Origin: Myxococcales bacterium
GTDB taxonomy: Bacteria; Myxococcota_A; UBA9042
Reading direction: 5' to 3'
NCBI GenBank assembly: GCA_009692425.1
Contig: SHZF01000039.1
Span: 1-40,669, forward strand
DNA length: 40,669 nucleotides
Below are positions 1 to 40,669 of this stretch, piece after piece. Position 1 is the stretch's first letter, and every line of letters starts with the position of its first letter. Position numbers and translations under genes: made by a program. The notes below the pieces were generated by a model, which was not told the origin of the DNA, made no database searches, and saw only the letters and a list, made by a program, of their open reading frames with translations.

Positions 1-1
1 G

Positions 2-121
2 GCCAACGGCGTGCACGAGGGTGTGCGGCGGGCCGAGGCTGCGATCCAGCAGATGGATGCCTTCTTGCGCCCCGGCGGCGTGGCGGCGCACACCTGCCAG
101 GGCGCTTGCGACCCGAATTGA
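2..121 (+). CDS. C-terminal tail of an unidentified protein (partial)
   Basis: An open frame enters from the left edge and stops with TGA at 119-121. The 39 visible residues (ANGVHEGVRRAEAAI.. to ..CQGACDPN) look like normal coding sequence for this window: high third-position GC and an amphipathic helix followed by a Cys-containing tail. I do not recognise the family. The gene points the same way as the acyl-CoA dehydrogenase at 474, but a 350-base repeat-bearing gap separates them, so an operon is doubtful. Confidence 0.4.
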   Translation, partial: ANGVHEGVRRAEAAIQQMDAFLRPGGVAAHTCQGACDPN

Positions 122-473
122 GCACCTCGGTGCCGCGCAAGCATGGCGCGAAAGTCAATGGATCAAAACGTCTAATGTTTACAGACGAACGTTCGTTTCC
201 CAGACTCGCACTCGGCCGCGCACCTGAAGGTCGGCGCGGCGCCGCTGGTCGCACCCGACGGGCACTCCTCCCGTGACACCAAATCCCTTGAATTCGGCTC
301 GGTGCTCGCTTGAGCACGACGGCTGCGGCTGTGTTGCTCAGGCTCGAAATCCTCCTACTATTCCTTCACCTTCGCGCCTTGCCTCGCTCGCTGCGTTCGT
401 CGCGAGCCCTCGATCCGATTCGGCAGGCTTTGGTATTACGTCTGTTTCGGCGCATGCCGCCCGTTGAGGCACG
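122..473. other. Intergenic region with repeat element, upstream of gcdH
   Basis: No gene is seen here. The stretch is partly lower in GC (for example 160-200) and could hold the promoter of the downstream dehydrogenase. From 278 to about 445 it is occupied by a repeat element described separately. The gcdH ribosome binding site (GAGG, 464-467) lies just after it. Confidence 0.6.
278..445 (+). repeat. Two-armed interspersed repeat, long form
   Basis: The left arm at 278-302 matches 24 of 25 bases of the reverse complement of 3755-3779. The right arm, about 420-445, is a diverged match to the other half of the same short element at 3741-3780. Between the arms lie about 115 bases, starting with a perfect 6-bp-stem hairpin (GTGCTC, loop GCTT, GAGCAC, 302-317). 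The layout suggests a non-autonomous mobile repeat (MITE- or REP-like), of which the copy at 3741 is a collapsed form. No transposase is encoded. Confidence 0.6.
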
Positions 474-1661
474 ATGTCTACGCCCGCCCTGCCGCTCGAA
501 CTCGACGCACTGATCGGGTGGTCTGACCAGTTGACCGAAGAGGAGCGCGAAGTGCGCGCCACCACCCGGCGCTGGGTCGATGGCCACGCCCAGCCGCACA
601 TCGTCGACGATTTCGAGGCCGGCACGTTCCGGCGCAGTCACGTCAAGGAACTGGCGCAGTTGGGCCTGCTGGGCGCGCCGCTGCCGGCCGAGTACGGTTG
701 CGCGGCCGTGTCGAATGTGGCGTACGGGCTGGCGTGCCTCGAACTGGAGCGGTGCGACTCCGGCCTGCGCTCCTTCGTCAGCGTGCAGACGTCGTTGGCG
801 ATGTACGCGATCTGGCGCTTCGGCTCCGAAGAGCAGCGCCGGCGCTGGCTGCCGAAGATGGCCACGGGCGACGTCGTGGGGTGTTTCGGGCTGACGGAAC
901 CCGACCACGGCTCGAACCCCGCCGGCATGGCGGCCCGCTGCCGCCGCGACGGCGACGGCTGGGTGCTGGGCGGCACGAAGATGTGGATCACGAACGCGCA
1001 GATCGCCGACGTCGCCGTGTTCTGGGCACGCGAGAGTGGGGGCGACGGGCGCATCCTCGGCTTCGTGGTCGAGCGCGGCACCGCCGGGTTTTCGGCCGCC
1101 GACATCCCCCACAAGCTGTCGATGCGGGCGTCGCACACGGGGTCCTTGCACTGCGACGAGGTGCGCGTGCCCGAGGCGGCGCGCTTGCCGGGGGCCGCCG
1201 GTCTTGTCGCGCCGCTCGCTTGCCTGGAAAACGCCCGCTATGGCGTCGCGTTCGGTGTGCTGGGCGCGGGAATGGACTGCTTCGAACGGGCGCGCACCTA
1301 CAGCCGCGACCGCCGCCAGTTCGGTGTGCCGTTGGCGGCCAAGCAACTCGTACAGGCGAAGCTGGCCGACATGGCCGCCGACCTCGTCGAAGGTTCGCTG
1401 CTGGCGCTGCACGCCGGGCGCCTGAAGGACAAGGGGCAGCTCTCCTCGGTGCAGGTCAGCGTGCTCAAACGTCAGAACTGCCGCAAGGCGCTGCGGATCG
1501 CGCGGGAGGCGCGCGGGTTGCTCGGCGCGAACGGCATTGTGGTCGACTACGGCGTCGTGCGGCACATGGTCAACCTGGAGAGCACGTACACCTACGAGGG
1601 CACAGACGAAGTCCACACCCTGGCGATCGGCCGGGCGCTGACCGGTGAGAATGCGTTCTGA
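474..1661 (+). CDS. gcdH: Glutaryl-CoA dehydrogenase
   Basis: A 395-residue flavoprotein of the acyl-CoA dehydrogenase family, full length. Members oxidise and decarboxylate glutaryl-CoA to crotonyl-CoA in lysine and tryptophan breakdown, passing electrons to ETF. The FAD/substrate motif around residues 155-163 (CFGLTEPDHGSNP) is clear. The C-terminal YEGT motif carries the expected catalytic Glu375. The motif RSFVSVQTSL with Arg99 corresponds to the arginine that binds the distal carboxylate in glutaryl-CoA dehydrogenases, which separates this gene from ordinary short-chain acyl-CoA dehydrogenases. The ATG is preceded by GAGG four bases upstream. It stands alone: the next gene is on the other strand. 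I am confident of the subfamily, less so of the physiological role, as no lysine-degradation partners are nearby. Confidence 0.9.
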   Translation: MSTPALPLELDALIGWSDQLTEEEREVRATTRRWVDGHAQPHIVDDFEAGTFRRSHVKELAQLGLLGAPLPAEYGCAAVSNVAYGLACLELERCDSGLRSFVSVQTSLAMYAIWRFGSEEQRRRWLPKMATGDVVGCFGLTEPDHGSNPAGMAARCRRDGDGWVLGGTKMWITNAQIADVAVFWARESGGDGRILGFVVERGTAGFSAADIPHKLSMRASHTGSLHCDEVRVPEAARLPGAAGLVAPLACLENARYGVAFGVLGAGMDCFERARTYSRDRRQFGVPLAAKQLVQAKLADMAADLVEGSLLALHAGRLKDKGQLSSVQVSVLKRQNCRKALRIAREARGLLGANGIVVDYGVVRHMVNLESTYTYEGTDEVHTLAIGRALTGENAF

Positions 1662-1864
1662 ACGCGCCAAGGAGGCGAGGCACAAGCGATGAGAGAGTCT
1701 GTTGTTGATGGCACAGCCTTGCAACTGCTGGCCAGCAAGGCGGGCATCGTCTGCTGGCCGGCAAGGCGGGCTTCGTCGCCTTGGGAGGTCGTGCTCGACG
1801 TGCACCTGAAGGGCGGCTTCTGCCTGGCACGGGGGTGGGCCAAGCCCTTCCGCGCGTGTGTCCG
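1662..1864. other. Convergent intergenic region with a short tandem repeat
   Basis: About 200 bases separate the stops of the converging gcdH and fibrinogen-like genes. A 64-codon plus-strand frame (1689-1883) crosses it and overlaps the end of the minus-strand gene. It has no ribosome binding site or recognisable domain, so I do not call it. The only structure is the 26-base duplication at 1727-1778. No clear rho-independent terminator is visible. Confidence 0.5.
1727..1778. repeat. 26-bp tandem duplication
   Basis: Two adjacent 26-base copies (1727-1752 and 1753-1778) begin GCTGGCC and contain GCAAGGCGGGC. They differ at three positions. They lie between two convergent genes and are probably a simple slippage or duplication product. 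Confidence 0.75.
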
Positions 1865-3610
1865 CTACCGCACGTACAAGTAGCACGTACCGCGCCGATC
1901 GCCGGTCGCCGCACTGCCCCCCCCGATGCCGCTGGTCGAGTTGTCGCCGCAGTACGTCGGCACAATGCCGGGCAGCGTGCCCGTGTTCAGGCCGTTGGCG
2001 TGCATCCAGTGGCCGTCCATCGTGTAGTTCGCGTCGTAGCTCGCACAGCTGGTTGAAGTCGCGCCACACGTCTTGCCGTAGGCCCAGCCGAGCTTGCCGC
2101 ACGAGCCCTTGCCGGGGTTGCCCGACGAGCCACTGACGAAGCTCCAGTCGGCGTCGGGACCGGCCGCGTAGTGGTTCCAGCAGTACTTGTACTTCTGGGT
2201 CGAGTGCTGCTTGACGTAGTTCATGTGCTTCTTCTCGCCGGCGTTGGTCAGGGCAACGATGCGGTCGCGCGACAGGTGGCCGACGTTGAAGACATTGTCG
2301 TCATCGGTCGCGATCAGGTAGCCCAGGTTGATGTCGCCATCGGTGCGCCAGTTGATTCCGCCGATGGTCGCGCCCGTGTTGTTGGCGTTGAACTTGCCGA
2401 CCATGGCCCAGCCGCCGCCCTCGAGCGTCATGTCGCACACCACCTGAAACGGCTCGCCACCGCCCGCGCCATCGGGGTCGAGCCAGTAGGCCGCGGTCTT
2501 CAACGTGGGGTTCGCCTGCAACAGGGACTGGCAGGTCTTGCCGGCGACCTCCTTCGACTCCCCGGGCCCCGCGCACTTGCCGTCGACGCATGAGGCGCCG
2601 TTCGAGCACGCCGAGCCCGTGGCGCCCTTGCAGTTGCCGTCGCCGCAGTCATCAGCGATGGGCTGGCCGCACGCGACGGTCGATGCAGGAGGGCACTTCT
2701 CCGAGCAGATGGCCATGCGCTGCCAGACGGTGCCGTCACAGAAGTACAAACGCTTCTTGGCCTGGCCGACGGCGACGCGCCCCAAGCCATTGCCGTCGCA
2801 CGCCACGGCCTCCAGGTCGAGCACCTCGATCTTGCCGCCCGCGATCGTCGAGTTGCCCAGCGCCAGCTTGCCATCGACGGCGAGTTCGCCCTTGACCTTG
2901 CCGCCAGCCGTCGAGACGAAGCCGTTGGCAACGCTGGAGTCGAGGTGCTTGAGGCCGACGCAGCCGGTGCACTTCAGTTCCTCGGCGCTCGCCGCGCTGT
3001 CGGCCTGCTTGGCGGCGTTGGCAAACTTCGCGTTCGTGGCTTCTTTCGCGCTGTCGGCCTGTTTGGCGGTGTCGGCGGCCAGGGCGTGGTCGGCTTCGAG
3101 TGCGTTGCCACCCTTACTGGCCGAACCCGCGTAGGTGAAGCCTACCTTGGCCGCGGTCACCGCGCCGCTGCCCAACTGTTGTGTGCCCACGCAGCCCGAA
3201 CACTCGAGGCTCGCGGCGGCCTGGGCGAAGTAGGCGCGCGGCACGTCCTGCAGTTGGTGGCGGGGCAGTTCGGGGTCGGAACCCACCTGGACGCCGAGCC
3301 AAAGCGGCTTGCCAGTCGTCAACAGGCTGTCGGGCAACGGCTTGCCGACCGACGCGCCGAGCGCGATATGAAAGAAGCCGCTGTGGACATCGACGTTCGT
3401 CACCGCGTCGTCCCACACGAACAGGGCGCCGTCCTTGGTGTCGTACAGCTTCAGCAGCACGACGTACGCGCCGTCGGCGACAGGCCCGCCCGCGGAGGCG
3501 CGCAACACGCCGGACAAGGGCACCGTTGCCGCGAGCGCTGGCGTGGCGGCTCCGAACAGGAGTGCAGCAGCGACGAGGGGCGCAACAGGCGACAAGCTGC
3601 GATTCGACAT
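1865..3610 (-). CDS. Secreted surface protein with fibrinogen-like C-terminal domain
   Basis: A 581-residue exported protein. The ATG at 3610 is preferred because it has an AAGG ribosome binding site and opens a clean signal peptide ending at ALAA; a longer frame from 3637 is possible. After the signal comes a module of about 140 residues (GVL..GPVADG.., LWLGVQVGSDPELPR) ending in CSGCVG. An Ala/Lys-rich helical stretch (AKQADSAKEATNAK) and a second CTGCVG follow. After a short Cys-rich linker, the last 185 residues or so resemble a fibrinogen C-terminal domain: KTCQSLL, then AYWLDPDG, then VVCDMTLEGGGW, ending CYLYVR. Fibrinogen-related domains bind sugars or proteins in animals, so adhesion is a guess here. 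The N-terminal module recurs in the protein at 12162-14144. Confidence 0.8.
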   Translation of the reverse strand: MSNRSLSPVAPLVAAALLFGAATPALAATVPLSGVLRASAGGPVADGAYVVLLKLYDTKDGALFVWDDAVTNVDVHSGFFHIALGASVGKPLPDSLLTTGKPLWLGVQVGSDPELPRHQLQDVPRAYFAQAAASLECSGCVGTQQLGSGAVTAAKVGFTYAGSASKGGNALEADHALAADTAKQADSAKEATNAKFANAAKQADSAASAEELKCTGCVGLKHLDSSVANGFVSTAGGKVKGELAVDGKLALGNSTIAGGKIEVLDLEAVACDGNGLGRVAVGQAKKRLYFCDGTVWQRMAICSEKCPPASTVACGQPIADDCGDGNCKGATGSACSNGASCVDGKCAGPGESKEVAGKTCQSLLQANPTLKTAAYWLDPDGAGGGEPFQVVCDMTLEGGGWAMVGKFNANNTGATIGGINWRTDGDINLGYLIATDDDNVFNVGHLSRDRIVALTNAGEKKHMNYVKQHSTQKYKYCWNHYAAGPDADWSFVSGSSGNPGKGSCGKLGWAYGKTCGATSTSCASYDANYTMDGHWMHANGLNTGTLPGIVPTYCGDNSTSGIGGGSAATGDRRGTCYLYVR

Positions 3611-3740
3611 GGAGAACCTTCCGGTGTGCGAGGGCAATCAAGGACGTGCACGAGGCACGGGGCACGGTACGCCGATGGCCAGGGCGTCGCAAGTTCGGCC
3701 GCCGTCGACCGGTCTGGGTGTGCTGGCAGGCACGCAGGTC

Positions 3741-3780
3741 ATCCCAAAGCCCGCCGAACCGAATTCAAGGGATTTGGTAG
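3741..3780 (-). repeat. Two-armed interspersed repeat, short form
   Basis: This 40-base element reads on the minus strand as ACCAAATCCCTTGAATTCGG followed by TTCGGCGGGCTTTGG. The first part is identical over 20 bases to the left arm of the element at 278, and the second part resembles its right arm. It overlaps the 3' end of the esterase gene and supplies its last codons (YQIP) and stop. Confidence 0.65.
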
Positions 3781-4442
3781 CAGGTCGGCAGCGCAAATCG
3801 GGCCGCAACGGCGCGCTCGAGCACGCCGAAGCTCGCCTTCTGCCCGTGGTCGTCGTCGATCTCGACCAGTTCGACGTGCGCGCGCGCCGCGGCGTATGTC
3901 CGCGAGCCGTCGATCGGCACGGTTTCGTCGCGGGTGCCATGCACGATGGTCGTCGGGCAGCGTGGCTCCGGCACCGCCGGGTAGCGCAGCGAGTCTGCGC
4001 AGAACTGCCACCACACCGGCGTCGGCGTGTCGTTCACGTCGGGGAAGGGCAGCCATCCGGTCTCCCGCCACTGTGCCATGCGCTCCGGACCCAGCAGGGC
4101 AGGCCAGCGCTGCGCCAGTTCAAACCCCGGGCACAGCATGACGAGGGCCGCCACTTCGTCGGCGTGGATCTGGGCCCAGTAGCCGGCGAGGTAGCCGCCC
4201 ATCGACGAACCCATCACGTGCCAAGGACGGCCGTCGCGGTGCGGGGCCACGGCGTCTTCGATGGCCCGGAGCGCGCCCGTGAACGTCAGGTGGCCGAAGT
4301 CGGGCTGGTTCAAGTCGGGCACGACGAGGTCGAGGCCGCGGGCCGCGAACCAGGCGCGAAAGTGGCGGGCCTTGGTCGAGGCCGGGCCGGAGCTGAAGCC
4401 GTGGAGGTAGAGGTGGTGGGCGGCGGGCGCAGACGTGGGCAC
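3765..4442 (-). CDS. YqiA-like alpha/beta-hydrolase esterase
   Basis: A 225-residue cytoplasmic alpha/beta hydrolase resembling the YqiA/UPF0227 esterases. These hydrolyse short acyl esters; the natural substrate is unknown. The oxyanion motif LYLHGFSSGP (11-20), the nucleophile elbow GSSMGG with Ser80, the acid in HGTRDE and His199 in DDDHGQ are all present. The GTG at 4442 is chosen because AGGAG lies eight bases upstream and the protein then begins directly before the first beta strand; a longer frame from 4544 would add an unlikely Arg/Trp-rich extension. The final residues and the stop come from an interspersed repeat, so the native C-terminus may have been altered. The gene upstream (4575-5030) is on the same strand, 132 bases away. 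Confidence 0.8.
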   Translation of the reverse strand: MPTSAPAAHHLYLHGFSSGPASTKARHFRAWFAARGLDLVVPDLNQPDFGHLTFTGALRAIEDAVAPHRDGRPWHVMGSSMGGYLAGYWAQIHADEVAALVMLCPGFELAQRWPALLGPERMAQWRETGWLPFPDVNDTPTPVWWQFCADSLRYPAVPEPRCPTTIVHGTRDETVPIDGSRTYAAARAHVELVEIDDDHGQKASFGVLERAVAARFALPTCYQIP

Positions 4443-4574
4443 GGCGATGGCTCCTGAAGCCGGCAGGCTATTCGATCCCGTCGTCGCGTGAAATCGGCGC
4501 GTCCAAGTCCACCGACTCGCCCAGCGCCGCTGCACTGGCTGCACCCGCGCGACGCGCTGGAATTGGTCGCGTCG

Positions 4575-5030
4575 CTAGCCCAGTCCCGCCATCCTCTCGA
4601 TGCTCGCCCGCTTGCGCTCGTAGTGTGCGCCCAACCCCAGTGCCCCGGCCTGCTCGCACAACTGGACCGCTTCGACATAGCGGCCCGCTTCGACCGCCGC
4701 GGCGATGCCCGACTCGAACGCCCGCATCGACGGCAACCACTCGCGCGCCGCCCGCTCGGCGTCCTCCTGGGCCGCCGGCAGGTACAAGATGGCGAGCGCG
4801 ACGGCGTCGAGGCACGCGGCGCTGTCATCGAGTTGGCCACACGCCTCGGCGAGCAGGTCGTAGGCAAAGAACTTCACGGCGTTGGGCATTGACTTCGATT
4901 GGCTGAGCGCGTTCTCAAGGTAGCGCCGCGCGTGTTTGGGGCCGTTGTAACTGGCCTCGCGGTGGCCGGCGAGCAGGTCGTCGAGCACGTCGCTGGAGCG
5001 TTTGGTGCTGGGGTCGGAGCGGCGTGACAT
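4575..5030 (-). CDS. Small helical protein, TPR-like, unknown function
   Basis: 151 residues starting MSRRSDPSTKR. I do not recognise a named family. The sequence is almost entirely amphipathic helix, with paired Ala-rich helices (LAEACGQLDDSAACLDAVALA, then AAVEAGRYVEAVQLCEQAGAL) of the kind seen in tetratricopeptide repeats, suggesting a protein-binding role. No signal peptide or membrane segment is seen. The start is uncertain: no good ribosome binding site precedes 5030, and the frame stays open to 5102. The extra residues there overlap the degraded BNR lipoprotein and look non-native. It may be co-transcribed with the esterase downstream. Confidence 0.6.
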   Translation of the reverse strand: MSRRSDPSTKRSSDVLDDLLAGHREASYNGPKHARRYLENALSQSKSMPNAVKFFAYDLLAEACGQLDDSAACLDAVALAILYLPAAQEDAERAAREWLPSMRAFESGIAAAVEAGRYVEAVQLCEQAGALGLGAHYERKRASIERMAGLG

Positions 5031-5519
5031 CGGGGCCGGGGCCGTCGGGGGACGGGGGAGCGCCACAGCATGCCAACTCGGCTGCAGAGGGCAATCCGCC
5101 ACGCGGCGTGCCGCCGTCCGTCGATTCGGCCACCCGCAGCTTGGCGCCCAGCAGGCGCAGCTTCCATCGCGTGGCTGTTGGCGCGTAGACCAACGACGAG
5201 TCGTACGCCGGGCACGGCAGGGTCTTGAACGTGTCGCCGCCGTCGATGCTGCGCTTGCAGCCGAGGTTGTCGCCGAAAAGGTAGACTTGGGTCCAATCCG
5301 ACGCGCTCGTGGCCATCACCACGTTCCACGACGACACCCCATTTTCATTGGGTTTCGCGGATGCCATGCCATCGTGGGAAACGAGCACCCGCGCGCCATG
5401 TCGGCCTCGGCGCGCGCCGCATCCGCCGTTGCATCGCTGGCGGTCGCCTCATCGGCCGGGGCCGCGTCCTCGCTGCACGCCACCGCTGCCGCACAGGCTG
5501 CCCACGCCCACCGAAGAAA
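5031..5519 (-). pseudogene. Frameshifted BNR/Asp-box lipoprotein remnant
   Basis: Two minus-strand frames carry pieces of one protein. From 5519 down, one frame reads a lipoprotein-like leader (AACAAAVAC, lipobox Cys at 5475-5477) followed by an Ala/Asp/Glu linker (SEDAAPADEATASDATADAA), typical of this genome's lipoproteins, but it has no proper start codon. From about 5450 down, a second frame, shifted by one or two bases, reads a beta-propeller-like segment with an Asp-box (KRSIDGGDTFK) and a second partial one (AESTDGGT), then fades out near 5040. A functional product would need at least one frameshift and would still be far shorter than a complete propeller. I call it a degraded gene; sequencing error could also explain the shift. 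Confidence 0.5.
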
Positions 5520-5685
5520 TCATCGAAGTCGTGCGCACGATGCCCTCCCGCCGCAAACCCATGCCGGGTGATACCGGCGCAGCGCAATCCCACAAGCCGC
5601 GTCGGCCTGCGCGTGCTGGTCGAGCAGATGGGCCGCCCGTGCCCTGCTTTTCGCATTGCTCAACCCGCCCACCTCGTCCATTATC

Positions 5686-5760
5686 GCCATCCCGCCGCCC
5701 CGCCGCCCCACCGCCCCACCGCCCCGCCATCCCGCCGCCCCGCCGCCCCGGCCCCCGGGC
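5686..5760. repeat. C-rich low-complexity tract with 40-bp periodicity
   Basis: The plus strand is almost pure CCG/CCCC runs. A 24-base unit starting GCCATCCCGCCG occurs at 5686 and again at 5726, giving a period of 40. The minus strand therefore has closely spaced G4 runs and could form G-quadruplexes. It lies about 40 bases upstream of the start of the outer-membrane-type protein. Confidence 0.7.
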
Positions 5761-5798
5761 GCCTCCCATGCAGCGGCCCGCGCCCGAGGTTCCGCGCC

Positions 5799-7349
5799 AT
5801 GCGACAGCCACCCCACCGGCCCCGACCCAAGCCCCACCTCCCGCTCGCGGCCAGCGTGCTGCTGCTGTTTGCCGTCACCGCCCACGCCGAGCCGCCGCGC
5901 CCCGCCAGCACGGGCGTGCGTGCCGCCGGGCGTGCGAGTGCGGCGCAGACCAGCCGGTTCCGCGTGGACCCCGCCGGTTTCCGCTCGCCCGACGCCGTGG
6001 AGACATCGACGCGCGCCACCCTGCGCTTCGAAGCCGACAGCGGCGACAGTTGGGGCCCACTCCGGCTGCAAGGGCGCGTCAGCGGTGACTTTGGCGCGGG
6101 CGTCGCCGATGGAGTTCCCCAGGCCGCCGGCGACAAGCTGCCTGGCTCGCGCAAAGCAGCGTCGGTGCCGCTCGAATCGTGGGCCGAGGCGTCGGTGGCG
6201 GGCATCGCCGGCTTGCGCAGTGGCCTGATGGTGGCGCAGTGGGGCCTCGGCCTCGTCGCCAACGACGGCATGCACGCATTCGATGCGCGCAACGGCGACT
6301 GGTTCGTCCAGGCCGAAACCGGCGACCGCGTGCTGCGGACCGCCCTGTGGACGTCGCCCTGGCGCAACACCGATTCGCCGTTGCGGGGCGTGCTCGCGTC
6401 GTTCGCGGTCGACAAGGTGGTCGACGACGACGTGGCACGTGCAGTCTCGGGCGACTCGGCCAACCAACTCGTCGGTGCGCTGCGGATGCACTTCTCCAAG
6501 GAACAATGGGCCGGCGTCTACTGGGTCTACCGCGACCAGCAGACCGAGACCGGCAAGTTCTTGACCGCAAACGTCGTCGATCTCACCGCCGACTTCGACC
6601 TGCGCACGGACGGCAAGGGGCTGCACCTGCAAGCCGAAGGTGCGCTGATCCGGGGCCGCACGAGCCTGGCGCCGCAGCCCGACCACCCCGAACACGACGT
6701 GAAGCAAGCCGCATTCGTGGCGCGCGGGCGCTACGACTTCGGCAGCGCGGCGAATCCCGATCGCCCCAGCGTGCGCCTCGAAGCCGACATCGGCTGGCTG
6801 TCCGGCGACGCGAACATGGACGACGTGGCGCTGACGGCGTTCAAGGCCGACGTGAACTTCCAGCAGGGCCTCGTGCTTTTCCCGCGCGTGCTCGGCTGGC
6901 AGACGGGCCGGGCGCGGCTGACGGCTTCGAACCCGCGTGTGCTCGGCCAGGCGCCCCAAGACCTCGACCGGCTGGCGACGGCGGGCGCGGTGACCAGCGC
7001 CATTACCGTGTTCCCCAAGGTCGGCTGGATGCCGTGCTCTGGCTTCGAACTGTACGGCGGCACCCTTTTCGCATTCGCGCCGTCTCCTCCGCTCGACCCC
7101 TACCACACCCGGATTGCGGGCGGCGGCGAGCCCCGTACGCTGCTCGGCAAGGCGCCCGGCGGCGTGCTGCTGGGGATGGAATTCGACGTCGGCGTGCGCA
7201 TCGGCCATGACCTTGCGCTCGGCCGCATCGAGGTGGGCGCCGAAGGGGGCCTGCTGGTGCCCGGTGGCGCGCTGGCGGACCTCGGCGACGACGGCCCCAT
7301 CCATGCCGGGCGCGTCACCCTGCAGTACGTGCCTTGGAGGAAGCCATGA
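5799..7349 (+). CDS. Exported beta-barrel-like outer-membrane protein
   Basis: 516 residues. The ATG at 5799 follows GAGG by nine bases and opens a signal peptide (LAASVLLLFAVTAHA, cleavage before EPP). The mature part shows alternating hydrophobic/polar strands separated by short Asp/Gly turns (ATLRFEADSGDSWGPLRLQG, SWAEASVAGIAGLRSGLMVA, RIEVGAEGGLLVPGG). It ends VTLQYVPWRKP, with strand-like character near the end. This fits a 14-18-stranded outer-membrane barrel, perhaps a porin or exporter, but I cannot name the family. Its stop overlaps the start of the following lipoprotein (ATGA), so the two are translationally coupled. The barrel may serve in export or uptake related to the lipase-like lipoprotein. 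Confidence 0.7.
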   Translation: MRQPPHRPRPKPHLPLAASVLLLFAVTAHAEPPRPASTGVRAAGRASAAQTSRFRVDPAGFRSPDAVETSTRATLRFEADSGDSWGPLRLQGRVSGDFGAGVADGVPQAAGDKLPGSRKAASVPLESWAEASVAGIAGLRSGLMVAQWGLGLVANDGMHAFDARNGDWFVQAETGDRVLRTALWTSPWRNTDSPLRGVLASFAVDKVVDDDVARAVSGDSANQLVGALRMHFSKEQWAGVYWVYRDQQTETGKFLTANVVDLTADFDLRTDGKGLHLQAEGALIRGRTSLAPQPDHPEHDVKQAAFVARGRYDFGSAANPDRPSVRLEADIGWLSGDANMDDVALTAFKADVNFQQGLVLFPRVLGWQTGRARLTASNPRVLGQAPQDLDRLATAGAVTSAITVFPKVGWMPCSGFELYGGTLFAFAPSPPLDPYHTRIAGGGEPRTLLGKAPGGVLLGMEFDVGVRIGHDLALGRIEVGAEGGLLVPGGALADLGDDGPIHAGRVTLQYVPWRKP

Positions 7350-10300
7350 ATCGCTCCCCCTGCTTCCTGGTCCACGGGCGCGACGCCGCTCTGAGGGTTC
7401 GGGCGGTCGCCGTCGTGCTGGCCTTGGGCATCCTGGCCAGTTGCGTCGAAAACCCGCCGAAAGGGCTGGCGCGCTCGCAAGCGGCCGAGGTCACGGTCAA
7501 GTTCGACTTCTTGCACCGTCCGCTGCCTGACATTCCGCTGCCCAACGACCTCGCCACGCGCCACGACCCGACGTCGGCGACCCTGCGGCGCATCAACGCC
7601 TCGATGGTGGCGCCGACCCAGTTCGAGCGGCGCACCCGCGAACTCGTCGACACGCTCGACGGCTGGGGCACGTTTTCGCCGATCAGCGTGCCGTTCACCG
7701 GCCCCATCGACGTCCTCGACCTCGCCAAGCGCCATCATGGCGACGACTACGCGTTTGCCAACGATGCGGTCTACGTGATCGACGTCACGCCCAACAGCCC
7801 CGGTTTTGGCAAGCCGCGCGAGCTCGATCTGGGCAACGGCAACTTCCCGGTCGTGCTGGAGAAACTCGACCACTACTGGCGTGCCGACCCGCGCGGCGAC
7901 ACGAACTCGGTGCTGTTCGAGGAGATCGACGAGGACACCAACGCCAACGGCAAGCTCGACCCCGGCGAAGACACCGACCTCGACGGCCGGCTCGACAAGC
8001 CGAACTGGCTGCCCGGCACGACGAAAGCCCGCAAGGACATGGATCTGGCCGAGCGCGCCGATGCGCTCATGACCTTCTGGGAGCGCGAGACGAACACGCT
8101 GCTGGCCCGTCCGCTGCAGCCCCTGCGCGAGCGCACCACCTACGCAGTGGTCGTTACGCGGCGCTTGAAGGACACCAAGGGCAAGCCAGTCGGTTCGCCG
8201 TATCCCTGGGTGCACCACCTGGCGCAGACCGACGCGCTGCGGCCGCTGCAGGATGTGCTCGCCGCCAACGCTGCGACCTACGGCGGCCTCAAGCTCACAG
8301 ACATTGCGTTTGCCCACACGTTCACCACCGGCTCGATGCTGGCCGACATCGTGGCCGTGCGCGACGGCATGAATGGCTCTGGCGCGCAGAAAGCGTTGCA
8401 GGCCGCGTTCCCGCCCGAGGTGTCGAACGTGGCCGAACTGCACGACGCCAAGCCGGCCAAGCCCTACGAATCGAAGTATTCCGTGTCGGGCGAAACCTTC
8501 GACGTCATCGTCAAGCTGCTGGCCCAGACCGGCATCGCGGGCGGCGGCGGGGTCGAGGCGACCAAGCGTCTGGGCAGGGCGCTCAAGTACGTCAGCCACC
8601 ACGCCGTCGCCAGCTATGACTCGCCGCAGTTTTTCGATCGGGTCGGCAAGGACGGCCGCTGGCTGGGGCTCAACGACCAGAGTTGGCCGCCCGACCTCGA
8701 CAAGGTGGCGGTACCGGCGCGCAAGGAGAAGGTCACGTTCTGGATGACGGTGCCACGCAAGGAGGCCACTGCGAACGGCAAGCCCGCGGGCATCGTGGTG
8801 CTGGGCCACGGCTACACCGGTTCAAAGACAGAAATCTTCGGCCTGCATGCGTGGTTCTCGATGATGGGCATGGTCGTGGTCGCAATCGACAACGTCAGCC
8901 ACGGCTTCGACCTGTCGCCCAAGGAGCAGGACCAGATCAGCCAGGTGTTCGAGGGCTTCGGGATCATGAAGCTGCTGGGCGCGCTGATGACCAACCGCAG
9001 CGTGGACCAGAACCTCGACGGCCAGGGTGACTCCGGCGCGGACTTCTGGACGGCCTATACTTTTCACACCCGCGACGTGGTGCGCCAGTCGGCCGTGGAC
9101 TACATGCAACTGATCCGCGTGCTGCGCGGCTTCGATGGCAAACGCACGTGGAAGTGGGACGCCAACGGCAACGGCAAGGCCGACGACCTGGCGGGCGACT
9201 TTGACGGCGATGGCTCGGTCGACGTCGGCGGGCCGGAGACGCCGATCCACATGACGGGCGGCTCGCTGGGTGGGATCATGGCGGCGGTCGTCGGCGGCAT
9301 CGAGCCCCAACTGCTGACGACGGCGCCGATCGCGGGCGGCGGCGGTCTCGTCGACGTGGGCGTCCGCTCGATTCAAGGCGGGGTCAAGGAAGCCGTCACG
9401 CTGCGGCTCATGTGCCCGATCTACGTGTCGGCGCCGGACAAGTCGGGGGCGCTCGACCTCGCCACCATCGTGCCGGACCTCAACGATGACAGGGAGATCA
9501 AGGTCGCGAGGCTGCCCGCCGACGTCGTTTCCAAGCTCGCGCCCGGAGACAGCGTGCGACTCGACAACCTCGGCAACGGCGAGTACGACTGCGCCCGCAT
9601 CTTTGCCGACACCGCGTGCCAGAATGCGTGCGATGCCGACGCCAAGGTCATCGGCAAGACGGCGTGCAGGGCGGCGTGCCTGACGTTGCGGCTCTCGGTG
9701 GCGTCGGACATCGACTTCGATGCACCCCAGGCGCACCGCTTCTCGTTCTTCAAGGGCGACCCGTTCGTACCGGGCCTGCGCGACGAGGAGAAGGGCAAGG
9801 CTTGCACGCTCAAGGCCGACGCGGCCAAGCCCGTGTACGTCGCCGAGCGGTTCGACTACGACGTGAGCCTCGCGCACCGCATTCGCGCCGTCAGTTTCAA
9901 GCGCGGTCAGACGCTGTCTCCCTTGGCCGAGGGGCTCGGCCTCAAGCGCGCCACACCGGGCATTCGCCGCTTCATGGGGTTTGCGCAGATGGTGCTCGAC
10001 CGCGCCGACCCCGCCGTGTACGCCCAGCATTTCCTGACCGGCGACGTGAAGTATGCCAACGGCGAGAAGGTGCAGACCCACGCGCTCGTGCTGAACACCG
10101 TTGGCGACATGAACGTGCCGGTGTCGACGGGCGCTGCCATCGGGCGCGCGGCGGGACTGCTCGACTTCAAGACGAAAATCCCGGAATGGGGCGGGCGCAC
10201 GGTCAACCAGACACTCATCGACACCTACGTGCTCGAGGCCGTTGATAAGATTCCGCGTTTCGTCGCGCCCGATGGCACGCCGGTGCTGTTCGATCCCGAG

Positions 10301-10735
10301 GACCTGAGCGGGTCCGCCACGCCGACGATGCTGCCGCCCGCCGGCCAGAAGGTCACCTTTGCGGGGCCGTTGGCGCGCGGCAAGGACGGCTTTCACGTGC
10401 CGCGGTTGAGCCCGCCCTTGCACACGAAGGCCATGGCCAAAGACGCGGCGGGCGGTGTGTCGGGCACGTTCTTCCCCTTCATCGAGCCGGCCGGCAAGCA
10501 CGGCTTCTGGAACCCGGGCGAGCATTGGGACTCCCAGCGCAAGCAGTGCGAGCAGGACGCCGAGGCCGCGGGCAAGGACGGCGCGGGGTGCAAGGACGGG
10601 CCGTGGTTCGACCATGGTTCGACCGTGGTGTCGAGCTTGGGGGCGTGGATGCACTCGGGTGGCAAGGCGTTTCGCATCGTGGATTGCCTGGTCGACGGGT
10701 GTCCGGAAGTGCTGGGACAGCCGAAGGGGCGCTAG
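7346..10735 (+). CDS. Large lipase-like alpha/beta-hydrolase lipoprotein
   Basis: A 1129-residue lipoprotein. The ATG at 7346 has GGAGG just upstream and overlaps the previous stop. The leader VAVVLALGILASC ends in a lipobox with Cys33. The body contains an alpha/beta-hydrolase fold: the oxyanion region GIVVLGHGYTGSKTE near residue 480, a VVVAIDNVSHG strand, and the nucleophile elbow MTGGSLGG near 637. This resembles the large bacterial extracellular lipase/virulence-lipase families. Two Asp-rich calcium-loop-like segments stand out: near residue 195 (DEDTNANGKLDPGED) and near 602 (DANGNGKADD, DFDGDGSVD). A CNACDADAK-type Cys-rich insert lies near 755. It probably sits on the outer surface and cleaves esters; the substrate is unknown. 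The next gene starts immediately after its stop. Confidence 0.75.
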   Translation: MNRSPCFLVHGRDAALRVRAVAVVLALGILASCVENPPKGLARSQAAEVTVKFDFLHRPLPDIPLPNDLATRHDPTSATLRRINASMVAPTQFERRTRELVDTLDGWGTFSPISVPFTGPIDVLDLAKRHHGDDYAFANDAVYVIDVTPNSPGFGKPRELDLGNGNFPVVLEKLDHYWRADPRGDTNSVLFEEIDEDTNANGKLDPGEDTDLDGRLDKPNWLPGTTKARKDMDLAERADALMTFWERETNTLLARPLQPLRERTTYAVVVTRRLKDTKGKPVGSPYPWVHHLAQTDALRPLQDVLAANAATYGGLKLTDIAFAHTFTTGSMLADIVAVRDGMNGSGAQKALQAAFPPEVSNVAELHDAKPAKPYESKYSVSGETFDVIVKLLAQTGIAGGGGVEATKRLGRALKYVSHHAVASYDSPQFFDRVGKDGRWLGLNDQSWPPDLDKVAVPARKEKVTFWMTVPRKEATANGKPAGIVVLGHGYTGSKTEIFGLHAWFSMMGMVVVAIDNVSHGFDLSPKEQDQISQVFEGFGIMKLLGALMTNRSVDQNLDGQGDSGADFWTAYTFHTRDVVRQSAVDYMQLIRVLRGFDGKRTWKWDANGNGKADDLAGDFDGDGSVDVGGPETPIHMTGGSLGGIMAAVVGGIEPQLLTTAPIAGGGGLVDVGVRSIQGGVKEAVTLRLMCPIYVSAPDKSGALDLATIVPDLNDDREIKVARLPADVVSKLAPGDSVRLDNLGNGEYDCARIFADTACQNACDADAKVIGKTACRAACLTLRLSVASDIDFDAPQAHRFSFFKGDPFVPGLRDEEKGKACTLKADAAKPVYVAERFDYDVSLAHRIRAVSFKRGQTLSPLAEGLGLKRATPGIRRFMGFAQMVLDRADPAVYAQHFLTGDVKYANGEKVQTHALVLNTVGDMNVPVSTGAAIGRAAGLLDFKTKIPEWGGRTVNQTLIDTYVLEAVDKIPRFVAPDGTPVLFDPEDLSGSATPTMLPPAGQKVTFAGPLARGKDGFHVPRLSPPLHTKAMAKDAAGGVSGTFFPFIEPAGKHGFWNPGEHWDSQRKQCEQDAEAAGKDGAGCKDGPWFDHGSTVVSSLGAWMHSGGKAFRIVDCLVDGCPEVLGQPKGR

Positions 10736-12115
10736 ATGTCGAGCGAACTTCCTGCCCCGACCGCCGCGCCGCTGTTTCCCCTCAGCGTCGCCCAAGCTCT
10801 GGCGCGCATCGAGGCCCGCGAGCCCGAACTGCACGCCTTCATCTCCCGACGCCCGGCCGCCGACGTGGTGGCCGAAGCCGCCGCGCGCGCCGACGAGGCT
10901 CCCCGCTCGCCGCTCCATGGGGTGCCGTTTTCGCTCAAGGACGAATGGGAGACGCTCGACCTGCCTACCACCACCGGCTCGTGGCGCCACCGTGCGCGCA
11001 AGTCGTCGCTGGACTCGTCCGTGGTGCAGGTCTTCCGCGCCGCGGGCGCTGTGCTGCTCGGCAAGACGAACCTGAGTGACCTCGGCTTGGCGCCAGAGGC
11101 GACGAGTTGGCTTGTGGGCGCGACGCGCAACCCGCTGGACCTGACGCGCACCGCCGGGGGCTCGTCAGGGGGTGCCGCCGCCGCGGTCGCCGACGGCATG
11201 AGCGGCTTTGACTGGGGTACCGACATCGGTGGGTCGATTCGCTACCCGGCGGCCCTGTGCGGCGTGTTCGGGCTGCGGCTGAGTTCGGAAACCTGGCCGA
11301 TTACCGGCATGTTCCCGATCGTACCGCCCGCGATGACGTGGATGTGTGCCCAGGGCCCGCTTGCGCGCACCCTGCCGCAGTTGCGCGCTGTGCTCGACGT
11401 GGCGCGGCCGATCGTGCGCACCGGGCCCGCGCGTGGCCCATTTCAAGCGCGCGAGGCGGTGCTGTACCTGCCCGGCGCCGGCAATCGCTGGCCGCGCTTT
11501 GCCGACGACGTGACACCGGCGCTGGCCCGCGTGGTCGGCGCACCCAACGAAAACCATGGACTGCCGAGCATTGCCAAGGTGCAGTGGATCTTCAACGGCG
11601 TCTGGTGCAGCCACCTGATGGACCTGCTCGACGCCGAGCCCGGGTTGCGCCTGGTGCCGTCGATCGGCGCGGTGCTGGGGGCCGTGGTGGGGCGCGGGTC
11701 GCTGGGCCGGGGGTTTCATCCGGCGACCGCCGAAATCCTGTTGCAGATCGCGGTGGGCCGTGCGCTCCTGTACCACAGCAAGCCGCGTGCGCTGGCTGCG
11801 GCCCACGCCGTGCGCGCCGGCTTTCAGCGCCTGTGGGACCGTGGCGCCGTTGTCGTGATGCCGGTGTGCGGGTGGCCGGCACCGCGCCCCGGCCGCACGA
11901 ACTGGAACCCGCGCCTCATCGAGTGTACGGTGCCCGGCAATCTGGCCGACGCGACCGGGCTCAGCATCCCGTGGGGCACCTTCGACGACGGGCTGCCGCG
12001 CGCGCTGCAGTTGCTCGGTCCGCCGGGGTCCGAGGACGAACTGATCGACCTGGGCGAGCGCCTGTTGGCAAGTCCTGGCGCTCCCGGAATTGCCCCGAGC
12101 GCGGCCGCCGCGTAG
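10736..12115 (+). CDS. Amidase-signature family hydrolase
   Basis: 459 residues with the full Ser-cisSer-Lys triad of the amidase signature family. Lys68 lies in VPFSLKDE, the cis-Ser in AGGSSGGA (about 143-144) and the nucleophile Ser167 in [12 protein letters not shown]. Family members hydrolyse small amides or carbamates, fatty acid amides, or act in GatA. GatA is unlikely because no gatB or gatC is nearby. The ATG directly follows the TAG of the lipoprotein gene with AAGGGG upstream, so the gene belongs to the same operon. No signal peptide is seen, so it is probably cytoplasmic. Pairing with a surface lipase-like protein could mean uptake and breakdown of an ester/amide compound, which is only inference. 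Confidence 0.85.
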
Positions 12116-12161
12116 GCTGTCTCGCGCCGCAGTCTTGCGCCCTCGCACGGGAACCCAGCCC

Positions 12162-14144
12162 ATGAATGCCCAGCGCCTTGCTCGTGCCCTGTTGTGCGCA
12201 AGCGCCCTGCTCGCTGCGCTGCCGGCCGCCGCTGCGGTGCCCACCCTCGTCCCCGTCCATGGTGCCCTGCTCGCGCCCGGCGGGCTGCCGGTCCCGGACG
12301 GGCTGTACGAGGTGAAGTTCCGCATCCACGACGCGGAGACCGGCGGCAAGGAGCTGTGGACCGAGGGCCTCGTGCAGGTGGGCATCAAGAACGGCGGCTT
12401 CTTCACGACTCTCGGCCAGAAGACGCCCTTGGGCGCCGCGCTGGCTGTGGCGACGGCCAACGGGCAGGCGTGGCTTGGGGTGCAGGTCGAAAGCGAGCCA
12501 GAACTGCCGCGCCGGGTGTTGGCTGCGGTGCCGTTCGCGCTGCGGGCGGCGCTGGCCGAAGGACTCGACTGTTCTGGTTGCATCGGTGCCACGCACCTGA
12601 GCCCGAACCTACTCAACGATTTTGTGAAATCGGCCAACCTCGCCAAGGTCGCGGTCACGGGCAAGTTCGAAGACCTGAGCGGCAAGCCCGACTTCTCCGC
12701 CTACGTGGCCAATGGCGCCCTGGCCGAAGTGGCGCTGACGGGCGCCTTCGGCGACCTCAAGAAAGTCCCGCAAATGGCCAAGGTGGGCACCGCGTGCGGC
12801 AGTGGCCTCGCGGTCAAGGGCATCAAGGCCGACGGATCGCTCGACTGCACCGCGGTATCGGCCAGCTTGCCCTTGGATGGCCTCGCGCAGATTTCGAACG
12901 GCCTGCTGCAGAACGTGTTCGTCGACAGCTTTGCCGGCGGCTCGATCCCGATCCCCGACGCCGACCCGATCGGCGTGTGGCTGCAGGCGCCTGTCCCCGA
13001 CCTCGGCACCGCGCTCGAGCTCAGCGTCAGCATCGACCTGACGACGACGAGCACCGGCCAGATTCGCCTCAAGTTGTATGCCCCCGACAACACGGAGTAC
13101 CTGCTGCACGACAAGGGCGGCGACGCGAACGTACTCAAGGTGACGTACCCCAAGCCCGACCTCCCGGTGGCCGGCGATCTGACGACCTGGGTCGGCAAGA
13201 ATCCGCAGGGCTCGTGGAAGCTGCACATCGTCGATACCAAGGCCGGCCTCGGCGGCAACGACGGCCAGGTCAAGGCGTTCGTCGTCACGGTCAAGACGCT
13301 GGCGTCAGGCAAGCTGCTCGTCAACGGCAACCTCGCCGTCAAGGGGACTGTCGTAGCGGGCGGCAACATCGACGCGACCCACGGCCTGCAGATTCCGGTC
13401 GGCAACGTGACGCCGCCCTGCGACAAGGCCAACGTGGGCGCCATCCGCGTCGATCCCGTGGCGGGCCAGTTGTTGGTGTGCGATGGGTTGAATTGGCGCA
13501 CGCTGACGTTCCTGGCGCTGTGCGGCAACGGCGTGTTGAACGTCGGCGAGGAGTGCGACGACAGCAACCTGACGAAGACCGACGCGTGCACCGACGTGTG
13601 CAAGAAGGCGAAGTGCGGCGATGGCATCGTCCAGGCCGGCGTCGAGACGTGCGACGACGGCAACGAGATCGACGGCGACGCGTGTCCGAAGACGTGCAAA
13701 GTCGTTGCGCTGCAGGCCTGCGCGATCAAGGAGGCCGAGCATCCCTCGTACACCACGCCCGCGAAGGATGTCGTGCTGTGCGGCAACAAGTATGCGCCGT
13801 CGAACATGAACGGGGCGTGCAACGCGGGTTGGTCGGTGTGCCGCCTCGCCCAGTGGAATGCGCGCTATCCGAAGGGCAGCTTCCCCGGCGGCAAGCAGGC
13901 ATCGTTTGGCGTCGATCAGACCGCGCGCTCGTGTGGCGTATGGAATGCGGGCGCCCCGGTGAACGGCGAGACTTGGTGCTGCACGAACTGCAACGACGGC
14001 TACAATCCATGGAACAGTGGCAAGTACTTGCTGGCCGACAATGGCACCACGATCCTGAAGGGCTCGGGCGGCTGCTGCGGCTGGGACACCACGTTCTCGG
14101 ATGGCTCGTCGTCGAATATGGCGGTCTACTGCTGCCGCGACTGA
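12162..14144 (+). CDS. Secreted modular protein: P-domain plus myxococcal Cys-rich repeats
   Basis: 660 residues. The start at 12162 gives a clean signal peptide ([19 protein letters not shown]). Residues 26-150 form the same module as in the fibrinogen-like protein at 1865-3610 ([38 protein letters not shown]). About 250-382 is a proprotein-convertase P-domain-like beta sandwich ([36 protein letters not shown]). About 453-513 has two myxococcal disulfide repeats ([31 protein letters not shown]). The last 145 residues are Cys-, Asn- and Trp-rich with an unknown fold ([18 protein letters not shown], ending YCCRD). A surface-exposed binding protein is likely. It follows the amidase gene by 46 bases and may be the last gene of that run. 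Confidence 0.8.
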
Positions 14145-14180
14145 CGTTGCGAGCGGCGTTTCATGTGCTGCGGGCGATCG

Positions 14181-15368
14181 TTACAGCAAGGGCGGCAGGA
14201 TCAGCCCCGCCAGTGCCGCGAAGTACAGGACCGTCGTCGAAATCATCCCCGACTTGTTGAGGCGCGTCGCCTCTGCCTCCTTGCCGTCGTCGTGCAGGTG
14301 CGTCGTGCGCACCACGATGGCGATGCCGGCCATCACGTATAAGTACGTCGCGATGTACACCTTGTCGATCAGCACGAGGTACGCGATGTCGGGCAGGTCC
14401 TGGTTGAGCGTCATCTGCAACGCGACCACGGTCAGCAGCGACGTGATGCCGAGTTCGACGCGGCTGTCGACGTAGCTGGTGCGGAACAGGAACATCATCG
14501 ACGCGCACAGCACGACGCACACCACCGGCAGCAGCATCTTGATGAGGTGCGGCACGGGCGGGCGGTGCACGGGCAGTTCGATGCGCGCCCGGCTGAATTC
14601 AAGGTGCTTGGCCGTGCGCGGGTCGCCGAAGTTTGTCGCGTAGTGGCGCACCTTCAACACCAGCTTCGGCGTGCCGATAGCGAGGCCGGGCAGCTTGATG
14701 TCCGGGTTCATCGAGATCGGCACGGTGTCCGGCACATACGTCATCGCCTCGACGCTCAGGTTCTTGTCCTCGAACTCGATGAAAAGCACCTGCTTGTCGA
14801 GCGGGTAGTCGTAGAGCGGGAGTTTGCACGAGAAGCGGCCCTGCACACGCACGACTTGGTAGCGCTGGCCGTCGTCGAGTTCCTGCGGGGCTTCGTTGTC
14901 GTTGTTGCGGATGTGGCCCCACAACTCGGCGGGGTTGACGAACTCCATCGACTCAGCGGGATCGAAGTCTTTGCTCGTCCAACGGAACCACAGGTAGACG
15001 TCGGCCGCGTAGGTGTGCGTCTTGAGGTCGAGGCTCTGGATGTCGTTGAGGTAGGCACCGACGACGACTTTTTCGCCCTTGATCTCGGCGGCGGGCTCTG
15101 CGGCCTTGGCGTCTCCTTCACCAGCCGCCGCTTCAGGCGCGGCGTCTGCAGTCGGCGGGGTGGCGTCGGCCGGGGCGCCTGCGCCGGCGGGCTCTGCAGC
15201 CGGAGGGGGCGCGTTTTCGACTTCTACCGCGGCCATGGCGGGCAGGCCAATCAGCAGCACAAGGGCAGGCAGGGCGACCAGACGGGCACGCTTGCCGATG
15301 CGACCCCAACGGCGCCGGCGCCGCGCGGAGGAGGAGACTTCGGGAAGAACTTCGGGCGGGCTGAACAT
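14181..15368 (-). CDS. Pentameric ligand-gated ion channel (prokaryotic Cys-loop receptor family)
   Basis: 395 residues. The ATG at 15368 has GGAGG five bases upstream. An Arg-rich start and signal-like segment (ALVLLIGLPAMA) are followed by a Pro/Ala linker (52-95). The ligand-binding beta-sandwich domain spans about 98-268 and includes the loop CKLPLYDYPLDKQVLF: Cys181 is present but its usual partner is Leu, as in other bacterial members. Four membrane helices follow: M1 about 275-295, M2 about 302-320, M3 about 336-354, M4 about 374-394. M2 contains SLLTVVALQ, close to the ELIC pore helix, and a Glu at its cytoplasmic start, hinting at cation selectivity. Such channels open on amines, protons or other ligands; the ligand here is unknown. 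M3-M4 is joined by a short loop. It stands 185 bases downstream of the Cys-rich lipoprotein gene. Confidence 0.88.
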   Translation of the reverse strand: MFSPPEVLPEVSSSARRRRRWGRIGKRARLVALPALVLLIGLPAMAAVEVENAPPPAAEPAGAGAPADATPPTADAAPEAAAGEGDAKAAEPAAEIKGEKVVVGAYLNDIQSLDLKTHTYAADVYLWFRWTSKDFDPAESMEFVNPAELWGHIRNNDNEAPQELDDGQRYQVVRVQGRFSCKLPLYDYPLDKQVLFIEFEDKNLSVEAMTYVPDTVPISMNPDIKLPGLAIGTPKLVLKVRHYATNFGDPRTAKHLEFSRARIELPVHRPPVPHLIKMLLPVVCVVLCASMMFLFRTSYVDSRVELGITSLLTVVALQMTLNQDLPDIAYLVLIDKVYIATYLYVMAGIAIVVRTTHLHDDGKEAEATRLNKSGMISTTVLYFAALAGLILPPLL

Positions 15369-15553
15369 GGCCACCTCCAGGAAGACAGGCACCACGCGCT
15401 CGAGGGCCCCGGACCAACAGGCGTGTGCGGAAAGCGATGCGAGGGTCGGGGCAGAACCGCCGAGGCTTGGCGAGCGAATCTGAGTATCCGGGCAAGTGGC
15501 GGCCGGCGTAAAGGGCTTTGCCACCGATGTTTAGCTCGGCGCGGCGCCCTGGC

Positions 15554-17977
15554 CTATTTCGGGTCCCGGCAGCAGCGGAAACCGACGCTTGCCGCCAGCG
15601 TCGCCGGCGCCGCAAACGCGCGGGCCGAGGTGCGCACTTCGGCCGCGCCGTCGCCGAACCAGCCACCGCGCAGCACGCGCGCCGTTCCCGTCACCGGTCC
15701 CTTGGGATTCGTCGTGCCCTTCGGTACGCCGGCATACGTTTCGGCGCCGTACCAGTCGGCGACCCACTCGCGCACGTTGCCGGCCATGTCGTGCTGGCCC
15801 GTCGGACTCTGGCCCTGCGGGCTCGCGCCGACTGCGTGGGGGCCCTTGGGCAGGCACCCCGCGAAGTTGGCCAGCGCGCACGTCGGCGCAGCATTGCCCC
15901 ACGGGTACCGCCGGGCGTCCTTACCGCGCGCGGCCAGCTCCCACTCCGCTTCGGTGCACCGGCGCCCGCCGCCAGCAAACGCGCAGTAGGTGCCCGCCTG
16001 TGCCCAGTTGACGAAATTGACCGGCATCGCTTCCTTGCCCGCAGCGCCAACCGTCGCGTCTGGCTGACCAAGCCCGCCGGCATCGCTGCACGCGCCCGCA
16101 TCGACGCACTTCGTGTAGCCCGCCGCCGTCACCTCCGTCTTGTCGACGAAGAAGCCGAGCAGCGCGACGTCGTGGGACGGCTTCTCGTCTTGCTTGCATT
16201 GGCTGTCGACGGCGGCGTTGCAGCCCATGGCAAACGTCGCACCCGCCACGAACGCCATGCCGGCCGGCGCGACGGCCTTGGTGCACTTGCCTGCGCTGCA
16301 GTACTGGTCCAGGCCGCACGCTACGCCGACCGTCACGGGCTTGACGACGCAGCCCTTCTTCCCATCGCACGCCTGGGTCGTGCACGCGTTCTTGTCGTCG
16401 CAGAGCTTGGCCGCACCCGCGAGGCACGCGCTGTCCTTGCAGTGGTCGCCCTCGGTGCACAGGTCCTGGTCCGCATCGCACGGGCCCGTCTGCGCGGTGT
16501 GCTTGCACTTGCCGTCGGCCTCGCAGCCGTCGTACGTGCACGGGTTCTTGTCGTCGCACGGGTTCTGCTTGCCGACGCAGAGGCCGGCTGCGCACGAGTC
16601 CTGCAAGCTGCACGCGTTGCCGTCGTCGCAGGTCTTGCCGTCCAGCGCCGCCGCCAGCCCGCACAGCCCGGTGAACGGCTCGCACAGGGCGACCTCGCAC
16701 GCCGTCCCCGCCACGCACGCCTTGGCAGGACCGGCCACGCACTTGCCCGCTTTGCACGCGTCGCCCTCGGTGCACGCATTGCCGTCGATGCACGCGGTAT
16801 CGGTGGTTGGCGTCGCGCTGCAGCCCTGCTTCGCCGCGCACGTGTTCAGCGTGCACGCATTGCCATCGTCGCACGCCAGCGGGCTCGGCAGATTGACGCA
16901 CCCGGTCAGTTTGTCGCAGGCGTCCAGCGTGCAGTCGATGCCGTCGTCGCAGGCCGTCGGCTTGCCGGCGCACACGCCGCCGTCGCCGCACGTGTCGGCA
17001 CTGCTGCACGCGTTGCCGTCGTCGCAGGCGGCGCCAGCCGTCGGCTTGCCCGCGCACACGGAATCCTTGCACACCAACGGCACGCACGGGTCCTTGCCCG
17101 CACAATCCACCGCCACCTGGCACGAACAAGACCCGGCGCCGCCCTTGCACAGGCCGCCTGCGCACGCGTCGTTCGCCGTGCACGAGTCGCCATCGGTGCA
17201 CGCGGCCGCCGTCGGCGTGTACAGGCAGCCCAGTGCCGCGTCGCACGTTTCGGCGGTGCACGGGTTGTTGTCGTTGCACGCTGCGGTCTGGGGCTCGTGC
17301 GTGCACCCCTTCTTGCTGTCGCAACCGTCGAACGTACACAGCGCACCGTCCTGGCACGACAACTGCACGGGCTGGTCGCTGCACGTGCCGAACACGCACA
17401 CGGTGCCGTCGAACGCGGTGACGCCTTGCAACGTCACGCACTTGCCGCCGCCGCACCCGGTGCCGTCGGCGACCGCCTTGGGCACGCACTGGCCCGCCAC
17501 GCACGCCAGCACCTGACAGGGCGACACCGGTTGGACGAGGGCGAGGCAGTCCGCATCCGTCGCGCACGGCCCGGTGGTGTCGCCGCCCGCGGTCTCGGGC
17601 ACGTTCGCGTCACCGTCGCCCTCGCCCACGCTGTCGGTGACAGCGTCGTCGACGTCCGCTCCGTCGAGCGCACGGGAGCCCGAGTCTACGTCCGCGTCGG
17701 CAGGGGATGGCCCATCGTCGTGCGGCGCCAACAGGTCTGCGGGGTCCGCGTCGGCGCCGTCGCGTCCAGTTGCCGCGTCTGTCAACGTGACATCCGACGG
17801 GTCTGCTGCGGCGTCCACGGCGTCGCTGAAAAACGTCCCGCCACCTTGGGGCGGCTGCACGACGATGTTGCCGCATGCTGCGGCGCCGAGGGTCGTGGGC
17901 AACAGCGCGAGGCGCACCGAGATCGACAACGTGCAACGCAACAAGGGCCGCTCCGGGAACGCCAGAATCCACCTCAC
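15554..17977 (-). CDS. Cys-rich repeat lipoprotein with FGE/sulfatase-modifying-factor-like domain
   Basis: 807 residues. The GTG at 17977 lies three bases after the stop of the HExxH gene. The leader LALLPTTLGAAAC has a lipobox with Cys35. An Asp/Ala-rich linker (about 45-130) precedes roughly twelve Cys-rich repeats of the type CDDGNACTxxxCxxxxGC (about 138-560), common in myxobacterial surface proteins. The last 240 residues are a formylglycine-generating-enzyme-like (SUMF1) domain: GMAFVAGATFAMGC, FFVDKTEVTAAGY, PVNFVNWAQAGTYCAF, DMAGNVREWVADW, RVLRGGWFGD, VGFRCCRD. The paired cysteines that bind copper in true FGE, normally just after RGGS, are absent, so this is probably a binding domain, as in many FGE-like surface proteins. 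It probably sits on the outer surface and is translated together with the HExxH enzyme. Confidence 0.82.
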   Translation of the reverse strand: MRWILAFPERPLLRCTLSISVRLALLPTTLGAAACGNIVVQPPQGGGTFFSDAVDAAADPSDVTLTDAATGRDGADADPADLLAPHDDGPSPADADVDSGSRALDGADVDDAVTDSVGEGDGDANVPETAGGDTTGPCATDADCLALVQPVSPCQVLACVAGQCVPKAVADGTGCGGGKCVTLQGVTAFDGTVCVFGTCSDQPVQLSCQDGALCTFDGCDSKKGCTHEPQTAACNDNNPCTAETCDAALGCLYTPTAAACTDGDSCTANDACAGGLCKGGAGSCSCQVAVDCAGKDPCVPLVCKDSVCAGKPTAGAACDDGNACSSADTCGDGGVCAGKPTACDDGIDCTLDACDKLTGCVNLPSPLACDDGNACTLNTCAAKQGCSATPTTDTACIDGNACTEGDACKAGKCVAGPAKACVAGTACEVALCEPFTGLCGLAAALDGKTCDDGNACSLQDSCAAGLCVGKQNPCDDKNPCTYDGCEADGKCKHTAQTGPCDADQDLCTEGDHCKDSACLAGAAKLCDDKNACTTQACDGKKGCVVKPVTVGVACGLDQYCSAGKCTKAVAPAGMAFVAGATFAMGCNAAVDSQCKQDEKPSHDVALLGFFVDKTEVTAAGYTKCVDAGACSDAGGLGQPDATVGAAGKEAMPVNFVNWAQAGTYCAFAGGGRRCTEAEWELAARGKDARRYPWGNAAPTCALANFAGCLPKGPHAVGASPQGQSPTGQHDMAGNVREWVADWYGAETYAGVPKGTTNPKGPVTGTARVLRGGWFGDGAAEVRTSARAFAAPATLAASVGFRCCRDPK

Positions 17978-17980
17978 AGC

Positions 17981-19303
17981 CTAGGCGTCAGCCAGCGCAG
18001 CGTCAAAGAACTCACCCTCTGTCGCGGGCACCGTGCCAAACGTCACAGCCTCGTAGCGGGTGAACTCATCGTCGAGCCGCCGCATCTCGGCCAGCACGGC
18101 CCGCCCTGCGAGCGTCGGCTGGCCGTTGGCGAGCACCGTGTGGGCGCCGGCCCGGTTCATGCGCAGGATCGTGCGGAAGCGCTGCACGAACGCTCGATTG
18201 GCGGCGAGACCCGGTTCCTGCGCCAGCATGTGGCGGTACAGCATCGCGACAGGCTGGAAGGCGTGGACGGCGAGCACCACGCCGTGCAGTGGGCGCGGGT
18301 CGGGCCGCACCGGCGACGGGTAGAGCGGCGCAAACGCGTTGTGCAGCAGCGGGTCGAGCGTGAACAGCGCGTTGAGCTTGTTGTGTTGGAACTCGTGGAT
18401 CAGCGCCTCAGTCATCGTCATCTCCTGGGGGTGCAGTGTGAGATACACGAGCCCGACCGCCTCCTGGTAAGACGCCGACAGATGTTTTTCCGGGTGCCAG
18501 CCGACCGGGACGACCAGGCGCAGGAGCAGGCGCATCTCGTCGAACAGGAGTGGCAGGTGCCGCTCGATGGCCTGGCACGAACTCCGCAGCGCGGCAAGCC
18601 AGTCTTGCAGTGGCCGGTCGCCGAGGTCGAGCGTGTTGCCGCGCTTGTCGGGGTGGGCCTCGAAGTCCGACAGCGGGTTGTTGTCGGCGAGCGCCAGCCA
18701 GGTACCCGGCACGATCTCGCAGTACGGCCGCCGCAGTGTGCACGCAGGCAGCCCAGCCGCGGGAATCTGCGCGAGTTCGAGAGTACCGAGCACTTCGCCC
18801 TTGCCGAGCACGTCGAGGTGACCATCGCGCAGCCGCCACGCCCGCACGCGCGGCTCGGCCGTCACCTCCAGGTTGAGCGCGGGCGCCAACAGCCGCGGCA
18901 TCTGGCCTTCGGCGCCGGGGCCCAACGTCACGGGCACGCCGAGGTCGGCCGTCGCGGCCAGGTCGAGCAGCAGCAGCGCCGCCGCCTCGCGCAGCCAGCG
19001 GCCGAGGGCGGCGTAGTCTCGCGCGGGGCCGGCATGGCCCACGATGCAGCGCAGCAATGTGGACAGTGTCGGCATGCGCAGCGCGGCGAGGATGCGGCGG
19101 GGGTCGCGGCGCTGCACACGGCCGCACACGGCGAGCAATTCGTGGTACAGGGCCCGCTCAGTCTCAGGAACCGCGGCGACGGGCAGCCGGGCGAATTCGC
19201 TCCACAGCTGCTGAAGGCACGCGCCGTATACGCGCCGCAGGGTCGCCGTTGATCCGTCAGCGAGCGTCAGGTCAGGAACATCGAACGGGAGCGGCAGGGC
19301 CAT
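17981..19303 (-). CDS. HExxH-type peptide beta-hydroxylase-like protein
   Basis: 440 residues from the ATG at 19303, which has GGAAG seven bases upstream. The motif ALIHEFQHNKLNAL puts HExxH at 303-307, followed about 25 residues later by LYPSPVRPDPRPLHGV. That combination is characteristic of the HExxH-motif family named in databases as aKG-HExxH-type peptide beta-hydroxylases, usually found beside RiPP clusters; the assignment rests on motif memory. Such enzymes are thought to use Fe(II) and 2-oxoglutarate, not to cleave peptides. No signal peptide, so cytoplasmic. No radical-SAM enzyme or RiPP precursor is visible nearby. The only coupled gene is the downstream Cys-rich lipoprotein, whose Asp/Asn-dense repeats are a possible substrate. 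It is divergent from the gene at 19382, so a shared promoter region lies at 19304-19370. Confidence 0.75.
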   Translation of the reverse strand: MALPLPFDVPDLTLADGSTATLRRVYGACLQQLWSEFARLPVAAVPETERALYHELLAVCGRVQRRDPRRILAALRMPTLSTLLRCIVGHAGPARDYAALGRWLREAAALLLLDLAATADLGVPVTLGPGAEGQMPRLLAPALNLEVTAEPRVRAWRLRDGHLDVLGKGEVLGTLELAQIPAAGLPACTLRRPYCEIVPGTWLALADNNPLSDFEAHPDKRGNTLDLGDRPLQDWLAALRSSCQAIERHLPLLFDEMRLLLRLVVPVGWHPEKHLSASYQEAVGLVYLTLHPQEMTMTEALIHEFQHNKLNALFTLDPLLHNAFAPLYPSPVRPDPRPLHGVVLAVHAFQPVAMLYRHMLAQEPGLAANRAFVQRFRTILRMNRAGAHTVLANGQPTLAGRAVLAEMRRLDDEFTRYEAVTFGTVPATEGEFFDAALADA

Positions 19304-19381
19304 GACATTAGCTTCCACGCCCGCGCCACCCTGTCAACGACGGCGCGGGTGTGCTAGCGTTTCGCCGCCCGGAGGTTGCCC

Positions 19382-20671
19382 ATGTCGTCCGCCTTGCTGC
19401 CCCGATCGTGCCGGACCGCCCGGCTTGTCCTGCTCAGCACTGCGAGCATGGCCAGTATTGCCGCGGGCTCCTGCAGTGCGTCCGCGCCGCCACCCGCCAC
19501 GACCCCGGCCGGCTCCGACGCGGGCACCACGACTGGCAGCGCGAGCGACCTCGTCGCCCAGGGCGGCTTGCAGTTCACCTACGCCGGCAGCCCGATTGCC
19601 GTCGACTTCGCCGGTCAAGTTGCCGGGCACACCGTGACGCACAAGCTGAATCCCGGCGGCCAGGGCCCGGCCTGCATCACGCAGTTCGACCTCACCGTCG
19701 CGCGGCCCGACGGCTCGTGCCGGCTCGACCTGCAATGGATGCGCAAGGCCGACGGGCTCGCCCTCGCCAAGGCGCGCTTCTTTGCGGTGACGACGTCGGA
19801 CAAGAGCGGCAGCCTCGTGAACTGCGCCGGCTGGCCGAAGGAAGCAGGCGCGGGCGAAATCGTGTTCGAGGGCACGTCGGATACGGCCACGATCTCGCAG
19901 AATGCGGTACCGAAGCCGCACTCGGGCGACAAGGACGCGAAGGTGGCCGGCGTCACGGTGTCGATGTCCGGCACGCTGGACTTGAAGAAGGCGGGCAAGA
20001 AGTTCGCGCTCGACCTCGGCAAGCTCAGTTTCAAGGGCACGCTGCTGTCGAAGGGCCGCACCGACGTGTCATGCGGCTCGGCGCAAGCGGTCGGCACGGA
20101 GTTCTGTGCCAAGACGGCCGAGGGTGTCGACCCCGGCAGCCTGTTGCGCCGCAGCGTGAAGTTGCACCGCTGCGACGACGACGAGCCGTTCGATTTCGGC
20201 GCGCTGTGCGGCAACGACGCGATCTGGCTGGTGTCGCACCACATGTGGCTGGCGACCGCCGCGACGAACACGACCGAGGGCTTCGGCCCCGAACTCGCCT
20301 CGGCCTATGCGAAGTGGAAGGACAAGCGCGTCGGCACCGCCTTCATCCTCGCCGAGGGCGCCAAGAAAATCGCCGTGCCCGACCCCGCCAACCCCGGCAA
20401 GTTCAAGGCCGACGGGCCGGCACCGACGGCTCAGGAATGCAACGACCTCAAGGCGAAATACAAGATCCCCGACGACGTCGTGATGCTGTACGACAAGGGC
20501 AAGAAACTCGTGTTCGCCGATTCGAGCCTCCAGTCGGTTAACTACATCCCGTGGCACGTATTCGCGCGCGGCGATGGCGTCATTTCGTCGCTGCTGCCCA
20601 AGCCCGACGGCAAGGCTCCGACCGGAGCGGACGTCGATGCCGGCATCCAGAAGGCGATCGACGGAAACTAG
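19382..20671 (+). CDS. Lipoprotein with possible inactive thioredoxin-like domain
   Basis: 429 residues. The ATG follows GGAGG by six bases. The leader ASMASIAAGSC ends in a lipobox, followed by a Ser/Thr/Ala linker. The first half (55-235) is beta-rich with no family I recognise. In the second half, FDFGALCGNDAIWLVSHHMW resembles the start of a redoxin/thioredoxin-like domain, where the CxxC pair usually follows; here those positions read HHMWLAT, so redox catalysis is unlikely. The protein is probably attached to a membrane facing the periplasm or outside. It heads a plus-strand run; the next gene begins directly after its TAG. Confidence 0.65.
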   Translation: MSSALLPRSCRTARLVLLSTASMASIAAGSCSASAPPPATTPAGSDAGTTTGSASDLVAQGGLQFTYAGSPIAVDFAGQVAGHTVTHKLNPGGQGPACITQFDLTVARPDGSCRLDLQWMRKADGLALAKARFFAVTTSDKSGSLVNCAGWPKEAGAGEIVFEGTSDTATISQNAVPKPHSGDKDAKVAGVTVSMSGTLDLKKAGKKFALDLGKLSFKGTLLSKGRTDVSCGSAQAVGTEFCAKTAEGVDPGSLLRRSVKLHRCDDDEPFDFGALCGNDAIWLVSHHMWLATAATNTTEGFGPELASAYAKWKDKRVGTAFILAEGAKKIAVPDPANPGKFKADGPAPTAQECNDLKAKYKIPDDVVMLYDKGKKLVFADSSLQSVNYIPWHVFARGDGVISSLLPKPDGKAPTGADVDAGIQKAIDGN

Positions 20672-21745
20672 ATGACATTGCGAGGAGCCGTGCTGGCCAC
20701 CGGGGGTGCCGTCGTGCTGTGGGTCGGCGGCGCGGTGCCTGCCAGTGCGTGCACGGTGCGACTCAAGGCCGACGGCAACACCGCGGCCATTCAGCATGCC
20801 CTGGACCGGCCAGGCAACCCGTTGATTTGTCTTGAGTCTGGCGTATATAAGGGCGCGCGCCTGGTGGCGGCGCGTTCGGCGCGCATCCGCAACGTCGGCA
20901 AGGACCGTGTCGTGTTGTCGGCTGGCAGCCAGGGGCGCGTGCTCACCGTGATGCAGGCGGGCATCGACGTCGTGCTCGAAGGGATCACGCTGACCGACGG
21001 CAAGGCACCGCGCGGCGGTGGGGTCGCGCTCGATGCGGCGAGCCGGGTCACGCTGCGCGACTGCTGGCTCACGCAGAACACGGCGACCTCGCAAGGAGGC
21101 GGCGGCATCTCGGCGAGCGCGGGCGAAGTCGTGCTGGTGCGCTCGCGCGTGACCCACAACGTCGCCGACATCGCAGCAGCGATCGACCTGACCGGCACGG
21201 CCAAGGCCCGCATCGTCGCCAGCCTGATCGCCGACAACCAGCCGACCGCGACCGGGTTCGGCCCGCTGCGCCTGTCCGATGCCGCCAGCCTCGACCTGCG
21301 CCTGTCGACGCTGGCCTACAACGGCGGCAACGGTGTGTACCTGCAACCATCGGGTCAAGGCCGCACGCGCGCGACACTCGACTCGGTGATCGTGATGGGC
21401 AAGCCCGATGCGGTCGCCGTCAGCCGCACCGAAGCCGAGCATGTCACGGTCTCCCGCAGCGTGCTGCACGGTGCGGCCGGCTACGTCCCCAAAGACCTCG
21501 CGACCACGCACGCACTGCCCGGCTTCGACCTCGTCAATGCCGAGCGCTACCGCCCCATCGTCGGCTCTGCGGCCATCGCGCGCGGTCGCTGCAGCGGGGC
21601 CGACGCTGGCCGCGACCTCAGTGGCCGACTCCGGTCCGCCGTGTGCAGTGCGGGGGCCCTGGAGGCGGCGCCGGATGTGACCCGCAAGACTCTGCAAGAG
21701 CGCGCCAAGGCCGCCCAGGCCCAACCGAAGGAGTCGCCATGGTGA
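20672..21745 (+). CDS. Secreted right-handed beta-helix protein
   Basis: 357 residues. A signal peptide (GAVLATGGAVVLWVGGAVPASA) is followed by repeating short beta strands with G/N/A turns (VVLEGITLTDGKAPRGGGVAL, RVTLRDCWLTQNTATS, EVVLVRSRVTHNVAD, RIVASLIADNQ, LDLRLSTLAYNGGNGVYL). This is typical of a right-handed parallel beta helix, the fold of pectate lyases and Pmp-like surface proteins. No catalytic residues of a polysaccharide lyase can be picked out, so binding is as likely as catalysis. The ATG directly follows the previous stop, and its own stop overlaps the next start (ATGGTGA), so it is translationally coupled on both sides. Confidence 0.75.
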   Translation: MTLRGAVLATGGAVVLWVGGAVPASACTVRLKADGNTAAIQHALDRPGNPLICLESGVYKGARLVAARSARIRNVGKDRVVLSAGSQGRVLTVMQAGIDVVLEGITLTDGKAPRGGGVALDAASRVTLRDCWLTQNTATSQGGGGISASAGEVVLVRSRVTHNVADIAAAIDLTGTAKARIVASLIADNQPTATGFGPLRLSDAASLDLRLSTLAYNGGNGVYLQPSGQGRTRATLDSVIVMGKPDAVAVSRTEAEHVTVSRSVLHGAAGYVPKDLATTHALPGFDLVNAERYRPIVGSAAIARGRCSGADAGRDLSGRLRSAVCSAGALEAAPDVTRKTLQERAKAAQAQPKESPW

Positions 21746-23427
21746 AGCGCGAACCCGCCGCAGTGGCACCCCTGCCGGGGACCGCAGTGCCCAGCCGGCG
21801 CGACCTGCTCGAACGCCTGGCCATGGCTGCCGTTGCGGTACCCCTCGGCTGTGCGGGCGATCCGGTCGCGGCTGCCAGCACGGACGCGGTCTCCGGTGCG
21901 GGAGCGGACAGCGCCAACGACGGCGTCGGTCCGGACGGAGCCGATGCCGGCGCCGGACCCGCAGACGCCGTCAGAACTACAGACGCCGCCGGCTCTACAG
22001 ACGTCGCCGGGGCGCAGGACACGCCGGCCGCCGCTGTGTGCCAGCCCGCGGGGGTCGGTGCCACGGTCGCGCTGGGTCCCTTGTCGGGCGGTTGCACCCA
22101 CACGAGCGTGCGCCTCGCCGTGATCGCTTCGGGGCCGGCCCAGGTGGAATTCGAACTGGTCCCCGTCGGCGGAGGCAAGGCCTACCGGTCGGGCTGCGCG
22201 ATGGCGACCGAGGCCGACGATTTCGCGGTCGTCGTCGCCGTCACCGGCCTGCCGCCCGACACCCGTTTCGAAGCGACGCCGCTGCTCGACGGCAAGCCCC
22301 ACGCCAGCGCCGCCATCCGCACGCGCACGTTTCCCACGCCAGGCCAGGCGCGGCCGTTCTCGCTCGCGTTCGGCTCGTGCCAGCGCCATTCGCAGGAGGG
22401 CCCCGGGCCGTCGGCCGGCAAGGTCTTTGAAGTGGCGGCGGCGTGGACCGAGGCGCCGTGGTTCTTCGTGCAAGCCGGCGACTGGACGTACCCCGACTAT
22501 GCCTTTGCCAAGAACGGCAAGGACGCGCAAGGGCTGAACTTTTCGGCGCATCCGGCAGAACTGCGCAAGGCGTGGCGCCGCAAGCTCGACCCGACCTATC
22601 CGATGCGCAAGCTTGTCGCCGAGGTGCCGCTCGCCCACGTGTGGGACGACCACGACTTCGCCGAGAACAACGCATCGAAAGACGTCACCGGCAAGCCGGA
22701 GGACCGCGTCGCCGCCTTTCGGCGCTATGTGCCGCACTGGCCGCTGCCGGCGACGAACGCGGGCGTGTGGCAGCGGTTCAACGTCGGCCATGTCGATGTG
22801 TTTCTTACCGACATGCGCTCGCAGCGCACGCCCATCGGCAAGGCCCTGGTCAAGCAACCCGACGGCAAGCTCAAACTGGTCGAACCGCCCGGCCACGCGA
22901 TCTTCGGCGCGGCCCAGATCGCCTGGCTCGTCGACGGCCTGAAGGCATCGACGGCGCTGTGGAAGGTCGTGGTGTTTCCCGTCGAGGTCAATCCGACGTA
23001 CGACGTGCTGCTGGCCAAGGCGCTCGACACGGGCATCCCGCTGCTGGTCGAGGCGATCGGCGACAGCGGCGCTGGCTATCCCACCGAGCGCAAACAGATT
23101 CTCGACTTGCACACGACGGGTGCGGTGAAAAATCTGCTGTTCCTCACCGGCGACGCCCACATGGCGGCCCTGCGCACGGCCGGCCCCGACTGTCCGACCG
23201 TGTTCATGAGTGCCAACCTCGACATCGCTCAGGCACCCATCATGGATGCCGTCGACGCCTTCGAGATCGACCGCAAGTCGATCTGGAACGTGTGGAGCCA
23301 GGACGGCGCCGGCAAGAATACCATCGGCCGCGTGCGCTTCGAGACCACGCCGCAGCACCGCGCGGTGCTCGAGTGCTGGGACGTCGACGGCAAGCTCTTG
23401 CAGGAACTGACCGTCGACGCGAAGTAG
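21739..23427 (+). CDS. PhoD-like metallophosphatase, Tat-exported lipoprotein
   Basis: 562 residues. The ATG at 21739 has AAGGAG five bases upstream. The leader has a twin-arginine motif (SRRDLLERLAM, 19-29) and a lipobox PLGC with Cys38, so it is probably exported folded and lipid-anchored. After an Ala/Asp linker there is a PhoD N-terminal-like beta domain, then the catalytic part: FSLAFGSCQRHS, FFVQAGDWTYPDY, AHVWDDHDFAENN near 300 and LTGDAHMAALR near 470. These fit the metal-binding Asp/His set of PhoD phosphatases, which release phosphate from diesters and monoesters using calcium and iron. Substrate and phosphate regulation are unknown; I see no Pho-box. It sits between the beta-helix gene and the ATP-grasp gene. 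Confidence 0.85.
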   Translation: MVKREPAAVAPLPGTAVPSRRDLLERLAMAAVAVPLGCAGDPVAAASTDAVSGAGADSANDGVGPDGADAGAGPADAVRTTDAAGSTDVAGAQDTPAAAVCQPAGVGATVALGPLSGGCTHTSVRLAVIASGPAQVEFELVPVGGGKAYRSGCAMATEADDFAVVVAVTGLPPDTRFEATPLLDGKPHASAAIRTRTFPTPGQARPFSLAFGSCQRHSQEGPGPSAGKVFEVAAAWTEAPWFFVQAGDWTYPDYAFAKNGKDAQGLNFSAHPAELRKAWRRKLDPTYPMRKLVAEVPLAHVWDDHDFAENNASKDVTGKPEDRVAAFRRYVPHWPLPATNAGVWQRFNVGHVDVFLTDMRSQRTPIGKALVKQPDGKLKLVEPPGHAIFGAAQIAWLVDGLKASTALWKVVVFPVEVNPTYDVLLAKALDTGIPLLVEAIGDSGAGYPTERKQILDLHTTGAVKNLLFLTGDAHMAALRTAGPDCPTVFMSANLDIAQAPIMDAVDAFEIDRKSIWNVWSQDGAGKNTIGRVRFETTPQHRAVLECWDVDGKLLQELTVDAK

Positions 23428-23466
23428 CCGTCTGCACTCTGCCAACCAGCCCTGCGAGGTGCCGCG

Positions 23467-24438
23467 ATGCCCACACCCGACCTTGTCGTCCTGTTCGAAC
23501 ACCCCCAGTGGCAACAGCCGTTGTTCGACGCGCTCACCCGCCGCGGCATCCGTTACGAGGCGTTCGACCTCAAATCGGCGACGGTCGGCATCGGCGACGT
23601 GCCGCGGGCGCCGTTGTACTTTAACCAGGCCAGTCCGAGCGCATACGTGCGCGGCAACACGCGGGCCGTGCCGCTGGCGCTGGCGCTGATGGAAGACCTG
23701 GAGGCCCAGGGCGTGCGCGTGCTCAACGGCTCGCCCGCGTTCCGGTTCGAGCTGAGCAAGTTGGCGCAGGTGCGCGCGATGGCAAAGCTGGGCATCGACC
23801 ACGCGGCGACGGTGGCGTTCAACGACGTAGACGCGCTGCGGCGGCGGGCGGGCGACCTGCGCTTCCCGGCGATCTTGAAGCCGAACCAGGGCGGCAGCGG
23901 CGCACGCATGTTCAAGGTCGAATCGGTGGACGAGGTCGAGACCCTGCTGCGGCTCCAGCCCGACTTGTGGTTTCCAGACAACTTGCTGCTTTTGCAGGAA
24001 TACCTGCCACACGACGCGCCCGGTCGCGGCATCGCGCGGCTGGAGTTCGTGGGCGGCGAGTTGCTGTACGCGATGCGGGTGCGCTCCAGTGGTGCGTTCA
24101 ACCTGTGCCCGTCCGAGGTGTGCCATCCCGTCGATGGGGTCGAGGGAGCGTGTGCCTTGCCGGCGGCGCAGCCGGCGCTGGCCCCGCAGTTCGACCCATA
24201 CCCAGAGGTGCCGGCCGAGGCGGTGGCGACGGCCCAGCGACTGTTTCGCGCGGGTCAGTTGGACATCGGCGGGATCGAGTACCTCGACACGCCCGACGGG
24301 CGCCGGGTGTTCTATGACGTGAACGCGAACTCCAACCTGCGGCGGCCGGTCGCGCTGGCGTTCGGGTTCGATCCGTTCGAGAAGGTGGTGGATTGGTTGG
24401 GGCGGGAGATCGCGGGCGCTCTGCGCGGTGGCGGGTAG
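23467..24438 (+). CDS. RimK-like ATP-grasp ligase
   Basis: 323 residues, ATG preceded by GAGG. The N-terminal third (DLVVLFEHPQWQQPLFDAL) is the pre-ATP-grasp domain. The ATP-grasp fold follows: FPAILKPNQGGSGARM for the nucleotide lysine and Gly-rich loop, LLLLQEYLPHD, and FYDVNANSN near 281-289 for the magnesium ligands. Family members join a carboxylate to an amine or thiol (glutathione synthetase, RimK, peptide ligases). The partner substrates cannot be told from sequence. It lies 39 bases after the PhoD gene on the same strand, probably co-transcribed, though a functional link with the phosphatase is not obvious. Confidence 0.8.
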   Translation: MPTPDLVVLFEHPQWQQPLFDALTRRGIRYEAFDLKSATVGIGDVPRAPLYFNQASPSAYVRGNTRAVPLALALMEDLEAQGVRVLNGSPAFRFELSKLAQVRAMAKLGIDHAATVAFNDVDALRRRAGDLRFPAILKPNQGGSGARMFKVESVDEVETLLRLQPDLWFPDNLLLLQEYLPHDAPGRGIARLEFVGGELLYAMRVRSSGAFNLCPSEVCHPVDGVEGACALPAAQPALAPQFDPYPEVPAEAVATAQRLFRAGQLDIGGIEYLDTPDGRRVFYDVNANSNLRRPVALAFGFDPFEKVVDWLGREIAGALRGGG

Positions 24439-24567
24439 CCCTGCCCGTCTGGCTGCGCCGTGCGAAGCAGCGCGTCACGCCCGCCGGAACGCCGCTGCGT
24501 ACCCGTACGCGATGCTGTGCGCAAGGCGCGGACCCGTCACGCCTGCGGCGGCGGGGCGGCGCACGCG

Positions 24568-25224
24568 GGCGAGCGACTGTCGTGGCTGTACCTGGCCAGC
24601 ATCATCGGATGCACGATTGGATCGCTGACCACCGGGTTTGTACTCATGCAACTGTGCTCCACGGCCCAGATTGCCCTGATTCTGGCCCTGTCGGGGCTGG
24701 CGGCGACTGCGTTGTTGGCGCTGGCGGGCGGTCTGCTTGGTGGCAATAGCAAGGCGTACGATTACTTGTACGAAAATCTATTGTTCAAGCAAGCGTGGCC
24801 CGAAGGCCAACACTTCGCGCACGTGCTCGAGAACCGCAGCGGCGTCATCACTGTCTCGCAAGACAGCCGGATCTTCGGCAGCGGCATGTACAATGGCGTG
24901 TTCAGTACCGACCTTGTCGACGACCGCAACATGATTATCCGGGCTTACGCCGTGTCTGCGCTGCGACCGACCTACAAGGAAGCGCTGATGATTGGCTTGT
25001 CGTCGGGGTCGTGGGCGCATGTGATTGCCAACAGTCTGGCCATTGAGAAACTGACGATTGTGGAAATCAACCCCGGCTACCCCGAGACTGCCAAGCGTTT
25101 CCAGCCTGTCGCCAGCCTGTTTGCCAATCCCAAGGTGACTTTTGTCTACGACGATGGCTGCCGGTGGCTCGCGAACGTGTTTCCGAGCGGGGGCGCGACA
25201 GCGAGCATGGGTCCTGTTCGCTGA
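24568..25224 (+). pseudogene. Remnant of a membrane-type spermidine-synthase-like gene
   Basis: One open frame contains a coherent internal piece of a fused membrane/polyamine-aminopropyltransferase-like protein. It begins GERLSWLYLASIIGC, has two hydrophobic helices (IIGCTIGSLTTGFVL; IALILALSGLAATALLALAGG), then the Rossmann part: DSRIFGSGMYNGVFSTDL, ALMIGLSSGSWAHVI, KLTIVEINPGYPE. Homology stops near VTFVYDDGCRWLAN; the last 17 residues are unrelated. The usual earlier membrane helices and the C-terminal half of the methyltransferase-like domain are missing, and no ribosome binding site precedes the piece. The DNA (about 24740-25150) is less GC-rich than its neighbours. I read it as a truncated, inactive copy, possibly acquired. 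Confidence 0.65.
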
Positions 25225-25350
25225 TACCGTCAGTTGCGCGCGGGCCGATGGGGCAGTTCCGTGGCGTTGGCTCGCTTTTCGTGGCCGACCATCCCTGCTA
25301 GGGTCGCGCCGCCGCACTTGAACCACCGCGGCCCCGGGGAGAACTGGAAG

Positions 25351-25761
25351 ATGGCAACCGGCAGCGGCACGAGAGCCGATCCGTGGCAGCTCAAGACCCC
25401 GCCCAACACGGCGGAGTACCAGATGTGGCACGACGAGAGCGCGAGCCCTGAGCGGCTCGTGTGTCAGGTCGGCAGCACGCAACTGCACTACCACTGGCGC
25501 GGCGTCGAAGACCTGCTCGCGATGTTGCAGGCCCACGGCGACTGGATGCTGCTCGGTGGGGCCGACGAGCAGAAGGTCGCGGCGGACGACACCGTCGAGG
25601 CGTGGGGCCGTTCGGAGACGAACCCGGTCGGCGGCTGGTACGGCACGAAGAAGGGCCTGCGCGGGCGCTTTGGAGTCTATCTACCGCCCCTGCTGGAGGC
25701 GCTGGGTCTTGCTGAGGTCAGCCACGATCCGAAGAACAACCGGATGCGCGCCAAGCCGTAG
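25351..25761 (+). CDS. Small conserved protein of unknown function
   Basis: 136 residues from the ATG at 25351, with GGGGAG about ten bases upstream. The sequence is compact and soluble, with no signal peptide or membrane helix. Conserved-looking stretches include GTRADPWQLKTPP, AYLLAMLQAHGDWMLLG-like residues around 60-75, VEAWGRSETNPVGGWYG and GLRGRFGVYLPPLLEALGL. It matches my memory of a small widespread family carried as a DUF (possibly DUF6855), but I cannot confirm the number. No function is known to me. It stands alone between the spermidine-synthase remnant and the ole operon. Confidence 0.7.
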   Translation: MATGSGTRADPWQLKTPPNTAEYQMWHDESASPERLVCQVGSTQLHYHWRGVEDLLAMLQAHGDWMLLGGADEQKVAADDTVEAWGRSETNPVGGWYGTKKGLRGRFGVYLPPLLEALGLAEVSHDPKNNRMRAKP

Positions 25762-26067
25762 CGGACGTCAGCCCAAGTCGTCGTCGCGTTGGTGGCGCGC
25801 TCATCCCCTGGTACCGCAAGCGCGCGGCAAGAGCGAGCAGGCGCATGCGGTGATGACGTCGAACCTCGCCGGCGGGCCCACCTGCGCGCTCCCTGCGCTC
25901 GACCCCGCCAAAGGCGTGCGGCTCGCGTCCCAGAGTCGGTCTGCAACCGGCGCACCGCCCGGGCCCGGCCGCAAATGGGCCTCGCGAGACGGCTGGACAT
26001 TTCACCTTCTCCTGAGTCTACTCCCGCCCCGGCGGGCAGGCGGGCGCGCCGAACTCACGACGAACCC
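25762..26067. other. Upstream region of the ole operon
   Basis: About 300 bases without a supported gene. A long plus-strand frame continues into oleA, but its codons here are Arg/Ala-rich and unlike any domain. The segment should hold the ole promoter. A GC-rich imperfect inverted repeat (CCCGCC and GGCGGG around 26026-26046) lies just before oleA. No convincing -35/-10 pair can be named. Confidence 0.5.
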
Positions 26068-27084
26068 ATGAATTTCACCAATGTTTCTGTGGCGTCAATC
26101 GCCCACATCGACGCGCCGATCGTTGTCACGTCGGCCGAACTCTGCCAGCCACTGGCCCGCACGATGGCGCGCCTTGGCCTTCGCGACGACCTGCTCGCAA
26201 CGGCATCGGGCGTGCTCGAACGGCGCTGGTGGGAGCCCGGTGTGCAGCCGAGCCAGGCCGCGACGTGGGCCGCCGAAAAGGCGATCGAGCAGGCCGGCAT
26301 TGCCCGCGACCGCATCGGCGTGCTCATCAACACGTCGGTGTGCCGTGATTTCATTGAGCCATCGACCGCCTGCCTCGTCCACAACAACCTCGGCCTGGCG
26401 CCGCACTGCCTGAACTTCGACCTCGGCAACGCCTGCCTGGCCTTCCTGAACGGCATGGACGTCGCCGCCAGCATGATCGAGCGCGGCCAGATCGACTTCG
26501 CCCTTGTCGTCGACGGCGAAGGCAGCCGCTTCGTGCAGGAGGCGACCGTGGCTCGCCTAGCCCGCGACGACGCCACGGAAGCCGACTTTCGCGAGCAGTT
26601 CGCCACGCTCACGCTGGGCTCGGGTGCGGCGGCGATGGTGTTGGGTCGCAGCGCCCTCGTGCCCGGCGGCCACCGACTGCAGGGTGGCGTAAACCGCGCG
26701 GCGACCCAGCACAGTGGCCTGTGCCACGGCCAGATCGACAAGATGGTGACCGACGCCAAGACGTTGCTGTTCGCCGGGCTCGAGCTCGCCGGCCAGACCT
26801 GGGCCCACGCGCAACAGGAGCTTGGCTGGTGCGCCGCCGATCTCGACGAGTGCATCCTGCACCAGGTCAGCGGCACCCACACGACGAGCCTGTGCCGCGC
26901 GCTCGGCCTCGACATGGCAAAGGTGCTCACCATCTATGCCCACTTCGGCAACATCGGGCCGGCGTCGGTGCCGATCGTGCTGTCGAAGGCGTCAGTAGCC
27001 GGGCGCATTCGCCCAGGTGGCCGGGTCGCGCTGATGGGCATCGGCAGTGGCCTGAACTGCGCTATGGCCGAGGTGGTGTGGTGA
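26068..27084 (+). CDS. oleA: OleA, acyl-CoA condensing enzyme for olefin synthesis
   Basis: A 338-residue thiolase-fold enzyme of the FabH/HMG-CoA-synthase type. OleA joins two fatty acyl-CoA molecules head-to-head (non-decarboxylative Claisen condensation) to a 2-alkyl-3-ketoacid. The active-site Cys123 (GNACLAF), His265 (ILHQVSGTH), Asn295 (AHFGNIG) and Glu97 (FIEPST) are each 20 positions before Cys143, His285, Asn315 and Glu117 of the Xanthomonas OleA, an exact constant offset. That makes OleA much more likely than FabH. The start at 26068 gives MNFTNVSVASI, the usual OleA N-terminus. It is the first gene of oleABCD and its stop overlaps the oleB GTG. Confidence 0.93.
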   Translation: MNFTNVSVASIAHIDAPIVVTSAELCQPLARTMARLGLRDDLLATASGVLERRWWEPGVQPSQAATWAAEKAIEQAGIARDRIGVLINTSVCRDFIEPSTACLVHNNLGLAPHCLNFDLGNACLAFLNGMDVAASMIERGQIDFALVVDGEGSRFVQEATVARLARDDATEADFREQFATLTLGSGAAAMVLGRSALVPGGHRLQGGVNRAATQHSGLCHGQIDKMVTDAKTLLFAGLELAGQTWAHAQQELGWCAADLDECILHQVSGTHTTSLCRALGLDMAKVLTIYAHFGNIGPASVPIVLSKASVAGRIRPGGRVALMGIGSGLNCAMAEVVW

Positions 27085-27986
27085 TCGACGCGCTGCCGCC
27101 GCTGCCCGCGGTCGTGGCGCCGCTGTTTCCCTTTGCGCGCCGGATGTTCGACCGCGGTGGCGGCATCCGCATGCACGTCATCGACGAGGGTGCCGGGCCG
27201 CCGGTCGTGTTGCTGCACGGCAATCCGACGTGGTCGTTCCTGTGGCGCGACCTGATCGCGGCCCTGTGCACGAACCACCGCTGCATCGCGCCCGACCACG
27301 TCGGCATGGGGCTGTCCGACAAGCCTAGCGACACCGAGTACTCCTACACGCTCGCCACCCGCGTCGCCGACGTGGCCGCGCTGGTGGCCAGCCTGCAACT
27401 GGCAGAGCCGGTCACACTGGTCGTCCACGACTGGGGCGGCATGATCGGCTTCGGCTGGGCCACGCAACACCCGGAGCAGGTCGCCCGGCTCGTGATCCTG
27501 AACACCGCGGCGTTCCCGCTGCCGCCGGGCAAGCCGTTCCCGTGGCCATTGCGCCTGACGCGCACGCCGTTGGGCGCCCTGCTGGTGCGCGGCGCCAACG
27601 CGTTTGCTTGGACGGCGACCCACGCGGCGATGGCCCGCACGAAAATGTCCGCCGCCGTGCGCGCCGCCTATCTGGCGCCGTACGACTCGTGGCAGCACCG
27701 GATCGCGACGCTGCGCTTCGTGCAGGACATTCCGTTGCGCCCCGGCGACCCCGCGATGGCGATCGTCCACGAGACGGCTGCCAGGCTCCCCCTGTTCGCC
27801 GCGACGCCCGCGTTCATCGGCTGGGGCGGCAAGGACTTCGTGTTCGATGGCGCGTTCCTGGCGCAGTGGCGCCGCCACCTGACGCACGCTCAAGTGCACG
27901 AGTTCGCCGATGCGGGGCATTTCGTGCTCGAAGACGCCGGCGCCGAACTGATCCCGCTCATCACCGCCTTCGTGCGTGCTGCGTGA
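27081..27986 (+). CDS. oleB: OleB, beta-lactone decarboxylase
   Basis: A 301-residue alpha/beta hydrolase of the haloalkane-dehalogenase group. OleB converts the beta-lactone made by OleC into a cis-alkene and carbon dioxide. The nucleophile is Asp117 (VVHDWGGMIG), not Ser, and the catalytic His is His280 (DAGHFVLED). Both are three positions after Asp114 and His277 of the Xanthomonas enzyme. HGNPTWSFLWR (46-56) forms the oxyanion side and GGKDFVFD carries the acid. The GTG start overlaps the oleA stop (GTGA). In some bacteria OleB and OleC are fused; here they are separate. The gene cannot be told from a true dehalogenase by sequence alone, but the operon settles it. Confidence 0.92.
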   Translation: MIDALPPLPAVVAPLFPFARRMFDRGGGIRMHVIDEGAGPPVVLLHGNPTWSFLWRDLIAALCTNHRCIAPDHVGMGLSDKPSDTEYSYTLATRVADVAALVASLQLAEPVTLVVHDWGGMIGFGWATQHPEQVARLVILNTAAFPLPPGKPFPWPLRLTRTPLGALLVRGANAFAWTATHAAMARTKMSAAVRAAYLAPYDSWQHRIATLRFVQDIPLRPGDPAMAIVHETAARLPLFAATPAFIGWGGKDFVFDGAFLAQWRRHLTHAQVHEFADAGHFVLEDAGAELIPLITAFVRAA

Positions 27987-29701
27987 CACCCGTGACGCCC
28001 GCAATCGCGCCATCTCCTGAGGCCCGCCTGGGCCCACCAGTTCCCTGCAACATAGCCGCGTTCTTGCCGGCCGCCGCGCAAGACCGCCCGCGCGCACTCG
28101 CCATCGTGTGCCCGCACGGCCGTGACCGCCACGGGCGCCGCGCCTACACGCACCTGACCTACCAGCAACTTGACGCGTGGAGCGACCAGATCGCACGCGG
28201 CCTGCACGCCAGCGGGCTGGTGCCGGGCACCCGCGCCGTGCTGATGGTCAAGCCGAGCCTTGCGTTTTTCGCACTGACGTTCGGGCTGTTCAAGGCCGGT
28301 GTGGTGCCGGTCCTGGTCGATCCGGGCCTCGGCATCGCGCAGTTGAAGCAGTGCATCGGCGAGGCAGCGCCGCAAGCGTTCATCGGCATCGGCAAGGCGC
28401 ATGCCGCCCGCATCGTGCTCGGCTGGGGACGTACCACCGTCAAGTTCGTCGTGTCCGTCGATTCGGGCTGGGGCTGGGGCGGCATCACGCTGGCCGAGTT
28501 GTGCGCGCGCGGTGGCGACGGCCCGCCCGTGCTGGCCGGAACCGCGCCGACCGACATGGCGGCGATCCTGTTCACGAGCGGCAGTACGGGTCCGGCCAAG
28601 GGCGCCGTCTACGAGCACCGCCACTTTCTCGCCCAGGTCGACCTGCTGCGTGACCTGTACGGCATCACGCCGGGCGAGGTGGACCTGCCGACGTTCCCGC
28701 TTTTCGCGCTGTTCGACCCGGCGCTCGGCATGACGACCGTGGTGCCTGAGATGGACTTCGCGCGCCCTGCCGCCGTCGATCCGGCCATGCTGGCGGAGTT
28801 GATCGACGACTGGGGCGTGACGAACGTGTTCGGCTCGCCCGCCTTGCTCGCGACGGTGGCGGCGCCGCGCGGGGCGGGAGGCGGCGCAGCGGGCGTGCGC
28901 TGGCCCACCGTGCGGCGCGTGCTGTCGGCCGGGGCGCCGGTGCCGTGTCACGTGCTGGAAGCGATGCACCGCATCCTGCCCGCGGGCGCCGAGGTGTTCA
29001 CGCCCTACGGCGCGACCGAAAGCCTGCCCGTGGCGAGCATCGGCAGCCGCGAGGTGCTGGCCGAGACCCGGGCCCTGACCGAGAGTGGCGCGGGGGTCTG
29101 CGTGGGCCGACCGGCGCCGGGCATCGACGTGCGCATCATCGCCATCACCGAGGAACCGCTCGCCGCGTGGTCCGCCGTGCGCGAATTGCCGGCGGGCCAA
29201 ATTGGCGAGATTTGCGTCCATGGGCCGACGACGACGGCGGCCTATTTCGGCCGACCCGCTGCGACGACGTTGGCCAAGATCGCCCGCGGGGAGGCCGTCG
29301 TACACCGCATGGGCGACGTCGGCTACTTCGATGCCCGCGGCCGGCTGTGGTACTGCGGTCGGTTGGGCCATCGGGTGCAGTGGGGCGAACGGACCTTGCA
29401 CACGGCACCGGTCGAGGAGATTTTCAACGTCCACCCGTCGTTGCGGCGCGCGGCCCTGGTCGGCGTGCGCGTCGCGGGTCAGGTCGAGCCCGTCGTGTGC
29501 CTCGAATTGCTCCCGGGTGCCATCGTGCGCGGCGCCGCGCTGGCGACGGAATTGCAAGCGCTGGCCGCCAAACACGAAGCCACGCGCGGCATCGTGCGGT
29601 TTCTCGAACATCCACGCTTTCCGGTCGACATCCGCCACAATGCGAAGATCGGCCGCGAGTTGCTGGCGGTGTGGGCCCAGGCCAAGCTGGGTACCCCGTG
29701 A
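27983..29701 (+). CDS. oleC: OleC, beta-lactone synthetase
   Basis: A 572-residue ANL-superfamily (AMP-binding) enzyme. OleC uses ATP to close a 2-alkyl-3-hydroxyacid into a beta-lactone. The phosphate-binding loop is ILFTSGSTGPAKGA (195-208). The aromatic/threonine motif is PYGATES (341-347), and the GDVGYFDARGRLWYCGR segment holds the ribose-binding Asp and hinge. The C-terminal small domain has lost the acyl-CoA-synthetase look: it ends RHNAKIGRELL, with a lysine likely to reach the active site. The GTG at 27983 overlaps the oleB stop by GTGA and gives MTPVTPAIAP; frames further upstream are not native. Confidence 0.92.
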   Translation: MTPVTPAIAPSPEARLGPPVPCNIAAFLPAAAQDRPRALAIVCPHGRDRHGRRAYTHLTYQQLDAWSDQIARGLHASGLVPGTRAVLMVKPSLAFFALTFGLFKAGVVPVLVDPGLGIAQLKQCIGEAAPQAFIGIGKAHAARIVLGWGRTTVKFVVSVDSGWGWGGITLAELCARGGDGPPVLAGTAPTDMAAILFTSGSTGPAKGAVYEHRHFLAQVDLLRDLYGITPGEVDLPTFPLFALFDPALGMTTVVPEMDFARPAAVDPAMLAELIDDWGVTNVFGSPALLATVAAPRGAGGGAAGVRWPTVRRVLSAGAPVPCHVLEAMHRILPAGAEVFTPYGATESLPVASIGSREVLAETRALTESGAGVCVGRPAPGIDVRIIAITEEPLAAWSAVRELPAGQIGEICVHGPTTTAAYFGRPAATTLAKIARGEAVVHRMGDVGYFDARGRLWYCGRLGHRVQWGERTLHTAPVEEIFNVHPSLRRAALVGVRVAGQVEPVVCLELLPGAIVRGAALATELQALAAKHEATRGIVRFLEHPRFPVDIRHNAKIGRELLAVWAQAKLGTP

Positions 29702-30690
29702 TCGTGGTGACCGGAGCCAGCGGCTTCGTGGGTGGCGCCGTCGCCCGGGCATTGGTGGCGCGCGGCGACACGGTGCGCTGTGTCCAGCGGTCTGACGTCG
29801 CCGCGTTGCGATGCCTGGGCGCTGAAGTCGCGCGGGTCGATCTCGGTGCCGATGGAGCCGCCGTGCGTGCCGCGTTGGCCGGCGCATCTGCAGTCGTCCA
29901 TATCGCCGCGAAAGCCACTGTGTGGGGCCCGCGCGCCGCGTTCGTGGCCGCCAATGTCACCGCAACGGCTCATGTGCTGGCGGCCTGCCGCGCCGAAGGC
30001 ATCTCGCGGCTGGTCTACACGAGCACGCCGTCGGTCGTGCACTCCGGCGGCGATGTGGAGGGCGTAGACGAGAGCGCTCCGGTGATTCGCGATTCGCCGT
30101 CTGCCTATGCTGCGACGAAGGCCCACGCAGAACGGCTGGTGCTGGCGGCCAACGACGCGACGCTGGCCACGGTGGCACTGCGCCCTCACCTGATTTGGGG
30201 CCCGGACGACACCCAACTCACCGCGCGCATCGTGGCCCGCGCCCGCGCTGGCCGGCTGCGGCTGGTCGGCGGCGGCACCAAGCTCATCGACTCCGTGTAC
30301 ATCGACAACGCCGTGGCGGCCCACCTGCTGGCCCTCGACCAGGTGGCGGTGGGCGCAGCGTGTGCCGGCAAGGCGTACTTCATCACGCAAGGCCAGCCGA
30401 TGCCGCAGAAGCAGCTCATCGACGGCATCCTCGCGGCCGCCGGGCTGCCGCCATGCACGCAGAGCATCCCGCCCGGCCTGGCGTGGACGGCAGGTGCGCT
30501 GCTCGAACTCGTGTGGTGGCTGCTGCGGCGGCGCGACGAGCCGTTGTTGACGCGCTTCGTGGCCACGCAGCTCGCGACAGCGCACTGGTATGACATCTCG
30601 GCGGCGCGGCGCGACCTGGGCTACGTGCCGACGGTGAGCGTGGCCGAGGGGCTGGAGCGCCTGCGGGTCCACCTGGCGCCAACACGCTGA
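29698..30690 (+). CDS. oleD: OleD, 2-alkyl-3-ketoacid reductase
   Basis: A 330-residue extended short-chain dehydrogenase/reductase. OleD reduces the OleA product with NADPH to the 3-hydroxyacid used by OleC. The dinucleotide motif TGASGFVGGAV starts at residue 5, the catalytic Ser/Thr patch is VYTSTPSVVHSGGD (107-119), and Tyr137-xxx-Lys141 (YAATK) is intact. The later part contains the DSVYIDNAV motif of the 3-beta-HSD/OleD-like group. The GTG at 29698 overlaps the oleC stop by GTGA. It is the last gene; the following gene is convergent, with stops 37 bases apart. Confidence 0.92.
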   Translation: MIVVTGASGFVGGAVARALVARGDTVRCVQRSDVAALRCLGAEVARVDLGADGAAVRAALAGASAVVHIAAKATVWGPRAAFVAANVTATAHVLAACRAEGISRLVYTSTPSVVHSGGDVEGVDESAPVIRDSPSAYAATKAHAERLVLAANDATLATVALRPHLIWGPDDTQLTARIVARARAGRLRLVGGGTKLIDSVYIDNAVAAHLLALDQVAVGAACAGKAYFITQGQPMPQKQLIDGILAAAGLPPCTQSIPPGLAWTAGALLELVWWLLRRRDEPLLTRFVATQLATAHWYDISAARRDLGYVPTVSVAEGLERLRVHLAPTR

Positions 30691-30727
30691 CAAGGCGTCC
30701 ACTTCCGGGCCGGTCCGCCAAGGCAGT

Positions 30728-32041
30728 CTAGACCAAAGACGCTTGCTTTCCCCTGTGATCCCCCGTTGCCGCACCCTCCGCTGCGGCACCGTCCGCCGCC
30801 GCCGCACGCACCGCAGCCCGCGCCGGAAAGGCACCCGCGTGAACCGCCGCGGCCGCCCGCACCACGACCTCGACCGCACCATGGCCACTGAGCACGACGG
30901 CCGCGTGGATGCTGCGAGCGAGCTGGGCCGGTGCGGCCGCGCCCGGGACCGCCTGCAGCACCGCGAACACCTGATCGGCGCGCTGCAGGCGGACGCGCCC
31001 GATCGCGCGATTGCCGTGCAGCACCGCGACCTGCACCATTTCAAACAGGCCGTGCAGGTGCTGGCGCGAGGCGTCACCGACCGGCGGCGGCACGCTGGCC
31101 GGCGCAGCCTCGACCGCAGTCGCTTGTGCAGGGTTCTGCGCGGCCTCGATCGCCAGCCAGTCCACCAGCAGCGCCGCTACCTGTGGACTGTGCGCGAGGC
31201 CCCCATGGCTGACACCGGGAAGCGTCCGCAGCACGATGTGCGACGGCACCGCGACCGCGTCCCAGCCACCCAGCGCGCTGTGCACCGAAATCATGCCGTC
31301 GCCCAGCCAGGCGTGCAGCGGTGTCGCCTCGGCGAGCGTCCCGGCCACGAGCAGGTTCTGCACGGTCGGCAGCAGCCCCACTTGAATCCGGTCGCCGAGT
31401 TCGCGGATGCCTGCGCTGCGCAGGTCTGCCCACTGCCCGACCAACTGGGCGACCGGGTCCGGCGCGGCCCGCAACCAGCCCGTGAGCTGACGCCCGGCGC
31501 GCTCCAAAGGGGCACCCAGGTGCGGCGTGCCCAGAAAGGCGACGCGCCGCACGAGGTTCAGCCACGCCTGGCCATGGGCCGCCGCCACCGCACAGGCTCC
31601 CCGCACGGCGAGGCCACCCATGCTGTGGCCGACGAGCGCGAGTTCCGTGAGCGGCACCGGCCACGCCGCCACGAGTTGCTCGAGCAGGCGTGCAAGGTCG
31701 GCGGCATTGCGCTGCGGTGCGGCCCCGCTGTTGTAGCGCAGGCGCAGGGGCGTCCAGCCATGGGCCCGCTGCAACACCGCAGCGTAGTCTTCAGGCTCGG
31801 CCGCAGCCGGGCGGGCGTCGAGCGCAAAGTACGTCTCCGTCGCCATCAGGCCATGGACCAGCAGGACCGCGTGCGAATTCGCCTGTGGATACGCGGCCGC
31901 CAGAGCCTCGCGCGTCGCTGCCAACGGCGCGCCGGCGTGGACGAGCGTCATCGGCGTGGCGAGGCTGTTGCCGCTGCGTGCGAGCGAGTCGCCGACCGCG
32001 CCGGTGAGTACGGCCAGGGCCTGGTCGAGGTGTCTTCCCAT
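30728..32041 (-). CDS. Lipase-like alpha/beta hydrolase (GHSMGG)
   Basis: 437 residues from the ATG at 32041, with GAGG ten bases upstream. The alpha/beta-hydrolase part shows AVLLVHGLMATETYF (58-72), the nucleophile elbow LVGHSMGGLAVRG with Ser140, and FLGTPHLGAPLERAG, as in PGAP1-like and triacylglycerol lipases. A GDGMISVHSALGG stretch fits the acid region and VSHGGLAHS the histidine. The C-terminal 110 residues are Ala-rich, with HLHGLFEMVQVAVLHGNRAIG, and I do not recognise them. No signal peptide is seen. It is the third gene after the Tae4-type amidase and the WG-repeat protein on the same strand, so it could be a phospholipase effector as well as an ordinary lipase. Confidence 0.7.
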   Translation of the reverse strand: MGRHLDQALAVLTGAVGDSLARSGNSLATPMTLVHAGAPLAATREALAAAYPQANSHAVLLVHGLMATETYFALDARPAAAEPEDYAAVLQRAHGWTPLRLRYNSGAAPQRNAADLARLLEQLVAAWPVPLTELALVGHSMGGLAVRGACAVAAAHGQAWLNLVRRVAFLGTPHLGAPLERAGRQLTGWLRAAPDPVAQLVGQWADLRSAGIRELGDRIQVGLLPTVQNLLVAGTLAEATPLHAWLGDGMISVHSALGGWDAVAVPSHIVLRTLPGVSHGGLAHSPQVAALLVDWLAIEAAQNPAQATAVEAAPASVPPPVGDASRQHLHGLFEMVQVAVLHGNRAIGRVRLQRADQVFAVLQAVPGAAAPAQLARSIHAAVVLSGHGAVEVVVRAAAAVHAGAFPARAAVRAAAADGAAAEGAATGDHRGKQASLV

Positions 32042-32087
32042 GCCGGTTTGCCTCAATTGCGGCCGGTGGCGCGCGTGGGGGCTGCGT

Positions 32088-33026
32088 TCAGCCGTGCGCC
32101 CACGGCCACACCACGCCGCCGATCCGGTCAATCACCGCACGGCCCTGATCGCGCTCGACGACCGCGAGCCCTCCGGAGAACTCGTAGGCAAACGCGAACT
32201 GCAGGCCGACCGCCATCTTGCCGACCCGATCGACGTAGCCCCACAGCCCGACCTTCGAGACGGCAGCCAAGCCCTCGCTGCATGGGCTCACGCGCTCGAA
32301 CTGGGCGCTGACACACAACCGGCCGGCGGCATCGATGTAGCCCCAGCCGAGGTCGGCGCGCACCGCGGCCAGGCCCTCGTGGTAGGCGTAGGCATCGAGC
32401 CACACGGCCGGCAGGGCCAGGCGCCCACCGCGGTCGACGAAGCCCCAGCGGTCGCCGCGCAGCACCGGGGCCCGGCCGTCGCCGAAGTCGCCCGCGTCGG
32501 CAAATGGGCCGCCGGGCATCAACGTGCCGGTGCGGTCGATGAACTGAAAACCGTCGCCGTCGCTCACCCGGGCCACCCCGTCGCGAAACCCCCACACGTC
32601 GGGCCAGCGCGGCGCCACGACCCAGCGGCCGCCGGGGTCGATGAATCCCCACAGGGCACCTTGGCGAGCCGGCGCAAGGCCTTCGGAAAACGGACGCAAC
32701 TGGCGGCAGTCGCACGTCAACGTCGAGCCATCGCGCGTGCCCAGGCCGAGCCATTGACCCGCGCGGCATACGACCGCCACGCCGTCCGAGGCCGGGAACG
32801 CATCGTCGAACTGGGGCGCGTGCCGCATGGCGCCGCTCACGTCGATGTAGCCCCACACGTCGCCGCGGCGCACCGGCGCGAGGCCCTCGGCAAACGGCTG
32901 CACGTCGTCGAACTGGGGCTCGATGGCCAGGTGTCCGCCCGCGTCGATGAAGCCCCAGCGTCCATCGAGTTCGACGGCAACGCGGACGGCGGCGGAAGAG
33001 GCGGAGGCTGGCAGCGGAGTCGGCAC
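32088..33026 (-). CDS. WG-repeat protein
   Basis: 312 residues from the GTG at 33026; no ATG is available and the ribosome binding site is weak, so the start is uncertain. The sequence is built from about nine WG-type beta repeats: RWGFIDAGG, VWGYIDVSG, LWGFIDPGG, FQFIDRTG, RWGFVDRGG, GWGYIDAAG, LWGYVDRVG, VIDRIGG. EGLA/DGVA loops come between them. WG repeats fold into small beta hairpins that make beta-propeller or solenoid surfaces, usually for protein binding. No signal peptide or enzyme domain is present. It sits between a candidate amidase effector and a lipase-like gene, so it could be a binding, adaptor or immunity protein. That role is inferred from position only. Confidence 0.8.
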   Translation of the reverse strand: MPTPLPASASSAAVRVAVELDGRWGFIDAGGHLAIEPQFDDVQPFAEGLAPVRRGDVWGYIDVSGAMRHAPQFDDAFPASDGVAVVCRAGQWLGLGTRDGSTLTCDCRQLRPFSEGLAPARQGALWGFIDPGGRWVVAPRWPDVWGFRDGVARVSDGDGFQFIDRTGTLMPGGPFADAGDFGDGRAPVLRGDRWGFVDRGGRLALPAVWLDAYAYHEGLAAVRADLGWGYIDAAGRLCVSAQFERVSPCSEGLAAVSKVGLWGYVDRVGKMAVGLQFAFAYEFSGGLAVVERDQGRAVIDRIGGVVWPWAHG

Positions 33027-33045
33027 GAAGATGGCTTGTCCAGAA

Positions 33046-33073
33046 CCTACATGTACCAGCCTACATGTACCAC
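33046..33073. repeat. 14-bp tandem duplication at the amidase stop codon
   Basis: Two adjacent 14-base copies, 33046-33059 and 33060-33073, differ only in the last base. On the minus strand each reads TGGTACATGTAGG. The first copy encountered in translation encodes the last residues of the amidase (WYM and stop); the second lies just after the stop. A slippage event would explain it. Confidence 0.8.
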
Positions 33074-34197
33074 ACCTTGAGCGACTCGCACGGGTAGAAG
33101 TCGGGCGCATCCGACAACTTCAACCCGTCGAAGATGTCGACGTGGCCCGTGCCCGAGAAGCCGAAAATCTTGTCGAACGCGACGATGCCCTTCTTGCCGG
33201 AGACGACGGGCTTGATCTCTTCGTCGATCTTGCCCTCGAATTCCGCCGACGTCTTGTAGCGGCCGCGCGTCGGCCACTGCTGGTGCGGCGGGCCGGCGTA
33301 GCGGCTCAGGTAGGTCCACATCTCCTTGGCGCTCAGGATGTAGTACCAGCCGGTCTTCTTGCTGAACGGGATGCGCGCCGGGTCGAGGCCCGCGGCCTTG
33401 GCCTTTTCGCGCGTGATCTTCAGGTTGCCGCCGAGCTGGTTGAACATGATCGACAGGCGGATCGCGCACGTGTTCGAGTACTGGTCGGGGTCCCAGCCCT
33501 GCTTGACGAGCAGGTCGGAACTCGCCGTGTTCTGCGTGCCGTCTTTCTGGTAATTGTGCGGGTGGGCGTCCCACATCTTCTGGAAATCGCCGGGCAGGCC
33601 ACCGTTCTGGCTGCCGGGCGCGCCCCCGGCAGGCGCATTGCCACCGCCGGAGCCGGCATTCTGCGCGCCTTCGGGCTGCGTCGTCGGCGGGCTGGGGCGC
33701 TGGGCCTGGGCACCGGGTGCGGGACCGGCGCCGGGCTGCGGAGTCGAAGCGGCGGGGCCCGTCGGAGCCGCGGCCACGGGGGCCGATTTGTCCATGGCGG
33801 CGAGCGTGTCCTTGCCGATCACGCCGTCTGGATTCAGTCCATGCGACGACTGCCACTGCTTGACGGCCTTCGATGTGTCGCCGCCCCAGGCGCCATCGGC
33901 ACCCGCTCGGCCGACCTGAAGGCCCTGGCCGATGAGAAAGTTCTGCACGGCGCGCGCCGATGGACCGCGGGCGCCTTCCTTCAACGTCGACGTGCCAGCC
34001 GCCACGGTCTCGAGGACATGGTCGCCGGAGAACAGCGAGTTGGTCAGCGCTCCACCGCCGGGAGCCGCAGGCGGAACGGGAGCTTGCGCGCCACCGCCCG
34101 CGCCGCCGCCACCACCTTGCGGGGCCGGCGTCGTCGCATTCTGGTTCTGCTGCTGGCCGCGCGGAGTCTGCTGTTGGGGGGCCTGGGGCGTGGGCAT
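33061..34197 (-). CDS. Peptidoglycan-binding, Tae4-type amidase (candidate T6SS-like effector)
   Basis: 378 residues from the ATG at 34197 (GAGGAA upstream). A low-complexity Gln/Gly start (1-50) precedes a PG_binding_1 domain (about 66-137: GARGPSARAVQNFLIG, DGVIGKDTLAAM). After a Pro/Ala linker, the last 180 residues match type VI amidase effector 4: Cys244 in YSNTCAIRLSIMF, His352 in GTGHVDIFDG, and YPCESLKVWYM at the end. Tae4 enzymes cut the D-Glu-mDAP peptide bond in peptidoglycan. The separate wall-binding domain is unusual, since typical Tae4 proteins are single domain. No secretion gene (Hcp, VgrG, PAAR) is within view, and no Tai4-type immunity protein is recognised. A self-directed wall-remodelling role is the main alternative. 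Confidence 0.82.
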   Translation of the reverse strand: MPTPQAPQQQTPRGQQQNQNATTPAPQGGGGGAGGGAQAPVPPAAPGGGALTNSLFSGDHVLETVAAGTSTLKEGARGPSARAVQNFLIGQGLQVGRAGADGAWGGDTSKAVKQWQSSHGLNPDGVIGKDTLAAMDKSAPVAAAPTGPAASTPQPGAGPAPGAQAQRPSPPTTQPEGAQNAGSGGGNAPAGGAPGSQNGGLPGDFQKMWDAHPHNYQKDGTQNTASSDLLVKQGWDPDQYSNTCAIRLSIMFNQLGGNLKITREKAKAAGLDPARIPFSKKTGWYYILSAKEMWTYLSRYAGPPHQQWPTRGRYKTSAEFEGKIDEEIKPVVSGKKGIVAFDKIFGFSGTGHVDIFDGLKLSDAPDFYPCESLKVWYM

Positions 34198-34354
34198 GGC
34201 GTTCCTCGTTGGGGATGGCCCCTGACAGCAGGGCTCGTCCGCCCGCGAGCATAGGCGAGGCCGTTCGCTCACGGAAGGGATCGGGGTCCGTCATCTGGCG
34301 CCGCAGGGGAGCGCAGGCCCCGGTCGCGTGCGGCACCGTGCGGTGGGGCCTCCG

Positions 34355-35488
34355 CTACGGCACGGGCGCTACGATCGCTGCAAGGCCGGCCCGCAGGATG
34401 TCGGTGGGGACGATGGCGCTGGCCACGAGCCAACCCTCGCCGGAAAAGTCGTAATACCAGCCCGGGTGCACGCGGACCCCGTGGGTGCGCAGCCAACGGT
34501 CCACGCTGGCGTCGTCGGTCGCGCCCGCCGGCCCGCGCAAGACGATCGCCCAGCCGCCATCGGCACAGAGCGCACTCCACGCGGTGTCGCGCACGACGTC
34601 GCGGGCGAGCTGACGGTTTGTGGCGACGCGGGCCTGCAACGGCGACAGCACTTCGGCGCGGGCCGCGAGCAGGACAGGCAGCGCGCGCTGGATCGGGCTG
34701 GCGACCGAAAGGAACACGTCGGCGACCAGTTCGAGCCGCCGCAGCGCCTCGGCCACCCGTTCACGCGGACCCGACACCGCGACCCAGGCGAGCTTGGCCT
34801 GGGGCAGCAGACACACCTTTGACAGGCCCGACAGCACGAATGTCAGGCACCGGTCGAAGCCCGCGCTCGACGCGACGCGATCCGGGTCCGCCGGGCCAGT
34901 CACAAAGTCGGCAAACACCTCGTCGACCACCAGCGCCAGGTCATGCCGTGCGCACAGGTCCGCGAACCCGTCGCGTTCGGGGCGGCGCAGGACGTGACCG
35001 GTCGGGTTGTTCGGACTCACGGCGAGGATCGCACGGGTGCGTGGCCCCACGGCGCGGTGAACGGCGTCGAGGTCGAGGTGCCAGCCGTCGGCGTACGGGC
35101 ACGCATACGGTACGAGCCGCACGTCATGCAGGCGCGCCAGCATCTCGAACAGGGGATAGCCGGGCGTCGGCACCAGCACGTCGTCGCCCGGGTTGCACAA
35201 CGTGGCGAAAATCCAGCCATACAGCTCGCTCGTCGAAGCCGCGAGGACGACGTGGTCGGGCGGTACCGCATGGTTGTGGTAGGCCGCAACGGCGACCCGC
35301 GCGGCGAGCAGTCCCTTGGGGTTCGGTTCATACGCTGCCGTGACCGAGCCGGCCAGCAGCGCTTCGAGTCGCTCAACCGACCAGCCGAGGCCGACCGCGC
35401 TCGGGTTCGTCACCGTCAGGTCCAGCGCCGCTGGCAGCGCCGCGCCAGAGTCGAGGCGCTCGCGCCAACCGGTGCGTTGGGAAAACAC
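34355..35488 (-). CDS. PLP-dependent class I/II aminotransferase
   Basis: 377 residues. The GTG at 35488 has GAGGAG five bases upstream. The fold-type I aminotransferase markers are complete: SPNNPTGHV (159-167) with the substrate-carboxylate Asn, VVDEVFADF with Asp189 for the pyridine nitrogen, and LSGLSKVCLLPQAKLAW with the Schiff-base Lys224. This places it with aspartate- and histidinol-phosphate-type aminotransferases; the amino-acid substrate cannot be named. It starts 16 bases after the carbonic-anhydrase stop, so the two form an operon, though their roles are not obviously linked. Confidence 0.85.
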   Translation of the reverse strand: MFSQRTGWRERLDSGAALPAALDLTVTNPSAVGLGWSVERLEALLAGSVTAAYEPNPKGLLAARVAVAAYHNHAVPPDHVVLAASTSELYGWIFATLCNPGDDVLVPTPGYPLFEMLARLHDVRLVPYACPYADGWHLDLDAVHRAVGPRTRAILAVSPNNPTGHVLRRPERDGFADLCARHDLALVVDEVFADFVTGPADPDRVASSAGFDRCLTFVLSGLSKVCLLPQAKLAWVAVSGPRERVAEALRRLELVADVFLSVASPIQRALPVLLAARAEVLSPLQARVATNRQLARDVVRDTAWSALCADGGWAIVLRGPAGATDDASVDRWLRTHGVRVHPGWYYDFSGEGWLVASAIVPTDILRAGLAAIVAPVP

Positions 35489-35504
35489 GGCGCGCTCCTC
35501 CCGA

Positions 35505-36032
35505 TCAGCCGATCGTGACCACGCGGCCGTCGCGAAAGGGCTCCATGTACGCCAGGTACGCCTGCCAACCGAGGTCGATCTGCATCAGGTTGTCGGGCGT
35601 GCAGGGCCGCAGCACTTTCGCCGGGTTGCCGACCAGCAGCACGCCGGGCGGGAAGGACTTGCCGACTGTAACGACCGAGCCGGCCGCCACGATCGAGTGG
35701 TCGCCGATCGCGGCGTTGTCGAGCACGGTGGCGTTCATGCCGATCAGGCAGTCGTCGGCGATGCGGCAGCCGTGCAGGATGGCGCCGTGGCCGACGGTGA
35801 CGCGCTCGCCGACGTGGGTCTCCGAATAGCCTTGCGTAATGTGGACGATGCAGCCGTCTTGCAGGTTCGAGTGCGCGCCGATGCGGATGGCGCCACAGTC
35901 CCCGCGCAGCACCGCGCCCGGCCACACGCTCACGTGCGGGCCGAGCACGACATCGCCGATGACGACCGCGGTGGGGTGGACCCAGGCGGTGGGGTCGATG
36001 ACGGGGGTCTTGTCTTCGTAGCGCTGGATCAC
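35505..36032 (-). CDS. Gamma-class carbonic anhydrase family protein
   Basis: 175 residues, ATG with AGGAG seven bases upstream. The whole length is a left-handed beta helix of hexapeptide repeats (VVIGDVVLGPHVSVWPGAVLRGD, TVGHGAILHGC, SIVAAGSVV). The three metal ligands of the gamma class are present: His64 (CIVHI), His82 and His87 (GHGAILHG), with the same 82/87 spacing as the methanogen Cam enzyme. Members are trimeric. Many hydrate carbon dioxide, but several (PaaY, CaiE types) have other or no known activity, and Cam's acidic loop is not present here. Upstream is the long divergent intergenic region, which probably carries the promoter of this operon. Confidence 0.88.
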   Translation of the reverse strand: MIQRYEDKTPVIDPTAWVHPTAVVIGDVVLGPHVSVWPGAVLRGDCGAIRIGAHSNLQDGCIVHITQGYSETHVGERVTVGHGAILHGCRIADDCLIGMNATVLDNAAIGDHSIVAAGSVVTVGKSFPPGVLLVGNPAKVLRPCTPDNLMQIDLGWQAYLAYMEPFRDGRVVTIG

Positions 36033-36729
36033 GGTGGCTCCTGACAGGATGGGTCGGGGCGGGCGGTAGCGGGCCCGGCGCCGTCATTTCACGATGCCTG
36101 CACTCTGCAGCGAAATCGGCAAGCCGGCGACGGGGCCCGGTGCAAGGTACTGGCGTACACGAGCGCCGCGATTATGACATAGCCGCGCCATCCGCATCAC
36201 CCGCACACACCGCGACGGCCGCCAAGACCAACGCAAGGCAGCAGACAACCGGCGTCAAGCAGGGGCGGCAGATCGAGGAGGACCTGGGCACGTTGCACCC
36301 TTTGCGAACCCGCGCAATCGGACGCGGACGGCGAAGCATAGGGGATTCGTCGATTCCCGCAAATCTTTGAAATGTTCAGATGTTGCGTGATTGCGTAAGG
36401 ATTTCACCCGAATGACGTTTCGGACTGGGCGCACACCGGCCCGCACGATCACGCTGCGGTCGGCCGGCAGAACCCGATCGGGAGCGCCCGTGACGAGATA
36501 TTCTTACTTACATTCAATGAGATGACCTGACGGGATTCGCCGGGGTCGGCGGCGGCTCCGGCACGGTCGGGCGTGGCAACGGGGAGCAGACGTGCATCGC
36601 CCTTGACTCCGGCACGGCCATTCCCACGATCCGCGCCTCAGAACCGCCGTCCGATATCGGCGCACGCCCCGGACCTGCCGCGGCAACCGCTCGCCGAATC
36701 GCCCAGAACGCAATAGGAAATTTCCCCAG
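36033..36729. other. Long divergent intergenic region with AT-rich islands
   Basis: Nearly 700 bases lie between divergent genes. Small frames in it have no ribosome binding site or domain, so I call none. Two stretches are clearly AT-richer than the rest: about 36355-36415 and about 36490-36525 (ATATTCTTACTTACATTCA). These are the best candidates for promoters of the carbonic-anhydrase operon and the ATP-grasp gene. No clear operator palindrome is seen. Confidence 0.55.
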
Positions 36730-38118
36730 ATGAACCTCGCTCCCGCCGCCGAACCTCCCTCGGCTCCCCTGCCCCTGCTCGACGGCGTCGCCCCCGCGAC
36801 GAGCGTCCAGCCCGACGAACCTGAGGAGCCTCCCTCGACTGCGGCGAGGACGGGCGACGCGGCGCGGCCTTTTGCGCGGGCCGGCGACGTGCGACCGCTC
36901 CAGGCCGTGACCCCGGAGAACCGGCGGACCCGGCCCGAGAACCGTCGCGACCGCCCACCGGCCAGCCGCCGTCGCCCGCGCCGCCTCGCCTTCGTGTGCA
37001 ACCTGCGGCCTCCGAACCCGACACCAGCGCGGCCTGCCACGAGCGCGCCTCCTCTCGACGACGAATTCGAGGAATTCGACAGCCCGGCCACGGTGGACGC
37101 ACTCGCCCGCTTCTTCCAGACCGAGGGCTACCACGTCACCGTGCTCGAAGCGGACCGCACGCTGCCGCGCCGCCTGATGACGGGCCACTTCGACCTCGTG
37201 TTCAACATGGCCGAGGGCCGGGGCGGGCGCTGCCGGGAGGCGCTGGTGCCGGCCCTGTGTGAGATGCTCGGCCTGCACTACACCGGTTCCGACCCGCTGA
37301 CGCTCGCCGCGACGCTCGACAAGGCCGTCGCGAAACGACTCGTGCAGGCCGAGGTTTGCACGCCGGCGTGGTTGCTGGTTCTGAAGATGGACGACCTGCG
37401 TGAGGCATTCGCGCGCCCTGACGGCTTCGCCTTGCGCTTCCCAGTGTTTGCCAAGCCGAACGACGAGGGCTCCTCAAAGGGCATCCGCGCCACCAGTCGC
37501 TGTGAGACGCCGGCCCAACTCGAAGCGATCTGCCGAGATCTGCTTGATAAGTACGGGCGGCCAGTGCTCGTCGAGGAGTTCGTGCGCGGTGCCGAGGTCA
37601 CGGTCGGGCTCGTCGGCAACGGTACGCCGGAGATCGTTGGCCTCATGCACGTGCTGCCGGCCGCGGGGCCGTCGGCGGACTTCGTCTACTCGCTCGACGT
37701 CAAGCGCACGTTCGAGACGTCGGTGCGCTACGCCATCCCGCCCGAGTTGCCGCCGGCGCATTGCGAGGCTGTGGCGGCAGCAGCGCTCCGGGCGTTCCGG
37801 CTGCTGGATTGTCGCGACGTGGCGCGCATCGATTTTCGTGTGGATGCCAACGGCACGCCGTGGTTCATCGAGGCCAATCCGCTGCCGGGCCTGTCGCCGA
37901 CGTCGGGCGACCTCGTGATCACGGCGCGTGCCATGGGGTGGACGTGGGAGCAACTCGTGACGCGCATCGTGCGGTCGGCCGAGTTTCGCCAGGGCGTGCT
38001 GCGACCGATGCTGGTACCGAAGCCGGAGGCCGCACGGCGCAGGCCGGCGCTGGCAGTGCGCGCGCTGGCGGAACTGCCGCTGCTGCGGGTGTTGGGGCCG
38101 GCGCGGCCGGTGGGGTGA
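36730..38118 (+). CDS. D-alanine-D-alanine-ligase-like ATP-grasp enzyme
   Basis: 462 residues, ATG preceded by AGGAA. The first 85 or so residues are Pro/Arg/Glu-rich and look disordered; the true domain begins at RRLAFVCNLRPP. The N-terminal domain contains FDLVFNMAEGRGG and LGLHYTGSDPLTLAATLDKAVAK. The ATP-grasp core follows: FPVFAKPNDEGSSKGI, VLVEEFVRGAEVTVGLVG, ARIDFRVDANGTPWFIEANPLPGLSPTSG with the magnesium-binding Glu and Asn. This is the D-Ala-D-Ala ligase group, where the phosphate-cleaving loop and product orientation are kept, but substrates vary widely. No murein gene is adjacent, so a peptide or natural-product ligase is possible. It stands alone on the plus strand. Confidence 0.82.
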   Translation: MNLAPAAEPPSAPLPLLDGVAPATSVQPDEPEEPPSTAARTGDAARPFARAGDVRPLQAVTPENRRTRPENRRDRPPASRRRPRRLAFVCNLRPPNPTPARPATSAPPLDDEFEEFDSPATVDALARFFQTEGYHVTVLEADRTLPRRLMTGHFDLVFNMAEGRGGRCREALVPALCEMLGLHYTGSDPLTLAATLDKAVAKRLVQAEVCTPAWLLVLKMDDLREAFARPDGFALRFPVFAKPNDEGSSKGIRATSRCETPAQLEAICRDLLDKYGRPVLVEEFVRGAEVTVGLVGNGTPEIVGLMHVLPAAGPSADFVYSLDVKRTFETSVRYAIPPELPPAHCEAVAAAALRAFRLLDCRDVARIDFRVDANGTPWFIEANPLPGLSPTSGDLVITARAMGWTWEQLVTRIVRSAEFRQGVLRPMLVPKPEAARRRPALAVRALAELPLLRVLGPARPVG

Positions 38119-38183
38119 CGGGGCCCTGCGCGATTGACGGGCTGGCACCGCGCGGGGTTGGCAGTGGGTCAATGGGCGCACGG

Positions 38184-38255
38184 CTACTTGTACTTGACGA
38201 GGTTCTTGTACTTCTTGAGGTCGTCGCAGTTCTTGGCGTATCGGACCAGCGAACC
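38184..38255 (-). other. Possible C-terminal fragment of a lost gene
   Basis: A minus-strand frame of 24 codons reads GSLVRYAKNCDDLKKYKNLV then KYK and stop at 38184-38186. It is enriched in Lys/Tyr/Asn, unlike random GC-rich frames here, and lies directly beside the IS66 remnant. It may be the surviving 3' end of a gene cut by insertions. I recognise no family. Confidence 0.3.
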
Positions 38256-38292
38256 TCACCCGTCAGTCGCGCGCCGCCGTCCGCTTCGCCAT

Positions 38293-38472
38293 CTAGGCAC
38301 GCGGAAGCAGGTACGCGAGGTCTGCATCCCGCGTACCGGCGTTGTCGCTGGGATTCAAACGTGCGTGGCGTGCAAGGGTCGGCAGCACGTCGTTCAGGTA
38401 CGACCAGGGCTCAGCGCCGGCCAGCTTGCATGTGGCGAACGCCGTGTAGATGACCGCGTGCAGACGACGCCG
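38293..38472 (-). mobile_element. IS66 transposase C-terminal remnant (minus strand)
   Basis: The minus strand encodes RRLHAVIYTAFATCKLAGAE then PWSYLNDVLPTLARH and DLAYLLPRA with a stop at 38290-38292. This matches the conserved end of IS66-family transposases (xxYTxxxTCKLxGxxPxxYLxDVLxRxxxH, then ELLP). The DDE catalytic core, the accessory genes and terminal repeats are not found, so it is a dead fragment. It abuts an oppositely oriented IS66 tail. Confidence 0.65.
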
Positions 38473-38523
38473 ATGTCGAGAATTGATGAGCTTTTGCCGT
38501 GGAATTGGGTCCTTGACGGGTGA
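38464..38523 (+). mobile_element. IS66 transposase tail remnant (plus strand)
   Basis: The plus strand reads QTTPMSRIDELLPWNWVLDG and then TGA at 38521-38523. RIDELLPWNW is the hallmark end of IS66 transposases. The DNA here is noticeably AT-richer. It meets the minus-strand IS66 fragment at about 38472-38479, so two separate copies decayed against each other. Confidence 0.55.
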
Positions 38524-38589
38524 ACTTTTCCACCGTCCGTGGACTTTGGTGGATGTCGAGCCGGGCTGCCAAGCGTGGTTGCTCGGGCG

Positions 38590-38691
38590 GTTACGGTACA
38601 GCGGTGGAGCCGGCAGGAACGTGCGGCCCCTTGAAGTCTTGCAGAACGCGCCATCTGCGCACAACACATGAAGATGAAAGGATAATCTGGC
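38590..38691 (-). mobile_element. IS91-type transposase remnant
   Basis: About 32 codons on the minus strand read ARLSFHLHVLCADGAFCKT, then RGRTFLPAPPLYRN. IS91/ISCR-type rolling-circle transposases have a similar block (LHFHxLVxDGVF followed by FxPLPxPT). The catalytic tyrosines and the rest of the protein are absent. It shares an open frame with the IS66 remnant, probably by chance. Confidence 0.45.
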
Positions 38692-39082
38692 CGCTCCAGA
38701 GGTCCCGTGAAAGGTCGTGATCTGTCTGGAGTTTTCCAGGCGATCCGCGGGGAGGGCGTTTTCGGCGGTCGGAGGGCCCCGGCGAAGCCGGGAATCGGCC
38801 TGGACACGAACGGCACATCCGGCAGCGTGTCCCCGCCGAGGAACGACCAACCGACCCGACGCCGCAGCCATCCCCGGCCCGCTCTCCTCCCTCAGGCGAC
38901 CCGGTCCTAACCACAGGGCCCCCGGGAACGCCCTGGTGGCCCCATCGCCCATCATTGGGGGCATTGGGCGCGTGCACCGCAAAGCCACACCGTGGCCTAC
39001 TGTGACCCCGTGCCGAGCACCGCAGCCGCTGCCCAAGGGGCACCGGGTCCTGTGCGCCGCCCGTGCCCGCGCGCTCGTCGCC
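38692..39082. other. Region without recognisable genes
   Basis: Between the transposase remnants and the stop of the Cys-rich lipoprotein gene, frames on both strands are Arg/Pro/Gly-rich and show no domain, ribosome binding site or repeat. I see nothing to annotate. Confidence 0.5.
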
Positions 39083-40015
39083 TCACGGCGGAGCCTTGCA
39101 CACCCCGTACTCCGTCGCGCCGACCTTCAAGGGCGGCACCGCGCCTTGGCACGTGGTCCCGGCCGCGCAGCCGCCGGTCGCCAGCTTGCACTGCGGCGCA
39201 CAGGTTCCGCCCGCGCACGTCAGTCCTGGCGCGCAGTCCGCCATGCCGGCGCAATTGCCGCCCGCCCCCTGCTTGCCGCCCAGCGTGCCGCAGAACGTGA
39301 CGTAGCCGAACTCCTGCTGCTTCAGGATGTAGCAGGCGCGCGCACCGCAGCCGGTCTGCGTCACGGGGTCGCATGCCACCATGCAAGCGCCGACGCCGGG
39401 CAATCCCGTAGGCATGCACACGGCCGATGCGCAGGACTGTGGCACCCCCAGCCCGCACAGGATCGCGCAGTGGTTGCCGGTCGGCAGCCCCGTTATGCAC
39501 ACCGACCCGGCGCGGCAGTCGTTGTCCTGCGTGCACGCACCGCCAGGCGTGGTGGCGCCGGCCGGCCGGCACACGGGCGCGCCGGTCGGCAGGTAGCACG
39601 CCTGGCCGCTGGGACAGCCGCATTGGGGCGGCAGCGCGCGGCACGGTGACTCTAGGCACGGCGCAGGCGGGGCGGCGCACGCATCCGGTGGCGTCGCGGC
39701 ATCGACGCTTCCCACGGCCCCGGTGGCGTCCGCGCCGCCACCGCAGCCCGCGTCGGCTTGCGGGGTCGCGGCCGCCGGCAGGCAGACCTGTCCGATGCAG
39801 TCGCCCGCCGGTCCGCACTGGTCTTCGGTCGTGCACGGGTAGCTGCAGTGTCCCTGCACGCACAGGCTCGACTCGCATTCTGCCTCCGCCACGCACGGCG
39901 ACAGGTAGCGCCGGCGCGACACCTTGGCGTCACAGCCGCCGAGGGCGAGGACGAAGGCGAGCGTCGTGCCAGCGGCAGTTCCGCTGATCCACGGTGCGCG
40001 CCGCGTGACGTGCAC
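39083..40015 (-). CDS. Cys-rich secreted lipoprotein, unknown function
   Basis: About 310 residues if started at the GTG at 40015. The leader TAAGTTLAFVLALGGC ends in a lipobox. The mature protein begins DAKVSRRRYLSPC, then has CVAEAECESSLCVQGHC and CTTEDQCGPAGDC, an Ala/Asp linker, and further Cys pairs (CTQDNDCRAGSVCITG, CAGMADCAPGLTCAGGTCAPQC). The pattern is that of Cys-rich myxobacterial surface lipoproteins of unknown role. The frame stays open upstream through an AbrB-like remnant, so the start is not certain and no good ribosome binding site supports 40015. The start may have been borrowed from, or disrupted by, the degraded upstream gene. Confidence 0.65.
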   Translation of the reverse strand: MHVTRRAPWISGTAAGTTLAFVLALGGCDAKVSRRRYLSPCVAEAECESSLCVQGHCSYPCTTEDQCGPAGDCIGQVCLPAAATPQADAGCGGGADATGAVGSVDAATPPDACAAPPAPCLESPCRALPPQCGCPSGQACYLPTGAPVCRPAGATTPGGACTQDNDCRAGSVCITGLPTGNHCAILCGLGVPQSCASAVCMPTGLPGVGACMVACDPVTQTGCGARACYILKQQEFGYVTFCGTLGGKQGAGGNCAGMADCAPGLTCAGGTCAPQCKLATGGCAAGTTCQGAVPPLKVGATEYGVCKAPP

Positions 40016-40272
40016 GTCGCCCACGAACTCGTCCGTCGACAGGGACGCGACCCCGAGCCGCCCGAATGCACCCACGGCAGTGCGCCAGCGCTCGTCGACG
40101 TCGCCGGCATTGCGGGCCGGCACTCCAGCGCCAGCACCCGGGACGAGTTCGACGCCGTGGCCGTACGCCAGCCCCCATGCTCGTGGATCTCGGCCGGAAT
40201 CGTCAGATGCCCCTTGCTGGTCGCTGTCCCTCGCAATTGTCTCTCGCAATTGTCCCTCGCACCACCCATCAC
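40016..40272 (-). pseudogene. Frameshifted AbrB/MazE-type antitoxin remnant
   Basis: In one minus-strand frame 40272-40190 reads RGTATSKGHLTIPAEIHEH, the start of an AbrB swapped-hairpin DNA-binding domain. A one-base shift near 40190 gives a frame that continues WGLAYGHGVELVPGAGAGV and then LSTDEFVGDVH, which match the second half of such domains and the usual antitoxin tail. No in-frame stop follows before the lipoprotein. An antitoxin would be about 80 residues. No PIN-domain or other toxin is seen beside it. The piece is probably broken; a sequencing error at the shift is the alternative. Confidence 0.5.
40225..40263. repeat. 13-bp tandem repeat, three copies
   Basis: Three adjacent 13-base units start at 40225, 40238 and 40251, with consensus TGTCCCTCGCAAT. 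The second copy has one change and the third ends CC in place of AT. It lies at the start of the AbrB-like remnant. Confidence 0.8.
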
Positions 40273-40669
40273 CCACGAGTGTAGATGCTATGCACAAGCC
40301 CCCGCGATCCGCATCAGTTTCGCGACATGATTCAAGCCACTTGCAGCCATCCTCCACCCCGAACCAGCCACGGGTCGCGTGCTGTCAGTCGAGCGCGCAC
40401 GACCGCGTTGCCCGTTTGCAGCATCGTCTGCAGCCACAGGCTGTAAGCCATGCAATCCACCATCGCCCGCCAGTCCGTGCCGCCGGACCCTCCGGAGCCG
40501 CCCGCTAGCCGCCGGAAAGCGAGTCTGCGGCGACCAACCCACCTCGTCAACGCAGGTTTTTCGCAGTTTGGACAGATCGCGCCCGTCCAGCCGCGCTCCA
40601 GCGCGCCCGAACACCACCGGCCGATTGGATCAGCCGGGCCTCATGCCGCCCACGACAGCGGCTCCAGAT
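40273..40669. other. Right edge, no confident gene
   Basis: Two overlapping minus-strand frames (40332-40550 and 40288-40617) are open but carry no domain or ribosome binding site I can support. The segment MVDCMAYSLWLQTMLQTGN in the first looks somewhat protein-like. The window ends before context could decide. Confidence 0.35.

Follow-up and report, generated by a model that had tools for sequence, protein, structure and literature searches.

Enzymes of the aKG-HExxH type hydroxylate Asp/His, Gln or Pro residues in RiPP precursors (PMC12636437; PMC13060819). As recounted in PMC12636437, ChlBH/ChlH is an aKG-HExxH beta-hydroxylase fused to a radical-SAM protein (PDB 8s5f; Morishita et al., 2024); it is a partner of radical-SAM RiPP enzymes, and ChlBH targets Asp and His of its precursor. 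PflC/PosC, from the same superfamily, hydroxylate Gln and also cleave the backbone at ARMD (PMC12636437). These proteins, together with BpmH/BipH and PesO, are stand-alone and act on peptides of RiPP clusters that contain MNIO enzymes. The His-Xaa-Ser (HXS) RiPP system has been described as comprising HxsA to HxsD (Haft and Basu, as cited in PMC9062424) and is covered by the NCBIfam models TIGR03976/03978 and NF038313/038315. Our searches of the open-access literature returned no report on HXS chemistry or product structure, and nothing relevant on HxsA/HxsD. Nor did a search of the open-access literature, to which most subscription journals do not belong, bring up an aKG-HExxH enzyme described as an HXS component. 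Both the family and the system are already known; a link between them may already be recorded in papers outside this search. In this study, we characterized a gene located in a window of 40,669 nucleotides, that is, the whole stretch of myxobacterial DNA analysed here, and we compared its surroundings with those of its homologues.

Results

The gene at 17981-19303 (minus strand) is intact, with an ATG at 19303 and a stop codon at 17981-17983. Its product has 440 residues and carries the sequence HEFQH at residues 303-307. The TIGR04267 profile matches it with 95.2 bits, over a curated cut-off of 40, and with 98.5 bits in a genome-wide search; the genome search revealed a single HExxH gene in the source genome. 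By sequence, the closest solved structures are those of SjiH (22nu/22ob) and ChlBH (8s5f). An AlphaFold model built from 27 homologues (pLDDT 92.2, pTM 0.91) retrieved the same two proteins with Foldseek, SjiH at E 1.8e-13 (22ob) and ChlBH at E 2.6e-9 (8s5f). Beyond these two, nothing significant was retrieved, the best unrelated match having an E of 2.6. SjiH is the top fold match over the full length (TM 0.66/0.70) but shares 20% identity; its PDB molecule name is radical SAM core protein, and a search of the open-access literature for a paper on SjiH gave nothing relevant. The residues invariant across the 27 homologues include H303, E304, H307, K309, S330, P331, R333, D335, R337, P338, S276 and H347. 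The HExxH motif and the SPxRxDxRP motif (330-338) align with 22nu and 8s5f, whereas the invariant H347, looked at in the search for the third iron ligand, aligned with no His of either structure. The enzyme thus has in common with ChlBH/ChlH the HExxH...K and SPxRxDxRP motifs and the overall fold. Unlike ChlBH/ChlH, it lacks a radical-SAM fusion, and the identity between them is about 20% or less. Altogether, profile, sequence and fold support that this protein is a genuine member of the aKG-HExxH peptide beta-hydroxylase family, as the initial annotation had proposed from the sequence.

Downstream of the enzyme gene, at 15554-17977 on the same strand, lies the Cys-rich lipoprotein gene that had been noticed before. 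The protein is real: counted from the first GTG it comprises 807 residues, with a lipobox-like ...LGAAAC, and it contains 77 Cys and six Dicty_CTDC stretches (PF00526). Moreover, it bears a C-terminal FGE-sulfatase-like domain (PF03781, residues 573-804, 125 bits) that had gone unmentioned. About twelve CDDGN-type repeats had been counted, which is a loose figure: there are three exact CDDGN and eight C-x-D-[GKND]-[ND] motifs. The first GTG lies 3 nt past the enzyme stop codon, and the reported three-base gap is correct if this GTG is the true start. However, translation from a TTG further on, at 17929, would yield a lipoprotein signal that is just as plausible. Because of this alternative start, and of gaps of about 40-220 nt in seven related enzyme-lipoprotein pairs, joint translation of the two genes is not established.

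On the other side of the enzyme, a divergent lipoprotein-like gene with no family match (19376-20671, plus strand) is syntenic with the enzyme in five relatives. It is followed by a gene for a beta-helix protein (20672-21745, plus strand; PF13229 at 24.3 bits, under the cut-off of 25.9), which by its synteny marks the conserved locus and is also found at the corresponding locus of G004, a related genome in which no enzyme was found. The beta-helix, 240-aa, cysteine-synthase-like and YqeY-like neighbours were discarded as partners: their order is the same with or without the lipoprotein, indicating plain synteny.

Within the window's own family, the surroundings of the enzyme showed no small RiPP precursor, which agrees locally with the absence stated in the initial annotation. 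However, the source genome encodes an HxsA4 precursor and radical-SAM machinery on other contigs. The precursor (G000:C45:108736-109044; 102 residues) scores 92.3 over a curated HMM cut-off of 55 and ends in ...EHCSHGSHGS...HGSW, a repeat without Asp or Asn. HxsB (G000:C32:21648-23051; 502 over 370) belongs to an operon on contig C32 that also comprises two radical-SAM genes, HxsD (52.6, narrowly over 50) and an HxsD-like gene (63.3 over 41). Like the HXS system described, this genome therefore holds the core set of HxsA4, HxsB and HxsD, as well as the HxsD-like protein, over curated cut-offs. Unlike in that system, the genes are spread over several contigs, with the enzyme on C73, HxsB and HxsD on C32 and HxsA4 on C45. 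This dispersal accounts for the lack of a precursor in the window.

Distant homologues of the enzyme offer a different picture. Among 76 non-redundant loci, radical-SAM genes occur near the enzyme in 28; the HxsB family, a 500-aa radical-SAM protein, and the HxsD family are both found in 18, and HxsD-like proteins in 16. Representatives of these loci matched the curated profiles of HxsA4 (116.6 over 55), HxsB (544 over 370), HxsD-like (82 over 41) and, narrowly, HxsD (51.2 over 50). The short repeat ORF of these loci is HxsA4, with (HGS)n tails ending in W; all complete tails end in ...H-G-x-W. The enzyme gene overlaps HxsB by 4 nt at L166, L178 and L180, and another radical-SAM gene by 4 nt at L151, L168 and L171. 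HxsC4-like proteins of L136 and L151 matched HxsC/HxsC4 far below the cut-offs, and an NCBIfam scan of two further neighbours gave no match. Whereas PflC/PosC, BpmH/BipH and PesO have MNIO enzymes in their clusters, the loci described here hold HxsB/HxsC4-like radical-SAM and HxsD proteins. The precursor type also differs from that of ChlBH/ChlH, being here HxsA4 with its (HGS)n repeat.

Several other features of these neighbourhoods were recorded. Seven Myxococcota HXS loci (L132, L136, L151, L158, L168, L175 and L178) pack numerous different radical-SAM genes into 20 kb, exceeding the classical HxsB/HxsC pair. Loci of the Nannocystales type (Enhygromyxa, Plesiocystis) and relatives, namely L150, L151, L157 and L175, conserve a convergent gene next to the enzyme, one gene downstream; its product is rich in Asp/Thr and looks secreted. 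In four genomes of the same family, a second paralogue clade of the enzyme (L034-L036, L038; L185, L186, L188, L190) lies 3-4 nt upstream of a gene whose 217-aa product was identified by eye as an RluA-like pseudouridine synthase. As this coupling is confined to that clade, the RluA-like protein was set aside as a general partner. Finally, L118 (CAMDBH010000005.1), titled as a Klebsiella pneumoniae MAG, is a myxobacterial locus that matches G001:C5 of the window's family, and its label looks wrong.

We then asked how enzyme and HXS genes are distributed over 237 Myxococcota genomes, using Fisher tests that ignore shared ancestry. HxsB is present in 57 of the 58 enzyme-bearing genomes and in 26 of the 179 without the enzyme (57/1/26/153; 3e-33 with ancestry ignored). 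Outside the window's family the counts are 39/1/25/153 (7e-25, likewise uncorrected for ancestry), and the association is seen in several families (f16, f20, f21, f24, f31, f33, f38, f43 and others). The sole enzyme genome without HxsB, G169, is in 720 contigs, is 86% complete and contains an HGS-repeat fragment. At the loose threshold of E <= 1e-3, all 58 enzyme-bearing genomes have an HxsA4-type match, and so do about 45 genomes without HxsB. The control RiPP marker YcaO showed no association with the enzyme (p = 1). Copy numbers also track, since two HxsB genes were found in 9 of 9 genomes with two enzyme copies and in 11 of 48 with one (p = 1.9e-5). Moreover, for 19 of the 42 enzyme genes outside the family, HxsB resides on the same contig, 4-31 kb away. 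This physical linkage is support independent of the ancestry-uncorrected p-values. The 26 genomes that have HxsB and no enzyme include G004, which carries the same HGS repeat. Tailoring by the enzyme would thus be optional in the HXS system.

Discussion

We consider it probable that the enzyme is an aKG/Fe(II)-dependent hydroxylase of a dispersed HXS RiPP system and that it acts in trans on HxsA4. The observed basis for this role comprises family, fold and motif, the HXS set of its own genome, the co-occurrence across Myxococcota and the clustering in distant relatives. The location of the enzyme and the HXS genes on separate contigs within the window's family speaks against it. From this basis we infer that the enzyme acts directly on HxsA4, and at which residue, and that it hydroxylates rather than cleaves oxidatively. 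In such a scheme, the enzyme, working in the cytoplasm, would bind HxsA4 and use Fe(II), aKG and O2 to hydroxylate residues of the HGS repeat, probably at His beta-carbons. This reaction could precede, follow or fall between the radical-SAM steps, and the partners would be HxsB, two further radical-SAM proteins, HxsD and the HxsD-like protein. By analogy with the characterized enzymes, beta-hydroxylation within the HGS repeat appears the most likely outcome, with His as the first candidate: of the two residues that ChlBH hydroxylates, His and Asp, the HGS repeat offers His alone, and it contains no Asn either.

A different substrate had been suggested by the initial annotation, namely the neighbouring lipoprotein, whose Cys-rich repeats the enzyme would hydroxylate at Asp/Asn before export. 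The two genes are adjacent on one strand, possibly 3 nt apart, and the repeats place Asp/Asn next to Cys. We surveyed 36 related genomes, of which 24 have enzyme homologues, and a second set of 80 public-genome loci, many of them the window family's own loci again. The FGE/Cys-repeat lipoprotein adjoins the enzyme in 8 of the 20 window-family loci but is missing from the other 12, and in the public-genome set it was never beside the enzyme outside the family. In G004, the same locus retains the lipoprotein (77 Cys, eight motifs) between the beta-helix gene and a gene of about 250 aa, but the enzyme is gone, and it was not found elsewhere in that genome. In G010, both genes are present but unlinked. 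Moreover, the source genome has the same Cys-rich repeat in at least 64 other ORFs, as against one HExxH gene. Given the pairing that is not conserved, the loss in G004, the unlinked genes in G010 and the many repeat ORFs, the adjacency is best read as a lineage-specific neighbourhood. Synteny and the natural deletion in G004 led us to reject the lipoprotein as the substrate, and we judge this reading highly improbable. The comparison with Asp/Asn hydroxylation of EGF-like domains found no support either, as the HxsA4 repeat has neither residue and the pairing is not conserved. Such repeat ORFs abound in this genome: the search behind the repeat count gave 150 scored Dicty_CTDC hits among 1621 candidates genome-wide, in at least 64 ORFs (for instance on C65, C105, C115, C128 and C137).

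Two other explanations keep or loosen the tie to HXS. The enzyme might act on the HXS peptide by oxidative backbone cleavage or hydrolysis, trimming or removing the repeat peptide in the manner of PflC/PosC, instead of or in addition to hydroxylating it. These enzymes are from the same superfamily and combine both activities, and no dedicated protease was recognised in the HXS loci studied, in what was an unsystematic look. However, HxsA4 peptides have no ARMD-like motif, their complete tails keep a common end, and hydroxylation is the activity of most characterized members; cleavage seems unlikely. Alternatively, the enzyme could modify some other cellular protein and be inherited with HXS only through common lineages. 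The 26 genomes that have HxsB alone would fit this idea, as would the paralogue clade next to the RluA-like gene. Yet only one of the 58 enzyme genomes is without HxsB, and that genome is fragmented and still shows an HGS-repeat fragment. The HxsB linkage and the 4-nt overlaps in distant clades, the matching copy numbers and the YcaO control also argue against mere co-inheritance, which we regard as very unlikely. The reading that we favour thus remains hydroxylation of HxsA4 in trans.

If a hydroxylase of known chemistry is placed in the HXS system, each modified site should add +16 in mass, so that the product can be tested for. A broader proposal, which we hold to be evenly balanced, is that Myxococcota have a dedicated aKG-HExxH hydroxylase added to their HXS pathway. 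It would polyhydroxylate the (HGS)n tails, and the product would be a His-rich peptide of a new chemical type that perhaps binds metal. If this is true, cluster-based mining would miss the pathway in some lineages, because its enzymes are dispersed over the genome. More generally, where an aKG-HExxH enzyme has no precursor nearby, it may act on one encoded at an unlinked site, in which case adjacency alone misassigns substrates.

Two further genes of the window deserve mention. The product of the gene at 12162-14144 (plus strand) looks secreted and combines a P-proprotein domain with two Cys-rich DUF4215 repeats. The product of the gene at 14181-15524 (minus strand) has weak matches, below the cut-offs, to the transmembrane and ligand-binding domains of pentameric neurotransmitter-gated ion channels, and judging from these matches it is possibly a bacterial ligand-gated channel.
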